From: Kiritimatiellia bacterium | Lineage (GTDB): Bacteria > Verrucomicrobiota > Kiritimatiellia > RFP12 > UBA1067 | Direction of reading: 5' to 3' | DNA: 61,015 bases | Assembly (NCBI GenBank): GCA_017652705.1 | Contig: JAGCAM010000080.1 | Coordinates: 1 to 61,015 of the forward strand | Shown: positions 1 to 61,015 of the stretch, piece after piece | Layout of the letters: each line of letters begins with the position of its first letter | Numbering within the stretch: the first letter of the stretch is position 1 | Translations under genes and position numbers: made by a program | The notes under the pieces: model-generated | What the model was told of the DNA's origin: nothing | Seen by the model: the letters and a program-made list of their open reading frames with translations, nothing else | Database searches by the model: none

Positions 1-393
1 CTCGAGCGAACGAACAGCGTCCTTCGCAATCAGCCGCGCCCCGCTCGTCGCCACCATCACCGGGTCGACCACCACGGCGATTTCAGGATGTTCCGCGATG
101 CGCCCGGCGACCGTCTCGATCGCCGCCGCCTCGGCGAGCATCCCCGTTTTCACCGCCCTTATGTCGTAAACGCCCAGCACCGCGTCAAGCTGCGCCGCGA
201 TGAAACCGGCCGGCACCGCATGAACCGCAGCGACTCCGGCCGGATTCTGCGCCGTAAGCGCAGCGAACACCGTGCAGCCGTGAACGCCGTAAGCGTGAAA
301 CGCCCTGAGATCGGCCTGCACCCCGGCGTTGCCGCCGCTGTCGGAGCCCGCCACGGTGAGGCAGCAGCCGCGAGTATTCACCGCGTCCTCCAT
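1..393 (-). CDS. thiD: Hydroxymethylpyrimidine/phosphomethylpyrimidine kinase, 3' end cut by window edge
   Basis: The first 131 codons of a ThiD-type kinase, which phosphorylates HMP and HMP-P in thiamine pyrimidine synthesis. The family signature LTVAGSDSGGNAGVQADL lies at about residues 12-29, followed by the conserved stretch FAALTAQNP and later VKTGML and VVVDPVMVATSG, so the N-terminal half of the ribokinase-like fold is present. The reading frame is open to base 1; the C-terminal half, including the catalytic region, lies outside the window. An in-frame TGA lies 15 bases upstream of the chosen ATG at 393; a GTG four codons later is an alternative start. The first 16 bases overlap the 3' end of a truncated GH2 hydrolase frame, so thiD now sits directly at a deletion or recombination junction and its original promoter is not obvious. 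Confidence 0.9.
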   Translation of the reverse strand, partial: MEDAVNTRGCCLTVAGSDSGGNAGVQADLRAFHAYGVHGCTVFAALTAQNPAGVAAVHAVPAGFIAAQLDAVLGVYDIRAVKTGMLAEAAAIETVAGRIAEHPEIAVVVDPVMVATSGARLIAKDAVRSLE

Positions 394-584
394 TTCGGCA
401 TCGCGTCAAAACAGCCGGGCACCGGCATAATGTCCGTCGCTTTGGACTTCGCGTCCGCGACATCGGCGAACCGGCCGCCTTCGACAAAGCGGAACTCCAA
501 TGAACCGTCAAGCGACATGTCTGCGGCGGAGGCCGGAAACGCCGCGCGGCAGATGGCGGTATTCAGCCCCCAGGCGTAAATCAT
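378..584 (-). pseudogene. N-terminal remnant of a GH2-family glycoside hydrolase
   Basis: A 68-codon frame starting at ATG 584, whose first bases overlap the stop of the upstream surface-protein gene as ATGA. Its second half reads SLDGSLEFRFVEGGRFADV and then MPVPGCFDAMPKW. This matches the sugar-binding domain at the start of GH2 beta-glucuronidases and beta-galactosidases (pattern: LDG-W-FRF, then VPG-WD/FD). The match stops abruptly at MPKW, is followed by three unrelated residues and TGA, and merges into the thiD start. The rest of a GH2 enzyme (normally 600-1000 residues) is absent. What I see is the motif and the truncation; the family assignment comes from known GH2 N-termini, and loss by deletion is inference. 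There is no recognisable signal peptide. Confidence 0.6.
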
Positions 585-3500
585 CTGACGAAAATGGACA
601 TTCCGATCGGCGGCAGCCGGCCCCAGTAGATCGTGCCAGGTTCGGCGGCCACTTCGTTCTTGGACGATTTCGTGCCGCCTGACACGTTGATGTCGATATT
701 CGTGGACGAAAACACGCGCGCCCAGATGGCGACGCGCCCGCCGCCGCCCGGGCCGTACCCGGCGGACTTGTCGCCGCGGCCGCCTTTGGCGCATATCCGC
801 CCGGTCGACGACCTGAAACGCCCCGCTTTGAGATAAACCGAACCGCCGGAACCGACCCCGCACCAGCCGGAGTTGCTCCGCCCCTCGGCCTGAAGCAGCG
901 CCATGCCGTCGAAAGACATGTTCCGGTCGGCGTGGATGATTATCGCGCCTGGGCCGGGCGTGGTGTTCGAGGTTTTGCTGGATCCGGCCGAACCGGGCGT
1001 GACCGGTTCCTGCTCCGATCCGTACGTGGGCACGCCGTATTTGCTGAAATCTGCCTGTGTTTTCGCGCCGCCGCGGCCGCCGTGCGACGCCCCCACAGCA
1101 GACGATTTGCTGATACCCGGCCCGTATCCGGGGGAATAACCGAAGTCGTAGGCGTCCAGCACGGCGCCCTGCTCCATCTTGAACGAGCCCGCCGTGAAAT
1201 AAGGCACCGAACCGTTAGTGGCGTGGGTGTGGATGTAGCCGACGGTGTTGCTCTCCATCGTCCACTTTCCGCCGACGTGGAGTCTCGCCCCCCACACGTC
1301 GTCCGGCGCGCCGTTCGTCGCCAACGCCCAGACGTGAAGCTGCGAGGAGTAGATGGACGAGCCAGGCGGCCGCGACGACATCAGAAAATCTCCGCCGATT
1401 TCAGTTTCTCCTCCGCGCTGTTTCAGCATTCCGCCCCGCAGCGTCAGGTCGCCGCGCACTTTGAACAGCGCGTTCGCGAGAATGAAACCAGTGGCGCGCG
1501 CGTGACCGCCGCTCGCCGTGACCGAGCCGGTTATCTCCACATCCGGCCGCCCTTCCGTGAATGCGAGCACCCCCGAAAGATTCACGGAACCCGGAACCGT
1601 GATTTTTCCGGCAGTGCCCTCGGCGGAGTGCCATTCGCCGGCGAAGCGCCAGCCCGCGTCAAGATACGCCTGCGAGGTGAGAAAGCGGTTGTCGGTGAAA
1701 TACAGGGTGCCGGGATCGCCCTCGTTCGTCGGCCGCGGCGCAGTGTCGTTGAGATACCCCTCGGACGTCGCCATGGAGATGCCCCGGCTGCCGACGTGCG
1801 CGACCGAACCGGCCGCCCGGAACGCCACCGTGCAGCCGGCGTCGCAGGCGTTCTGCGCCGCCGCGTCGTACAGCACCGCGATGCGGCCGCCGCTGCCGCC
1901 GGAATAGCTGGAGCTGGACCCGCTCGCCAGAATCAGATCGGAAGACGACGCCGAGACCTTGCCGGAACCGGTTATCGCGGAGCAGCCGATGTAAACCGAG
2001 CCGCCGGAACCCGCACCCGCCTGCCACGTCGAAGTCGGCGCCCCGTCGGCCGAAATGCTGCCGTTCACCGTCACCAGCCCGGTCGCGTCGATTCTCACCG
2101 AACCGCCGCCGGAACAGAGGTCGGTTCCGGTAGGGTTGCTCTGTCCGGTGCCGCCGCTGCCGAGATCCTGAGGTTCGGTCAGACTGCCGTAGGGCTGCTG
2201 GCGATTCGCCGAATCTGGCGAGAAGCCCCAGCCGCCGTACGCGCCGCCGCGGTAGGAGGTCAATGAACTTTGCCCGCGCAGACCCGGCCCGTTCGCCGAA
2301 CGGAAGCCCCGCTTGTTGACGTTGACCGCCCCGCCCTTCTCGACGGTCAGCCGGTCGCAGACGAACCACACCCGGTTGGACATTTCGCCGTTCCGAATCG
2401 GCCCCGCCGAGGTGACGGTGCCGCCGTTCGCAATCGTCACCTCCGACGCGAGCACCCTGCTGCCCCAGCCCGACAAGGTAAGCGTCACGTTGGTGCCGAC
2501 GGCGAGCGAAGCGAACGCCGGCGTCGGGTGGGTGAGTTGCACCGCGCAGGCCGCGCCGCCGCCGCCGATCACCACGGTGTCGCCGGCGACGGGCACGGCG
2601 CCGTCCCAGTTGGCGGGGTCATCCCAGTCGGGCGTTGACGCGCCGCCCGTCCACGTCGCCGTGCGCGGCGCTTGGCCCTTTTCGGCGAACATCGCAGTCA
2701 GCGTGCGTGCCACGGTCATCGGCGCCTGGAGCGTCGCGTCGCTCTCGTGGCCGACCAGCACGTCGCCGGTGCCGCGCCAGCAGAGAAAAACGTGATCGGC
2801 GTCGGGCGTCGCCGTCACCGACACAGTCTCGTCGTCATTGTGCCACGCGACGTACGACTGCACTTCACCGCCGCCGGCGACGGAAACCGCCCCTCCGCCG
2901 GCCGCGGTGACGCCGACGGTCAGCAGGCACTGCCGCTCCCACTTCCAGGAAACGCGGCAGTCGTTGGTGACGTTCGCCGTGAACTCATGCACAGTGTAAG
3001 GGTGTTCCGTGTCGACGAAGGCTCCGTCCACCACCGCGGTGAATTTCGCGCCGAGATACCTCGCCCTCACGCCTTCCGATATCTTCACCGCGTACACGCC
3101 GTCGAGGGCGTAGTTGGTGAGCGAACTTTCAACCGAAAAAACATACGGCTCGCCTTTCACGACCGAGGTCATTTTGCCGTACGCAGGAACGGGAGAACCG
3201 TAGTTGACGCCGTATTCGGCGGCGGAGCCGACGAAATTCGTGGTGTCGGCGCAGCCGAAGAACCTGATTTTGTCGAGCCGCACGTTGTGATAGCGCTCAA
3301 GCAGGTCGAGATCGCGGTTGTAAACGCGGAAAGCGTAAAGATGGCCGGTGACGCTCTTTGCGCTGTTGTAATTGAACCCGCCGATGTACGTCGGTTTGGT
3401 GCTGACGGCTTTCCAGGCGGTGGTATACTGCGTGGAGTAGTTGAGGCGGCGGTACAGCGAACCGCCGGGAGTGTGGGAATAGCTGTCGGTCGAGCCGGCG

Positions 3501-4951
3501 CCGAACAGCGCCGTGGCGGTGGAGAACTGCATATCGGCCGCCCCGTTGTAAAACCTCGTCCTGCCGTCGGTGCCCATGGTCTGAATGCCCCAGTTGCCGC
3601 CCAACGACTGTTTGACAAGCGGCGTGTCACTCTGGAAAGACGAGAATTTCGAACAGTACTGCAGCGTCCGTGCGGTGTCGCTCGTGGCGAACGAAAGAAA
3701 GTCGCCGTCCCAGTTGAAAATCACGTATTTCGCCCCTGAAAAAGAAACCGAACGTTCGGTCCAGGCCGGGTTGGCGGTGCCGGAGAACGTGTCGGCCAGT
3801 TCGGCGTAACGGTCGTGCCCGGAAAGATCGCGCCAGTAAACCGGCGCGTTTTCGTGAGCTCCGAAACCGGCGTTGTCTTTCGCGTCGAGCATGACGAGAA
3901 GGCCGTCGCGAATGTAGTCGCGCGCGGTCTCCACGCCGGTTGCGGCGAAATTGGCGACGAGCCGCCGGCTGTACCCGCGGGCAAGTTCGATCGACGGGCT
4001 GCGGAGATCGTCGGCGGTAAACCCGTCCACGTCGCCGCTCCAGCCGGTGAACGCGAAGCCCGGTTCCGGCGTGGCGGAAAGAGGCAGCGGCTGACCTTCA
4101 AGAAGATGCTCCGCGTAAATGTCGGTTCCCGTGCGGCCGTCGAAGGTTACCGTGCCGCCGGTTCCGGCGACGGCTGCGGTTCCGTACGACACCGTGCCGC
4201 CGGAAACGCCGCCGAGGGCGCGCCCGCGGAAACGCGCCATGTCAATGCGGCGGTTGTGGTCGATCTCGTCATTGTTCAGAACCCGGTTGTAGATGCGTAT
4301 CGCCTCCACCCGTACGCCGTCCGACGTCGCTTTGAAAAACGCGAACGGATGGTTGACGGTGAAGTTGGCCGAGCCGGCGGCGGAGGTAGCACTCTGGACG
4401 CGGTTGCCGATCGTGCGCCGCACGGTGTGGATGTTGTTGGTGCAGATCAGCACGTAGTACGCCCACTGCTCGGGCAACATGTCGAAAGCCACGGTGGTGC
4501 CGCGGAAGGAACTGTTGTTCTGATAATTCTCCAGATAGGCGTTGTAGGGGTGAACGTCGAGCCAGCGCATGGTGACGGTGGTGGGTTTGAAGCGCATTTC
4601 GACGGTGAAACCGGCGGCGTTCGGAAGTGAAAGCGCGTTCGGGGTGTCGAGAAACTTGCTGCGGTCGGTGCCGTTTTTCGCCGCCGTACACTTGAGTTTC
4701 AGGTGATTGTTGGTCCATGAATGGGTGTCGCAGTCGATCTGCATGTCGCCCGCCACGCCGGCGAGATCTTTCCAGACGGTTGCGTTGTCGTCGTGCACGC
4801 CGACCCCGGCGTTGTCGATCGCGTCATAGTGGGCGACGAGACCGGACTGCACGTAGGCATCGCTCGTAAGTGCGCCGGGAGCGCACTCCGCTGCAAACGC
4901 AGCGGACGCGGCGAGCGCCAGTTTCGGCGCGCAATTGCGAAACAATTTCAT
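581..4951 (-). CDS. Large secreted surface protein with two LamG-like domains and repeat modules
   Basis: 1456 residues. The N-terminus (MKLFRNCAPKLALAASAAFA) is a Sec signal peptide. Two LamG/concanavalin-like modules follow at about residues 30-245 and 345-570; each opens with a 'GLVAHYDAIDNAG / GLLVMLDAKDNAG' motif and ends with an RxYNRxL strand. Each is followed by a divergent InlB/'bacterial repeat' segment (FTGWSGDVDG near 305; FLCWRGTGD near 735). From about residue 780 the protein opens with TWTGGASTPDWDDPANWDG, as in autotransporter passengers, and continues as Gly/Ser-rich beta-helix-like sequence. No C-terminal autotransporter barrel or sorting motif is evident; the end is GMSIFVR. 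It probably acts at the cell surface in glycan adhesion or binding, but that is inference. The start follows a strong AGGAGGTG ribosome binding site. Confidence 0.85.
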   Translation of the reverse strand: MKLFRNCAPKLALAASAAFAAECAPGALTSDAYVQSGLVAHYDAIDNAGVGVHDDNATVWKDLAGVAGDMQIDCDTHSWTNNHLKLKCTAAKNGTDRSKFLDTPNALSLPNAAGFTVEMRFKPTTVTMRWLDVHPYNAYLENYQNNSSFRGTTVAFDMLPEQWAYYVLICTNNIHTVRRTIGNRVQSATSAAGSANFTVNHPFAFFKATSDGVRVEAIRIYNRVLNNDEIDHNRRIDMARFRGRALGGVSGGTVSYGTAAVAGTGGTVTFDGRTGTDIYAEHLLEGQPLPLSATPEPGFAFTGWSGDVDGFTADDLRSPSIELARGYSRRLVANFAATGVETARDYIRDGLLVMLDAKDNAGFGAHENAPVYWRDLSGHDRYAELADTFSGTANPAWTERSVSFSGAKYVIFNWDGDFLSFATSDTARTLQYCSKFSSFQSDTPLVKQSLGGNWGIQTMGTDGRTRFYNGAADMQFSTATALFGAGSTDSYSHTPGGSLYRRLNYSTQYTTAWKAVSTKPTYIGGFNYNSAKSVTGHLYAFRVYNRDLDLLERYHNVRLDKIRFFGCADTTNFVGSAAEYGVNYGSPVPAYGKMTSVVKGEPYVFSVESSLTNYALDGVYAVKISEGVRARYLGAKFTAVVDGAFVDTEHPYTVHEFTANVTNDCRVSWKWERQCLLTVGVTAAGGGAVSVAGGGEVQSYVAWHNDDETVSVTATPDADHVFLCWRGTGDVLVGHESDATLQAPMTVARTLTAMFAEKGQAPRTATWTGGASTPDWDDPANWDGAVPVAGDTVVIGGGGAACAVQLTHPTPAFASLAVGTNVTLTLSGWGSRVLASEVTIANGGTVTSAGPIRNGEMSNRVWFVCDRLTVEKGGAVNVNKRGFRSANGPGLRGQSSLTSYRGGAYGGWGFSPDSANRQQPYGSLTEPQDLGSGGTGQSNPTGTDLCSGGGSVRIDATGLVTVNGSISADGAPTSTWQAGAGSGGSVYIGCSAITGSGKVSASSSDLILASGSSSSYSGGSGGRIAVLYDAAAQNACDAGCTVAFRAAGSVAHVGSRGISMATSEGYLNDTAPRPTNEGDPGTLYFTDNRFLTSQAYLDAGWRFAGEWHSAEGTAGKITVPGSVNLSGVLAFTEGRPDVEITGSVTASGGHARATGFILANALFKVRGDLTLRGGMLKQRGGETEIGGDFLMSSRPPGSSIYSSQLHVWALATNGAPDDVWGARLHVGGKWTMESNTVGYIHTHATNGSVPYFTAGSFKMEQGAVLDAYDFGYSPGYGPGISKSSAVGASHGGRGGAKTQADFSKYGVPTYGSEQEPVTPGSAGSSKTSNTTPGPGAIIIHADRNMSFDGMALLQAEGRSNSGWCGVGSGGSVYLKAGRFRSSTGRICAKGGRGDKSAGYGPGGGGRVAIWARVFSSTNIDINVSGGTKSSKNEVAAEPGTIYWGRLPPIGMSIFVR

Positions 4952-4983
4952 CGGACACCTCCTTCAGACTTCAATCCGTGAGT

Positions 4984-5013
4984 ATTATACTACAATCTCA
5001 CCCGAAAAAGCAA
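4984..5013 (-). promoter_or_regulatory. Sigma70-type promoter of the large surface protein gene
   Basis: On the minus strand the -35 is TTGCTT (5008-5013), then an 18-base spacer, then the -10 TATAAT (4984-4989). The start codon is at 4951, giving a leader of about 25 bases that includes AGGAGGTG. The strong -10 and Shine-Dalgarno suggest robust expression. Confidence 0.6.
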
Positions 5014-5039
5014 GGCGAAGGCGACCTGCGATTGGTTGT

Positions 5040-5113
5040 TGGTTGTCCCGCCTGGATTCGAACCAGGACTAAGGGTATCAAAAACCCCTGTGCGGCCAAT
5101 ACACCACGGGACA
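5040..5113 (-). tRNA. tRNA-Gln (anticodon TTG)
   Basis: 74 bases with encoded CCA. The acceptor stem TGTCCCG pairs with CGGGACA and is followed by discriminator A and CCA. The anticodon stem GGGGT/ACCCT encloses the loop TTTTGAT, giving anticodon TTG. The T arm carries the canonical GGTTCGAATCC. It decodes CAA (and CAG by wobble). It lies in the gap between ispE and the large surface-protein gene. Confidence 0.93.
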
Positions 5114-5123
5114 ATGTTTCTTT

Positions 5124-5132
5124 ATTATATCA
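5124..5132 (-). promoter_or_regulatory. Extended -10 promoter of tRNA-Gln
   Basis: TGATATAAT on the minus strand, with the -10 at 5124-5129, ten bases upstream of the mature tRNA 5' end. It overlaps the last codons of ispE. No -35 is recognisable. It belongs to the TG-N-TATAAT class seen repeatedly in this window. Confidence 0.5.
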
Positions 5133-6006
5133 AACTTTGCGGTCCGCCGTCTCGGCGCCCGCCGACGAGAGTGCGAACCGCCAACGCCTTCACGCCGCGG
5201 CGGAGAAGTTCCGCCGCCATCGCCTCGGCCGACAGGCGGTCCCGGGCGAAGCCGAAAACGCACGAGCCGCTGCCCGTCATTGTAACGCCATCGACTCCGG
5301 CGGAACGCAGCGCGGCGGCCGCCTCAGATATTTCGGGGTGCAGTCTTTCGGCGGTCGGCTGCAGATCGTTGCAGACCGCGGCGGCGATCCGCCGCACGTC
5401 GCCGGACATGAGCGCGGCGACCATGACGCCGGTGGCGCAGCCGGAGGACGGCCGGCGCGGCGTGCAGGCGGCGTAAACCGCGGCCGTGGAAGATGAAACC
5501 GGGGGAACGGCGATGACAATGTCCAGCGGGGATAAGGCACCCACGTCGATTTCGGACACCGTTTCGCCGCGGCCTTCCATGACGACGGGGGCGCGGCGGA
5601 GCTGCGCCAGCACGAGCGCGGGAACGTCGGAGCCCACGCGCGCGCCGACGGCGGCAAGTTCCACCGGGGTGAGGCTCAATCCGCGCATACGGTTGATCGC
5701 GACCAGAACCGCCGCGGCGTCGGCGCTGCCGCCACCAAGACCGCCCCCGACGGGAATGCGCTTTTTCACGCTTACACGCACCCCGGCGTCCGGATCAAGC
5801 GCCGCCGCCGCTTTCAGGCAGAGGTCGTCGGGGTAGCCGGTGTCGGACGAAAAGCCCGCTGATTCTTCGACGGAGACCGTGTCGCCGAGCGACACCGGAA
5901 CCACTACCGAACGCAGGGCGTGGTAGCCGTCAGCCCTTTCCGGAAAAACCTCGAGGGTGAAATTTAATTTCGCGTAAGCCTCAATTGTCGTCTGAGTCGT
6001 CGTCAT
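5125..6006 (-). CDS. ispE: 4-diphosphocytidyl-2-C-methyl-D-erythritol kinase
   Basis: About 293 residues, the usual IspE length. It phosphorylates CDP-methylerythritol at the 2-OH in the MEP route to isoprenoids. The N-terminal YAKLNFTLEV (residues 11-20) and the GHMP-kinase ATP motif PVGGGLGGGSADAAA (85-99) are intact, and the C-terminal MTGSGSCVFG glycine loop is present near residue 250. The ATG at 6006 is preferred because the homology starts right after it; a start seven codons upstream would add an unconserved arginine-rich stretch. It overlaps the upstream unknown exported-protein gene by 26 bases, so it is probably the last gene of the operon aminotransferase - exported protein - ispE. 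The stop codon overlaps the tRNA-Gln promoter. Confidence 0.93.
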   Translation of the reverse strand: MTTTQTTIEAYAKLNFTLEVFPERADGYHALRSVVVPVSLGDTVSVEESAGFSSDTGYPDDLCLKAAAALDPDAGVRVSVKKRIPVGGGLGGGSADAAAVLVAINRMRGLSLTPVELAAVGARVGSDVPALVLAQLRRAPVVMEGRGETVSEIDVGALSPLDIVIAVPPVSSSTAAVYAACTPRRPSSGCATGVMVAALMSGDVRRIAAAVCNDLQPTAERLHPEISEAAAALRSAGVDGVTMTGSGSCVFGFARDRLSAEAMAAELLRRGVKALAVRTLVGGRRDGGPQSLI

Positions 6007-7477
6007 CGGTTCTCGCCCTCTGCGCACTCCGCATCATGCCGATCGACATGACGGTGTTCACGATGGCGCCGATACCCTTCAACTCGTCGGGCGTTATGCG
6101 CATCAGGTGGCGGAAACTTTCGCCATGGCGCCAGGTGGCGGCGGCGACCGCGCCTTTGGCCTCTTGCGGCATCATGGAGAGCATCGGCTGGATGCCGGCG
6201 CGGGTTTCTTCGTCGAGCGCCGACAGCATGGGCGGCAGCGCCGCGCGGAACAAGCTGACGTACGAGAACACGCAGGCGCTGAACGGGCTTTTGCGCGCGA
6301 CCGCCGGCAGCGACGCGGCGTAACGCTGGGACATGGAACACCCCCCCTTGTAGTTCTTGACCGCCAGTGACGCGTAAAGCGGCTTCGTGGAGGGGACGAG
6401 CTCCTTGGCGCTGAAATTGTCGTTGAAGGTCTTGACGATTTCTTCGCCGTTGCTCGCGCAGTTGGCGGCGATGGCGTCGGCGACCCCGTTGGTCGTGGCG
6501 GCCATTCCGTACCTGACGGCGGCGGCGACGTCGACGGTGCATTTCACCTCGCAGCCCTTGACCGCGACGTCAAGGAATTTACCGCTGTCGACGCCGATTT
6601 TCCTCAGCATGCCGAGGAGCGTTTTCACCTGCCCTTCATAGTCGAGTTTGCAGGTCCCGGAGCGCGCGCCGGCGGTTTCGGCGCAGGCGAAAACGACATC
6701 GGACGAGGCGAACGCGAACGGATCGCCGCCGAGCTGGTTGAGACCGAACTTGGCGAGGACGGATCCGGCGGCTTGGGTCGTCGAAGCGGAGATGTCGAGA
6801 CCGGCGTTGGAGATTTTCAGCGCGGCGTCGAAAGAGGTGACGCTTTTGAGCAGCGTGTAGAACCTGTCGTCTACGGTTTCGGGGTTGGCGACACTGTATT
6901 TGTCGACGGCGGCGAGGATGACCGATAATTCTTTCGGCCCCGAGGAAACGCGCAGTGCATTGCCGCGGAGACCGGCGGCGGCCGCCGCGGTACGATTCGC
7001 CGCGGCGAGGACGAGCGCGGAATTACCGCCGGCGGCCATCCATTTGCCGTCGGCCGAAAACGCCGCGTATTTGAAAAGCGATCCGTTGCCGAGTTTGATT
7101 ACGCCGTTCTTTTCGGCGGAACCGGGGTGGCCTTTCAGAAATTTCTCCTTGGTGCCGACGACCGGGTAGAGGAGGGTGGCGTCGAAGGCGTCGCCGCCGG
7201 CGGCGCCGATTTTATCGATGTCGACATACACGTCGAACAGCGCGGAGGGCAGAGGTTCGCCCTGGCGCATCGGCCCGAAGAACTCAGTTAACTTGTTCTG
7301 CATCAGCGCGGCGGTCGCCATGCCGGCGATCATCTGGTTGCCGGTCAGTTCGCCGAGTTTGGCCCCGGCCGCCACGAGCTCGGTGGTGTTGCCCACCTGC
7401 ACGGTGGTGATTTTCTGCATCGCCGCGAAGGCGCCCGACGCCGCCGCGAGAGCAACGGCCATAAGTGTCTTTTTCAT
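5981..7477 (-). CDS. Exported protein of unknown function
   Basis: 498 residues with a clear Sec signal peptide (MKKTLMAVALAAASGAFA, cleavage near residue 18). The mature part is Ala/Gly-rich and mixed alpha/beta, with no motif I recognise, and ends in an acidic DDDDSDDN tail. The layout (short TTVQVGNTTELV N-terminus, repeated mentions of a tested 'level' such as KLGNGSLFKYAAFSADGKWMA) hints at an exported protein with a repeated fold, but I assign no function. The start ATG overlaps the stop of the upstream aminotransferase gene as ATGA, so the two are translationally coupled. The 3' end overlaps ispE by 26 bases. Confidence 0.8.
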   Translation of the reverse strand: MKKTLMAVALAAASGAFAAMQKITTVQVGNTTELVAAGAKLGELTGNQMIAGMATAALMQNKLTEFFGPMRQGEPLPSALFDVYVDIDKIGAAGGDAFDATLLYPVVGTKEKFLKGHPGSAEKNGVIKLGNGSLFKYAAFSADGKWMAAGGNSALVLAAANRTAAAAAGLRGNALRVSSGPKELSVILAAVDKYSVANPETVDDRFYTLLKSVTSFDAALKISNAGLDISASTTQAAGSVLAKFGLNQLGGDPFAFASSDVVFACAETAGARSGTCKLDYEGQVKTLLGMLRKIGVDSGKFLDVAVKGCEVKCTVDVAAAVRYGMAATTNGVADAIAANCASNGEEIVKTFNDNFSAKELVPSTKPLYASLAVKNYKGGCSMSQRYAASLPAVARKSPFSACVFSYVSLFRAALPPMLSALDEETRAGIQPMLSMMPQEAKGAVAAATWRHGESFRHLMRITPDELKGIGAIVNTVMSIGMMRSAQRARTDDDDSDDN

Positions 7478-8787
7478 TTTGGTTTCGCTTTCTTTGTTTT
7501 TTCGTGACCGCCGGCGGAACGCAGTTCTTCAACCGCGGCCGCGATATCGGCGAAAAGGCCTTCAAGACGGCGCTTCGGCACCGCCGAAAAGGCGATGCGG
7601 ATGAGACCGCAAAGCTCGATCGTGCCGATCGAGTATTTCGCCATCAGATGGCGGCGGAGAGTCTCGGCGTCAACGCCGCGTGGCTTGACGCACATGAAAT
7701 AGCCGCTGTTGAACGGCATCGGCTCGAAGGCGCGGGCGTATTCTGGGTGGCTCCCGAGGATGCGTTTGATTTCAAGGTAACGCCCCTTCAGCACCTGGAA
7801 TTTCTCGCGTTTCTGCGCCTTGTAGCCGGGATCGGCGTAGGCGGCGAGGGCAAGATGCTGGCCGACGGAGGAGGCATTGGAGATCGAGCTTCTCACGTTG
7901 CCGGCGGCCTTGGCTTCGAGTGCGCGGAGCTGTTCAGCCGTGGCGCCCTTGAACGCGAAGGAGATGAAACCGACGCGCAGCCCCCAGACGTAGTCTTCCT
8001 TCGTGGTGCCGTCGAGTTTGACCGCGAGCACGTTGCCGTCGAGAGAAGCGAACTCGGCAAAAAGCGACTCGGCGTGCACTCCCTTCTCGTAGACGAGCCC
8101 GAAATAGGCGTCGTCCAGCACGACGACCACGCGTCTGCCGGCGGCGGCGACGGCTTTTACTGCGGCGACGATCTTCTTCGAGTCGTCGAACGTGGCGGTG
8201 TAGCCGGTTGGGTTGTTGGGAAAGTTAAGCAGCAGTATTTTCTTGCCGCCGCCGCTTTCGAGCGCCGACTTCATCGCGCCCACGTCGAACGCGCCGCGCC
8301 GGAAGGTGTTGAAATGGCGCACGCGGCAGCCGACCGCCTCGCGGAAGATCAGTTCGTAATTGTCCCAGAAAAGATCGGGCACGACCAGTTCGTCGTTGCG
8401 GCCGGCGAAAAGCTCCGCCGTGATTCGGAGCCCGTGGGTGAGAGCGTTGGTCACCACCGGCACTGAAAATTCAACGCCGGCGAGCGACCGGTTTTTTTTC
8501 AGTTCCATCTCCTTCCAGTGGGCGCGGAGCGCGGGCAGGCCGAAACTGCCGGCGTACAGGAACGCGCGCTTGTCGAGGGACAGGTTGCGGCCGAAGCATT
8601 TCATCACCAGCGGGGAGGAGTCTTCTTCGAAAGCCATGCCTATCGTCGCGTTGACGTCGCACCCCTTCGCCTCGCCGCCCTGCCCGAGAATGCCTTCGTA
8701 CGGAAAATACATGCGCCGGCCCGCTTCAGAAAGAAACCCCGCCGCCGGGCCGAGCGTGCGGTTCAGAGCTATAGCCAACTTGTTCAT
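7474..8787 (-). CDS. PLP-dependent aminotransferase, class I/II fold
   Basis: 437 residues, fold type I. Features that place it are NFPNNPTGYT near residue 190 (the conserved NxPxNPTG turn), DDAYFGL (aspartate that binds the pyridine nitrogen plus the aromatic) and LDGTTKEDYVWGLRVGFI, where the Lys is the expected Schiff-base residue and the Arg follows six residues on, as in aspartate-type aminotransferases. The N-terminus, up to about residue 45, is unlike classical AspC and includes FPYEGILGQGGEAKGCDVNA, seen in a less-characterised branch. The substrate is not predictable; an amino-acid or keto-acid transamination is expected. The C-terminus is a Lys-rich tail. It is the first gene of an operon with the exported protein and ispE. 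The start codon is only 11 bases after the -10 box, so the leader is about five bases with no Shine-Dalgarno. Confidence 0.85.
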   Translation of the reverse strand: MNKLAIALNRTLGPAAGFLSEAGRRMYFPYEGILGQGGEAKGCDVNATIGMAFEEDSSPLVMKCFGRNLSLDKRAFLYAGSFGLPALRAHWKEMELKKNRSLAGVEFSVPVVTNALTHGLRITAELFAGRNDELVVPDLFWDNYELIFREAVGCRVRHFNTFRRGAFDVGAMKSALESGGGKKILLLNFPNNPTGYTATFDDSKKIVAAVKAVAAAGRRVVVVLDDAYFGLVYEKGVHAESLFAEFASLDGNVLAVKLDGTTKEDYVWGLRVGFISFAFKGATAEQLRALEAKAAGNVRSSISNASSVGQHLALAAYADPGYKAQKREKFQVLKGRYLEIKRILGSHPEYARAFEPMPFNSGYFMCVKPRGVDAETLRRHLMAKYSIGTIELCGLIRIAFSAVPKRRLEGLFADIAAAVEELRSAGGHEKTKKAKPK

Positions 8788-8798
8788 ATCGACGGAAT

Positions 8799-8807
8799 AT
8801 TATACCA
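8799..8807 (-). promoter_or_regulatory. Extended -10 promoter of the aminotransferase operon
   Basis: TGGTATAAT on the minus strand (-10 at 8799-8804, TGG at 8805-8807), with no -35 match at the proper distance. The start codon at 8787 lies 11 bases downstream of the -10, so the predicted leader is about five bases. Confidence 0.5.
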
Positions 8808-8825
8808 AAAATCGCGCCGCGTGAT

Positions 8826-9902
8826 TCAGAAAAGCGGATCGGACGATTCGGCCTCGAAATTCCACTTGCTTTCTTCCTTCAATTTGGAGCGCAACTCTCT
8901 GAGTTTGCGGTAGTCTCGCCGGTTCGAGTACAGCTCGCGGCAGAGCACCTCATTAAGGAAATAAAGGTGTTTCGACCTCGCACCGGCGATGAATTCCCTG
9001 TCGCTGCCGGAATTCTGCAGCAGTTCGGGGAGCGCATCCAGCAGCGTCGAGAGCGTGCGTTTGTCGCCGGCCACGCGCGGGTAGCCGTCGCCGAAGCAGA
9101 TGAAGCCGCCGCCGCGGAGAAATCGGTCGATCTGGGTGCGGGAGGCGTTCACCCGCTTGAGCATTTTTCTGGAGCTCTCGTTCGCGATGAAAGGCCCGGT
9201 GAAGCGCGCCGGGGCCTCGGTTTTAGCCTTTTTCTCAGCCGGTTTCGGGGCGGCGGGGGGGGGCTCGCTTTCCTCGGCGGGTTGCACGGCTGGAACGGTT
9301 TTAGCGACGTCTTTTTTGAGCTCGGCGGGTTTCTTTTCGGGCCTTTTCCCAGCCTCGGTTTCGTCGGGGACGTCGGAGTCGAAAATTTCGTCCAGCAGAC
9401 CGGCGTCGACTTCAAGCTCGGCGGCGGCTTTTTTGTCCGCCGCCTTGCCATTTGCCTCCGCCACCGTCGCCGGGGAATCGGCGGCGGTCTTCTCGCCTGT
9501 TGCCGCAGTCTTGTCGACAGGCTCGGCTGCGGCGGCGGCGTCTTTTGCCGCAGCCGCTGCGCCGGCCGCCTCGATTGTCTCGTCGGCCGGCGCGGCCGGG
9601 GTTTTGGCCGGTTTGGCGGCGGACGGCTTTATTACGCCCTGGGTTTTGACAAAGTCGTTCCAGTTGACGATCTGGGGGGTGACGGGGGTGGAATTCACGT
9701 ACACCACAGTGCCTTTGCGCTCGATGACATAGGGCGGGGGCAGGTACTTGCCGCGCACAAACACCGCTCCGTCAGAAAAAGATTTGCCCCGCGTTATGCC
9801 AAGCGCCGACACACTGTCAGCCGGAGCCGGCGAGAATGCGAACGCCCCGGTCGCGGTCAAAACCGCGGCCGCGAACGCGGCCATTCTTAACTGCACATTC
9901 AT
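8826..9902 (-). CDS. Exported Ala/Lys/Pro-rich protein of unknown function
   Basis: 358 residues from ATG 9902, chosen because it follows AAGGAGTTCATT and begins a clean signal peptide (MNVQLRMAAFAAAVLTATGAFA); an upstream in-frame ATG would add 23 non-signal residues. The first 80 mature residues look folded (SALGITRGKSFSDGAVFVRGKYLPPPYV). A low-complexity Ala/Lys/Pro/Glu linker of about 150 residues follows (PAKTPAAPADE, AEKKAK). A helical C-terminal domain then starts near residue 250 (SRKMLKRVNASRTQIDRFLRG) and ends FEAESSDPLF. This tripartite layout suits a periplasm-spanning or envelope-associated protein, but the function is unknown. Confidence 0.75.
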   Translation of the reverse strand: MNVQLRMAAFAAAVLTATGAFAFSPAPADSVSALGITRGKSFSDGAVFVRGKYLPPPYVIERKGTVVYVNSTPVTPQIVNWNDFVKTQGVIKPSAAKPAKTPAAPADETIEAAGAAAAAKDAAAAAEPVDKTAATGEKTAADSPATVAEANGKAADKKAAAELEVDAGLLDEIFDSDVPDETEAGKRPEKKPAELKKDVAKTVPAVQPAEESEPPPAAPKPAEKKAKTEAPARFTGPFIANESSRKMLKRVNASRTQIDRFLRGGGFICFGDGYPRVAGDKRTLSTLLDALPELLQNSGSDREFIAGARSKHLYFLNEVLCRELYSNRRDYRKLRELRSKLKEESKWNFEAESSDPLF

Positions 9903-10056
9903 AATGAACTCCTTTCTTGAAAAAGATCCCGCATTGCCGTAGCACAGAACCCCCGGAACCCGTATCTCCAAATCTGGAGCTGACGCCCCATCTTCAAATG
10001 TCGGTCGAAGAAATATCTGCTTAATCCGCGTGCAACACAGGATCCACGTTCAAAAC

Positions 10057-12513
10057 TCAGTTTTCCCTCACCTCCACGCCATCGGTCGTCTTGAGGGCGT
10101 CGACGATCCTCCGGAAGACTGCCCCGACCTCGTCGTCGGTCAGCGTCTTATCCGCGCTGCGGAACTCCAGGGAGTAAGCGCGCGACTCCTTGAATGTATC
10201 AAAGAGTTCGACTTTTGTCAACACGCGCCCGCCGGTTTTGCGGATAACCTTCACTATCGTTTCGTTGGTCACCCCTTTGGCGACTTTCAGCGCTATGTCG
10301 CGACGCACGGACGGGAACTGCGGCGGCGGGGAGACCTTGCCGACAGCGGCGAAATTGGCGAGCAGCCCTTTGAGTTCGATTTCGCACAGCGCCATCTGGG
10401 CGGTCAGGCGGAACGGGTGGCGGAGTTTCGCCGACACCGCGCCCATGACGCCGACCCGTCTGCCGTTGAGTTCGATTCCGAGCGCGGCGCCCTTCGCGAA
10501 AGCCGGCGCTTCGGCGGGGGTGAACCTGAGCCCGCCCACGTGCAGTTTTGCGGCCAGTTCCCCGACGGCGCCTTTCATCCACAGCACCGCCTCCTCCTCC
10601 GTCACCGGCGCACGGCGGCGCAGCGGTTCGCGCCCGACCGGGCCGAAGAAGCCGAGCGCGAGCATCTCCTTCTCCTTCGGGCCGGCGGAGAACACCCTGC
10701 CGATTTCGAAAAGCATCGCGCTGTCGAGCTGGTGCGAGGCGTTGCGCCCGAGCGAGGCGTACATCTGCGGCAGCAGCGAATCGCGCATAACGCCGTAGTC
10801 GGCCGACACCGGGTCGGGGATGACGAGCCGCGCCGCGGCGGACTCTTCGCGCGGGTCGAAATCGGACAGTTCCTTCGCCGAGAGAAACGAGTAATGCATC
10901 GCCTCGGAAAATCCGAGCGCGGTGCAGAGATCGCGTACGCGGCGAGCGGCGCGGAACGGCGCGTCCGACAGCGGAGAAACCGACGGCGCCGAAGGCATGG
11001 TGTCGGGTATGTTGTCGAGGCCGTAGATGCGGGCGACCTCCTCGACGAGGTCGGCCTCGAGCTCAAGGTCCCACCGCCAGGACGGAACGGCGAAAACAAC
11101 CCGCGATTCGGAGGCGAAATGGTCGCACTTGGAGACCGTGCGCAGACCGAGCGATTCGAGAATGTAGACCATCGCGTCGTTGCCGATGTTGATGCCGATC
11201 AAACTTCTGGCGCGGTCAAAGTCGAGCGAGACCGGAACATTGCGGGAGTAATCGACGCCGGGAACCGCCCTGAACGGGTTTTCCGGGCCGGTCTTCGGCC
11301 GGTTGTCGACGTCCACCACCCCTTTGGCGATCTTGGCCGCGCCGTATTTCTGGAGCAGGTGCGCGGCGCGGCGCGAGGCGAAGTCGGCGATCGCCTTGTC
11401 GACGCCGCGGATGTAGCGGTAGGACGATTCGCTCGAGAGGCCGAGTTTGGAGGATGAATGCTTGATGACCGCCGGGTCGAACAGCGCGCTTTCGAGCATG
11501 ACGGTTTTGGTGCCTTCGGCGATTTCGGAATCTTCGCCGCCCATCACGCCGGCGACGGCGTTGGGGCGCTCGGAGTCGCAGATGACAAGCACCGACGGGT
11601 CGAGCGCTCTTTCGACGCCGTCGAGGGTTTTGATCTTCTCGCCTTCGGCGGCGCGGCGCACCACGATGGTGCGGTCTTTAAGCCGCGTGTGGTCGAAGGC
11701 GTGCATCGGCGCGCCGAGTTCAAGGAGCACGTAGTTGGTGACATCCACCACCAGGCCGAGCGACCGTACGCCGCAGAGTTCAAGTCGTTTCGCCATCAGC
11801 GCCGGGGAAGGACCGTCTTCGACTTCGGTCACCACGCGGGCGGTGTATCGCGGGCAGCCGGCGGGGTCGTCGACCGTCACCTTCACCTCGTCGACGACGT
11901 CGACGCCGCACTCGGTGAAGTCCGTCGCCGGGGGTGTCACCGGCCGGCGGAGAATCGCGCCGAATTCGCGGGCGAGACCGTAGACCGAAAGCGCGTCGGG
12001 GCGGTTCCACGTGACTTCGATGTCGAAAACCGTCTCCGGCTTTTCAAGCTCCGCCACGTCGCGCACCAAGGCGCCGACCGGCGTTTCCGGGGGGAATTCG
12101 ACGATGCCCGCCTCTCCGGCGCCGATGTGCAGCTCTTTCTCGCTGCAGCACATGCCGAACGAATCGACGCCGCGCAGCCGCCCCTTCTTGATCTTGAAGC
12201 CGCCTTCGGGTATGAGCGCGCCGATTTTGGCGAACGCGGTCTTGATTCCGGCGCGCACGTTGGGCGCGCCGCAGACGACCTGGAATTCCTCTTTGCCGTC
12301 GGTAACCCTGCAGACGTGAAGATGGTCGCTGTTCGGATGCGCCTCGCTTGCAAGCACTTCGGCGACAACGACAAGATCGGAAAGGTCGGAACCGCCGACC
12401 GACTCAACCGACTCGACCTGCAGTCCTGCGCGGGTCAGTTTTTCCGCGAGTTCTTTCGGTTCGATGTCGTCAACTTTTACGAATTCATTCAGCCACGACA
12501 GGGGCAGTCTCAT
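10057..12513 (-). CDS. pheT: Phenylalanyl-tRNA synthetase beta subunit
   Basis: 818 residues, the usual length for bacterial PheT, partner of PheS in the (alpha-beta)2 enzyme. It starts MRLPLSWLNEFVKVDD. In order it has: the N-terminal tRNA-binding domain (about 40-150; SDHLHVCRVTDG), B3/4 editing domain (about 205-370; VVDVTNYVLLELGAPMHAFD), B5 domain (about 400-470), the class II-like catalytic-fold core, and the C-terminal anticodon-binding FDX-ACB domain (about 725-818; PQFPSVRRDIALKV). The frame is open far upstream, but homology begins at ATG 12513, which overlaps the end of the zinc-finger protein gene by 29 bases. pheS is not in the window. The overlap suggests co-transcription with the upstream protein. 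Confidence 0.95.
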   Translation of the reverse strand: MRLPLSWLNEFVKVDDIEPKELAEKLTRAGLQVESVESVGGSDLSDLVVVAEVLASEAHPNSDHLHVCRVTDGKEEFQVVCGAPNVRAGIKTAFAKIGALIPEGGFKIKKGRLRGVDSFGMCCSEKELHIGAGEAGIVEFPPETPVGALVRDVAELEKPETVFDIEVTWNRPDALSVYGLAREFGAILRRPVTPPATDFTECGVDVVDEVKVTVDDPAGCPRYTARVVTEVEDGPSPALMAKRLELCGVRSLGLVVDVTNYVLLELGAPMHAFDHTRLKDRTIVVRRAAEGEKIKTLDGVERALDPSVLVICDSERPNAVAGVMGGEDSEIAEGTKTVMLESALFDPAVIKHSSSKLGLSSESSYRYIRGVDKAIADFASRRAAHLLQKYGAAKIAKGVVDVDNRPKTGPENPFRAVPGVDYSRNVPVSLDFDRARSLIGINIGNDAMVYILESLGLRTVSKCDHFASESRVVFAVPSWRWDLELEADLVEEVARIYGLDNIPDTMPSAPSVSPLSDAPFRAARRVRDLCTALGFSEAMHYSFLSAKELSDFDPREESAAARLVIPDPVSADYGVMRDSLLPQMYASLGRNASHQLDSAMLFEIGRVFSAGPKEKEMLALGFFGPVGREPLRRRAPVTEEEAVLWMKGAVGELAAKLHVGGLRFTPAEAPAFAKGAALGIELNGRRVGVMGAVSAKLRHPFRLTAQMALCEIELKGLLANFAAVGKVSPPPQFPSVRRDIALKVAKGVTNETIVKVIRKTGGRVLTKVELFDTFKESRAYSLEFRSADKTLTDDEVGAVFRRIVDALKTTDGVEVREN

Positions 12514-14116
12514 CGTTTTTCTCCTCGATCTTTCCCGGCGTGGCGGCCGCCGGCGCTTCCGGCGCCGGGGGTGGCGCGGCTTCGGTCTTCGCTTCCGCCG
12601 CCGGTGCTTCGGGTGCGGCGGGGGGCTCGGCCTCGGCTTTTTGCTTTTTGCCGCGTTTCCGCCATTGCGGACCGTACTTCGGGTATTTCTCCGCCAGGGA
12701 GTATACGCCGTTCGTGAACGCGACGACGTGCCCGGTCGAGACCAGCCAGGAAAGATGCTTTTCGAAATCGGCGACCTGGGGGAATTCACTCCTGTCGCAA
12801 CAGGGGTTTTCGCCCACGAATTTCGCAGCCGCGGCAAGTTCCGGAATGGCGTGGGCGGAGTCGAATTCGCGGTATTCAACGTTAGTCACGAATTCCTGTC
12901 CGCGCGGTTCGTTGACCCTGAAAAACTTCAGCTTGCGGTGGTGGAAGGCGCCGCGGAGCGCGAAGCACATTTCGAAGGGATTGCGCCGCGCCTCTTCGAG
13001 GGTCAGTTCGGCGGTGCGCCGCAGCGACTGCACCGGGGATTTCAGGGCGGCTTCGGCGGTGATCAGCAGGTGTTTCGGAGAATCGACGAGCGACGGCGCG
13101 ATGGTGCGCTTGAATTCGCCTTCGACGGACTCGCGGCTGAAGCCCGGTTCGCCTTCCACATCCGCCCTGCCTTTGGCGAAAAACATCGTCTTGCGGGTGG
13201 CGCCGCGGCGCCACTCTTCTATTGCGTCGGCGTCGCGCACCATTTCGATGTGAGAACGGTACTGCTCCTCCGACATGTCGGGATATTTGGTGCGGACCAT
13301 CTCCTTGACCACGGCGTTGAACTCGTGGATGTTCGGCGGCCCGAGCAGCACGCCGGAGAGCCCGCATTTCGCCACGCAGTTGAAATTGCCTTTGGGCGGT
13401 TCGCAGTCGACTTCTTTCGAATCGTAATAATCGCCGAGGTGCGCGAAGACTGCGTGTTCCAGCACGTCTTCGTCGCTCAGCGAGGCGTACCCGCAAACCT
13501 TGCACTGGCGGAATTTCTCCGGCGCCGCGCCGTCGGCCCCCTTCGGGGTGATCTTCAGCAGCACCAGCGAGGGATTGTCGAGAAAGAAGTAGGCGAGATC
13601 TTTCAGCTTGTAAGCGTGTATGTCGTTCTGCAGTTTGCGGATGATCGTGCCGAGCGCCTTGGATTCCGGCAGGATCTTGACCTCGGCGTCGAGCGGCCGC
13701 GGTCTGCCGGGGAAGCGCTCGCGGCGGTTGAAACCGTCAAGGCGCCGCCCGTCCCGTTCTTCCGGCTGGCCGCCGCCGCCGGCAGCGCCGCGGTATTCGA
13801 AACGGTTGCGCTCGGCGGGCTGGCCGCGGTCGCCGCCGGAACGTCTGCGGTCGCCGTCGCGTCTGCGGTCGCCGCGCGGTTCGCCGTCGTCAAAGCGTCT
13901 GCGGTCGCCGAAACGCCTGCGCTCGCCGAAACGTTCGCGCCCGCCGCGTTCCCCCCTGTCGCCGGATGCCTGGGATCGGTCCGTCCGGCGGCGGTCGTCG
14001 CCGGAATCCTTTTCGGGGCGGATGCCGCCGATATTGACCCCGGCGTCCTTCTTCGCCCAGTCGGGCGAAAAGTCGAAAGACGCCAAGTCAAGAATACCGC
14101 CGTTGTCTTCGCTCAT
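12485..14116 (-). CDS. Arg/Asp/Gly-rich protein with a zinc-finger-like cysteine cluster, unknown function
   Basis: 543 residues in three parts. Residues 1-140 are low-complexity and rich in R, D and G (GDRRRFDDGEPRGDRRRDGD), resembling RGG-type disordered RNA-binding tails. Residues about 150-460 look folded and contain CKVCGYASLSDEDVLEHAVFAH, a CxxC-x(n)-H-x(3)-H pattern like a C2H2 zinc finger (near residue 205), plus further Cys residues (VAKCGLSG, CFALRG). The last 80 residues are Ala/Pro/Glu-rich and disordered. I do not recognise the family. Its position, overlapping pheT by 29 bases downstream and the oxidoreductase gamma subunit by 4 upstream, and its RGG-like tail suggest nucleic-acid binding, which is inference. 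Confidence 0.8.
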   Translation of the reverse strand: MSEDNGGILDLASFDFSPDWAKKDAGVNIGGIRPEKDSGDDRRRTDRSQASGDRGERGGRERFGERRRFGDRRRFDDGEPRGDRRRDGDRRRSGGDRGQPAERNRFEYRGAAGGGGQPEERDGRRLDGFNRRERFPGRPRPLDAEVKILPESKALGTIIRKLQNDIHAYKLKDLAYFFLDNPSLVLLKITPKGADGAAPEKFRQCKVCGYASLSDEDVLEHAVFAHLGDYYDSKEVDCEPPKGNFNCVAKCGLSGVLLGPPNIHEFNAVVKEMVRTKYPDMSEEQYRSHIEMVRDADAIEEWRRGATRKTMFFAKGRADVEGEPGFSRESVEGEFKRTIAPSLVDSPKHLLITAEAALKSPVQSLRRTAELTLEEARRNPFEMCFALRGAFHHRKLKFFRVNEPRGQEFVTNVEYREFDSAHAIPELAAAAKFVGENPCCDRSEFPQVADFEKHLSWLVSTGHVVAFTNGVYSLAEKYPKYGPQWRKRGKKQKAEAEPPAAPEAPAAEAKTEAAPPPAPEAPAAATPGKIEEKNDETAPVVAE

Positions 14117-14661
14117 GTCTGCTCCCCCTTTATGAACCGCATGCCCGTTTCCACCGCCTTGAGATTAAGGTCGAGAAGATCCGCCTTGCGGGCGGAAATC
14201 GTGTGCTTCAAAGCCGCTGGCATCGTATCGGTGCGCACGCAGCCGAGTTTGGCGACAATGGCGCCGAGCAGAATCATGTTGGCGAGCGAGACCGCGCCCA
14301 TCTCCCTGGCCATGCGCGTGGCTGGGATGCCGACGGTCTGGACGTCGGTGCGCGAAACGCCGCGGGTGACGAGCGAAGAATCGACGAATATGAAGCCGCC
14401 GGGCGCGACCGCCGGCTCGAACTTGTCGAGCGAAGGTTCGTTCATGACCATCAGTATGTCGGGGTGCGTCACGATCGGGGAGCCGACCGGCTCGTCGGAG
14501 ATGATCACCGAACAGTTGCAGGTGCCGCCGCGCATCTCCGGCCCGTAGGACGGCAGCCATGAAAGCTCCTTGCCCTCGAGCAGGCCGGCGTAGGCGAGCA
14601 CCTTGCCCGAAAAAAGCAGCCCCTGGCCGCCGAACCCCGCCATGATCGTCCGCGTAGTCAT
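14113..14661 (-). CDS. 2-oxoacid:ferredoxin oxidoreductase, gamma subunit
   Basis: 182 residues from ATG 14661; the family start TIMAGFGGQGLLFSGKVLA follows directly. This is the gamma domain of the pyruvate/2-ketoglutarate/2-ketoisovalerate oxidoreductase superfamily, which binds CoA and helps couple 2-oxoacid decarboxylation to ferredoxin reduction. The conserved SYGPEMRGGTCNC (residues 38-50) is intact. The gene overlaps the beta subunit upstream by 4 bases and the zinc-finger protein gene downstream by 4 (ATGA), so it sits inside a tightly coupled operon. The substrate cannot be read from this subunit; 2-ketoglutarate or branched-chain oxoacids are the main options. Confidence 0.92.
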   Translation of the reverse strand: MTTRTIMAGFGGQGLLFSGKVLAYAGLLEGKELSWLPSYGPEMRGGTCNCSVIISDEPVGSPIVTHPDILMVMNEPSLDKFEPAVAPGGFIFVDSSLVTRGVSRTDVQTVGIPATRMAREMGAVSLANMILLGAIVAKLGCVRTDTMPAALKHTISARKADLLDLNLKAVETGMRFIKGEQT

Positions 14662-15419
14662 TTCGCCGCCTCCTTTCCGTCGGCCGCTTTGTCGCGGTAG
14701 ACGCCGAGGGGGTAGAACGGGATCATCTTTTCCTCCACCCATCTGCAGGCGTTTTCAGGCGTGAGGCCCCAGTTCGTCGGGCACGTCGATATCACCTCGA
14801 CGAGCGAGAAGCCGCGGCCCTCCACCTGATTCCGGAACGCCGTCAGCACCGCCTTGCCCGCCTTGCGCACGTTGGCCACGGAATTGACCGCGACGCGCGC
14901 GAGATACGCGGGGGCGTCCAGCGAGGCGAGCAGCTCGCATATACGGATCGGCATCCCCTGAGTCTTGGCGTCGCGCCCGTAGGGGGAGGTCTGCGTGACC
15001 TGCCCCACGAGCGAAGTCGGAGCCATCTGGCCGCCGGTCATGCCGTAAATCGCGTTGTTGATGAATATCACCGTGATGTTTTCGCCGCGGCACGCCGCCG
15101 ACACCGTTTCGCACAGCCCGATCGACGCGAGGTCGCCATCGCCCTGATACGTGAAAACCACCCGGTCGGGCAGGGAGCGCTTGACCCCGGTCGCCACCGC
15201 CGGCGCCCGCCCGTGCGAAGCCTCTATCATGTCGCAGGCGAAATAATCGTACGCCATCACCGAACAGCCCACCGGCGCGATGCCGATTGTGCGCCCCTCT
15301 ATGCCCAGGGCGTCGACGGCCTCGGCGACCAGCCGGTGGACGATGCCGTGGGTGCAGCCCGGACAGTAATGCAGCGTCGCGTCCATAAGCGCCTTGGGTT
15401 TGCTGAAAATCACCGCCAT
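14658..15419 (-). CDS. 2-oxoacid:ferredoxin oxidoreductase, beta subunit (TPP-binding)
   Basis: 253 residues. This subunit binds thiamine diphosphate: the conserved motif GDGDLASIG followed some 27 residues later by NNAIYGMTGGQMAPTS is the GDG-x(n)-N TPP/Mg signature. The N-terminal YCPGCTHGIVHRL is typical of the KorB/VorA type rather than of pyruvate oxidoreductase. It is separated from the alpha subunit by a single base and overlaps the gamma subunit, which implies stoichiometric co-translation. Confidence 0.94.
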   Translation of the reverse strand: MAVIFSKPKALMDATLHYCPGCTHGIVHRLVAEAVDALGIEGRTIGIAPVGCSVMAYDYFACDMIEASHGRAPAVATGVKRSLPDRVVFTYQGDGDLASIGLCETVSAACRGENITVIFINNAIYGMTGGQMAPTSLVGQVTQTSPYGRDAKTQGMPIRICELLASLDAPAYLARVAVNSVANVRKAGKAVLTAFRNQVEGRGFSLVEVISTCPTNWGLTPENACRWVEEKMIPFYPLGVYRDKAADGKEAAK

Positions 15420-15420
15420 C

Positions 15421-16494
15421 TCATCTGCCCTCCTTCGCGATGCGGTCGATCGCCGCCGCCACCTCGTCGGCTGAAGGTATCATGCCGCCGACGCGGTTGC
15501 ATTTACGGACCGGGCGCGCGCACTTCTCGGCGAGCGCGACGTCTTCGCTCATCTGCCCCATGTTCAGCTCGACCGTCAGAAAACACCTGACTTTCGCCGC
15601 CGCCGCTTCGATCGGCGCCGACGGGAACGGGTACAGCGTAATCGGACGGATCATGCCGACCTTCACCCCGCGGCGCCTGCACTCGACGATGGCGTTCTTC
15701 GAAACACGGGCGGTGATGCCCACCGACACGACGCAGATTTCCGCGTCGTCCATCATGTACTCCTCCCAGCGCGTCTCCTCCGCCGCGAGACGCTCGTAGC
15801 GCTTGAAGCGTTCGAGATTGGTTTTCTCGAGTTCGTCAGGCTTCAGATAGAGGGAGTTGACGATGTTGTGGGGCCGTTTCATGCCGGTGCCGGTGGTGGT
15901 CCACGTTTTGCCCTTCATCACGTCATCGGGATCGACCGCCTCCTCCGGCAGCACGACCGGTTCCATCATCTGGCCCATAGTGCCGTCGGCGAGCAGCATC
16001 GCCGGCATGCGGTATTTTTCGGCGAGTTCGAAAGCGCAGCGCGTCAGGTCTGCCATCTCCTGCACCGACGCGGGGGCGAGCACGATCACGTGGAAATCCC
16101 CGTGCCCGGGCCCGCGGGTGGCGAAAAAGTAGTCGGACTGGCTCGGCTGGATGCCGCCGAGGCCCGGCCCGCCGCGCTGCACGTTGACGATCAGCGCCGG
16201 CAGATCGGCGCCTGCCAGATAGGAGATGCCCTCCGCCTTGAGTGAAATGCCCGGCGAGCTCGAGCTCGTCATCGCCCGCCGCCCGGTGCACGCCGCCCCG
16301 TAGACCATGTTGATCGCGGCGATTTCGCTCTCCGCCTGCAGAAAAGTGCCGCCGATTTTCGGCATGCGCTTGGCCATGTAGGCCGCGATTTCTGTCTGCG
16401 GCGTGATCGGATAGCCGAAATAGTGTCTGCAACCGCAGCGTATCGCCGCCTCGGCGATCGCCTCGTTGCCCTTCATAAGAACCTTTTCACTCAT
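15421..16494 (-). CDS. 2-oxoacid:ferredoxin oxidoreductase, alpha subunit (VorB/KorA type)
   Basis: 357 residues, the length of the short alpha subunits annotated VorB or KorA. Family markers are FGYPITPQTEI (residues 26-36), LQAESEIAAINMVYGAACTG (52-71), TSSSSPGISLKAEGISYLA and the VQRGGPGLGG loop near 107. The C-terminal part (from about residue 250) is the transketolase C-terminal-like domain. Together with the neighbouring ferredoxin, beta and gamma genes it makes the four-component enzyme that oxidatively decarboxylates a 2-oxoacid to an acyl-CoA with reduced ferredoxin, an oxygen-sensitive reaction typical of anaerobes. VorB is the closest common name, but 2-ketoglutarate activity is as likely; I leave the symbol blank. 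Confidence 0.93.
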   Translation of the reverse strand: MSEKVLMKGNEAIAEAAIRCGCRHYFGYPITPQTEIAAYMAKRMPKIGGTFLQAESEIAAINMVYGAACTGRRAMTSSSSPGISLKAEGISYLAGADLPALIVNVQRGGPGLGGIQPSQSDYFFATRGPGHGDFHVIVLAPASVQEMADLTRCAFELAEKYRMPAMLLADGTMGQMMEPVVLPEEAVDPDDVMKGKTWTTTGTGMKRPHNIVNSLYLKPDELEKTNLERFKRYERLAAEETRWEEYMMDDAEICVVSVGITARVSKNAIVECRRRGVKVGMIRPITLYPFPSAPIEAAAAKVRCFLTVELNMGQMSEDVALAEKCARPVRKCNRVGGMIPSADEVAAAIDRIAKEGR

Positions 16495-16513
16495 GATTTA
16501 GTGCGAATTTCCT

Positions 16514-16720
16514 TCAGCGTTCTACTGTGATCACGCAATCCGGGCACATCAGCGCACAGGACGCGCAGCCGATGCACGCCTCGGGCTTGACGAGTTCGAC
16601 CGGCGCGTGACCCTTTCGGTTCAATCTCGTTCTCGACACCTCAAGGATCTTCTTCGGGCAGGCGGACACGCAAAGCCCGCACCCCTTGCACAGATCTTCC
16701 TTGAATGTTAACTTGGCCAT
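16514..16720 (-). CDS. Ferredoxin-type 2[4Fe-4S] subunit (delta) of the 2-oxoacid oxidoreductase
   Basis: 68 residues from ATG 16720, which follows GGAGTAACATTGGA; longer in-frame starts would only add an unconserved leader. Two CxxCxxCxxxCP clusters are seen: CKGCGLCVSACPK (residues 10-22) and CIGCASCALMCPD (48-60), so it holds two [4Fe-4S] clusters and passes electrons from the TPP site to a soluble ferredoxin. It is the first gene of the operon ferredoxin - alpha - beta - gamma - zinc-finger protein - pheT. The promoter lies about 30 bases upstream. Confidence 0.95.
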   Translation of the reverse strand: MAKLTFKEDLCKGCGLCVSACPKKILEVSRTRLNRKGHAPVELVKPEACIGCASCALMCPDCVITVER

Positions 16721-16750
16721 TCCAATGTTACTCCTTGTGTTGAATTGCAT

Positions 16751-16759
16751 ATTATACCA
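16751..16759 (-). promoter_or_regulatory. Extended -10 promoter of the 2-oxoacid oxidoreductase operon
   Basis: TGGTATAAT with the -10 at 16751-16756 on the minus strand, preceded by a T run. There is no -35 match. The leader to ATG 16720 is about 25 bases and contains GGAG. Confidence 0.5.
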
Positions 16760-16781
16760 CAAAAAACGTCCGCCGTGGCGG

Positions 16782-18824
16782 TCAGCGGATCACCTTCTTC
16801 ACCGAAACCTTTCCGTCCACCCTCCTGCCGCTCACCCGTCCGCCGCCGGGTATCGCGATGTTTTCAAACGAGACGTCCTTCCACGACGACGGGCAGCCGC
16901 GGAAGAATTCCGTCCTGCCGTCAACCTCGTGCACCATCATTTCCATGACGGCGGTCGCCGCGGCGCACTGACCGTCCATCTGCATGATGCCCAGCCCGTT
17001 GTTGCAGACCGTGAACCCGTCGCGCACGGCGTTGTGGTGAGAACCGTGGCCGTCGTCGCAGAAAAACGCGTCCCAGGCGCGGATGAGATGCGCCGCCGCG
17101 GCGGCGTTGCCGACGTGCAGGTGCAGAATCGCAGCCCACGGCAGGCACCAGCCGGTCCATTCGCCGGTGCCCCGGCCCACCCAGGTGCGGTACGTCGCCG
17201 CCACCGTGCCAGCCGCCGCCGGATCGGCGATGTCGATCGTGTCGAACGGGTAGAGCCCCGCCATGTGGGAATGGTGGCGGTGCGAAACGACGAAAGGCTG
17301 CCCCTCGAAAAGCTGGATGCCCCCCTCTCCCGACGTGTACTGCGGCAGCCGCTTCTCGACATCGAGCCACATCGGATCTGGCTTTTCGCCCAGCATTTCC
17401 GCCGCTGCCGCGAGATCGCGGCAAAGCCGGTGCGCGGCGGCGAGCTGGAAGCTCGGATCGCGCCCCACCGCCTTCCTCACGTCGGCCGCGCCCCATTCCG
17501 GACTCGGCCCGACCGGTATCGACAGCCGCCCGCCGCGCTCTTCCATCATCGCGCGGTACACCTTCATCGCGCCTTTCATGAAATCGTATGCGTCTTTTTT
17601 CAGAAAAGCCGTGTCGCCGGAATATTTAACGTATTTGAACATCATGGCCGCCACCCACGCGGTGGAGGCGTGGTCGATGGTGCCCGTCCAGAACCCGCCG
17701 ATGCATACGCCGCGGTCGTCGACGGAATGCGGCAGCACGTAGCCGCCGTCCACGCCGACGAACTTCCGCGCGTTTTCGGCGAGCAGCGGCCGCCACGACA
17801 GCACCATCCTGAAAAGCGGCATCAGATGCGCGAAATGGCCGCCGCGGTAGGCCGGTGAATAGCATTCCTGCACGTTGATGTTGAAGTGGTAATCGCCGTT
17901 CCAGGGCACGAGTTTGTCGTCTTCAAGCCACGGTCCCTGCAAGCCGGCGGGAACACCGCCCGGGTCCGTCATCGCGCCGAACCGGTACATGCCGTAGTCG
18001 AAGACGCGCTGCACGACCGGATCGGGCACGTTCACCCGCGCGGAGTCTTTCCAGAAACCGCGCCACTGCGCAACCGATTCAGCGGCGATCCGGCTGAAAT
18101 CGGGCGCGAAATCGCGCACGCCGCCGCGGCCGGTCGCCACGGCGAGCGTCGACCCGCGCCGCCGCCACACGAGCGACACGGGGTCGTCGGCGGGAAGCTT
18201 CCACGTGAATCCGCCCCGGTCGGCCGCGGCGAACTTTTCGGCATTGGGAAAACCCATCGCTCCGAGCGCACTGCCCGCCGCGGGAAATTCCATGCAGTGA
18301 ACCGTTTCAACCGCCGGCTCGACCCCTTCCGGAAACTTCATCGCGAAGACGCGGCTTTCCCTCCCCGCCGCCAGCTCGACCGTCCGCCCGTCGGCGAGGA
18401 CGATTCTTCCGAGACCCGTGAACGGGTCGAGCGTTCCGGTCGCGAGTTCCGCTCCGGGAATTTTCAACACCACCCGGCCGAGCGGCAGCATATACGGGTT
18501 GCGGGGTTCGCCGGCGGGGGCGACCCGCCTGAACAGCGCCAGCAGTGCGTCATTACGACCGGTCCGCACCAGCGAAACGATGTTGGAATAGTTCTGCTCG
18601 GGCGTCCACGGGTATCCGCCGCGGTGATCCCAGAGATCGGCCCTGCCCACGGTTAGACGCAATTCACCGTCTCCCCCCCAGACCAGCACTCCGGTTACGC
18701 CGTCTGAAAACGCCATGCCCTCGTGGCATCCGCCGGTGCGCGGGAAAACCCACTCCACGGGCGCGGACTCCGCCGAGAGAAAAACTCCGAACGCGGCGAC
18801 TGCCGATATCGCGGTTTTATTCAT
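16782..18824 (-). CDS. Secreted GH95-like glycoside hydrolase
   Basis: 680 residues from ATG 18824; a GTG six codons earlier is less likely because the signal peptide (MNKTAISAVAAFGVFLSAESA) starts here. The N-terminal beta-sandwich (about 25-220; FSDGVTGVLVWGGDGELRL, with DLWDHRGGYPW) and the (alpha/alpha)6 catalytic part (about 260-600) match the GH95 alpha-fucosidase/galactosidase layout. Key stretches are GLQGPWLEDD, WNGDYHFNINVQECY (the GH95 'W-DYH-NIN-Q-NYWP' motif) and SHRHHSHMAGLYPF. GH95 enzymes normally use an Asn-activated water and a Glu acid; the Asn-rich motif is present. It is shorter than typical GH95 (about 750-800), so the subfamily and substrate are uncertain. It lies 14 bases after the Tat-exported phosphoesterase gene. 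Confidence 0.8.
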   Translation of the reverse strand: MNKTAISAVAAFGVFLSAESAPVEWVFPRTGGCHEGMAFSDGVTGVLVWGGDGELRLTVGRADLWDHRGGYPWTPEQNYSNIVSLVRTGRNDALLALFRRVAPAGEPRNPYMLPLGRVVLKIPGAELATGTLDPFTGLGRIVLADGRTVELAAGRESRVFAMKFPEGVEPAVETVHCMEFPAAGSALGAMGFPNAEKFAAADRGGFTWKLPADDPVSLVWRRRGSTLAVATGRGGVRDFAPDFSRIAAESVAQWRGFWKDSARVNVPDPVVQRVFDYGMYRFGAMTDPGGVPAGLQGPWLEDDKLVPWNGDYHFNINVQECYSPAYRGGHFAHLMPLFRMVLSWRPLLAENARKFVGVDGGYVLPHSVDDRGVCIGGFWTGTIDHASTAWVAAMMFKYVKYSGDTAFLKKDAYDFMKGAMKVYRAMMEERGGRLSIPVGPSPEWGAADVRKAVGRDPSFQLAAAHRLCRDLAAAAEMLGEKPDPMWLDVEKRLPQYTSGEGGIQLFEGQPFVVSHRHHSHMAGLYPFDTIDIADPAAAGTVAATYRTWVGRGTGEWTGWCLPWAAILHLHVGNAAAAAHLIRAWDAFFCDDGHGSHHNAVRDGFTVCNNGLGIMQMDGQCAAATAVMEMMVHEVDGRTEFFRGCPSSWKDVSFENIAIPGGGRVSGRRVDGKVSVKKVIR

Positions 18825-18838
18825 GCCGGCACCTACTC

Positions 18839-20227
18839 TCACACCGAAGGGTTGAAAACATACTCACCGGCGGTCCTGCCGTTCAAAACGTCATGCACCG
18901 TCACTTTGAGTTTACCGTCGACGACACGCCCTTCAATCACCGTCGGAAACTTCTCCGGCACGGGGATTTTCTCGATAACGCCGTCCGCGGTCCGTCTCAT
19001 GCGCACTCCGAGTTCCGGCCCGCCGCCGACAATCTGCGCCCATCCGCGCCCCGGCGCCGGGGGATCGTACCTGAAGCGGTGCTGATGGGCGGCGATCACG
19101 AGCTGAAGCCCCGCCTTCTCGAAACTCGGCTGCCAGAGGCCGGCGCAGGTGCGCTGCCATATCGCGAAAGACTCTCTGTAACGCGGGCCGGTGTCGGCGG
19201 GGACCACATCCCCGGGGTTGCTCTCCGGCCGCGGATCGAACAGCGGTATGTGGCAGAACGCGACCTTGAACTTGGCCGTTTTCACCGCCTCGCTTTCGAC
19301 GGCGCCGGCAAGCCATCGCGCCTGGAGCTCGCGGTAACGCCGCATCTGGAAAATTCCGGCGAACCTGGGGTTGGTGTCGAGCTTGTCTTCGCCGGTATCC
19401 AGCCCGATGAGCGCGATGTCGCCGAGCCGCTGAACGAAGTTGCGCCCCAGTTCGGCGAATTCCGCGCCGCGCTCGGACGCCTCGCGGAACATCATCACTT
19501 TTTCGAGTTCGCGGTTGAACCTGCCGCGGAAATCGTGGTTGCCGTTGATGAACATGTACGGCGTGTCAGCGGCGTATTCAGGATGTTTCTCGTGGGTGTG
19601 GATGAATATGCCGATGGCAAGGTCGATCTTCTCGGTCACGTTCGAGGCGTCGCCGTTCCAGACTACCGCCGACGGCTTGATCTTTTCAATCTTCGAAAGC
19701 GCGAGATCGATCGCGGGCTTATGGTCGTGGGTGTCGTTGATCACGCAGAACGTCCCGTCCACCGCGGCGCCGATCGTGGTGAAGGAGTGGATCTTCGGGT
19801 CGACTTCAGGCCCGAGGTTCTTCATGCTGTACCCGTGTTCGTAAAGAATGCGGTCGGCGCCTATCCGGTAATAGTATCTCGTCGCCGGCTTCAGCCCGGT
19901 CAGTCTCACATGGGCGATTTTATCGTCCACCGTCATGATCCCGTGCCCTCCGGAGAACACCTTCGCGGAGTTCTTCAGACCGGGGTCGGTTGAATATTCC
20001 ACCCATCCGGATGCATCGCCGCTCACCGAGAACGAAACGCCTACCGATGTCTCCGCGGCGTTCTGCAGCACCGGCGCGGAGGTGATGAGCGGGGTTCCCG
20101 GCGCGGCGGCGGACGCGGACGCCGTCTCGTCGGCGGACGGTGCGCGGGATGCGCCCCCCGACGCTGAAGCGGCGACCGCCAACGCGGTGCCGCAGATGAA
20201 CTGCCGGCGGTTCACACTGCTTTTCAT
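18839..20227 (-). CDS. Tat-exported metallophosphoesterase with N-terminal Fn3-like domain
   Basis: 462 residues from ATG 20227, after AAAGGAGAATCATC; the longer frame runs into tRNA-Leu and is rejected. The N-terminus MKSSVNRRQFICGTALAVAA carries the twin-arginine motif NRRQF plus a hydrophobic stretch. A purple-acid-phosphatase-like Fn3 domain follows (about 55-160; TSVGVSFSVSG, LTGLKPATRYYYRIG). The calcineurin-like metal ligands are in order: NDTHDH, WNGDAS, NGNHDF, CHIP and AHQHRF. Together they form a two-metal phosphoesterase site acting outside the cytoplasm on phosphomonoesters or diesters. The pairing with a GH95-like hydrolase suggests release of phosphate from glycans or nucleotides, which is inference. 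Confidence 0.88.
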   Translation of the reverse strand: MKSSVNRRQFICGTALAVAASASGGASRAPSADETASASAAAPGTPLITSAPVLQNAAETSVGVSFSVSGDASGWVEYSTDPGLKNSAKVFSGGHGIMTVDDKIAHVRLTGLKPATRYYYRIGADRILYEHGYSMKNLGPEVDPKIHSFTTIGAAVDGTFCVINDTHDHKPAIDLALSKIEKIKPSAVVWNGDASNVTEKIDLAIGIFIHTHEKHPEYAADTPYMFINGNHDFRGRFNRELEKVMMFREASERGAEFAELGRNFVQRLGDIALIGLDTGEDKLDTNPRFAGIFQMRRYRELQARWLAGAVESEAVKTAKFKVAFCHIPLFDPRPESNPGDVVPADTGPRYRESFAIWQRTCAGLWQPSFEKAGLQLVIAAHQHRFRYDPPAPGRGWAQIVGGGPELGVRMRRTADGVIEKIPVPEKFPTVIEGRVVDGKLKVTVHDVLNGRTAGEYVFNPSV

Positions 20228-20275
20228 GATGATTCTCCTTTGCATGATTCGGCGGGCCGGGCCGCGCCCGGCGGT

Positions 20276-20359
20276 TGGTGCATCTGGTGGGATTTGAACC
20301 CACACGCCTTTCGGCACCGGAACCTAAATCCAGCGTGTCTGCCGTTCCACCACAGATGC
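20276..20359 (-). tRNA. tRNA-Leu (anticodon TAG)
   Basis: 84 bases with encoded CCA and a long variable arm, as expected for class II tRNA-Leu. The acceptor GCATCTG pairs with CAGATGC, followed by discriminator A and CCA. The anticodon loop TTTAGGT gives anticodon TAG, reading CTA/CTN. The T arm GTGGG-TTCAAAT-CCCAC is perfect. It sits between dnaJ and the phosphoesterase gene. Confidence 0.94.
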
Positions 20360-20409
20360 AAGAGTGTCGTTGTCTCACGCGGCATGGGGCATTTCCTCCC
20401 GGCGCCGCT

Positions 20410-21603
20410 TCACCGCTTCAACTTGTCGCGGTGTGAAAAGAAGATTCTGGCGCGGTTGGCGAACGCCTGCGCCTCCGGAAAATTTCCTCCGTTGACAAGC
20501 TTCTGAAAATCCTCCAGCGCCTCGCGCTGTCTGCGGTCGAGGTTGACCGGCACTTCGAAGACGATGCGCGCGTCAAGATCGCCGGGCGACCCTCCCCTCA
20601 GCGACGGCACGCCTTTGCCGCGCAGCCTGAACACCTTGCCGTTCGGCGTACCCGGCGGTATCTTCAGCCGCGCCTCCCCGTCCGGCGTGGGCACGGCCAC
20701 CGCGCCGCCGAGCGCGGCGGTCACCGGCGAAACCGGCACGTCCACTTCGAGGTCGAGACCGTCCCGCCTGAAAATGTCGCTGTCGCGCACGCCGATCAGC
20801 ACGAAAAGATCGCCGTTATCGCCGCCGCGCAGCCCGCCGCCGCCCTTGCCCGAGAGACGCAGCCTGAAACCGCTGTCGATGCCGGCGGGTATTTTGAGCG
20901 AGATTTTCCGCGGCGCCGTCACATGCCCGGAACCGCGGCACTTGCGGCACGGCTTTTCGATCACCGAGCCTTCGCCGCCGCATGTCGGGCAGGTCTGCCG
21001 AACCTGGAAAAAGCCGCTGCCGCCGATCACAACCCCGGCGCCGCCGCAGCTCCGGCAGGCGACGCGCTTCGAACCCGCCGCCGCTCCGCTTCCGCCGCAG
21101 TCGGGGCACTGCACCGGCAGCGTCAGCTCGAGATCCCTCTCGCTGCCGAAGAGCGCCTCGTCGAAATCGATGTCCAGCCGGAAAGTCATGTCGTCACCGC
21201 GCCGCGGCGCGTTCGGATCGACCTGCCGCCGCTGCCGGCGCCCGCCGAAGAAATCCCCGAAATTGCTGAATCCGCCGCCGCCCATGCCCCCGAAGATGGA
21301 GCCGAGTATGTCGTTGAGATCCACATCCTGGAAGTGCGAGAAGTCGCGCCCGAAATCGAAACCGCCGGGCCCGAAATTCACGCCCTGGTGACCGAACTGG
21401 TCGTAACGCTGCCGCTTCTCCGGATTCGAAAGCACCTCGTAGGCCTCGGACACCTCGGTGAACTTTTCCTTCGCTTCGGGGTTGTTGGGATTGCGGTCCG
21501 GATGGTACTTCATGGCGAGCTTGCGGTACGCCGATTTTATCTCGTCGGCGGTCGCCGTTTTCGCAACGCCAAGAATTTCGTAGTAATCGCGCTTTTCAGC
21601 CAT
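20410..21603 (-). CDS. dnaJ: Chaperone protein DnaJ (type I)
   Basis: 397 residues from ATG 21603. The J domain (residues 3-68; YYEILGV, YHPDRNP with the HPD triad) stimulates DnaK ATPase. A Gly/Phe-rich linker (75-125; FGPGGFDFG) and the zinc-binding domain with four CxxCxGxG-type repeats follow ([32 protein letters not shown], about 145-215), then the C-terminal substrate-binding beta domains. All type I features are intact. It lies 17 bases after grpE in the order argG - grpE - dnaJ. dnaK is not in the window, and no CIRCE element is visible upstream. Confidence 0.96.
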
Positions 21604-21620
21604 GCAAGTCTCTTGTCCCT

Positions 21621-22253
21621 TCACTGCGCGCCATGCGCTTCTTCCTCGTTTTTACCGCCCGCTTCTCGGGCGGGAGCTCCCGCCGACACCACCACCTGCG
21701 CCGCGCGCAGCAGTTTGTCGTTCAGCGTCCACCCGGTCTTCACCACTTTGCAGATCCTGCCCTCGCCGATCTTCGCGTCCGGCAACGTCGCGATCGATTC
21801 GTGAAGATTCGGATCCGGCTCCCTGCCGACGATGCCGTCCATCGGCTTCGCTCCGTGGTCGGCCAACGCCTTGAGCAGACCGTCGTAAACGAGTTTCACG
21901 CCTTGGACGAACGGATCTTCCGCGTCGGCGGCCTTCTCCAGCGCGAGGCCGAGATTGTCCACGGTCGGCAGAATGTCCTTCAGAATGTCGCTTTCGGCGT
22001 AACGGTAAACATCTTCGCGGTCGCGGGCGGCGCGCTTCTTGTAGTTGTCGAAGTCGGCGAGCGTGATGGCGTAAAGAGATTTCCAGTCCGGCTCGGACGG
22101 TTTCTCCGCAGGCTTCTCCGCGGCGTCTTTTTTCTCCGCCTCCGGCGGCTGGCCGGCCGTTGTTTCGCCATCCGCCGCTATTTTCTCCGCAACTTCGGGC
22201 ATCTCTGCCGTTTCGCCTGCTTCTGCGGCTTTTTTCTCTTTTTTTTCTGACAT
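21621..22253 (-). CDS. grpE: Nucleotide exchange factor GrpE
   Basis: 210 residues from ATG 22253 (a TTG immediately upstream is in frame). The first 70 residues are a Glu/Ala/Lys-rich disordered or coiled-coil region. The GrpE core follows: [21 protein letters not shown], then [12 protein letters not shown] and the C-terminal beta domain with [15 protein letters not shown]. GrpE releases ADP from DnaK and acts as a thermosensor. The start is preceded by GAGGATAGGGATTAACAG. It lies between argG and dnaJ with gaps of 19 and 17 bases, so all three are likely on one transcript. Confidence 0.95.
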
Positions 22254-22272
22254 CAACTGTTAATCCCTATCC

Positions 22273-23508
22273 TCACTTCACCTCGATCTGCCCCGCCCTG
22301 GCGAGCATCTTCGCTTCGACGGACTGAATCTCGGCGAAACCCTGCGAGCTGTGGGGGTTGAGACCGTTCGAAGCCTCCATCGAACTGTCGGCCTCGTTGT
22401 AAATCGTCGCTTTGAGCCCCTTGAGCGCCTCGAAGAAGATGTTGCCTTTATAGAGGCCGAGCGTTACTTCGGCGGTCGCCTTGTCAGCCCAGACCTGCAC
22501 CGCGGCGCGGGCGGCGCGCGTCGCCGGATCGAACCATCTGCCGTCGTAAATCTGGTCGGCGATGAATTTCGAGAGTTCGCCGAAAAGCTTCGTCGAGCGG
22601 CGGTCCATGATGCCTTCGTAGATGTAATTGAGGCCGCGCGAAAGAACTTCCATGCCGGGGGCCTCGTAAACGCCGCGGCTCTTCGTGCCGATTATGCGGT
22701 TTTCGAGCGCGTGTTTCATGCCGACGCCGTTGCGTCCGCCGATTTTGTTCACTTCGAGCATGACGCGGTAGGGCGAGAGCTTTCTGCCGTTCACCGCGGT
22801 GCAGCGCCCCTTCTCGAACTTGAGGACGATCTTTTCGATTCTGCCGGGGGCGTCCTCCGGCCAGACGCCCATCGTGGGCTTCACGATGCGCATCGAAGTC
22901 TCCATCGACTCAAGATCCTCCGCTTCGTGTGAAAGCCCGGCGAGATTGCCGTCGGTCGAATACTTCTTCTTCGTGCCGACGAACGCCTGGATGCCGCGCT
23001 CCGCGAGGAAAGCCACCATCTGGGTGCGGCCGGGGAAGCGCTTCAGCAGCTCCGCGTCGCGCCACGGGGCGTAGACGCCGAACTTCGGGTCGAGAACGTT
23101 GGTGTAGCGTTCGAAGCGCATCTGATCGTTGCCGCGGCCGGTGGCGCCGTGGACGAGGGCGACGCAGCCCGCCTTCTTCATGGCGGGCAGCAGCTTCTGC
23201 ACGGTGACCGCGCGGGCGATGCCGGTGGAGTTCCAGTAGCCGCCGTCATACATCGCCTGGCATTTGACGGTCTCGAAGCAGATGTCCGCCATCTCTTTCG
23301 TTACATCGACGATGGTCGTGGCGACGCCGGTGGGAGCCATTTTCTTCTTGATGTCGTTGATGTTCTTTTCGTCCGGCTGGCCCACGTTGGCGGAAAAAGC
23401 CTTGACCTTGACGCCCGCGTCCTTGAGAACGCAGCAGATGGTTTTCGAATCAAGCCCGCCGGAAACGCACACTCCGACCGTCTTGCCTTTCAGTTCTTCG
23501 AGCTTCAT
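22273..23508 (-). CDS. argG: Argininosuccinate synthase
   Basis: 411 residues, the typical length. It joins citrulline and aspartate, using ATP, in arginine biosynthesis. The PP-loop SGGLDS is at residues 16-21, and the citrulline/aspartate-binding stretch GATGRGNDQMRFE (about 122-134) is intact, as are YSTDGNLAGLSHEAEDLE and SRGVYEAPG. No other arginine genes are in the window; it appears to head a transcript continuing into grpE and dnaJ. The promoter is the extended -10 at 23547-23555, and an AGGAGTCAAAGGAGTAGAAA stretch precedes the ATG. Confidence 0.96.
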   Translation of the reverse strand: MKLEELKGKTVGVCVSGGLDSKTICCVLKDAGVKVKAFSANVGQPDEKNINDIKKKMAPTGVATTIVDVTKEMADICFETVKCQAMYDGGYWNSTGIARAVTVQKLLPAMKKAGCVALVHGATGRGNDQMRFERYTNVLDPKFGVYAPWRDAELLKRFPGRTQMVAFLAERGIQAFVGTKKKYSTDGNLAGLSHEAEDLESMETSMRIVKPTMGVWPEDAPGRIEKIVLKFEKGRCTAVNGRKLSPYRVMLEVNKIGGRNGVGMKHALENRIIGTKSRGVYEAPGMEVLSRGLNYIYEGIMDRRSTKLFGELSKFIADQIYDGRWFDPATRAARAAVQVWADKATAEVTLGLYKGNIFFEALKGLKATIYNEADSSMEASNGLNPHSSQGFAEIQSVEAKMLARAGQIEVK

Positions 23509-23546
23509 TTTCTACTCCTTTGACTCCTGTGAAATATTGAGACCAT

Positions 23547-23555
23547 ATTATACCA
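23547..23555 (-). promoter_or_regulatory. Extended -10 promoter of argG-grpE-dnaJ
   Basis: TGGTATAAT on the minus strand, with the -10 at 23547-23552 and TGG at 23553-23555. No -35 match. The leader is about 30 bases with AGGAG. Confidence 0.5.
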
Positions 23556-23584
23556 CTTTTCGCCGCATTTTTGTGGCGCAATTT

Positions 23585-23857
23585 TCAATGCGGACGTCCC
23601 TCGTGCGGCAAGACAACGCGGTCGGCGTCCTTGGCGACAATGCGGAAAGCGGGATCGAGTTTCACGCCCGCCAGCAGAGCGGGGCGCCACACCAGTTTCA
23701 CCGGCCCTGCCACGCCGTGGCGGAGGAGCATATCGTCCGAACAGGCGATGAAGAACGCGCGCTCCCGGGCCTCGCCGGGGGCGAAAGTGAAAGCAGCTTC
23801 GGCGCCGTGCACGGAAGCCCCACCCGCACTCAACCCACCAACTGTCGGCGCGGTCAT
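23585..23857 (-). CDS. Small ORF of unknown function, possible C-terminal remnant
   Basis: 90 residues starting 10 bases after the SGNH hydrolase stop. No signal peptide. The content reads like an internal and C-terminal part of a larger protein (FTFAPGEARERAFFIACSD, then VKLVWRPALLAGVKLDPAF) rather than a complete small protein: its start has no clear Shine-Dalgarno and the first 15 residues are low-complexity. I do not recognise the family. It could be a real small gene in the SGNH operon or the end of a decayed carbohydrate-active enzyme. Confidence 0.4.
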   Translation of the reverse strand: MTAPTVGGLSAGGASVHGAEAAFTFAPGEARERAFFIACSDDMLLRHGVAGPVKLVWRPALLAGVKLDPAFRIVAKDADRVVLPHEGRPH

Positions 23858-23867
23858 TGTGCCGGCG

Positions 23868-24551
23868 TTACCGGCCGGCCGCCTTCAGCACCGCGTCCGC
23901 GACCTGTTTCGTCTCAATCTCTTTCAGCGGCTGGCGATGATGGTACGTGTCGGACCAGTTAGCTTCGCGGTCCATCGGATCAAGCCGCGCGAAGAGATCG
24001 TTCACCTCGAGTCCGTTCTCCTTCGCCACGGCCAGCGCGACTTCGTTGAGGGCGCGCACCCGCACCGTCAGTTTCGCGTCTTTCAGCGGCGTGGACGTGG
24101 CGATGATGATTTTTGCCTTCGGCGCCTTGCGCCGGATGAGCGCGACCGCCTCGCGGTAGCGCTTCGCGTACGCTTCGACGGGCGTCGCCAGCGAGTGCAG
24201 GCCGTTGTTGAAGTGGACGACGTCGTACGGCAGCGTCGGATCGTCGAGAAACGCCTCTAGAAGCTTCATGTAGACGGGGCTCGTGACGCAGTAGCTCGAA
24301 GCCCAGTAGCTCATGTACATCTTGCCCTTAAGAAGCTTCGCGACGCCGCCCTGGTACTGCGCGGTGATCGAGTCGCCGACGAGCAGCACCCGCGGCATGT
24401 TGGTGTGGATCATGCCGCCGGCGTTGTACATGGACCATTCGGTCTGCTCGTGCCCGCGAAGTCTGTCCGACACCGGACAGGTCTTCGAGATGTCGTCCGC
24501 GAAGACGGACGCCGCAAGCGCAGCGACGACGGCGGCAAGTGCTGTTTTCAT
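23868..24551 (-). CDS. Secreted SGNH/GDSL-type hydrolase
   Basis: 227 residues. Signal peptide MKTALAAVVAALAASVFA, then the SGNH blocks: VLLVGDSITAQY (Ser at about residue 61, block I), a Gly-containing loop, HFNNGLHSL (Asn, block III) and WSDTYHHRQPL near the C-terminus (Asp/His of block V). These give the Ser-His-Asp catalytic set of esterases, including carbohydrate acetylesterases. It follows a larger SGNH lipoprotein by 12 bases and a DUF4838 protein, so deacylation of a polysaccharide outside the cell is the likely role; the substrate is unknown. Confidence 0.85.
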   Translation of the reverse strand: MKTALAAVVAALAASVFADDISKTCPVSDRLRGHEQTEWSMYNAGGMIHTNMPRVLLVGDSITAQYQGGVAKLLKGKMYMSYWASSYCVTSPVYMKLLEAFLDDPTLPYDVVHFNNGLHSLATPVEAYAKRYREAVALIRRKAPKAKIIIATSTPLKDAKLTVRVRALNEVALAVAKENGLEVNDLFARLDPMDREANWSDTYHHRQPLKEIETKQVADAVLKAAGR

Positions 24552-24563
24552 AGCTGGCGGTCC

Positions 24564-26441
24564 TTACTTGATGGTCGCCTTGACGACGGTGGAATCGGCC
24601 GCGGGATAGGACCAGACAAGTTCGCCGAACGTGTCGGCCGCGGGCGCCGGGAAAGCCGGCGTCGCCTCCGCTCCGGCGGGTGCGACAAGCGTCACCTTGC
24701 CGACGATAAGGACGGTGCGCCCGTCATCGCGGACGACCGACGGCGTGACGAGCGTGTTCGGATCGTCGCTGGCAAGACGCCCCGACAGGCGGACGGCGAC
24801 TTTGACCGGACGCTTCGCGCCGTCTTTCTGGCGGATGGTCGCGGAGATCGCACCGTCCGCGGCGAAGACGAGCGTCGCCGCCGTGCGGTCGTCTTCGCTG
24901 ACGACCGTCGTAACGCCGTCTTTCACGGTGCAGCTGCGCTCGGCGAGCGGCGGCACCATGCGCGGCTCGGTGCCGAGCAGACGGTAAACGCGGTCGCCCG
25001 ACGTGACGAGAATCGTTACCGGCTTGACGCGGCCGTCGGCGGTTTCGGTGTCGAGACGCGTCATGGTCGCGCCCGGAGCGACCAGTCCGGCGGCGACGGC
25101 GGGACGCTCGGGACGCGCCACGGGCTTGCGCGGGGCGATTTTCGCCTTCGCGAAATAGCGCGCCAGCTGCCGGCCGATCAGCTGTTTGCCGCGGTCGTCG
25201 TTGTGGGCGGCGTCGCGCTTGAACCAGTCCAGCGGCTTGCGCGAGCGTGCGATCGTGTCGCAGGGGTCGGTCGAGAGGTCCCAGAGCGCGGTTCCGGTGC
25301 GCGCGGTCGCCGCGCGGTGGTACCACTGGCTCAGGGGGAACCAGTAACACCAGCGTTTCTCCATCTTGCTCCACGTCGACCAGCTGGACGATTCGTTCCA
25401 GTGCGTCTGTTCGCTTGAGCGGCGGAATTCGTACGAAGGCGGCGGCGTGCAGACCACGACTTCGATGCCCGCGTCCTTGCAGCGCTCGATCGTTTCGACC
25501 ATGTCGTCTTCAGGGGCTTCCTTGTAGGGTTTGGCCCAGACGCCGTTGGAGATGCCGCCGATTACGACGAGGTCGGGGCGGTGCTTCAGCACGTATTCCG
25601 CGAAGTTCTCCGCGGTGTGGTACCAGCTCGTGCCGGTGGATCCGCGCACGGAGATGATGAACTCTGGGTCGGACTTCGGGTAGTCGCGCTTGATGAGCGA
25701 GGTGAAGCCCGAGCAGTATGTGTCGTTCATGATCGAGTCGCCGAGCAGCACGACCTTGAGCGGCCGGCCGTCCTGCAGCGCCGCCTTCGTGCGCGGCAGC
25801 AGCGCGAACGGGTCGGACGGGATGTCGCTCGCGAGCTGCGGCAGCGTCGCGTAGAACCGGTCGCACCACGCCGCCGCCTCGTCCGTCGTGAGCTTCACGA
25901 GCGAGACGTCCTTCACCTCGGCGCCCCTGCCGGAAAGGAACGCGAGCTGCACGCTCGCGGCGCGGCCGTCGGCGACGAAAATCTCGTCGTAATGGCGCCA
26001 GTCGTCGCTCGGGTAGACCGCGCTGTTGATGTCGGGCAGCATGTTGCCGTCGGCGTCGAAGAGATCCACCCACCAATAGCCCTTCGCTTTGGCCTTGAGG
26101 TCGAAGCGAAGCAAGTAAAACGCCCCCTTGCCCTCGGGTTTGCCGACGAGGCGGATGCGCTTCGATTCGATGCGCCCGCCCTTCGACTCGTAGTAGCCCT
26201 CGAACGGGATGTAGACGACTTCGCCCTCAGCACCCCGCATTTTGAGCTTCCACCCGCTCTTCGTGGAGAGCGTGCCCGGAAAGTTCGCCAACGTCTTCGA
26301 GCCTGGGTCGGCGTCGCGTTCCCATTCGACGGTCTCGGCTTTCTCACCGCCGCCGAGCCATGCGCAACCCCCGATCAGGACGCCAGACAGAGCGCCCGCG
26401 GCGCACATCCGACAACCAACCAACAACTTCATCTTGATCAT
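24564..26441 (-). CDS. SGNH-hydrolase-like lipoprotein with N-terminal and C-terminal beta domains
   Basis: 625 residues. The signal ends in the lipobox SGVLIGGC (Cys near residue 26), so it is probably lipid-anchored. Residues about 40-200 look like a carbohydrate-binding jelly roll (YWWVDLFDADGNMLPD). The SGNH core starts at VVLLGDSIMNDTY (about residue 234), with VVIGGISNGVW (near residue 295) and a late DWFKRDAAHNDDRGKQ containing the Asp/His pair. From about residue 440 there is a beta-rich C-terminal domain resembling the all-beta domain of polysaccharide lyases or heparinase-like proteins. Start ATG 26441 follows AAGGAAAACAA. It is co-directional with the DUF4838 gene upstream and the smaller SGNH gene downstream. 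Confidence 0.82.
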   Translation of the reverse strand: MIKMKLLVGCRMCAAGALSGVLIGGCAWLGGGEKAETVEWERDADPGSKTLANFPGTLSTKSGWKLKMRGAEGEVVYIPFEGYYESKGGRIESKRIRLVGKPEGKGAFYLLRFDLKAKAKGYWWVDLFDADGNMLPDINSAVYPSDDWRHYDEIFVADGRAASVQLAFLSGRGAEVKDVSLVKLTTDEAAAWCDRFYATLPQLASDIPSDPFALLPRTKAALQDGRPLKVVLLGDSIMNDTYCSGFTSLIKRDYPKSDPEFIISVRGSTGTSWYHTAENFAEYVLKHRPDLVVIGGISNGVWAKPYKEAPEDDMVETIERCKDAGIEVVVCTPPPSYEFRRSSEQTHWNESSSWSTWSKMEKRWCYWFPLSQWYHRAATARTGTALWDLSTDPCDTIARSRKPLDWFKRDAAHNDDRGKQLIGRQLARYFAKAKIAPRKPVARPERPAVAAGLVAPGATMTRLDTETADGRVKPVTILVTSGDRVYRLLGTEPRMVPPLAERSCTVKDGVTTVVSEDDRTAATLVFAADGAISATIRQKDGAKRPVKVAVRLSGRLASDDPNTLVTPSVVRDDGRTVLIVGKVTLVAPAGAEATPAFPAPAADTFGELVWSYPAADSTVVKATIK

Positions 26442-26501
26442 TTGTTTTCCTTGCCTTATTCTTTATTCTTTTCTTCTTTATTTTTTCCCTTGACCGAAGA
26501 C

Positions 26502-26590
26502 TCACCGCACCAGAAGCAGCAGGCCGGGGTGAAGCCGGCGGGCCGAAATCTGTCTGGGCCGAAATCCGCTGTTGCCGAGGAAGGTCACTT
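26502..26590 (-). pseudogene. Possible C-terminal tail remnant of a surface protein
   Basis: Just past the DUF4838 stop, in another frame, the minus strand reads VTFLGNSGFRPRQISARRL, then ends in LLLLVR and a stop. This resembles the short hydrophobic-plus-Arg end of the large surface protein at 581-4951 (GMSIFVR). The segment also holds a direct repeat of GATTTCGGCCC. It has no start codon or ribosome binding site of its own. The resemblance is weak and the call is tentative. Confidence 0.2.
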
Positions 26591-29116
26591 CGCGAGCGTG
26601 ATCGACACCGCGCGGTCGATCGTGTGCACCGCGGAGTAACTCGTCAACGTGCAGATGTGCATGCCGGCCGGGCCGCGCCCGCCGCCGCCGGCGTACGCGG
26701 AGCTCATCACGCGCACGGCGTTAAGGTAGATTGTGTCGCCGGGGACGACCGGCCTCAAGAGCATCGTCGAGAGCGGAAACGCGTAGGTGTTCGTCCAGCG
26801 GTCGGGTTTCGAACGGTCGGTCACGAAGCGCATGCCGTAGGTGGGGTCGCCCGATTCCTTCGCGCTCACGTTGCGCCGGAAGTTCACTTCGCCGTCGCTC
26901 TGCGCATACCCGTCGCCGAAGGCGTTGGTGAGGTAGTAGCGCGAAGGCAGGCCGCGCTGGAAAGCCATCATGAACTCCCACGTGTCGAACGCCGCGATGC
27001 CCGGCGAGCGCACGAGCTTCGACGTGTCGCCGCCGATGTCCGTGAGCGCCAGGTAGAAGTGCGTCGAGTCGTAGGCGACCTTCACTTCGCACGAGAAGCG
27101 CTCGACCTCTTCGCCGCCGCCGGCGTGGAAGTACCGCTGCGAACCGGTCTTGACACCGGACCAGTCGACCTTCGACCCGTCGCCCCCGGCGTCGGGAACG
27201 CGCACCGCGGTCCAGGAATCCTGCGGCGCGGACGAGCGCGCCACGTACTCCGCGCGCCCGGCCTGCATCCACTTCCAAACCGCCTGCTTCCAGAGCGCCA
27301 CGAACTTGCGTTCCGCGGCGGTGCCACCCTTGACCGCCTCCTCTGCCTCGGACATGAGACGCCCGAGTTCGGCCATAGTCTCGGCGTTGCCGCGGACACC
27401 CCACGCCATTTCGGGACCGGACTTCGAGTCCCCCTTCTTCGGCAGGAGCGAGAGGTCGGTGTAACGCCGCTCGACGAGGCGGTAGAAGTCCATGAGCGGA
27501 CGGGCTCCTTTGCCGGCCGGCAGGAAGTACTCGCGCAGCATGTCCTCCGCCCGGCGGTCGGGGTCGAACATCCATTTCAGCTGCATGTAGTTGTCGGTCT
27601 CGCCGTTGAACCCGCAGTGGAAGATGCCGCTCGTAACTTTGCACTCCTTGAAGATGCGGTATTCCTCCTCGGCGACGTGCATGAAGAAGCCGGGGAAACA
27701 GTTGTACCCGCCGTTCTGGCAGAATTCCAGCGGGAAGGTGTTGTAGAGCCAGAGACCGAACTCGCAGTCGGGATAGGCCGCGTGCCAGTCGCGCAGCTGC
27801 TTGAGCTGGGTCTTGAGACCGCCGTGCATCGGTCCGCGGTTGCATGAGAGACAGAAGTAGACGACCACGTTGGGCTCGAGCCGGATGTCCGTCGGAAGCC
27901 CCATGTGCGTCGCGTACGCGAGCGTCGAGATCCTCTTGTCCGGATGCGACTTCCCGATCTCCTTCGCCACTTTGTTGACGAACTTGAACCAGTGGGTCGA
28001 GTGGATCTCGCTGCCCGGACGGTTCATCTCGTATTCGGCGGTGCAGCGCGGACACTTGCAGAACGAACCGCTGTCCATCGGCTCGAGCGCGTAAAAGTCG
28101 CGGCCCCAGCTCGCGACCGGGTTCTTCGCGCTGCACGGCACGCCCTGGTTGGTGTAGCGGTTGGTGTAGCCGCCGACGTCGAAGTAGGCGCGGACGTCCT
28201 CGATGGTCTGGCGGATGAACTCGGGGTTCGAGTAGCACATCTGCGGCGGTTTGCCGTGGTACCCCTGGGCGAACCAGTCGGGATGGTAGGCGATGAAACG
28301 CTCGCCCCCTTTGTAGTAGAACCGGTCGTAGCACCAGTAGAACGAGTGGTTACAGGGGCGCCTGTCGCCGCCGGCGCGGTTGCGCAGCAGGAAGAGCGTC
28401 TTGCGCGACTTGCGATCGGTGTCATTAAGATAGGCCATGTCTTCGTACGCCTTGCGTTCCAGCCTCTTGCGATGGGTCAGCGTCGGCACATAACCGTCGC
28501 CCTGGCCGAACGTGCCGCCGCGGTAGGCCATGAACGGCTTCAGCCGGCGCGTTCCCGTCTTCACCGCCAGCGTCGGACGCCTCGGCAGCACCGTTCCGCA
28601 GTCCGGCGCGTCGGCCCACACCGCGCCCAGCTCCTTCTCGAGGAAGTCGTACACCGCGTAGAGAGTCCCCTGCTCGTCGTACATCCCCGGAACGCCCCGG
28701 AGGTCGAGCCCCTTCTCCGCGTCATAGACGTAGCGGTAGTCCTTCAGATTGCGGTCTTCCTTGTCGCGGCCCGCGAGCTCGATCCGCCCGGGGGCGACAT
28801 CGACCGTGAACTCCTGTTTGGCGAAGGCCGCGTTCTTCGCCTTCGTCAGCGACGATTCACCTACGAAAACAAGAGTCTCCGGTTTTGGGGTGATGGTCGC
28901 GAGCTGATCGTCGGTCACGATTTCAAAGTTCGCGCCGGTGATGCCGTCGAGATGCCACTTAAGGTCGTCGGCCGCGAATTTCGCCGCGCGTACGCAGTCT
29001 TTGGCGATCACGATTTTCGCGAGCGCCTTGCCGTTCTCCGCGAGCTTGGTCTCGCCGGCCGCAGATCCGGCCATAAACGCGACAAGAGCCGCCGCGAGAA
29101 TTCCTTTGACGTTCAT
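26585..29116 (-). CDS. Secreted DUF4838-domain glycan-associated protein
   Basis: 843 residues. Signal peptide MNVKGILAAALVAFMAGSAAG. Residues about 25-140 form the alpha-glucuronidase/GH20b-type N-terminal domain (AAKFAADDLKWHLDGITGANF). The DUF4838 region (about 200-580) has YWCYDRFYYKGG, CPRCTAEYE (a CxxC near 360), STLAYATHMGLP, YFCLSCNRGP and YNTFPLEFCQNGGYNCFPGF, a TIM-barrel-like domain seen in PVC and Bacteroidetes glycan-utilisation loci. The C-terminal 180 residues (VEVKVAYDS-like EVKVAYDSTHFYLAL) fit a family 9 carbohydrate-binding module fold. The activity is unproven; hydrolysis of uronic-acid or hexosamine-containing glycans is plausible. The start follows AAGGAGGCATCCTA, and a consensus promoter lies upstream. 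Confidence 0.85.
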   Translation of the reverse strand: MNVKGILAAALVAFMAGSAAGETKLAENGKALAKIVIAKDCVRAAKFAADDLKWHLDGITGANFEIVTDDQLATITPKPETLVFVGESSLTKAKNAAFAKQEFTVDVAPGRIELAGRDKEDRNLKDYRYVYDAEKGLDLRGVPGMYDEQGTLYAVYDFLEKELGAVWADAPDCGTVLPRRPTLAVKTGTRRLKPFMAYRGGTFGQGDGYVPTLTHRKRLERKAYEDMAYLNDTDRKSRKTLFLLRNRAGGDRRPCNHSFYWCYDRFYYKGGERFIAYHPDWFAQGYHGKPPQMCYSNPEFIRQTIEDVRAYFDVGGYTNRYTNQGVPCSAKNPVASWGRDFYALEPMDSGSFCKCPRCTAEYEMNRPGSEIHSTHWFKFVNKVAKEIGKSHPDKRISTLAYATHMGLPTDIRLEPNVVVYFCLSCNRGPMHGGLKTQLKQLRDWHAAYPDCEFGLWLYNTFPLEFCQNGGYNCFPGFFMHVAEEEYRIFKECKVTSGIFHCGFNGETDNYMQLKWMFDPDRRAEDMLREYFLPAGKGARPLMDFYRLVERRYTDLSLLPKKGDSKSGPEMAWGVRGNAETMAELGRLMSEAEEAVKGGTAAERKFVALWKQAVWKWMQAGRAEYVARSSAPQDSWTAVRVPDAGGDGSKVDWSGVKTGSQRYFHAGGGEEVERFSCEVKVAYDSTHFYLALTDIGGDTSKLVRSPGIAAFDTWEFMMAFQRGLPSRYYLTNAFGDGYAQSDGEVNFRRNVSAKESGDPTYGMRFVTDRSKPDRWTNTYAFPLSTMLLRPVVPGDTIYLNAVRVMSSAYAGGGGRGPAGMHICTLTSYSAVHTIDRAVSITLAK

Positions 29117-29154
29117 TAGGATGCCTCCTTGACTATGGTTTTATGCGTGAGTTT

Positions 29155-29184
29155 ATTATACAAAACACATTCCGCGTCCGTCAA
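29155..29184 (-). promoter_or_regulatory. Sigma70-type promoter of the DUF4838/SGNH cluster
   Basis: The -35 TTGACG (29179-29184) is followed by an 18-base spacer and the -10 TATAAT (29155-29160) on the minus strand. It drives the DUF4838 gene (start 29116) and probably the two SGNH hydrolase genes behind it. Confidence 0.7.
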
Positions 29185-29238
29185 GCGGGTGATCGTCTTT
29201 TGGAATCACCGGGCTTTCGGACTCGCCGGAGGCCGGAT

Positions 29239-29559
29239 TCACTTAAACCGCACGAGCGCCTCAAGGAAGCAGTAATCGCCGCAGTCGAGCGGGGTGTCGA
29301 CTTCTCCGCCACGCCAGTTTTCGATAAAGCCGGGCTTGTTGCCGACGCGCAGACCGGTTCCGGCGAAAACGCCGGATGTCCGGCACCGGCACGTCCAGCC
29401 TTAGCATTCAACTTCAAGCACCTGCGGATGATCCGCCCGGCGAACCGGCCGGACGCCGCCGTCGTCGACGAGGAGCGGCAACCTCGCTGCCGCCCATGCC
29501 GCAGCGAATGCGGGCCTGTTCGCGGTGCAGACGGAGAGAATCAGCGAAGCAGCCGCCAT
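29239..29559 (-). pseudogene. Decayed glycoside hydrolase, start and C-terminus only, internal stop
   Basis: A single minus-strand frame opens with AAGGAGAACCCC-ATG (29559) and a signal-like MAAASLILSVCTANRPAFAA. It meets TAA at 29401-29403, then resumes in the same frame and ends GDYCFLEALVRFK-stop at 29239. The tail GDY-FLEAL-R is characteristic of (alpha/alpha)6 unsaturated-glycuronyl hydrolases (GH88/GH105 type). Only about 105 codons remain of a protein normally near 380, so the middle is missing. The start region and the tail are what I see; the family and the deletion are inference. It sits directly upstream of the DUF4838 promoter. Confidence 0.4.
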
Positions 29560-29647
29560 GGGGTTCTCCTTATCGTGTTGCCATGCGGGTTGTCGTGCGG
29601 GCCAGCCCCCGTCGACAGGGAGAATCGCGCCGTGGATGCGGTACGAG

Positions 29648-30370
29648 TCATTGCCGGGGTTCCCGTTTTCCCGCGCCGGCGGAGTGGTTGCGGCGGTAGA
29701 TGACCGCCGCCTGCTGCACGATGTCGGCGCAGCCGCCCTTCACCGCCCAGTATATCGCCGAGAGCTGCGGATCTGTCCAGTCGTCGAAACCGCTCATCTT
29801 CTCAACCGCCAGCATTTCGGAAGGCTTCATGCCGAGTTCCTCCCAGGCGCCGCGCGCCCGGACGTCGTCGACGATTTTCTTCCATTCCGCGCGGTACACG
29901 GCGGCGGCGGAGTCGAGGTCGGAGCCGATTTTTATCTCGAACATCCAGGCCAGTTCGCGCAGCAGCGTTTTCGATCTCGGGTTCAGGGCGAGACCTTCGT
30001 CGCGCAGCAGCCGCAGGCCGGCGTGCACCCAGCGCCAGCGGTCTTCGGCGGCCTGCATCATGATGGAGACGTTGTAAGCGAGGTTCCAGGCGGCGTAACT
30101 CCACACTTCCGGCGTGTGCGGCTCGAGGAAGGTCAGCGCGCTCGCGAGCTGCGCAAGTTCGACGAAACGGCCTTCCTCCTGCAGCCGGTCGGCGCGGAAC
30201 CAGACGATTTCGGCGGCGATGGACCTGACGCCTCCCAGCGCGGCGAAGGCGCCTTCGGCCATCACCGGCGCGGAACCGTTCCGCCCGCGGTGGTTGCGGA
30301 GCGCGAACTGGGCTGCGGCCGACAAGGCGAGCAGCGCCGCAGCCGCTGGCAGCATCAGACGAGATTTCAT
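29648..30370 (-). CDS. Membrane-anchored helical (TPR-like) protein of unknown function
   Basis: 240 residues from ATG 30370; the frame is open further upstream inside the antiporter gene, but the signal anchor (MKSRLMLPAAAALLALSAAAQ) begins here and the ATG overlaps the antiporter stop as ATGA. After the anchor the protein is all helical, with aromatic/Ala spacing like tetratricopeptide repeats (WFRADRLQEEGRFVELAQLAS, then PHTPEVWSYAAWNLAYNVSI). It probably lies on the outer face of the inner membrane. Translational coupling to the antiporter suggests an accessory role, but nothing in the sequence shows it. Confidence 0.75.
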   Translation of the reverse strand: MKSRLMLPAAAALLALSAAAQFALRNHRGRNGSAPVMAEGAFAALGGVRSIAAEIVWFRADRLQEEGRFVELAQLASALTFLEPHTPEVWSYAAWNLAYNVSIMMQAAEDRWRWVHAGLRLLRDEGLALNPRSKTLLRELAWMFEIKIGSDLDSAAAVYRAEWKKIVDDVRARGAWEELGMKPSEMLAVEKMSGFDDWTDPQLSAIYWAVKGGCADIVQQAAVIYRRNHSAGAGKREPRQ

Positions 30371-32388
30371 CCGGTCACCCCGAACATGTCTTTGAGGGCG
30401 GCGATCTGGGGCTGGTCGCCGATGGCCACAAGTTCGTCGCCGATGCGGAATTCCCAGTCGGGGCCGATGTTGCGAGTCACTTCGCCGCCGCGGTGCACCG
30501 CGACGATCGACGCGCCGGTTTTCGCCCTGACGTTGAGCGCGGCGACAGTGGCGCCGACGGCCGGTGAATCGGCGTCGAGGATGAGCCGGTGGATCGCGCC
30601 CTCCGGCAGGGAGATGGTCATCGTGCGCCGCAGCCCTTCGCGCCGTTCCTCGGCGGTGAGGGCTTCGTTGAAACGCTGGGTGGCGCGGCGTCCGGCCTTG
30701 ACGAAAAACTTCCAGCCGACGGCTCCGACGGTGAGAATGAGCACCGCCGACGCGCCGGGGAACCTCAGGTCGGGCTGCAGAATGGATATGTTGATCATCG
30801 TCCATTCCAGAAAGAAAAACGACATTGCGGCGACCAGCACGACGAACCGCACCAGCTGCCCGGCGGAGCGGCGCCATTTGGCGCCGCCGTCGCCGGCGAG
30901 AAGTTCGGTTATTTCATCGGCGAGCGACCGCGACGACGCCACCACCAGCGGCATTATCGAGACGCAGAAAATGTTGCCGGCGAGAAAGAAAAAGAGCTGA
31001 TCGTGTTTTTCGAAGAAACCGGAGAAACGCGAATAGTCGAAACGGTGGAGCATGGCGCAGATGACGGAGACCGAAAGCATCAGCACGGCGCAGATGACGA
31101 ACTTCACCGCGGCCGCCCTGAGCAGCGCGTAGGCCGGGGCGTTGCGGGATGCGCGTATCTTCTCCAGCCAGACCCGGTAGGTCGCGAGCATCCGGTGGAA
31201 CCTTTCGGGGGTTTTACGCACGGCGAAATCTCCCGCGGCGTCGGAAAACCTGATTATGAACGGGCTTAAAAGCGTCGTGAGCAGCGAGACCCCGACCGCG
31301 GTCTGGAACATCGGGTTGGACGGGTCGCCCACGAGTCCGGCGTAGAGGATGGCCACCATGAAGGCGAATTCGCCGATCTGCGCGAGGGAGCAGCCGATCT
31401 GCACGGCGGTCTTCACGTCGACCCCTGTCGCAAGGGCGACGATGAAATTGTTCAGGAACTTGCCGGCGACCACGACAACGGAAACGACGACAATCTGCGG
31501 CAGGCAGTGCCACAGCGCGGCCGGATCGACCATAAGGCCGATCGAGACGAAGAAAACCGCGGAGAACATCGACTTCAGCGGGTCCACGAGCGCGGCGAGG
31601 CGGCCGCTGACGTCGCTCGACGCCCCGACGAGGCCGACGAGAAAAGCGCCCAGGGCGAGCGAGAAGTTGAACTTGTCGGCGAAATACGAAACGAAAAAGC
31701 ACACCCCCAGCACCGCGAGAAGAAGCGATTCGTCGTCTTTGCGTTTGGCGACCGAAACAAGAAGCCGGGGGATGAGGACGAAACCGAACACGAGCACTGT
31801 GAGAAAGAAAACGGCCAGCCAGCCGAGCGATGAGACGAGGGCTCCCGCCGACATGCCGCCGCCCTGTGCAAAGCCCGTCGCCACCGCGATGGCGCCGACG
31901 CAGAATATGTCTTCGAGCACCGAAGTCCCGAAAACGTATTTCGAGAACTGGCGGTGCGCCCAGCCCATTTCTTCTATCACCTTGGCGAGCAGGGTCGTGG
32001 CCGAGTCGCAGATCGCCACGCCGAGAAAGACCGACTGCACCGGATTCCAGCCGAATAATTTCACGCCCGCGGTGTAGCCGAGCCAAATCATCACCACGGT
32101 GTCGACCGCGGCGGAGGGGATGGACACGGACCGTATCCGCTTCATTTCGCCGGCGGAAAACGAAAGGCCCATGCCGAACATGAGAAAAACGACGCCGAGC
32201 TGGCCGACCGTCTTCGTGGAGTTTACATCGGCGAGAAACCCGCCCCCCCAGGTGTATTCGCTCATCACCACGCCGGCGAGAATATAGCCCAGCACTTTCG
32301 GCCAGCGGAAACGCGCGAAGACGACCGCGACGAGACCCGCGGCGAACATCAGTATCGCAAGATCCTGGAAAAAGGCGCTTTTAACCAT
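30367..32388 (-). CDS. CPA2-family cation:proton antiporter with C-terminal RCK_C domain
   Basis: 673 residues. The first 390 residues hold 12-13 membrane segments of the CPA2 (KefB/YbaL-like) exchanger fold, with FRWPKVLGYILAGVVM, FLMFGMGLSFS, and the ion-binding Asp in GVAICDSATTL and later LALGAFLVGLVGASS. Further membrane segments follow at about 430-570. The last 80 residues (ILDADSPAVGATVAALNVR, GDELVAIGD) are a TrkA-C/RCK_C ligand-binding domain; a full NAD-binding TrkA-N domain is absent. It likely exchanges K+ or Na+ for H+ at the inner membrane, gated through the RCK_C domain. The gene overlaps the downstream membrane protein by 4 bases and follows the exonuclease gene by 2. Confidence 0.9.
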   Translation of the reverse strand: MVKSAFFQDLAILMFAAGLVAVVFARFRWPKVLGYILAGVVMSEYTWGGGFLADVNSTKTVGQLGVVFLMFGMGLSFSAGEMKRIRSVSIPSAAVDTVVMIWLGYTAGVKLFGWNPVQSVFLGVAICDSATTLLAKVIEEMGWAHRQFSKYVFGTSVLEDIFCVGAIAVATGFAQGGGMSAGALVSSLGWLAVFFLTVLVFGFVLIPRLLVSVAKRKDDESLLLAVLGVCFFVSYFADKFNFSLALGAFLVGLVGASSDVSGRLAALVDPLKSMFSAVFFVSIGLMVDPAALWHCLPQIVVVSVVVVAGKFLNNFIVALATGVDVKTAVQIGCSLAQIGEFAFMVAILYAGLVGDPSNPMFQTAVGVSLLTTLLSPFIIRFSDAAGDFAVRKTPERFHRMLATYRVWLEKIRASRNAPAYALLRAAAVKFVICAVLMLSVSVICAMLHRFDYSRFSGFFEKHDQLFFFLAGNIFCVSIMPLVVASSRSLADEITELLAGDGGAKWRRSAGQLVRFVVLVAAMSFFFLEWTMINISILQPDLRFPGASAVLILTVGAVGWKFFVKAGRRATQRFNEALTAEERREGLRRTMTISLPEGAIHRLILDADSPAVGATVAALNVRAKTGASIVAVHRGGEVTRNIGPDWEFRIGDELVAIGDQPQIAALKDMFGVTG

Positions 32389-32390
32389 AT

Positions 32391-33191
32391 TCAGGAAGCG
32401 GGCGGCGGCGGCAGCCGCCCCTCAAGGGCGTCCGCGGCGATCATCCGCGCGTCGGTTTCAAAGTCGCCCTTGATCATCCACTTGAGGTAATTCGGCTCGT
32501 TGAGCATGATCTGCTTGAGCGGGGTGCCCCGCTTTTTGCCGAAGTTGACCACCCATTCGCCGTTCTTCCACCGGAATGATCCGTTGCGGTCGGCGTTGAG
32601 CGGATCGCGCGGCACGAGGTAACCGTCGAGGGCGTCAACGTCGCGCGGCAGATTGCGGTAGCGTTCTTCCGGCCTGGCGAGCTGGGCCTTAAGCACTTCG
32701 AGCGTCGCCGCGGCATCGGCTTCGGCGCCGTGGGCGCCGTCGTGCGGCCGGCGCAGGTAGTACGCGACCGCCGAAGTGAGGTCGCGCGGCTCCATGCGGT
32801 GGTAGATCCGCTGCACGTCGATCCGCCGCCGGCCGGCCAGCGCGAAGTTGATTCCGCATCGCGCGAACTCCTCCTCCAGGCACGGTATGTCGAAACGGTC
32901 GGCGTTGAAACCCGAAAGATCGCAGCCGTCGAAGAACGCCGCGATATCCCCGGCCGCGTCGGCGAACGTCGGGCAGTTCTTCACGTCGTCGTCGGAGATG
33001 CCGTGAATCGCCGTCGTCTCTTCCGGAATGTGGACGGTGGGGTTGAGCAGCCAGCATCTGCGCGTCTCGGCGCCGCCGGGGCAAACCTTGATGGCGGCGA
33101 GTTCGATGATGCGGTCCCTGCGCGGGTACACGCCGGTCGACTCGATGTCGAAGACGACGAGCGGCCTTTTAAGTTCTAACGGAAAGCTCAT
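32391..33191 (-). CDS. DnaQ-like 3'-5' exonuclease
   Basis: 266 residues. The DEDDh exonuclease motifs are in order: FDIESTG (Asp15, Glu17), the ISDDDV/ADAAGD region with SGFNADRFDIPCLEEEF (about residue 95-110, third acidic residue), and HGAEADAAA (His/Asp of Exo III). The C-terminal 90 residues carry a small beta domain (FRWKNGEWVVNFGKKRGTPL) ending in a proline tail, which is seen in PVC/Bacteroidetes exonuclease-like proteins. It may act in DNA repair or proofreading; it is not fused to dnaE. The start ATG is only 6 bases after the -10 box, so the mRNA is predicted leaderless. Confidence 0.9.
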   Translation of the reverse strand: MSFPLELKRPLVVFDIESTGVYPRRDRIIELAAIKVCPGGAETRRCWLLNPTVHIPEETTAIHGISDDDVKNCPTFADAAGDIAAFFDGCDLSGFNADRFDIPCLEEEFARCGINFALAGRRRIDVQRIYHRMEPRDLTSAVAYYLRRPHDGAHGAEADAAATLEVLKAQLARPEERYRNLPRDVDALDGYLVPRDPLNADRNGSFRWKNGEWVVNFGKKRGTPLKQIMLNEPNYLKWMIKGDFETDARMIAADALEGRLPPPPAS

Positions 33192-33197
33192 ACCGCC

Positions 33198-33206
33198 ATT
33201 ATATCA
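33198..33206 (-). promoter_or_regulatory. Extended -10 promoter of the exonuclease-antiporter operon (leaderless)
   Basis: TGATATAAT on the minus strand, -10 at 33198-33203. Only six bases (33192-33197) separate it from the ATG, so transcription should start at or within a base of the A of ATG. Confidence 0.5.
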
Positions 33207-33242
33207 AAAACCGCGGCGTCGTGCGGCACGGCCCGGGCTTCT

Positions 33243-34106
33243 TCATCGTTCGCCGCGGAGTGCCGGGTCGAGCCGGTCGCGAAGCCGGTCGGCGAGCTGG
33301 TTGAAAGCGAGCACCAGCGCGAAAATCGCCGCGGTCGTGAAGGTCATCTCCCACCACACCCCCTGCCACAGCCGGATGCGGGCGTTGTTGATCATCACGC
33401 CCCAGCTCGGCTCGCCCTGCACGCCGATGCCGAGAAAGGAGATGAACACTTCGGTCGACACCGCGGAAGGGAACCTGATGGAGAACTGAATCAGCATGAT
33501 GTGGGCGACGTTGGGCAGAACGTGCCTGAACATGATGCGCGCGTGCGAATAGCCGAGAACGCGCGCCGCCTGGACGTACGCGCGGAAACGGTGTTTCATC
33601 ACCTCCGCGCGGATCGTGCGGCACGTCCCCACCCAGGTGGTGAAACCGATGCCGAGGTAGATGCCGAGCAGCCCCCGGCCTACGACAAGCGAAATGGCGA
33701 GCACGAAGAGAAGCCCCGGCATCGATGCGACGGTCGCACACAGCCAGACGACCGCCGAATCGACCCTTCCGCCGAAATAGCCGCCCAGCAGACCGAGCAG
33801 CACGCCGAACGGAATGGCGATGAGCGAGGTTATTATGCCGACGTGAAAGGCTATGCGCGCCCCCTGCACCAGTCTGAGGGCCACGTCGCGCCCGAGATTG
33901 TCGGTGCCCATCCAGTGCGCGGCGGAAGGCGCCTCGTAGCGGTGGGCCGTGTCGACGACGTTGTAGGCGGGGGTGACGTCGCGGTGACGCGCCACGCGGT
34001 ACTGCACTTCGCCGAACAGCGCGGCCGCGGCGTAGACCGCCAGCGTCAACAGGCACAGCCCGGTCGAAAACCTCACGCCGCCTTCACGTGTACCGGAGAA
34101 CTTCAT
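33243..34106 (-). CDS. ABC transporter permease, DppC/OppC family
   Basis: 287 residues from ATG 34106; a GTG at 34076 just past the upstream stop is an alternative. The family motif HWMGTDNLGRDVALRLVQGA (about residues 64-83) and the EAA loop VQAARVLGYSHARIMFRHVLPN (near 178) identify a permease of the oligopeptide/dipeptide/nickel type. Six membrane segments are expected. A DppB partner, two ATPases and a binding protein are normally adjacent; here none is, and the gene overlaps the end of a pilB-like gene by 23 bases. It may serve with subunits encoded elsewhere, or be a relic of a lost operon. Confidence 0.85.
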   Translation of the reverse strand: MKFSGTREGGVRFSTGLCLLTLAVYAAAALFGEVQYRVARHRDVTPAYNVVDTAHRYEAPSAAHWMGTDNLGRDVALRLVQGARIAFHVGIITSLIAIPFGVLLGLLGGYFGGRVDSAVVWLCATVASMPGLLFVLAISLVVGRGLLGIYLGIGFTTWVGTCRTIRAEVMKHRFRAYVQAARVLGYSHARIMFRHVLPNVAHIMLIQFSIRFPSAVSTEVFISFLGIGVQGEPSWGVMINNARIRLWQGVWWEMTFTTAAIFALVLAFNQLADRLRDRLDPALRGER

Positions 34107-35775
34107 CGACCGTGGTGTAGCCGTCGAGAATCGACCGTATGCCGTCCTCCCGCATGGTGCGCATGCCGAGCTCGCGCGCCTTTTCGCGGATGATCAGCGT
34201 CGGGGCGCGGTTGTTGACCAGTTCGCGGAGCGGATTGGACATTCTGAGATATTCGAAGACGCCCTTGCGCCCTTTGTAACCGGTGCCGTTGCAGTTCTTG
34301 CAGCCGCGGCCGTAGTAGAAAGGGCGGCCGCCGATCTGATCCCGCGTCATTTCAATGCGCTCGAGCGTGTCGTCGTCGGGTTCGTAGCCCACCTTGCATT
34401 CCCGGCAGCAGGTGCGCACGAGACGCTGGCCGAGCACGCCTTCGAGAGTGGAGGCGAGCAGGTACGGCGCGACGTTCATGTCGATCAGGCGCATCACCGC
34501 GCCGGCGGCGTCGTTGGTGTGCAGCGTCGAAAAAACAAGGTGGCCGGTGAGCGCCGCCTGCACCGCGATTTCCGCCGTCTCCAGATCGCGGATCTCCCCT
34601 ATCATCATCACGTCCGGATCCTGCCGCAGAAAGGCGCGCAGCACCCGGGCGAACGTGTTGCCGGCGTGGGAGTCGATCGGCACCTGCACGATGCCGTCGA
34701 CGTTGTATTCGACCGGCTCCTCGGCCGTCAGCAGCTTGGTGTCGATCTGGTTGATGCGGCGCAGCACCGAATACAGCGTGGTGGTCTTGCCGGATCCCGT
34801 CGGACCGGTGACGATGAATATGCCGTTGGGCTTCTCCACGTCCATCGTGATCTGTTCGTAGACGTCTTCGGGCATGCCGACGTTCTCCAGGTCGAGCGAC
34901 GTGGTGGTCTGGTCGAGAATACGCATCACGACGGACTCGCCGTGGGCCGTCGGCAGGCACGACACGCGCAGATCGACCGGCCGCCCCGCCACCGTGAGCG
35001 CGATGCGCCCGTCCTGGGGAATGCGCCGCTCGGCGATGTTGAGGTTCGACATGATCTTGACGCGGGAGATGATCGCCGGCGCCATCTTCACGTCCGGCGC
35101 CTTCATCTCGTAAAGCGCGCCGTCCACCCTGTACCTTATCTTGAAATCGTTTTCGAACGGCTCGATGTGGATGTCGGAGGCGTGGTCGACCACCCCCTGG
35201 TAGAGAACGAGGTTTACGAACCTGATTATCGCCGACGAATTCGCCGCGCTCTCCATCGAGGCGATGTCGTTGGCGTTCATCTCCGCCGCAAGCGCCTCGT
35301 CGTCGGTCATGCCTTCGCCGAGCGACTTGATCATGTCCGCCACCGACTCGTTAGAGTCGCCGTAGTACTGCGCGATGCGGTCCATCACGTCCTTCTCGCG
35401 CGCGAACACGAACCGCACTTCCTTCGAAAGCGTGAACAGCATCTCGTCCGAAATGCGCGGATCCACGAGATCGAAGGTGGCGAGTGTGACCGACGTGTCG
35501 TCGGCCGCGATCGGGAAGACGTTGTACATCCGCGCGGTCGACGCCGGTATCGCCTCGGTGACCTCCGCGTCGATCGTCATGCCGCCGAGATCCACCGCTT
35601 CGGTGTCCTGGTAGGCGGCCATCGCCGCGAGAAGCGAGTCTTCGTCGAGGACGCCCTGGTCGATCACCGTGCGGCGCACTGTCTTGGACTCGGTCTTGGC
35701 GAGGTCGGCGAGGTCGGCGGCGCCGGCCTCGTCGACATACCCGTTCTGAACCAGGATCTGAAGTATCTGATCCAT
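34084..35775 (-). CDS. Type IV pilus/type II secretion assembly ATPase, GspE/PilB family (copy 1)
   Basis: 563 residues. An N-terminal MshEN/GspE-N module (about 1-150) is followed by the hexameric ATPase domain with ASDIHIEP, QDGRIAL, Walker A GPTGSGKTTTLY (about residue 325), Asp box and Walker B (DPDVMMIGEIRD) and the His box (STLHTNDA). The tetracysteine zinc site CCREC...CKNCNGTG is present near residues 465-505. It powers pilin polymerisation or a type II secretion pseudopilus. It shares a single base with the upstream pilT gene (stop-start TAATG), the third gene of PilB-PilT-PilB. Confidence 0.93.
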   Translation of the reverse strand: MDQILQILVQNGYVDEAGAADLADLAKTESKTVRRTVIDQGVLDEDSLLAAMAAYQDTEAVDLGGMTIDAEVTEAIPASTARMYNVFPIAADDTSVTLATFDLVDPRISDEMLFTLSKEVRFVFAREKDVMDRIAQYYGDSNESVADMIKSLGEGMTDDEALAAEMNANDIASMESAANSSAIIRFVNLVLYQGVVDHASDIHIEPFENDFKIRYRVDGALYEMKAPDVKMAPAIISRVKIMSNLNIAERRIPQDGRIALTVAGRPVDLRVSCLPTAHGESVVMRILDQTTTSLDLENVGMPEDVYEQITMDVEKPNGIFIVTGPTGSGKTTTLYSVLRRINQIDTKLLTAEEPVEYNVDGIVQVPIDSHAGNTFARVLRAFLRQDPDVMMIGEIRDLETAEIAVQAALTGHLVFSTLHTNDAAGAVMRLIDMNVAPYLLASTLEGVLGQRLVRTCCRECKVGYEPDDDTLERIEMTRDQIGGRPFYYGRGCKNCNGTGYKGRKGVFEYLRMSNPLRELVNNRAPTLIIREKARELGMRTMREDGIRSILDGYTTVDEVLRYT

Positions 35776-36863
35776 TACGAACCGTATCCCTCCTCCTTGA
35801 GTTTCGAGACCACGCTGTCGGGATCCTGCGACTTGGTGATGAGCTCCTCGTAGGAGATGAGACCCTGCTTGTAAAGGTTTGTGAGATAGGAGTCGAGCGT
35901 GAACATGCCGTACTTCGCGCCCGTCTGGAGGTCGCTCTTGATCATGTTCGTCTTGTTGTCGCGGATGCGGCTGCGGATGGAGTCGGTCGAGGTCATCACC
36001 TCGAAGGCGGCGACGCGGCCGTGAACCTGTCCGTCGGCGCCGAGTTTCGGCAGGAGTATCTGCGAAATGACCGCCTGCAGCCCGGCCGCGAGCTGCGTGC
36101 GGATCTGCGCCTGCTGGTTCATCGGAAACGCGTCGACTATACGGTCGATCGTCTCCGCCGAACCGGTGGTGTGAAGTGTTCCGAAAACGAGGTGCCCGGT
36201 TTCGGCGGCGGTGATCGCCGCGGCTATCGTCTCGAGGTCGCGCATTTCGCCGACGAGTATGACGTCGGGGTCCTGTCGGAGGGCGCGGCGTATCGCCTCG
36301 GCGAAGCTCGGCACGTCGTCGCCGACTTCGCGCTGGGTGACGATCGAGCGCTTCGACTCGTGGTAGAATTCGATCGGGTCTTCGATGGTGATTATGTGCA
36401 CGCTGCGCTCCTGGTTGATCACGTCGATCATCGAGGCGAGCGTCGTGGATTTGCCCGAACCGGTCGGCCCGGTGACGAGTATGAGTCCGCGTGGCTTGAA
36501 GAGCAGCTCCCTTATCGACTGCGGTATGCCGATCTGTTCGAGCGTCAGCAGCGTGTTCGGTATCTGCCGGAGAACCGCGCCGTATCGCTTGCGCTCTTTG
36601 AACACCGACACGCGGAAGCGCGTCCCGTCCGGGTGGGCGAGCGCGAAATCCGCGCCGCCGTTGCGTTCCACATCGGCCATCTGTTCGTCGGTGGCGAGTT
36701 CCTTGACGAGGCTGTAGCTCTCGTCGGTCGACATCGTCTCTTCGGCGAGCGGCAGCAGTTCGCCGTGCACGCGCAGGAGCGGCGGCATCAGCGCGCGGAT
36801 GTGGAGGTCGCTGCCCCCTTCGTCGATCGTCGCCTGCAGTAGTTCGTCTTTGTGGAATTGCAT
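35775..36863 (-). CDS. pilT: Twitching motility retraction ATPase, PilT family
   Basis: 362 residues, the usual PilT length. It has GSDLHI at the N-terminus, Walker A GPTGSGKSTTLASMID (about residue 133), Walker B region DPDVILVGEMRDLETI, FGTLHTTGSAETIDRI, and the C-terminal SIRSRIRDNK matching the PilT AIRNLIRE motif. It depolymerises type IV pili. It overlaps both flanking PilB-like genes by one base each, an arrangement that would couple extension and retraction motors. No pilin or pilC gene is in the window. Confidence 0.93.
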   Translation of the reverse strand: MQFHKDELLQATIDEGGSDLHIRALMPPLLRVHGELLPLAEETMSTDESYSLVKELATDEQMADVERNGGADFALAHPDGTRFRVSVFKERKRYGAVLRQIPNTLLTLEQIGIPQSIRELLFKPRGLILVTGPTGSGKSTTLASMIDVINQERSVHIITIEDPIEFYHESKRSIVTQREVGDDVPSFAEAIRRALRQDPDVILVGEMRDLETIAAAITAAETGHLVFGTLHTTGSAETIDRIVDAFPMNQQAQIRTQLAAGLQAVISQILLPKLGADGQVHGRVAAFEVMTSTDSIRSRIRDNKTNMIKSDLQTGAKYGMFTLDSYLTNLYKQGLISYEELITKSQDPDSVVSKLKEEGYGS

Positions 36864-38536
36864 CAGTCAGCGTCCCCCATTGTAACTCTCAGAACTTCGG
36901 CGAGCGAGGTCATCCCGCTCGCCACTTTCAACATGCCGTCTTCGCGCAGCGTGCGCATGCCCATTTCGCGGGCGCGCTGCCTCAGCAGCGTCGCCGGCGC
37001 ATGGTCAAAGATCAAGCGCTGGATCGTGTCGTCGACCTTGAAGATTTCGAATATGCCCTTGCGCCCCTTGTAGCCGGAACGGCCGCAGCGGTCGCATCCC
37101 GCACCGTGGTACATCAGCTCCGGCACCGTGGCGGAAGTCCCCTGCGCGAGACCGGTGAGCATCTTCAGCTCGCGTTCGGTCGGCTGGTAGCTCTCCTTGC
37201 AGTTCTCGCAGATCGACCGCACCAGCCGCTGGGCCATCGCGGCGCGCAGCGCCGACGCCACCAGGAAAGGCTTCACCCCGATGTCCAGCAGCCGCGTAAC
37301 CGCCGACGGCGCGTCGTTGGTGTGCAGTGTCGAGAACACGAGGTGCCCCGTGAGCGCCGCCTCCATCGCGATGTCGGCCGTCTCGGCGTCGCGGATCTCC
37401 CCTATCATCACGATGTTCGGCGCCTGCCGCAGAATCGACCGCAGCGCCGACGAAAAATCAAGCCCGACGTCCTTGTTCACCTGCACCTGGTTGATGCCGC
37501 TCATCTGGTATTCGACCGGGTCTTCCACCGTGATCAGCTTCTTGTCGGGGGTGTTGATCTGGCCGAGGCACGCGTAAAGCGTGGTGGTCTTGCCGGACCC
37601 CGTCGGGCCGGTGACCAGCACAACCCCGTCCGGCAGCTTGATGAGCTTCTCGAAAGTGGTCTGGTCGTCGGACAGAAACCCGAGCTGCGGCAGGCCGAGC
37701 GAGAGGTTAGTCTTGTCGAGAATTCGCATCACGATGGATTCGCCGTGGTTGGTCGGCACCGAAGAAACGCGCAGATCCAGGTCCTTGCCGCCGACGTTGA
37801 TCTGGATTCGCCCGTCCTGCGGCACGCGCTTCTCCGAAATCTTCATCTTCGACATGATCTTGAACCGCGAGATGATCGCGCCCTGCAGACGCTTGGGCGG
37901 CGAATCCATCTTCCGCAGCGCGCCGTCGATGCGGTATCTGACGCGGAACTCCTTCTCCATCGGCTCGATGTGGATGTCCGACGCCTTCATCTTGATGGCG
38001 TTCGTGATGATGAGCGTGGCGAGTTTGATCACCGGCGCGTCGTCGCCGGTCACGTCCTCGGCGCCGGTTTCGTCTCGAGTCGTCACTTCGGCGTCGAGCC
38101 CGGTCGGGTAGAGCTTCGCCATCGCCGCGCGCACTTCCCCCAGCGGCGAAAGCACCGCCTGCACGTCCCGGTCCGGCAGCACGTAGCGCAGCGAATCAAC
38201 CGCGTCGTACCCCATCGGGTCGAGCAGCGCCACCGTCACCGAATCGTCGCCGGCCACGACCGGCACCACACCGTATTTCCTCGCGATGTCCGCCGGCACC
38301 GCCTTGGTCACCGCCTCGTCAATGGCGTCGGCGTTGATGTGGCAGTATTTGAGGCCGAACTGGTCCGCTATCGTGCCGAGAACCGAATCCTCGTCGATCG
38401 CCCCCCCCGCGACCAGCGCGTCAAGCGTGGTCTCGTCGGCCGCCTTCATCGAATCCGCCGCCGCCGCCACCTGTTCGGGTGAGAGGTAGCCGCGTTCGAT
38501 AAGCAGCCGTATCACGTATTCGTCGTTACTTGTCAT
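36863..38536 (-). CDS. Type IV pilus/type II secretion assembly ATPase, GspE/PilB family (copy 2)
   Basis: 557 residues. N-terminal MshEN domain (about 1-150, LLIERGYLSPEQVAAAAD), then KASDIHIEPMEKEFRVRYR, Walker A GPTGSGKTTTLY (about residue 312), APNIVMIGEIRDAETADIA, STLHTNDAPSAVTR, and the CENCKESY...CDRCGRSGYKG zinc site. Compared with copy 1 it has Ala-Pro rather than Asp-Pro before the Walker B region, and differs through most of its N-terminal half, so the two are diverged paralogues rather than a recent tandem duplication. First gene of the PilB-PilT-PilB-permease operon. Confidence 0.93.
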   Translation of the reverse strand: MTSNDEYVIRLLIERGYLSPEQVAAAADSMKAADETTLDALVAGGAIDEDSVLGTIADQFGLKYCHINADAIDEAVTKAVPADIARKYGVVPVVAGDDSVTVALLDPMGYDAVDSLRYVLPDRDVQAVLSPLGEVRAAMAKLYPTGLDAEVTTRDETGAEDVTGDDAPVIKLATLIITNAIKMKASDIHIEPMEKEFRVRYRIDGALRKMDSPPKRLQGAIISRFKIMSKMKISEKRVPQDGRIQINVGGKDLDLRVSSVPTNHGESIVMRILDKTNLSLGLPQLGFLSDDQTTFEKLIKLPDGVVLVTGPTGSGKTTTLYACLGQINTPDKKLITVEDPVEYQMSGINQVQVNKDVGLDFSSALRSILRQAPNIVMIGEIRDAETADIAMEAALTGHLVFSTLHTNDAPSAVTRLLDIGVKPFLVASALRAAMAQRLVRSICENCKESYQPTERELKMLTGLAQGTSATVPELMYHGAGCDRCGRSGYKGRKGIFEIFKVDDTIQRLIFDHAPATLLRQRAREMGMRTLREDGMLKVASGMTSLAEVLRVTMGDAD

Positions 38537-38554
38537 TTCAAACCGTTCCCTGAT

Positions 38555-38560
38555 ATTATA
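38555..38560 (-). promoter_or_regulatory. -10 box of the PilB-PilT-PilB operon
   Basis: TATAAT preceded by GGG on the minus strand, 18 bases upstream of the ATG at 38536, giving a leader of about a dozen bases (AGGGAACGGTTTGAA). No -35 was recognised. Confidence 0.4.
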
Positions 38561-38575
38561 CCCGAAATCGCGCCG

Positions 38576-39919
38576 TCAGGCAACCGTCCCCCGGCTCCTC
38601 GCTTTCAGGAAAATCCGGAGCGGCGCCCCCTCCAGGCCGAATCTGGCGCGGATGTTCTTCTCGATGAACGAAAGGTACGCGGGGGTGACGAGTTTGGGAT
38701 CGTTCACGAAAAGCCTGATCGTCTGCGGGTTGGTCGACACCTGCAGCCCGTAGTATATCTTAAGCCGCCTGCCCTTCACCATCGGCGCGAGCGTCTTCTT
38801 CGAGGCAGTCGTCAGCACCCGGTTGAGCATGCCGGTCGGCAGCCGCTCCGAGGCGCTGGCCGCCGCCCGGTCGATCGCCTCCACCGTCCGCCGCACGTTG
38901 TAACCCGTCCTGCTCGAACAGAACACCACCGGCGCGAAATTGAGAAACGGCATCATCAGCCGCAGCGCCGGCAGCGCCTTCGTCTCCGTTATCCCATCCT
39001 CCTGGGCGACATCCCACTTGTGGCACAGCACCACGCAGGCGCGGTTGGCTTCCAGCACCTTGCCCGCTATGCGTTTGTCCTGCATCGTGGGACCCGTCTT
39101 CGCGTCAAGCACCAGCACCACCACGTCCGCCTCGCCGATAGCCCGCTCCGACCGGAAAAGCGCGAAATTGTCCACCGACGTCTTCGACATGCGCGTGTGC
39201 GGTTTCATCCCCGCCGTGTCCACGAGAGTGTAGTGGCGCGCCTCCGCCCCGGATCCGATCGCGAACGGCACCTCCACCGCGTCGCGCGTGGTACCGGCGA
39301 TGCCGCTCACGATCACCCGAGGCGCGTTCAACAGGCGGTTTATGTACGACGACTTGCCCACGTTCGGCCGCCCCACCACCGCCACGCGCAGCGGATGCGC
39401 CGCGGTTTCGTTCTCAACGGCCGGCGGCAGCCTCCCGACGAACTCGCGCGTCAGGTCGTCCATGCCGCGCCCGTGTTCGGCGCTTACCGCGAAAACCGGC
39501 AGCCCGAAACTCTCGAACTCGACGGCCCGCCAGTCGTCGCCGGGGGTGTCGCACTTGTTCGCGGCGATGATGCACGGCACACCGGATTCGCGGACTCTCT
39601 TGATGACCTCAGAGTCCAGCGGAGTAACCCCTTCGCGGCTGTCCACCACGATCACGCACACCGCCGAATCTTCGACGGCAAGCTCCGCCTGCCGCCTGGT
39701 TTCAGTGTCGAGCGGATCGCCGGTGACGCCCCGGTCGAAGGCGATGCCCCCGGTGTCGACAAGCATGAACCGCCGGCCGAGCTGTTCCACCTCGCGGGTC
39801 ACCCGGTCGCGGGTGACCCCCGGCTGATCGAACACGATCGCCAGGCGCCTGCCCGCGATGCGGTTGAAAAGCGCGCTCTTGCCGGTGTTGGGCCGGCCGA
39901 CTAACGACACCACGTTCAT
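38576..39919 (-). CDS. der: Ribosome-associated GTPase Der (EngA)
   Basis: 447 residues from ATG 39919 (a GTG at 39931 is also in frame). Two tandem GTPase domains: the first with GRPNTGKS (8-15), DQPGVTRD and NKCD; the second (from about 175) with VVGRPNVGKSSYINRL, SGIAGTTRD, VDTAGM and the KWD guanine-specificity motif. A C-terminal KH-like domain follows (YYGLQVSTNPQTIRLFVND). This double-domain layout is unique to Der, which acts in 50S ribosomal subunit maturation. The stop lies 39 bases ahead of copy 2 of the pilus ATPase, which has its own -10 box. Confidence 0.95.
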   Translation of the reverse strand: MNVVSLVGRPNTGKSALFNRIAGRRLAIVFDQPGVTRDRVTREVEQLGRRFMLVDTGGIAFDRGVTGDPLDTETRRQAELAVEDSAVCVIVVDSREGVTPLDSEVIKRVRESGVPCIIAANKCDTPGDDWRAVEFESFGLPVFAVSAEHGRGMDDLTREFVGRLPPAVENETAAHPLRVAVVGRPNVGKSSYINRLLNAPRVIVSGIAGTTRDAVEVPFAIGSGAEARHYTLVDTAGMKPHTRMSKTSVDNFALFRSERAIGEADVVVLVLDAKTGPTMQDKRIAGKVLEANRACVVLCHKWDVAQEDGITETKALPALRLMMPFLNFAPVVFCSSRTGYNVRRTVEAIDRAAASASERLPTGMLNRVLTTASKKTLAPMVKGRRLKIYYGLQVSTNPQTIRLFVNDPKLVTPAYLSFIEKNIRARFGLEGAPLRIFLKARSRGTVA

Positions 39920-39947
39920 CCGGTCTGCCACCGGCCGGCGGAACGCC

Positions 39948-41126
39948 TTACCTGGCTTCCGTCGCCTTGATCTTGTCCCAGGCCTTGTTGTAAACTTCCA
40001 TCACCTCAGGCTTGTCGTCCATCCCCTTCAGCAGCTGGCCCTTGGCAAGCTGCTCGGGCTTGAGGGTGATGAGTGCGCGGTAGTCGGGGTCGAGCTTGTC
40101 GATGCCGGGCTTGACCGGGTTCGGCCCGCAGATGTACTCCATGTTCACCTTGGCGACGTCGCCGTCGTAGATGTAGTTGATGAAGGCGTACGCGAGGTCC
40201 TTGCGCGGCGCGGCCTTGGCGACAACCATCTCGTCGAAGGCGATGGAGAAGCCCTCTTTGGGCAGCGCGAAGCCGATGTCGTCGCGCGCGGGTTCGCCGT
40301 TCTCCTCGTCGCCGCTGATGACCTGCGCGGCGTCGGTGGAGTAGCCCTGGCCGAGCCAAGTGGCGCCGGCGGGCACCTCGGTCTTGTAGCTCTCGCCGTC
40401 GAACTTGCGCACGTTCGCGCGCCAGGCGAGCACCTGCTTCACCGCGGCGTCGATCTCCTTCGGATCGGTGGAGTTGACGGAGTAGCCGAGGTACATGAGC
40501 CCGCCGCCGATCACCTCGCGGAGATCGTCGAGGAGCGAGACGCGGCCCTTGAGCGCGGCGTTGCCGAGCACCGCCCAAGTCGCGGGGTCGGCGCCGGCGG
40601 GCATCTTGTCCTTGCGGTAGACGAAGCCGGTGTAGGTGACGGCGTACGGCGCGGTGTAGGTGAAGGCGGGGTCGAGAACCTGTGTCTTGAAGGACGGGTC
40701 AAAGTTCTTCTTGACGTTGGGGATCTTCGCGTGGTCGAGCTTGTCGATCATGCCCTCCTTGATCATGACGCTGACCTGGTAGGAGCTCGGGGTGATGAGG
40801 TCGTAGCCGGAGCCGCCGGCCTTGAGCTTGGCGTACATGGCCTCGTTGGAGTCGAAGGTGTCGACGACGACCTTGCACTTGAGCGCCTTCTCGAAACTGG
40901 CGAGCACGTCGGGGGCGATGTAGTCGCACCAGGTATAGATGTGGAGCGTGCCGCCGTCACCGCCGTCGGGCGGCTGGTACCCGCTGGCCTCCGCAGCGGC
41001 GAGCGCCTGCGCACTGAGGTCGGTTCCCGCAGCCTCGCTCTTGGTTCCGCTGTCGGAACATCCGCCGATGAACGCGGCCGACGCAAGCGCGGCCGCTACG
41101 TGTCTCATTTTGAACGACATTTTCAT
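39948..41126 (-). CDS. Spermidine/putrescine-binding-type lipoprotein (PotD-like)
   Basis: 392 residues. A lipoprotein signal ends in the lipobox AAFIGGC. The periplasmic-binding fold has the PotD hallmark HIYTWCDYIAPDVLASFEK (about residues 62-80), SGYDLITPSSYQVSVMIKEG and an ENGEP..DDIGFALPKEG region with the acidic and aromatic residues of polyamine binding. It would capture a polyamine-like ligand for an ABC transporter, but no potABC genes are near. Start ATG 41126 follows GGAAAATGAAA and lies downstream of a -10 at 41171. Confidence 0.88.
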   Translation of the reverse strand: MKMSFKMRHVAAALASAAFIGGCSDSGTKSEAAGTDLSAQALAAAEASGYQPPDGGDGGTLHIYTWCDYIAPDVLASFEKALKCKVVVDTFDSNEAMYAKLKAGGSGYDLITPSSYQVSVMIKEGMIDKLDHAKIPNVKKNFDPSFKTQVLDPAFTYTAPYAVTYTGFVYRKDKMPAGADPATWAVLGNAALKGRVSLLDDLREVIGGGLMYLGYSVNSTDPKEIDAAVKQVLAWRANVRKFDGESYKTEVPAGATWLGQGYSTDAAQVISGDEENGEPARDDIGFALPKEGFSIAFDEMVVAKAAPRKDLAYAFINYIYDGDVAKVNMEYICGPNPVKPGIDKLDPDYRALITLKPEQLAKGQLLKGMDDKPEVMEVYNKAWDKIKATEAR

Positions 41127-41170
41127 TTTCCTTTTTTAGTTGCTTCCCGCCGCAATTTGACGGTGCGAGA

Positions 41171-41179
41171 ATTATAGCA
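41171..41179 (-). promoter_or_regulatory. Extended -10 promoter of the PotD-like gene
   Basis: TGCTATAAT, -10 at 41171-41176 on the minus strand, with TG at the extended position. No -35 match. Leader about 40 bases. Confidence 0.45.
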
Positions 41180-41241
41180 AATTATCCCCGCCTCTTGGGG
41201 AACGAAATTAATTTTCCCCCGCCGCGCGCGGCCGCCTCGGA

Positions 41242-42111
41242 TCACTTCTTCTTCCACACCGCGTACAGCGTGACGGTTCCGTCCGCCTTGTCGGTGAGGC
41301 TCTTCACGCCCGCCTTGTTCTTGTACGCGACCGAACCGCTCTTCGTCTTCGCCCAGCCGAGGAACTTGTAGCCGGATCTCTTGAAGGCGCAGGCGGGAAG
41401 CGTCACTTTCTTGCCGTAGGATGCGACAATCGCCTCCATGCCGCCCTTGCCGCCGTTCTTAGAGAATTTTATGGTGTACTCGTTTCTCTTCCACTGCGCG
41501 TAACACGTGACTTTTCCATCCACTTCGTCCGTCTTGTAGATTTTCTCGCCATCCTCGGCGAACCAGCCTTTCAGCGTGTAGCCTTTCCGCGTGGCCTTCG
41601 GCAGGGTGCCGATCTGCCCGCCGCGGAGAACGTTCCGGCTTTTAGTGCCCGGCGTTCCGCCGTTCCCGTCGAAGGTGACCTTCCTGAACACCTTCTTCGA
41701 TCCCTTCCTGAGCAGTGAAACCACTTCGGACGACTGCAGCAGCCCGGTTTCCCTTACCGCATAGTCTTCAGGATCGTACGGGTTGATCACGCAGGTCAGC
41801 GGCAACGTGAACCCTCCCAGTCCATCTGCGTAAGGACGGAGCTCATCCCGCTGTTCGTCGCAATTGCAGAACCAGAGTATGTACTTGCCGAGGGCTGCGC
41901 GGGCCTGCGAACTCTCGCAGGAGCGGTCTCGGGTGGTCGTCGTGTTGTAGCACGACTCCCGTCCGCTCAGCATGAAAATCGGCTTGCCGGCTTTCAAGGC
42001 CTTTCTGACGGCCGTGTCGTAGCTCTTGTACCACTTCAGCGAACCCGCCTGCGCCGCGCAGGCGAGCGCAACCGCCGCAAAAGCGAATGCTGTTTTACCA
42101 ACATGTTTCAT
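41242..42111 (-). CDS. Secreted thioredoxin-like protein with two InlB/Flg_new repeats
   Basis: 289 residues. Signal peptide MKHVGKTAFAFAAVALACAAQAG. Residues about 25-135 look like a thioredoxin-fold segment (YDTAVRKALKAGKPIFMLSG, then GGFTLPLTCVINP, the cis-Pro region), though the usual CxxC is replaced by SCYNTTTTRD; a CNCDE follows later. Two Listeria-Bacteroides repeats (Flg_new, about 45 residues each) then fill the C-terminus: VTFDGNGGTPGT...LKGWFAEDGEKIY...YAQW and IKFSKNGGKGGMEA...FLGWAKTKSG...YAVW. It is probably surface exposed. The function is unknown; the lack of a redox CxxC argues against a disulfide enzyme. Confidence 0.82.
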   Translation of the reverse strand: MKHVGKTAFAFAAVALACAAQAGSLKWYKSYDTAVRKALKAGKPIFMLSGRESCYNTTTTRDRSCESSQARAALGKYILWFCNCDEQRDELRPYADGLGGFTLPLTCVINPYDPEDYAVRETGLLQSSEVVSLLRKGSKKVFRKVTFDGNGGTPGTKSRNVLRGGQIGTLPKATRKGYTLKGWFAEDGEKIYKTDEVDGKVTCYAQWKRNEYTIKFSKNGGKGGMEAIVASYGKKVTLPACAFKRSGYKFLGWAKTKSGSVAYKNKAGVKSLTDKADGTVTLYAVWKKK

Positions 42112-42142
42112 AGTTCATTCCTGTTTAGTCGCTTTAAGTCGG

Positions 42143-42172
42143 ATTTTATCATTCGGATGCCGCCCTTTGCAA
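42143..42172 (-). promoter_or_regulatory. Sigma70-type promoter of the InlB-repeat protein gene
   Basis: -35 TTGCAA (42167-42172), 18-base spacer, -10 TAAAAT (42143-42148) with TGA in the extended position, on the minus strand. AGGAATGAACT precedes the ATG at 42111. Confidence 0.5.
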
Positions 42173-42271
42173 TAGACTACACGCATTTGTTTTTGGCAAA
42201 ATGGGCAAAATACGCCGGCCGTCAGACCGACTTCACCTTGTGCACACGGACTTTGCCGTTGCCCGCTGAAA

Positions 42272-43027
42272 TCATGCGAACAGCGTCAACAGCCCGGCGC
42301 AGATGCAATACGGTCCGAACAGCCAGAACCAGCGCCCCTTGAGCGATTTCAGCAACACCTTCAGCGAGAAATATCCAACCGCCGCCGACAGGGCGCACCC
42401 GTAAATCGTAAGCCCCCACCCGACTTCGGAGGAAGCCGCCGGGGCGGCGTCGAGACTTTTGACGAGCTCGAGCAGCGCGGCGCCGGCGATCGGGGGCGCC
42501 GACATGAGAAACGAGAATTCCGCGCTCTTCTCGGCATCCACGCCCGACGCGCGCGCCGCCGCCAGCGTCATGCCCGAACGCGACACGCCGGGCAGAATCG
42601 CCACCGCCTGGGCGAGACCCATCAGCAGCGCCCGCGGAAACGACACCCCCTTCCCGCCCTTCGGCAGCAACCGCGTGAGCGTAAGCACCACCCCGGTGAA
42701 AATCAACGCCCCCCCGACCATTTCCGTGGATGTGAAAGCGGCTTCCAGATCGTCTTTGAACAGCACTCCGACGATTCCCGCAGGCACGGCGCTCAAAAGC
42801 ACTTTAAGCATATACGACCACTCAAGACCGACGATGATGCGCCTGATCACCGCGAAGTAGAACGCGAAAATCGAAACCAGCGTTCCGACATGGAGAAATA
42901 TGTCAAGCCTGATGCCGAGTTCCTGCATGCCCAGAAAGCGCTTGCCGAGAACAAGGTGGCCGGAACTGGAAATCGGAAGAAACTCCGCAATCCCCTGCAG
43001 AACGCCGAGCAGCGTGACATCTATCAT
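42272..43027 (-). CDS. uppP: Undecaprenyl-diphosphatase UppP (BacA)
   Basis: 251 residues, integral membrane, about eight helices. It removes a phosphate from undecaprenyl diphosphate to recycle the lipid carrier for cell-wall synthesis. The catalytic motifs are GIAEFLPISSSGH (residues 12-24; Glu15 and the Ser triplet) and PGVSRSGMTLAAA (about 148-160), both intact. It follows the uridine-kinase-like gene by 2 bases and its stop (GCATGA) contains an ATG that would start only a 17-codon frame. It is likely the last gene of the nadK-kinase-uppP transcript. Confidence 0.95.
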   Translation of the reverse strand: MIDVTLLGVLQGIAEFLPISSSGHLVLGKRFLGMQELGIRLDIFLHVGTLVSIFAFYFAVIRRIIVGLEWSYMLKVLLSAVPAGIVGVLFKDDLEAAFTSTEMVGGALIFTGVVLTLTRLLPKGGKGVSFPRALLMGLAQAVAILPGVSRSGMTLAAARASGVDAEKSAEFSFLMSAPPIAGAALLELVKSLDAAPAASSEVGWGLTIYGCALSAAVGYFSLKVLLKSLKGRWFWLFGPYCICAGLLTLFA

Positions 43028-43029
43028 CG

Positions 43030-43962
43030 TCAGTACTCCAATTGACTGCCACCTATCGTCTCTCGCAGAATCGAATCGCCGGGGATGGCTTCCGGCGAAA
43101 TGGGGTCGACCGCGTTCAAAAGACGTATCATGTTCATGACCTGCCTGTCTTCACCGAGTTCCAGACGGCACCGTTCAAGAAGCCCGCCGACATAGAACTT
43201 CAACGCCGCAAGTTCATATGTAAGGTATGAATTGAACGCCGCGTCGGCGCCGGCGCGGAAGGGATCGATCCACTTCGCCTCGCCGGCGCGCACCTTGGGC
43301 CAGAGCCGCACGGTCTCGATCGGACTGCGTTTGCGGAACTGGTGGTCTCGTACCATGCGGCGCAGAAAACGGGCGTCGGAAGGCGACGGCGTGATGCCGC
43401 CGAACACGTCCAGATTGGGGCGGGGTTCGATGAAGACGCGGAACTTCACGGCGTCGTCGATTCCTTCGGTCAGCCGCGGATTCAGCGCGTGGATGCCTTC
43501 CAGCACTATCATCCCCCCTTCGGGCACTGAAATCAACTCGTCGGTGAAGACCGGCCGGTGATTCACGAAATCGAAGCGCCGGCGTTTGACCGGTTCGCAG
43601 CGCATCAACGCGTTCATGTCATCCGCCAGCTGCCGGATGTCCACGCATTCCACGTGTTCATAGTCGAGTTCGCCGTTTTCGTCGCGGGGGGTCAAGTCAT
43701 CGCCGACGAAGTAATCGTCGGTCGAGATGTTGATCGCCGCGGGGCGGTCGTTCACCAGCAGCTGGGTGCAGAGCCGTTTGGCGGTGGTGGTTTTGCCCGC
43801 GGCGGAAGCCCCGGTGACGAGCACCAGCCTTGCGCCGCGGCGATCGCATATTTCATCGGCGATGCGCGAGAGATATTTGACCTGCTTCGCCTCCGCCACG
43901 CGGATCACCTCGTTGACGGCGCCGGCGGCGATGTACATGTTGAGTTCTTCGCTGGTCATCAT
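43030..43962 (-). CDS. Uridine kinase/phosphoribulokinase-family nucleoside kinase
   Basis: 310 residues. The P-loop VTGASAAGKTTTA lies at 50-62. The STDDYFVGDDLTPRDENGEL stretch (about 85-104) matches the uridine kinase substrate region (DSFY-like), and MIVLEGIHALNP is the Walker B-like strand. Residues 1-40 form an extra helical segment, seen in the longer bacterial kinases that are fused to a tRNA-synthetase-like domain in other phyla; here that domain is missing. It probably phosphorylates uridine or cytidine. The start ATG overlaps the nadK stop as ATGA. Confidence 0.85.
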   Translation of the reverse strand: MMTSEELNMYIAAGAVNEVIRVAEAKQVKYLSRIADEICDRRGARLVLVTGASAAGKTTTAKRLCTQLLVNDRPAAINISTDDYFVGDDLTPRDENGELDYEHVECVDIRQLADDMNALMRCEPVKRRRFDFVNHRPVFTDELISVPEGGMIVLEGIHALNPRLTEGIDDAVKFRVFIEPRPNLDVFGGITPSPSDARFLRRMVRDHQFRKRSPIETVRLWPKVRAGEAKWIDPFRAGADAAFNSYLTYELAALKFYVGGLLERCRLELGEDRQVMNMIRLLNAVDPISPEAIPGDSILRETIGGSQLEY

Positions 43963-44744
43963 TTCACGTTCGATCCCGACCAGCCGAGTTTGCGCGCGAG
44001 CACTTCATATGGGTCGTAGCCTTCGAGCTCCACGAGTTTGGCCGTCGCCGCCGCCTTGGCGATCTCCACCGAAGCGCCGTCCTCCAAAGTGAGCACGTCG
44101 GCGCCGTCGGCGTACACCTCGGTCTTCGCGGAGCCTCCTTCGCCGCGGGAGCGGGCGGTTACGGTGAACCGCACCGTGTCTTTAACGACGAGCGGCCGCA
44201 CGGCGAGCGCGTGGGGATTCATCGGCGTTACCACGATGCTGCCGGAGTCTGGCATGAGAACCGGCCCCCCGGCGGCGAGAGAGTAGGCGGTCGAACCCGT
44301 CGGCGTGGCGAAGATGAGCCCGTCGGCCATGTAGTGGGTGACGAGCTTGCCGTCGGCTTTCAAATCAAGAAGTCTGGAGCGCCCGCTCATCTCTTTGGTC
44401 ACCACGATGTCGTTGAGCGCGGCGAAACGCCCGTTCAGCTCGATCATGCACCGCTCGGAAATGCGGTACCGGCCGGACGCCAGTTTTTGCAGCGCGAGGT
44501 CGAAATCCTTTTCCCCCACGCTGGAGAGGTAGCCGAGCCCGCCGAGGTTGAGCCCGAGAACCGGCGTGCCAGGAAACTCATGCACCGCGCGCAGGATGGT
44601 GCCGTCACCGCCGAGCGCCACCACCGCGTCGGAAGGGCCTTCCCCGACCACTTCAAAGCCGAGCGCGGGCGCCGCCGCCGCGAGACGCTCGCGCACCGGG
44701 ACACCGCCCGGCTTGTCGCCGTTCACGTAAAATCGAAGCTTCAT
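43959..44744 (-). CDS. nadK: NAD kinase
   Basis: 261 residues, slightly short for the family (about 280-300). It converts NAD to NADP. The GGDGT motif (VVALGGDGTILRA) is at 45-49, and the NE/D motif region is LNDIVVTKE. The glycine-rich loop is ADGLIFATPTGSTAYSLAAGGP and the C-terminal motif is DGADVLTLEDGASVEI. The sequence starts MKLRFYVNGD. The ATG is only seven bases downstream of a perfect TGGTATAAT, so the transcript should start at the A of ATG (leaderless), and there is no Shine-Dalgarno. It is the first gene before the uridine-kinase-like gene and uppP. Confidence 0.95.
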   Translation of the reverse strand: MKLRFYVNGDKPGGVPVRERLAAAAPALGFEVVGEGPSDAVVALGGDGTILRAVHEFPGTPVLGLNLGGLGYLSSVGEKDFDLALQKLASGRYRISERCMIELNGRFAALNDIVVTKEMSGRSRLLDLKADGKLVTHYMADGLIFATPTGSTAYSLAAGGPVLMPDSGSIVVTPMNPHALAVRPLVVKDTVRFTVTARSRGEGGSAKTEVYADGADVLTLEDGASVEIAKAAATAKLVELEGYDPYEVLARKLGWSGSNVK

Positions 44745-44751
44745 TGCAGAT

Positions 44752-44760
44752 ATTATACCA
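44752..44760 (-). promoter_or_regulatory. Extended -10 promoter of nadK (leaderless)
   Basis: TGGTATAAT, -10 at 44752-44757, TGG at 44758-44760 on the minus strand. Seven bases separate the -10 from the ATG, the usual distance from a -10 to +1. It lies just beyond the DUF2851 gene stop. Confidence 0.55.
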
Positions 44761-44762
44761 TA

Positions 44763-45959
44763 TTATCCGCCATCGCACCGCGGTTCCAGGTTGTTTTCGC
44801 ATCCAGGCGTCGGCGGTTCGAGCAGCACGCAGTCGCCGCAGTCCGGATGAAACCGCAGACAGCAGTCGCGATAAATCTGCAGCAGCCCCTGGATGAGCAG
44901 GCCGTTGGTCGAATAAAACGCCGCCGGGTTGTGATCCCGCCCGAACATGCGGAACGCCGTGAGACGCACCGGCTCTGAGACGTCTTCGGGCGGCAGCCAT
45001 GCCGGCGGCTCCCCCAGCCGGTTCTCGGCGAGCGCGAACGGCGCGATCACGTTCGCCAGCACAGCCGAGGCTCGTCCCCTGCCCAGATACCGCCCGCCGC
45101 ACATGGCCGCGACCATCGCCCGGCAGCCCATGACCGAAAAGTCGTCGGTCTCCGTGAATTTCATGATCGGCGTCGCGGTGAAGATGCCGGCGGCGCAGGC
45201 GAGCCGGCGTTCCGGAGTGTTGCCGGGTCTGATTCCGCGACGGTCCCATTCTTCGAAGCCGCCGGCGACCAGCATCGCCGTCTTCGCCGCCTCGCCGTCT
45301 TCGGGCAGGACGGCGATCGGCAACCGCTCGGCGACGCGGCGGAACTGCGCCTGGTTGCGCTTGTAACCGAGAGCCGTCATCACCTCCTCGTAGAACACCT
45401 GCCGCCGGTCTGCCGACGGAGCGTCCAGCCGGCCCGACATCCGCCGCGCCTTCGCCCTGAGCCGGTGCCGCCCGGCCTCGGCGAGCACCCGGCGCGCAAC
45501 GTCTGGATCGGAGCCGATTTTCGATTCGCAGGGGCGGGCGCCGGCGGGAAGCCTCGCATACGGGTATGCGGCGAGATCGATCTGCTCGGGCGAAAACGAC
45601 GTGTCGGCCATCACGAAACGCCCGATCCAGATCGTCACCGCCCCCGGCGGCAGCGACGCCGGGTCGGGGCCGCAATTCCACGTGACGTGGGCGACCACGT
45701 TGCGGTAGCACGCGTCACGGCCGTGTCCGTGCAAATCCCAGTCCGCCGGACAGAGATGCACTTCGACGTCGCCGGCGACCCGGCGGTGTTCCCGCCCGAT
45801 TTCCAGAACCGCGTTGCGGAAGTCCGGCCCCGGACCGAAGTTCCATTCGCCGGGGCTTATGACCGTCACCTCGCTGCCGCGTCTGGTGTAAAGCCTCCTC
45901 GGTCTCAGCGCCTCGTCGTACCAGATCGCCTGGACGTGCCTCTCGGTAATTTTTTTCAT
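44763..45959 (-). CDS. DUF2851-family protein
   Basis: 398 residues. The family pattern is clear in the N-terminal third: [10 protein letters not shown], then [48 protein letters not shown], and Y[10 protein letters not shown]. DUF2851 proteins have an endonuclease-like PD-(D/E)xK N-terminal fold; the spaced D, E and H residues here fit, but activity has not been shown. The C-terminal end carries [21 protein letters not shown], a Cys cluster that may bind metal. It overlaps the recA stop as ATGA, so RecA and this protein are translated from one message, hinting at a DNA-repair role (inference). Confidence 0.88.
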
Positions 45960-46936
45960 GCCACGCTTTTCACTTTTTCGACGATGCTTTCGGCGATTTC
46001 CGGGTTCGCTTTGAGAAATTCCGCCGCCGCCTGCGCCCCCTGCGCGAGCTGCACCTCACCGTAGGCGAGCCAGCTGCCGCGCTTTTCGACGACGCCGCGC
46101 GAGATCGCCGCGTCCAGAATCGACCCCTCGCGCGATATCCCGCACGAGTAGAGTATGTCGAATTCCGCGGTGGCGAACGGCGCGGCGACTTTGTTCTTCA
46201 CGACCTTCACCCGCGTGCGGTTGCCGACGACGGCGCCCTCCTTGTTCTTTATGGCCCCGATGCGCTGCACCTGCAGTCGGCAGGTGGCGTAGAATTTGAG
46301 GGCCTTCCCCCCGGGGGTGGTCTCGGGATTGCCGAACATCACCCCGATTTTTTCGCGGACCTGATTGGTGAAAATGCACAGCGTGTTCGTCCGCGAAAGC
46401 GAAGAGGCGAGTTTTCTCATCGCCTGGGACATAAGCCGCGCCTGCAACCCGACATGGGCGTCGCCGATGTCACCGTCGATCTCGGCCCGGGGGGTGAGAG
46501 CGGCGACGGAATCCACCACCACGACGTCGACCGCGCCTGATTTAACGAGCTGTTCGCAGATGACGAGCGCCTCTTCGCCGCTGTTCGGCTGGGAGACCAG
46601 CAGCTCGTCGAGATTGACGCCGATTTTCCTGGCATAGCCGGGGTCGAGGGCGTGTTCGGCGTCGATGAACGCCGCGGTTCCCCCGGCGCGCTGGGCGTTG
46701 GCGACCGCGTGCAGCGCAAGCGTCGTTTTGCCGGAAGACTCGTGGCCGTAGCATTCGACGATTCTGCCGCGGGGCAGCCCGCCCACGCCGAGCGCCATGT
46801 CCAGCGGCAGGCAGCCGGTGGAGATGACGTCGATTGATTTGTCGGGGGAATCTCCGAGACGCAGGATGGACATCTCTCCGAATTCCTTCTTGATCGTTTT
46901 CATGGCCGTTTCAAGGGCGGCCGATATTTTATTCAT
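45956..46936 (-). CDS. recA: Recombinase RecA
   Basis: 326 residues from ATG 46936 ([20 protein letters not shown]). Walker [11 protein letters not shown] (64-73), [25 protein letters not shown] (L1 region), the [20 protein letters not shown] loop L2 region, and the [11 protein letters not shown] strand are intact. It is short: RecA is normally about 340-355 residues, and the acidic C-terminal tail that restrains filament formation is absent (the end is [14 protein letters not shown]). RecA catalyses homologous pairing and LexA-type cleavage. It lies between yraN (35-base gap) and DUF2851 (4-base overlap). Confidence 0.97.
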
Positions 46937-46971
46937 TTTCAACCTTTCCGCCGGGCATGCAGCGCCGGCCG

Positions 46972-47406
46972 TCAGTTCCATTTTACAAACCGGCCGGGGG
47001 CAGCGAACAGTCCGACCCCGGCGACATGATCGACGATCGGCTTCCCGCAGCCGGGAACGCCGTATATTTCGATGACGTCGAAGCGACACGCCCCGCGCCA
47101 TCTGTTGACCCGCCGCCAGGCGTTGCACGCCCTGCGGAGATTGCACCGCTTGCGCCGGTCGACGCTGCGCAGCCGCCTCGCGTAAGGCGAAAGCCGCGCA
47201 TGCTGCTTCACCTCCACGAAGACCATCGTGTCGCTCCGGCCTTCCCAGGCGACGATGTCGATTTCGAGCCTGCCGTCGCGCTTCACCGGATGGGCGTTGC
47301 GGTCGATGATCTCGAACCCGCCGCGGCGGAGATACTCCACCGCGACGGATTCGCCCCATTCGCCGTTGGCGACGCCGACGTTGAGCCCCTCACGCCGCGG
47401 AGGCAT
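46972..47406 (-). CDS. YraN-family (UPF0102) putative endonuclease
   Basis: 144 residues. The UPF0102 pattern is visible: [27 protein letters not shown] (about 10-37), then [26 protein letters not shown] (about 43-68), giving the restriction-endonuclease-like E..D...EVK catalytic set. The family is linked to DNA processing and commonly lies near comM/rnhB; here comM is one gene away and recA is next. The C-terminal 20 residues diverge. The ATG overlaps the preceding unknown gene by 17 bases. Confidence 0.88.
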
Positions 47407-47980
47407 CGCGGAACCCTTTCGTCTGAGCCTCGTAGGCGGAGGTGTCGTGCGGAACCAGCATCGGAATGCCGAAACTCACCACGCTCATCGACCCCGAAAT
47501 CGCCTCGCAGAGGCCGACCGCCTCGGCGGGGTTGATCAGTATGCGCGAGCGCACGTCTTCGCCGCCCCCGGCCGGCGAACGGTACAGCTCCAGCGAGTAC
47601 CCGGGCAGCGGTTCGAGCACATGCCGCAGCTGGATGCTCGTCGCACCGCGCGGCGAACGGTGGTAAAGACCGTGGTCGCCGTCGATCGATTCGCACTCTC
47701 CCCGCAAAACCTGCAGGATCTTGCAAAGATCGGCGAACCCGAGTTTCACGCATATCGCGTTCTCCCAGTCAAACCGGGGAAACGTCGGGTTGGGGCCACG
47801 GCGGTCGCCGACCGTCATCTGGTTCGCCGCGCTCAGCATGATGCTCCCCTCCGTTGAATCGTGCGCCGGATGGAGCGCCATCTTGATCGCGCATCCGGTG
47901 CCTTTTGCGGTGGGGTGGTAGAACGCCAGCCTGGGCCGGTACTGGCCAGGCTGCGCGGGGGTTTTCGTCTCGTTGTTCAT
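47390..47980 (-). CDS. Conserved-looking cytoplasmic protein of unknown function between comM and yraN
   Basis: 196 residues from ATG 47980, following AAAGAAAGGAAAAAAAG; the frame extends upstream into comM, but the start here fits spacing and ribosome binding. The sequence has a compact folded feel: YRPRLAFYHPTAKGTGCAI, AANQMTVGDRR, FADLCKILQVLRGE, ATSIQLRHV, YSLELYRSP and ILINPAEAVGLCEAI. The alternation of basic beta strands and a final helix is like single-stranded nucleic-acid-binding folds (Whirly/MRP type), and its position between comM, yraN and recA would fit DNA uptake or repair. I do not recognise a named family and the fold idea is speculative. Confidence 0.75.
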   Translation of the reverse strand: MNNETKTPAQPGQYRPRLAFYHPTAKGTGCAIKMALHPAHDSTEGSIMLSAANQMTVGDRRGPNPTFPRFDWENAICVKLGFADLCKILQVLRGECESIDGDHGLYHRSPRGATSIQLRHVLEPLPGYSLELYRSPAGGGEDVRSRILINPAEAVGLCEAISGSMSVVSFGIPMLVPHDTSAYEAQTKGFRDASAA

Positions 47981-48015
47981 CTTTTTTTCCTTTCTTTTTG
48001 TGTTTGCCGGTAAAT

Positions 48016-49563
48016 CTACATCCAGAACGAATTGTCTTCTTCGTCCAGCCTGCGGAAGGTCAAAGCCTCCATCAGATCCTCGTCGGCGACCGCTTCGCCG
48101 CCCCTCAGATCGGCGAGCGTCCTCGCCACCCTGAGCACTTTGTCGTACGCCCGGGCGGACAGATTGAGCCGTTCGATGATGCGCACCAGACGTTCCCTCC
48201 CGGCTGCGGAGAAAAGGCAAGCTTTGGCCAGATCGCGGCTGCGCACGTCGGCGTTGGTGTGCACCCCCGGCATGCCGCGGTATCGCTCGGCCTGGATCGC
48301 CCTCGCCTTCATGATGCGGCCGCGGATCGCCGCGCTCGGCTCGCCCTCCTCCATGACGGGCAGTTTTTTAACCTCCACCGGCGGCACTTCGATCTGGATG
48401 TCGATGCGGTCCAGCAGCGGGCCCGACACCCTGCTCTGGTATTTCATGACCGTGTTCTGGGAACATCTGCACGGGTGTGTCCGGTCGTTGTAGTATCCGC
48501 ACGGGCAGGGGTTCATCGCCGCCACGAGCATGAACTTCGACGGATAGTCGCACACCGCGGCAGCCCGGGACACGCCGACGTGACCGTCCTCCAGCGGCTG
48601 GCGCAGCACTTCGAGCGCGTGCCTCGGGAACTCCGCGAACTCGTCGAGAAAGAGAACGCCGCGGTGCGCGAGAGAAACCTCCCCCGGCATCGGATGCGCC
48701 CCGCCGCCGAGCAGACCGATCGAACTCACCGTGTGGTGCGGCGCGCGGAACGGACGGCGGGTGACGAACCGTCCGTCCGATTTGGCCTCCCCCGCGACCG
48801 AATGAATGCGCGAAACCTCCAGCGCCTCTTCGACTGTGAGCGGCGGCAGTATCGATGGTATTCTGCGCGCGAGCATCGTCTTGCCCGAACCCGGCGAACC
48901 TATCATTAGGATGTTGTGGCCGCCGGCCACCGCCACCTCGATCGCCCGTTTCGCGTCCGCCTGCCCTTTCACGTCCGCGAAATCGTCGTACGAAAGCTCG
49001 TCGCGGCCGACGAGATCGCCGAGATCGGTGTAATGCGCCCTGATCGTCCGTTCGCCGTTAAGATACTGAACTGCCTCCTGCAGCACGTTCACCGGTATGA
49101 CGTCTATGCCGGGAACGACGCTCGCCTCCTCCGCGTCGGCGGCGGGCACGATCACCGCGCGGCGCCCGATGCGTTTCATCTCGAGCACTATCGGCAGTAT
49201 CCCGCGCACGTGGCGCACCTCGCCGGACAGCGCCAGCTCCCCCGCCAAAGCGTACTCTTCGAGATGCGCGTTTTTGATGGCCCCCGCCGCTTTAAGCAGT
49301 GACACCGCGATCGGCAGGTCGTATATCGGGCCTTCCTTCCTGACGTCCGCCGGCGCGAGATTCACCGTCACGTCGTATTCCTTCTTCAGCGCAAGGCCCT
49401 GGTTTTTCAACGCCTTTGGTATGCGGTCCTTAGCCTCCTTGACCGCGGTGTCGGGCAGCCCCACGATCGCGAACTGCGACGTGCCGATCTGCGAGTGGAC
49501 CTCGATCTCCACCGTCCTGGCGTCGACCCCGCTGATCGCGCCGGAATAACATTTTGCCAACAT
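48016..49563 (-). CDS. comM: YifB/ComM-family Mg-chelatase-like AAA+ ATPase
   Basis: 515 residues. ComM is a hexameric helicase that extends branch migration during natural transformation. The N-terminal Lon-protease-like domain (about 1-165, FAIVGLPDTAVKEAKDRI), Walker A MIGSPGSGKTMLARR (about 217-231), Walker B HRGVLFLDEFAEF, and sensor regions are intact. A Cys-rich hairpin NPCPCGYYNDRTHPCRC follows, then SGPLLDRIDI and the C-terminal helical lid. It is the only intact gene in the window that ends in TAG. It starts 66 bases downstream of the 11-bp-phased CTTAAG repeats and probably heads an operon with the next four genes. Confidence 0.94.
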   Translation of the reverse strand: MLAKCYSGAISGVDARTVEIEVHSQIGTSQFAIVGLPDTAVKEAKDRIPKALKNQGLALKKEYDVTVNLAPADVRKEGPIYDLPIAVSLLKAAGAIKNAHLEEYALAGELALSGEVRHVRGILPIVLEMKRIGRRAVIVPAADAEEASVVPGIDVIPVNVLQEAVQYLNGERTIRAHYTDLGDLVGRDELSYDDFADVKGQADAKRAIEVAVAGGHNILMIGSPGSGKTMLARRIPSILPPLTVEEALEVSRIHSVAGEAKSDGRFVTRRPFRAPHHTVSSIGLLGGGAHPMPGEVSLAHRGVLFLDEFAEFPRHALEVLRQPLEDGHVGVSRAAAVCDYPSKFMLVAAMNPCPCGYYNDRTHPCRCSQNTVMKYQSRVSGPLLDRIDIQIEVPPVEVKKLPVMEEGEPSAAIRGRIMKARAIQAERYRGMPGVHTNADVRSRDLAKACLFSAAGRERLVRIIERLNLSARAYDKVLRVARTLADLRGGEAVADEDLMEALTFRRLDEEDNSFWM

Positions 49564-49628
49564 TGCGTCCGTGCCTTTCCGTCCCTTAGGGGAACACGGA
49601 CATTATGGCATAAAAAGAAAAAAGATGT

Positions 49629-49667
49629 CTTAAGCGAATCTTAAGCGAATCTTAAGAAAACCTTAAG
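49629..49667. repeat. Four CTTAAG boxes at an exact 11-bp period
   Basis: CTTAAG occurs at 49629-49634, 49640-49645, 49651-49656 and 49662-49667; spacers are CGAAT, CGAAT and AAAAC. The unit is palindromic and recurs once per helical turn, as in direct-repeat operators of OmpR/PhoB-family response regulators, whose tandem half-sites are 10-11 bp apart. It lies 3 bases past the stop of an OmpR-type regulator gene and 66 bases upstream of the comM start, so comM is the most likely target. Confidence 0.7.
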
Positions 49668-49669
49668 AC

Positions 49670-50344
49670 TCATTTCACAATTTTGTATCCCGAAAGCCTG
49701 TCGTTGACTATGCAGCCAGCGGCGACGCCGAGCTTGCGGCGCAAGTTGTGCACATGCACGTAAACCATCCCCTCTTCGCAGTCGCAGTCCCTCCCGCGCA
49801 GACCTTCCACGATTTCCGCCTTGGTCAGAAAACGTCCGGCGGAGGCGGCGAGCAGCCGCAGGATGCCGCCTTCCGTCCGCGTGAGTTTTTCTTCGCCGCC
49901 GGCGCCGCCGGCGACCGACAGCGAATCGAGATCGACCTTCACCCTGCCGAGTTTCAGAACCGCCGACACGCTGTCGAAATCCTCCGTGCGCGACAGCGCC
50001 CGGCGCACGCGGGCGAGCAGCACCGCCTCGTCCGCGTCTTTTGAAATGTAGTCGTCGGCGCCGAGCCCGATGCCCCGCACCTGATCCGCCTCGGAATCCT
50101 TGGCGGTCAGAAATATAACCGGCAGCAGACGGTCGCCACCGCGGATTTCTTCGCAGACGCGAAAGCCGTTCATCCGCGGCATCATCACGTCGAGCAGCAC
50201 GAGATCGGGACGGCGCTCGGCGATTTTCTTCAGGGCGTCGTCGCCGTCGCGCGCGGTGCGCACCGCGAACCCCTCGCCTGCGAGCAGCGCCTTCAGGCCC
50301 TCGCGCATCGCGCGTTCGTCGTCGACTAAGAGTATCTCGTACAT
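49670..50344 (-). CDS. OmpR/PhoB-family response regulator, orphan
   Basis: 224 residues from ATG 50344 (homology begins MYEILLVDDE). Receiver domain: acidic pair D8/D9, phospho-acceptor D52 in LVLLDVMMPRMNG, conserved Thr in FLTAKD and Lys in DYISKDADE (the Pro that usually follows the Lys is Asp here). The C-terminal winged helix (about 130-224) has KLTRTEGGILRLLAAS and the recognition region YVHVHNLRRKLG. No histidine kinase gene is adjacent, so the partner is elsewhere or absent. The rubredoxin gene lies 25 bases upstream. The CTTAAG repeats just downstream are a candidate binding site. Confidence 0.92.
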   Translation of the reverse strand: MYEILLVDDERAMREGLKALLAGEGFAVRTARDGDDALKKIAERRPDLVLLDVMMPRMNGFRVCEEIRGGDRLLPVIFLTAKDSEADQVRGIGLGADDYISKDADEAVLLARVRRALSRTEDFDSVSAVLKLGRVKVDLDSLSVAGGAGGEEKLTRTEGGILRLLAASAGRFLTKAEIVEGLRGRDCDCEEGMVYVHVHNLRRKLGVAAGCIVNDRLSGYKIVK

Positions 50345-50369
50345 CTCGGCCGCGCCCGCGCCGGGCGCG

Positions 50370-50507
50370 TCACGCCTCCTGGAACTCGGACTTGCCCACC
50401 CCGCACACCGGGCAGGTCCAGTCATCGGGCAGATCTTCGAACGCGACGCCGTTGTTGTCGTCGGGGTTGTACTCCCAGCCGCAGATTTTGCAGACGTATT
50501 TCTTCAT
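50370..50507 (-). CDS. Short rubredoxin
   Basis: 45 residues, translated directly from the minus strand. [17 protein letters not shown] opens it, with CKIC (CxxCG) and later [10 protein letters not shown], the second CxxCG of the FeS4 site; EDLPDDW is conserved. Usual rubredoxins have 52-54 residues; this one lacks about seven in the loop between the Cys pairs, like the 45-residue rubredoxin known from Desulfovibrio desulfuricans. It carries one electron in anaerobic redox or oxygen-detoxification chains. It has a strong CGGAGGAG ribosome binding site, a TGATATAAT promoter, and the response regulator gene directly after it. Confidence 0.93.
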
Positions 50508-50533
50508 TTTTTCTCCTCCGTTTATTGAGGACT

Positions 50534-50542
50534 ATTATATCA
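50534..50542 (-). promoter_or_regulatory. Extended -10 promoter of rubredoxin and response regulator
   Basis: TGATATAAT on the minus strand, -10 at 50534-50539. The leader is about 20 bases with CGGAGGAG. Rubredoxin and the regulator (25-base gap) are probably co-transcribed. Confidence 0.45.
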
Positions 50543-50576
50543 TTTTTCCGGCGCGGACGCCGCGCCGCGGGCCGGC

Positions 50577-51797
50577 TCACGGCGAACTGCTGTAGACCGA
50601 CCTTCCCCCGGCGGGGTCGGCGCACGCCGCGGCGGGCATGAGTTTGTAGACCGGTATCAGAAAGCGGTACGGCGAATCGAGAGTGCCCGCCGCCGCGTAC
50701 GCCTTGCCGGTGTTGCGAGCTTCGATGAGCGGCGCCGCGATGTTCTGCATGTACTGCTTCCACCGGAACGCCCCCGCCTGCGGCAGCACGCTGAACTTCT
50801 GAAGGTACCTCGTGTGGCGGTGGGTGTCGATGTACCGCTCCTTCACTTTGAGCGCCCCGCCGCGGATGGCCCGCTCCTGGGTGTTCCAGGGGCCGCCGTA
50901 TTTTTCGCGCGTCTCCGCCGCGGTCGCCTCCACCCAGGCATTGTACTTTATCTCGAACAGCCCCGACCCGTACGCCCGGAAGTTGAAGAAATTGTAGTAG
51001 CCGTTGTACGCCGCCGCCCCCTTCGCGATCACCGCGGCCGTCGCCGCGTTCTCCGCGGTGAACCGTCTGCCCCAGATGACGGCGTTGCCGACACGGCCAG
51101 TGGCGTTGGTGCGGTACGAAACGAGCGCGTCGCCGATGGTGCCGAACGCCTGCGCCGACCCGCTCCCCTGCTCGCTCGCCAGACGCCCGGCCAGAAACAC
51201 CGGGCTCACCCCCAGCGACCGGCCCACGTCCATCAGCAGCTCGGCGAACCCCCGCCTGCAGCCGTCGCACTTCGCAGTCGCCATGAACGTCTTCGACAGC
51301 GTCCGCTCCACCGCCTTCTCCGACTGCGAAGCCTCGTCGAACCCGAGCGTCTCGAACATGAATATGTCACGCTCGTTCAGAAAGTTCCGAGGATCCATGA
51401 AATACGCCACCGCCTCCCGGCTCGCCTGGTACCACGCCCCCGAATCGTACGCCTTCGCGTCCCCGGCGTAATAAGGGGTGTAGTTCTTCTCCTTCAGCGC
51501 ATTCCATTCGTCGGGCGCCCAGTCCGCGTAAACCACGAGATTCCACGACGGGGTGCACTCCTTCGCGACTATTTCTTCCCAGCTCATGTCCACCACCGGC
51601 AGCGGCTCGAAAACCCAGCCGGTGTGGTCGAACTTCAGCTCCGCGAGCTTGGCGGCGTAATCCGCCGGAAACCCTTTCGCCGCCAGATCGCGGCGGAAGC
51701 CCTCGATGCGGCTCGTGCGGTAGAACACCCAGCCGATCCAGCAGGCGACGACCGCCACCGCCGCGGCGAAAAGCCGTTTTTCGGTTTTCCTCGTCAG
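50577..51797 (-). CDS. Membrane-anchored peptidoglycan N-acetylglucosaminidase (GH73/LytG-like)
   Basis: About 406 residues if read from CTG 51797, or 393 from GTG 51758; no ATG is available. The CTG reading gives an ideal signal anchor (LTRKTEKRLFAAAVAVVACW). Residues about 45-150 match the substrate-side domain of clostridial secreted glucosaminidases (FPADYAAKLAELKFDHTGWVF, then EAVAYFMDPRNFLNERDIFMFE). The glucosaminidase domain follows with GVSPVFLAGRLASEQGSG (catalytic Glu in the SEQG box) and YYNFFNFRAYGSG. It would cut the GlcNAc-MurNAc bond in the wall. Domain and motif are clear; the start is not. It lies 43 bases after the serS stop. Confidence 0.8.
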   Translation of the reverse strand: MTRKTEKRLFAAAVAVVACWIGWVFYRTSRIEGFRRDLAAKGFPADYAAKLAELKFDHTGWVFEPLPVVDMSWEEIVAKECTPSWNLVVYADWAPDEWNALKEKNYTPYYAGDAKAYDSGAWYQASREAVAYFMDPRNFLNERDIFMFETLGFDEASQSEKAVERTLSKTFMATAKCDGCRRGFAELLMDVGRSLGVSPVFLAGRLASEQGSGSAQAFGTIGDALVSYRTNATGRVGNAVIWGRRFTAENAATAAVIAKGAAAYNGYYNFFNFRAYGSGLFEIKYNAWVEATAAETREKYGGPWNTQERAIRGGALKVKERYIDTHRHTRYLQKFSVLPQAGAFRWKQYMQNIAAPLIEARNTGKAYAAAGTLDSPYRFLIPVYKLMPAAACADPAGGRSVYSSSP

Positions 51798-51840
51798 AGT
51801 GACTTTCCCCCGCCGGTCGCCGTCCAGGTCATGCGCCCGC

Positions 51841-53121
<1,281 letters not shown>

Positions 53122-53155
53122 GCTCTTGCCTTCTTTCCTGAATGCATTTTCCGAT

Positions 53156-53185
53156 ATTATACCATAACCGCGCCGAAACAACCAA
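53156..53185 (-). promoter_or_regulatory. Promoter of serS
   Basis: -10 TATAAT (53156-53161) preceded by TGG, and a -35-like TTGGTT (53180-53185) at 18-base spacing, minus strand. Leader about 30 bases with AGGAAAGAAGG. The promoter itself looks intact, so the interrupted gene is probably still transcribed. Confidence 0.55.
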
Positions 53186-53245
53186 CGCCGCCGATCGCTT
53201 AGTTCGACTGGGAAACGCGCCTTCACCGACATTATGTCGCGTCCG

Positions 53246-53419
53246 CTAATCATTGCCGTTCCAGACCACGCCTGCAAGATTCGAACACCCTGCAAGTGCA
53301 CAAGAACCGACCGTAAAGACATTGGACGGAATCTCGATCCCGTCCGTCGGAGAACCCGGCACCTGCGTCGTCAAGCCACTCCTCGGCCTTGCGAAGGTGT
53401 TCCGCGTTTCCAAACGCAT
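53246..53419 (-). pseudogene. Remnant of a BspA-type leucine-rich-repeat surface protein
   Basis: A 58-codon frame ending in TAG (53246). Its last 40 residues read GIEIPSNVFTVGSCALAGCS then NLAGVVWNGND, a match to the LRR_5/BspA repeat consensus (IPSSVTSIG--AF-GCS-L--V). Only one to one and a half repeats remain; BspA-like proteins have many, plus a signal peptide. It starts at an ATG just after the NYN gene, with no ribosome binding site. Remnant status is inference from length. Confidence 0.5.
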
Positions 53420-53423
53420 GCCC

Positions 53424-54194
53424 TCAGCCTTTCTCCTTCTTGTCCTTTACGGTAGAATGGGTTCCGTCGATGACGACTTCGAAACGGTCGATGGACTTCA
53501 GCATCTTCGACAACCGCGAGAAACCGTAAGACCGAGGATCGAAATCAGGTTGCTTCTTGTATATGAGATTCGCCAGGGCGCCCATCAGACACTTTCCGTC
53601 GTCACCGGCGATCTCCTTGATGCTTTCGGCGATAAGCCTCACCGTCTTGGCCGAAATCGGTTTTTTCGCCACTGGCGCAGACTGTTGTGCATTCTCGGCG
53701 GTCCCCGACTCGGCCTTGGCCGCCGCCGGCTTCGCCGCACCTGGAGACTCCTCGGCGGCGGGCTGAAGGTTTTCCGTGTAGATGAACTTGTCGCAGGCGC
53801 GGATGAACGGCTTGGGGGTCTTCAGCTCCCCCACGCCGATGACCTTGCGGCCTGATTCCCTCAAACGCATGACAAGCGGCGTGAAGTCGCTGTCGCTCGA
53901 CACCAGAACGAACCCCTCCACGTCGCCGTCGTGCAGGATGTCCATCGCATTGATCACCATCGCCGCATCCGTCGCATTCTTCCCCGTCGTATAGGCGTAT
54001 TGCTGAACGGGATTGATCGCCAGATCCAGCAGCGTCTGCTTCCATCCCGCCAGAGACACCCAGTCGCCGAACGCGCGCTTGATCGTCGCACGGCCGTACC
54101 GTGCTATCTCCTCCATCACCGCCTTCATGTCTTTCCGCGAAGCATTTTCCGCATCGATCAAGACCGCCAGCCGAATATCATTGTCGTCGTTCAT
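53424..54194 (-). CDS. NYN (LabA/DUF88) domain protein with C-terminal OST-HTH/LOTUS domain
   Basis: 256 residues. The NYN PIN-like nuclease domain (about 5-145) has IRLAVLIDAENAS (Asp12), TGKNATDAAMVINAMDILHD and VSSDSDFTPLVMRLRESG: the acidic residues of the active site are all present. After a low-complexity Ala/Glu/Pro linker (about 147-180) the C-terminal 75 residues (KTVRLIAESIKEIAGDDGKCL, then YGFSRLSKMLKSIDRFEV) fit the OST-HTH/LOTUS fold, which binds RNA. Together they suggest an RNA endonuclease. The start follows AAAGGAGAAGTGG and a promoter at 54268-54297. Confidence 0.88.
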   Translation of the reverse strand: MNDDNDIRLAVLIDAENASRKDMKAVMEEIARYGRATIKRAFGDWVSLAGWKQTLLDLAINPVQQYAYTTGKNATDAAMVINAMDILHDGDVEGFVLVSSDSDFTPLVMRLRESGRKVIGVGELKTPKPFIRACDKFIYTENLQPAAEESPGAAKPAAAKAESGTAENAQQSAPVAKKPISAKTVRLIAESIKEIAGDDGKCLMGALANLIYKKQPDFDPRSYGFSRLSKMLKSIDRFEVVIDGTHSTVKDKKEKG

Positions 54195-54520
54195 CCACTT
54201 CTCCTTTAAATATTCATTGCATCACATAGCAAGGATCGCGCCGTTTCCCCGCTCTTACTGCGTCGGTATTCTATCAAAATCGCATCGTCAGAGGCAAGGG
54301 GGCGGGGCATGGGTTTTTCACCACGTCCGGCGCTTCGGCGGCAATGCGCGCCGCCACGTGCTTATCAGCGGACGGAGCCACGGCATTCCGCGCGGCGAAC
54401 GCCGGAATATGCGCGGAGCGCCGGTCGCCGCGGCAGGAGGTGCAGCCATCCACCTCGACCGCGCATCAATCGCGCACGCAGCTCACCGAGTTCGCGACGT
54501 GCGGCACGAGGCCGGTGCGG
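54195..54520. other. Intergenic region without a supported gene
   Basis: About 330 bases between the NYN gene and the enolase terminator. It holds the NYN promoter (54268-54297). Minus-strand frames run ADKHVAARIAAEAPDVVKN and similar, but have no start, no ribosome binding site and an interrupting TGA, and plus-strand frames are arginine-rich without codon bias. I see no gene here. Confidence 0.6.
54268..54297 (-). promoter_or_regulatory. Sigma70-type promoter of the NYN-LOTUS gene
   Basis: -35 TTGCCT (54292-54297), 18-base spacer, -10 TAGAAT (54268-54273), minus strand. The leader to ATG 54194 is about 65 bases. Confidence 0.5.
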
Positions 54521-54561
54521 AAAAAGAAAAGGCGGCGCGCCGCCCTTGGCGCACCGCCTTT
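54521..54561 (-). terminator. Rho-independent terminator after eno
   Basis: On the minus strand AAAGGCGGTGCGCC and GGCGCGCCGCCTTT form a 14-bp stem around the loop AAGGGC, followed by TTCTTTTT. It begins 20 bases past the eno stop and would end the rplU-rpmA-eno transcript. Confidence 0.85.
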
Positions 54562-54581
54562 CCGCTTGAATCGCGGACTTG

Positions 54582-56115
<1,534 letters not shown>

Positions 56116-56134
56116 TGTTCAGACCCTCCTCTGC

Positions 56135-56449
56135 TTACGCGATCGACTTCACCGTCGCCACCGTCATCTGCTGGCGGTGCCCGACAAGACGGCGGCTGCC
56201 TTTGCGGCGCTTGACCTTGAAGTTGTAGACCTTCTTGCCCTTCACGACGCCGGCGACGGCGAGCGTGACCTTCGCTCCCTCAACGTAGGGAGAGCCCACT
56301 TTGAGGGTGGTGCCGTCGGACACCGCCAGCACGGTGTCAATCACGGCGTCCTGACCTTCTTCGACCGGGATCTTTTCAATCTCGATCCTGTCGCCGACGT
56401 GCACGAGCGTCTGCTTGCCGCCGGTCTCCAGAACTGCGTATGCTTCCAT
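56135..56449 (-). CDS. rplU: 50S ribosomal protein L21
   Basis: 104 residues. L21 binds 23S rRNA on the outer face of the large subunit. It starts MEAYAVLETGGKQTLVHVGD, and the family end region KVYNFKVKRRKGSRRLVGHR is intact. Its mRNA leader begins with a long hairpin (56466-56505) just after a consensus promoter, a layout used for ribosomal-protein autoregulation. First gene of rplU-rpmA-eno. Confidence 0.97.
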   Translation of the reverse strand: MEAYAVLETGGKQTLVHVGDRIEIEKIPVEEGQDAVIDTVLAVSDGTTLKVGSPYVEGAKVTLAVAGVVKGKKVYNFKVKRRKGSRRLVGHRQQMTVATVKSIA

Positions 56450-56465
56450 TTTTCCTGCCTTTCAC

Positions 56466-56505
56466 CCGGTTTTCCATGTGGAGAACCTTCTCCACGAAAA
56501 ACCAG
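56466..56505 (-). promoter_or_regulatory. Long stem-loop in the rplU leader
   Basis: On the minus strand CTGGTTTTTC + GTGGAGAA, loop GG, TTCTCCAC + (AT bulge) + GGAAAACCGG form an 18-bp stem with only G-U variants and a two-base bulge. It starts about two bases after the predicted +1 and ends about 10 bases ahead of the ribosome binding site (AAAGGCAGG). There is no T run, so it is not a terminator. Candidate binding site for L21 or for mRNA protection. Confidence 0.65.
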
Positions 56506-56513
56506 TTTTGCGT

Positions 56514-56543
56514 AGTATACTAAAAACATCCCTGCCGCGTCAA
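56514..56543 (-). promoter_or_regulatory. Sigma70-type promoter of rplU-rpmA-eno
   Basis: -35 TTGACG (56538-56543), 18-base spacer, -10 TATACT (56514-56519) with TAG just before it, minus strand. Predicted +1 near 56507. Confidence 0.7.
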
Positions 56544-56579
56544 TCCCCCCGCGCCCTTTTGCCATCCTTCGCCGGCCGG

Positions 56580-59500
56580 TCAATTGACGGCGAGCGACAT
56601 TTTGTCGTCGGGGTTGAACTCGATTTCAGCCTGGGCGAACGTCTTGGAGAGCATCGAAAGGAAACCGACGTTCACCGCCGCGCGGCAGGCGGGGCCGAGA
56701 TCCAGCGAAACGATTCCTCCGTCGGCGTATTTCAGATCGGCCAGCACCGGCGCCGCGCCCGGGTTGTTCGCCGCCGCATCGCGCGCGGTCTCGATCTTCG
56801 CCCGCAGACCGGGGTCGTCGTAGCCGAGACGCAGCGTCACCCCTTTTGAAATCATCGGGAAGGCCGTTTCCAGCGGGTACACCTCCTTCACGCTGAAGGC
56901 AACGTCTCCCGGCGAAGGATTCTCGCGGTAGGCGTCATCGCGTTCATAATTGGTGCGGTGCGTTATTTCGCCGCATACGAGCACGAGACGGTCCACCGCC
57001 GTCGCCAGCGCCGCGCCGAACGCCTTCCAGCATTTCGCGTATGCGAAAGCGTCCGCCCTGCCGGTTCCGTCGTCGAGAGAGAGTATCGCCCATTTCTCGC
57101 CCACCGAACCGTCGGCGCGCGGCTTCGGGGTTTTCTCGGTGCAGCCTTCAAGCATGGCGACGACTCGCACTTCGACGCGCTTGAGCAGCAAAGAGTTCAG
57201 TTCGCCGCGCCGGAACCGCTTTCTGAGCCCGTTTTTCTCTTCGGCGACCGCCTTCTTGAAATTTTCGGCGTCGGTCCACGACACCCGCCCCTTGGCGCGC
57301 ACGATGTTGCGGGCGAGGCCGGAAAGCTGCCAGTCGTCGTCTTTGGTGCGCGCGAGCAGCTCGTCGATTTCCGAAAGCGGAGCCTTGGCGTCTTCCGCCG
57401 CGTCGGCACCGCCGTCGCCTTCGGGATCGGCGCCCTGCCCGGCGTCGTCGTATTCTCCGATCAACTGGTCGCCGTCGGAGGCTTCATCTTCTTCAACCGG
57501 TTTCTTCGCCACTTTTTCAAGCGAGAACGGCTCGTATTCCAGCACGTCCTCCTTCGCACCGGCGGGGCGGGTGCGCACGCAGGCGCGGGAGACTTCGGCG
57601 ATGATCTTGCGGCAGCTCTGCAGAGGATGCCCCGAAATGTAGACGCCGAGCAGATCGCGTTCGTTCTTCAGGTCTTCAACCGGGGTGAACGGCGGCGCGT
57701 CCGTCAAATCCCGGTCGGACGCCCGGGCCTCGCCCGCGTCGATGATGTCGAAAAAGTTCGCCTGCGCGCTCGCCGCCTCTTTCGCCTTCTGCTGCGCGTT
57801 TTTGAGCGCGTACTCGATGTTGTTGAAGAGCTTCGCGCGGTTCGGCTCGATGGACGAGAACGCGCCGGTCCGCGTCAGGTTTTCAAGCACCCGCTTGTTG
57901 ATCGCGTTCGTGCCGGCCAGCCGCAGGCAGAAGTCCATGAAACCGGTGTACGGCCCGTTCTCCTCCCGCTCGGCGACTATCGCCTCCGCCGCCGCCTCTC
58001 CGACCCCCTTGATGCCCCCGAGGCCGTAGCGTATGCCCTTCGCGTCCGGCGTAGGCACGAACCGCGAACCCGATTCGTTCACGTCCGGCAGCCGCAGGTC
58101 GAGGTCGATAGCCTGCGCCTCGGCGACGAAACCGGGCAGTTTGTCGAAGTTGCCGATTTCCGAGGATATCTGCGCGCACATGAACTCCGCCGGGTAGTGC
58201 GCCTTGAGATAGCCGGTCTGGTAGGCGATCCATGCGTAACAGACCGCGTGGGATTTGTTGAACGCGTACGACGCGAACGCCTCCCAGTCGTGCCAGATCT
58301 TGTCGATGAGTTTTTTCGCGGCCTTTTCTTCTTTCCACTTGTCGACGCGGAACGCCGGATTGGCGAGGCAACCTTTTTCGAACTTCTCCTTCAGGCCGCC
58401 CATCACGTCCTTGAGCTTTTTGCCCATCGCCTTGCGGAGTTTGTCGGACTCGCCGCGGGTGAACCCGGCGAGATCCCGCGAAAGCAGCATCACCTGCTCC
58501 TGATAGACGGTGACGCCGTAAGTGTCTTTGAGCCGCCCCTCCATCAGAGGATGGTCGTAGGTGACCGGATCGTCACCCTGCTTTCTTCTGACGAACTGCG
58601 GTATGTACTCCATCGGCCCGGGCCGGTAAAGCGCGTTCATGGCGACGAGGTCGGTGAGTTTTTCCGGCTGCAGCTCCATGAGCCATTTCTTCATGCCGTC
58701 CGATTCGAACTGAAAAAGCCCCGTCGTTTCGCCGCGCCCGAACAACGCGTAAGTCTCGGCGTCGTCGTCGGGTATTTTGTCCGGGTCGAGATAACCGTCG
58801 GCCCCCCAGAGCTCTTTCGGCACCCTCGGATTGCTCTTGCCGAGCAGCATCACGCACTCCTTCTCGACGGCAAGGGTCTTGAGGCCGAGGAAGTCCATCT
58901 TGAGCAGGCCGACCGGCTCCACGAAGTGGCCGTCGTACTGGGTGGTCAGCAGCTTGTCCGCCTTCGCCTCGCCCGTGTCCTTCTTGCGTCCGCCCTTCTC
59001 CGGCGTCGGCATCACCGGCAGCGTCTCCGCGATCGGGTCGCGCGAGATGATGACGCCGCAGGCGTGCACCCCCGGCTGGCGGATGCAGCCTTCGAGACGC
59101 CCGGCGCGCTCCATCAGTTTGTGCACCACCGGGTCGTTCGAGTTGAACGCCGCGTCAAGCTCCGGCGACACCATGCGCGCGTCCCTGAACGTTATCTTGG
59201 GGGTTGCAGGCACGAGCCCCGCGAGTTTGTTCGTCTCCGCGAGCGGATAGTCCATCACGCGCCCGACGTCCTTTATCGCGCTTTTCGCGGCCATCTGGCC
59301 GAAAGTCACGATGTGGGCGACGTGGTCGGCGCCGTATTTGCGAGTGACGTAGTCGAGAACGCGTTCGCGACCGGCGTCGTCGAAGTCGACGTCGATATCC
59401 GGCATCGAGATGCGGTCGGGGTTCAGGAATCTTTCGAAAAGGAGATCGTATTTAAGCGGGTCGACGTTCGTGATTCTGAGCGCGTACGCCACGGCGGACC

Positions 59501-60824
59501 CCGCCGCGGAGCCGCGCCCCGGCCCGACCCACACCCCGCACTCTTCGCGGGCGGCTCGGATGTAGTCGCAGACGATGAGAAAGTACCCGGGAAAACCCAT
59601 CGTCCTGATGACGTCGAGTTCGAACTGCACGCGCTCCTCGATCTCCCGGGCAAGCCCGTGTTCGCCGGTCTCCGCGTCGGCGGCGGCGCCGGCCGGCTTG
59701 CCCCAGCGCTTCTTCGCCCCCTCCCAGACGAGCGACGCGAGATATTCCGCCTCGAACTGTATGCGAACGACTTTTTCGTAGCCGCCGAGCTTCGCCATGC
59801 GGCCGGGCGGATACATCTTTTCAAGCGTTTCGGGGTCGTACTTCTTCGCGCAGGCCTCCTCCGTGCCGAAACTCGGCGGAATCGAGAACTTGGGCATGAT
59901 CGGCGGCGAGTCGAGCTCGTACTCCTCGATCCGCTCGGCGACCTCCAGAGTGTTCGCTACGATTTCGGGGAGCTCCGCGAATATCGCCGCCATCTCGTCG
60001 GCCGTCTTGAAATATTCCTGCCCCGTGTAGATGAGCCGCCCGAGGTCGGACATCTTCCTGCCCGTCGAGAGCGCGAGCAGCACGTCGTGCGAATCGTCGT
60101 CGGCGGCGTCGAGAAAATGCACGTCGTTCGTGGCGATCACGCGTATACCGAGCTTTTTGCCGAGTTCGAGCGAGCCTTTCACGACTTTCCGCTGCCGCCC
60201 GTAGAGATCGGCGAAATCGTTCTGCGCCTGAAGCGGAATGTCCGGCCCCTGTTTCACGGCCTTGTGGAGCATCACTTCGAGCGAGTAGTCGTCGCCGAAA
60301 AGGTCTTTGTACCACTTGGCGATGCGCTCGGCCTCCGCCATGTCGCCCCTGGCGATGGCGCGCGGCACTTCGCCGGCCACGCACGCGGCGGAGCAGTGCA
60401 GACCCTCGTGGTATTTTTCAAGCAGCCCGTGGTCGATGCGCGGCCGCGAGTAGAAGCCGTTGATGTGCGCCTCGGAGACGAGCTTGACGAGGTTACGGTA
60501 ACCGGTCAGGTTTTTCGCGTGCAGGCAGAGGTGGTGGCGGATTTCATCCTTGTCCCGCGATTTGTAGTCGCCGGTCGACGTGACGTACGTCTCGCAGCCG
60601 AGAATCGGCTTGACGCGCACTCCCGCGAGGTCACCGTATTTTTTGCCGTTGTCTGAACGGCATTCGTCGTAGAAGTTTTTAAGGGCGAAGAGATTGCCGT
60701 GGTCGGTCACCGCGAGGGCGCGCATGCCGAGCTGCCGCGCCCGCCTGACGAGCGGCACGATCTGGCACTGCCCGTCAAGCAGCGAATACGTCGTGTGAAG
60801 ATGTAGATGTACAAAGTCCGACAT
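56580..60824 (-). CDS. dnaE: DNA polymerase III alpha subunit
   Basis: 1414 residues. The PHP domain (1-280; HLHLHTTYSLLDGQ, VTDHGNLFALKNFY) is followed by the polymerase palm with the catalytic aspartates in SMPDIDVDFDD (about residue 472-482) and GRGSAAGSAVAYALRI. Thumb/fingers, the (HhH)2 region and a C-terminal OB fold (from about 1230; DDGTGRADAFAYAKCW) complete it. It is about 250 residues longer than most DnaE1 proteins. The extra length is mainly an acidic insert at about 1100-1200 (EEDEASDGDQLIGEYDDAGQ) before the OB fold. The ATG lies eight bases after a TGGTATAAT box, so the mRNA is predicted leaderless. Confidence 0.96.
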   Translation of the reverse strand: MSDFVHLHLHTTYSLLDGQCQIVPLVRRARQLGMRALAVTDHGNLFALKNFYDECRSDNGKKYGDLAGVRVKPILGCETYVTSTGDYKSRDKDEIRHHLCLHAKNLTGYRNLVKLVSEAHINGFYSRPRIDHGLLEKYHEGLHCSAACVAGEVPRAIARGDMAEAERIAKWYKDLFGDDYSLEVMLHKAVKQGPDIPLQAQNDFADLYGRQRKVVKGSLELGKKLGIRVIATNDVHFLDAADDDSHDVLLALSTGRKMSDLGRLIYTGQEYFKTADEMAAIFAELPEIVANTLEVAERIEEYELDSPPIMPKFSIPPSFGTEEACAKKYDPETLEKMYPPGRMAKLGGYEKVVRIQFEAEYLASLVWEGAKKRWGKPAGAAADAETGEHGLAREIEERVQFELDVIRTMGFPGYFLIVCDYIRAAREECGVWVGPGRGSAAGSAVAYALRITNVDPLKYDLLFERFLNPDRISMPDIDVDFDDAGRERVLDYVTRKYGADHVAHIVTFGQMAAKSAIKDVGRVMDYPLAETNKLAGLVPATPKITFRDARMVSPELDAAFNSNDPVVHKLMERAGRLEGCIRQPGVHACGVIISRDPIAETLPVMPTPEKGGRKKDTGEAKADKLLTTQYDGHFVEPVGLLKMDFLGLKTLAVEKECVMLLGKSNPRVPKELWGADGYLDPDKIPDDDAETYALFGRGETTGLFQFESDGMKKWLMELQPEKLTDLVAMNALYRPGPMEYIPQFVRRKQGDDPVTYDHPLMEGRLKDTYGVTVYQEQVMLLSRDLAGFTRGESDKLRKAMGKKLKDVMGGLKEKFEKGCLANPAFRVDKWKEEKAAKKLIDKIWHDWEAFASYAFNKSHAVCYAWIAYQTGYLKAHYPAEFMCAQISSEIGNFDKLPGFVAEAQAIDLDLRLPDVNESGSRFVPTPDAKGIRYGLGGIKGVGEAAAEAIVAEREENGPYTGFMDFCLRLAGTNAINKRVLENLTRTGAFSSIEPNRAKLFNNIEYALKNAQQKAKEAASAQANFFDIIDAGEARASDRDLTDAPPFTPVEDLKNERDLLGVYISGHPLQSCRKIIAEVSRACVRTRPAGAKEDVLEYEPFSLEKVAKKPVEEDEASDGDQLIGEYDDAGQGADPEGDGGADAAEDAKAPLSEIDELLARTKDDDWQLSGLARNIVRAKGRVSWTDAENFKKAVAEEKNGLRKRFRRGELNSLLLKRVEVRVVAMLEGCTEKTPKPRADGSVGEKWAILSLDDGTGRADAFAYAKCWKAFGAALATAVDRLVLVCGEITHRTNYERDDAYRENPSPGDVAFSVKEVYPLETAFPMISKGVTLRLGYDDPGLRAKIETARDAAANNPGAAPVLADLKYADGGIVSLDLGPACRAAVNVGFLSMLSKTFAQAEIEFNPDDKMSLAVN

Positions 60825-60832
60825 TGGCTTAT

Positions 60833-60841
60833 ATTATACCA
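60833..60841 (-). promoter_or_regulatory. Extended -10 promoter of dnaE (leaderless)
   Basis: TGGTATAAT on the minus strand, -10 at 60833-60838. Eight bases (60825-60832) separate it from ATG 60824. No -35 match at 17-18 bases. Confidence 0.5.
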
Positions 60842-60954
60842 TAACGGTGCGCCCGTTCACCCCGGAATCCGGATGCTGGAGGTCCCCCATTTTTTTCGCG
60901 CGCTACCGAGCACTTGCGATGCCTTGCGCGATTTTGCCCGTTTTAAGACAACCG

Positions 60955-61015
60955 TTGTCCTCTCTGACTAGTCTTCGCTATAATGCGAAGTCCTTACACC
61001 AACCAGAAAGGACAA
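60955..61015 (+). promoter_or_regulatory. Plus-strand promoter, palindromic operator-like site and RBS for a gene beyond the window
   Basis: -35 TTGTCC (60955-60960), 18-base spacer, -10 TATAAT (60979-60984). CTTCGC and GCGAAG flank the -10 as a perfect 6-bp inverted repeat (60973-60990), an operator-like placement. A Shine-Dalgarno AGAAAGGAC ends at 61014, so a start codon should follow within a few bases of the window end. It is the only plus-strand transcription signal seen and is divergent from dnaE. Confidence 0.65.

Follow-up and report, generated by a model that had tools for sequence, protein, structure and literature searches.

A predicted competence regulon in Kiritimatiellae whose promoter word and regulator helix very probably changed together

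Four CTTAAG half-sites at exact 11-bp spacing separate comM from the gene for an OmpR/PhoB-type response regulator, here called P0001, and we consider it highly likely that this regulator acts on them to activate comM and comEC as a small competence regulon. Comparison of related genomes further indicates that the recognition helix of the regulator and the half-site very probably changed together across species, with the promoter layout kept. Four things can be read directly from the genomes: the arrays, the constant interval between array and -10 element, the pairing of comM with comEC, and the covariation of helix and word.

Tandem half-sites for OmpR/PhoB regulators are known, as are CTTAAG-like words, namely, those of CiaR and PmrA. 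As far as the open-access literature that we searched shows, a competence regulon in Kiritimatiellae is new, and so is the repeated, concerted change of a word within a constant layout. A search of open-access literature, covering a minority of papers, turned up no account of a competence regulator in these bacteria.

The array between P0001 and comM

The window (the whole stretch of 61,015 nucleotides that was analyzed) carries CTTAAG at 49629, 49640, 49651, and 49662, exactly as phased as the initial annotation had described, and Tandem Repeats Finder returns the array as an 11-bp repeat with 3.6 copies. CTTAAG occurs 8 times in the window versus 3.7 expected, and the four occurrences outside the array are scattered. 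The features of the locus are as follows.

49629 to 49634, minus strand: half-site 1, CTTAAG, promoter-proximal, 21 bp upstream of the -10
49640 to 49645, minus strand: half-site 2, CTTAAG, 11 bp further upstream than half-site 1
49651 to 49656, minus strand: half-site 3, CTTAAG
49662 to 49667, minus strand: half-site 4, CTTAAG, distal
49602 to 49610, minus strand: extended -10 of the comM promoter, TGCCATAAT, aligned across comM promoters of the genus
49670 to 50344, minus strand: P0001, OmpR/PhoB-type response regulator, 224 aa (Pfam and orthologues in the genus)
48016 to 49563, minus strand: comM, branch-migration helicase of transformation (Pfam Mg_chelatase, ChlI, and Mg_chelatase_C)
46972 to 47406, minus strand: yraN (UPF0102), downstream of comM (Pfam UPF0102, 3.9e-18)
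45956 to 46942, minus strand: recA, downstream of comM, start approximate (ORF translation)

Because all genes of the locus lie on the minus strand, the regulator comes first in the direction of transcription, then the array, then comM. Read on that strand, the stop codon of P0001 (49672-49670) is followed by 2 bp, the four half-sites, 21 bp into which the TG of the extended -10 falls, the extended -10, and the comM ATG (49563). The gap between array and comM ATG is 65 bp, close to the 66 bp first annotated, and the regulator gene ends 2 bp from the array rather than 3. The array had also been called the only AT-rich patch of the locus, a description that fails because a second, weaker patch (42% GC) lies at 50450-50549. 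The genes of the annotated comM-yraN-recA set are present downstream, with an additional unnamed ORF of ~197 aa (~47390-47980) between comM and yraN.

In the mechanism that we propose, the four CTTAAG sequences would be tandem operator half-sites for P0001, encoded next door. P0001 molecules would line up head to tail along one helix face, immediately before an extended -10 that lacks a good -35, and would bring RNA polymerase to comM and, by way of the identical array there, to comEC. The proximal half-site would fall at approximately -39 to -34, where class II activators bind. The original suggestion of OmpR/PhoB-type tandem half-sites agrees with their placement in the comM promoter, where they occupy the -35 zone, with the second identical array before comEC, with the layout in relatives, and with the helix covariation described below.

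The array alone does not reveal the direction of regulation, and the same regulator could instead repress comM and comEC as an anti-competence brake. CiaRH restrains competence in pneumococcus. Its sites are, moreover, near-identical to those described here (PMC3091779). Nevertheless, we judge repression unlikely, for the array stops 21 bp short of the extended -10 and overlaps the -35 zone but not the -10, an arrangement typical of activator-dependent promoters. Activation by P0001, which we infer from this geometry, would presumably serve actual DNA uptake.

A second array upstream of comEC

The genome to which the window belongs (G000) is represented by a 1.66-Mb assembly that is 67.7% complete. 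Exact CTTAAG-N5-CTTAAG matches across this assembly form only two four-copy arrays, and the reversed control pattern has 0 matches, so the array is not due to chance. The genome scan proposed in the initial annotation thus yielded one other array. This array is on a different contig (L007 10747-10785), with 33 bp between it and a comEC-type gene (L007 10819-11982; Pfam Competence PF03772, 2.5e-45), and is followed after exactly 21 bp by an extended -10, TGAGATAAT. Both arrays of this genome are therefore 21 bp from an extended -10 (TGnnATAAT), and both of the places that bear them are natural-transformation genes. A combined pattern (two half-sites, N18, and TGnnATnnT), with no mismatch allowed, recovers only the comM and comEC sites in this genome.

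When two mismatches were allowed in the array search, three more single matches appeared, scattered through the genome. These near-matches and the lone CTTAAG sequences of the window were rejected as further sites, since they are scattered and do not exceed the control. A scan of viral contigs for three half-sites gave 51 contigs, which were set aside because the word by itself lacks specificity. Matches to the promoter pattern outside Kiritimatiellae (in a cyanobacterium, Ruminococcus, Paenibacillus, and others) were set aside as likely chance or CiaR-like sites. Separately, at L007 10807-10821 the predicted comEC -10 ends 6 bp before the ATG, and provided that the start codon is correctly assigned, comEC may have a leaderless transcript.

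Conservation of layout and change of word

The relatives compared were 61 genomes of the same genus, a set of incomplete metagenome assemblies of Kiritimatiellae, several of which come from ruminant guts. A CTTAAG pair is found in 12 of the 61; some of these have it upstream of comM, others upstream of comEC, and G000, G033, G066, and G081 have CTTAAG arrays before both. The regions upstream of comM, compared in 56 genomes, show why CTTAAG is missing elsewhere: almost every one carries 11-bp repeats in the corresponding position, but their word differs by species (CTTAAG, TGTAAC, TTCAAC, GACCC, CGTAAGG, CTTTAGG, and others). What is conserved upstream of comM, a comparison that the initial annotation had called for, is accordingly the layout, whereas the CTTAAG word itself changes. 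Two of the refuting conditions set in that annotation, a lack of further arrays in the genome and a lack of conservation in relatives, are thereby answered.

The comM promoter usually retains both the 11-bp repeats and a fixed distance to the extended -10, whose key positions are T in 93%, G in 93%, A in 97%, and T in 97% of the aligned comM promoters of the genus. For 45 comM promoters aligned on the extended -10, identity is 0.566 at lag 11 and 0.464 at lag 22, compared with 0.21 to 0.29 at other lags. The best lag is 11 in 39 of these 45 promoters, and the mean for random windows taken from these loci is 0.26. Arrays in this lineage have up to six half-sites, and in many of them the outer half-sites are inverted about the center (e.g., CTTAAG-AAAT-CTTAAG with mirrored flanks, or GTTAC...GTAAC). 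The comM promoters of five related families of the same order have no array, so that, within the present sampling, the system arose in this lineage.

Where comEC has a promoter array of its own, this array mostly bears the word of the same species' comM promoter. Matching words include GGACACATT in G079, GGACACT in G003, CTTTAGG in G077, CGTTAGATAT in G074, GATTCACTTTC in G014, TCATCAGG in G016, and CGCTGAG in G020. In a register-free test of 36 genomes (strict promoter calls reached only 10), the best 18-mer common to the comM and comEC promoters had 14.2 matches within genomes versus 12.5 between genomes (permutation p 5e-5), and the sharing persisted when the CTTAAG genomes were removed. 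Exceptions are G023, G030, G061, and G068, in which the comEC promoter lacks the comM word, and comEC lies directly behind another gene in many genomes. By comparison, dprA is present in 56 of the 61 genomes, and its promoters have no array wherever the dprA start is readable; in those genomes dprA is, by its predicted promoter, outside the regulon.

Slippage could create 11-bp tandem repeats, and a phage has entered comM in G061, so the repeats might be thought a structural or mobile element (a phage attachment site, a terminator, or a product of tandem-repeat slippage) rather than an operator. This explanation is scarcely credible given that the period and the -10 distance persist while the word differs between species, that the unlinked comEC carries the same word as comM, that the outer half-sites are often inverted about the center, and that the word covaries strictly with a protein helix.

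The regulator P0001

P0001 has a receiver domain and a DNA-binding domain (Pfam Response_reg PF00072, 5.4e-33, and Trans_reg_C PF00486, 6.1e-13), both above cut-off, and its closest solved relatives are RegX3, MtrA, and PhoP. The translation and the RegX3 and MtrA alignments place the receiver residues D8, D9, and D52 and the conserved Lys of DDYISK where expected. The predicted phosphorylation residues are thus intact, and phosphorylation would control the regulator. The recognition helix spans residues 190-206, EEGMVYVHVHNLRRKLG.

Orthologues of P0001 form one clade within the genus. They adjoin comM in at least eight genomes (G000, G023, G027, G033, G064, G068, G077, and G079), and in many others the clade regulator lies away from comM. 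G066 has CTTAAG arrays, yet its assembly, 64% complete, yielded no clade regulator. No kinase motif was detected beside the clade regulators of the genus, G006 excepted, and the relatives of the kinase beside the G006 regulator are at other loci, with no consistent linkage through the genus. The earlier idea of a two-component switch of competence and repair genes is well supported in its competence part, given the comM and comEC arrays, whereas a partner kinase was not identified and co-control of recA and yraN is not supported.

As a side observation, some response-regulator paralogues run on into a putative FolK (dihydropterin pyrophosphokinase) domain, assigned by motif. These odd fusions occur in G019, G061, and G004 (L207 812-2017, L211 1056-2144, and L227 1532-2638).

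Covariation of recognition helix and half-site

Residue 195 of the clade regulators varies with position 9 of the half-site: Y or H goes with G, and R goes with C, in 29 of 29 non-redundant genomes. This count left out three genomes without a recognizable array and allowed a half-site register shift of 1 bp in five genomes, which could slightly favor agreement. Residue 200 varies with half-site position 5 (N mostly with T, and R with G), and H197 goes with C at position 4. A regulator tree of 42 tips has zero discordance and at least four independent switches of residue class. The distant members G005, G028, G059, and G018 have in common both a helix core, RSQISRLK, and a word, TTCAAC.

G080 provides a comparison within one genome. 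It has two paralogues, one of the Y class (L112) and one of the R class (L203). CTTAAG stands in the comEC promoter of this genome and TCACG repeats in the comM promoter, so each class has one paralogue and one promoter. Together, the covariation of helix and word and the pairing in G080 link protein and site at the level of sequence.

Each genome encodes one to several OmpR-type paralogues, including a second full-length one in G000 (L035), and the P0001-clade regulator is not next to comM in many genomes. The array might thus be the operator of another paralogue, with P0001 adjacent by chance. We regard this as very unlikely: it is the P0001-clade helix that covaries with the words, while the L035-type helix is near-constant (RTIDVQVANLRRK in G000, RTIDVQIANLRKK in G066, and likewise in its relatives) although comM words vary, and the adjacency of P0001 orthologues to comM recurs in at least eight genomes. 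P0001 itself is the better candidate for the protein that would bind the array.

Accessory genes, mobile elements, and implications

Arrays also precede accessory genes in G064, G061, and G009. Five ORF6N genes of G064 (L046, L048, L049, L050, and L051) have the same array promoter as comM and near-identical first 40 codons, after which they diverge. The arrays of G061 (L041, L043, and L044) and G009 (L054) lie before genes of accessory, mobile-type families: a 23S-IVP-like four-helix protein, a RhuM-family gene, an IS200-type transposase, and an ORF6N gene. Also in G061, a prophage-like element of ~38.5 kb (L201 5273-6868 and L202 14883 onward; contig C85, 81273 to 119886) appears to split comM at approximately codon 45, and just within its left end is a tyrosine integrase (PF00589, 2.9e-24). 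We speculate that mobile elements are behind the fast change of word, as this phage and the array promoters of the ORF6N, RhuM, and transposase genes might indicate.

Tentatively, a regulator with few operators might be seen as a fast-changing lock and key, in which, within one genus, the word was replaced many times in step with a few helix residues and at two or more promoters at once, and in which selection may drive the change. Such selection might insulate paralogues from one another or allow escape from mobile elements that use the promoter for themselves or integrate into comM. If this reading is true, the lineage offers a naturally evolved recognition code for OmpR/PhoB regulators.

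For these uncultured bacteria, the analysis supplies a concrete regulator, two predicted direct targets, and a promoter rule. The dozens of natural regulator-site pairs, with one layout and differing words, constitute a data set on how the OmpR/PhoB helix reads DNA, in which residue 195 predicts one base without exception and residue 200 fits the contact of PhoB Arg201 with guanine. How a transcription factor changes its word yet keeps its regulon becomes testable.

Comparison with known systems

CiaR of Streptococcus, an OmpR-family regulator, has the site NTTAAG-N5-TTTAAG (PMC3091779), and so has nearly the same hexamer, the same 11-bp spacing, and a position just upstream of the -10. The CiaR two-component system also affects competence. 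However, CiaR sites consist of two half-sites of which the last is 10 bp from the -10, whereas the arrays described here have up to six, and in the comM promoter the distance is 21 bp, one 11-bp unit further and on the same helix face. Across streptococci, the word and helix of CiaR, which has the kinase CiaH, are conserved. In the present system the two vary inside a single genus, and the predicted direct targets are comM and comEC.

PmrA of enterobacteria recognizes the box CTTAAG-N5-XTTAAT (PMC3973317), with the same half-site and spacing. Its winged-helix domains bind head to tail. Unlike the present system, PmrA uses two half-sites, controls polymyxin-resistance and envelope genes, and has a known partner kinase; the likeness noted here is one of half-site, spacing, and binding mode.

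PhoB has the same architecture as P0001 but governs the phosphate regulon and reads a different word. The pairing of R with G at residue 200 has a structural precedent, because PhoB Arg201, with which we take position 200 (N200 in P0001) to align, contacts guanine; the strongest-covarying residue, 195, presumably aligns with PhoB Asp196. The PhoB contacts quoted in PMC3973317 are those of Arg201 with guanine and of Thr194 and Val197 with thymine. The covariation at position 200, R with G and N with T, is as the PhoB contact predicts.
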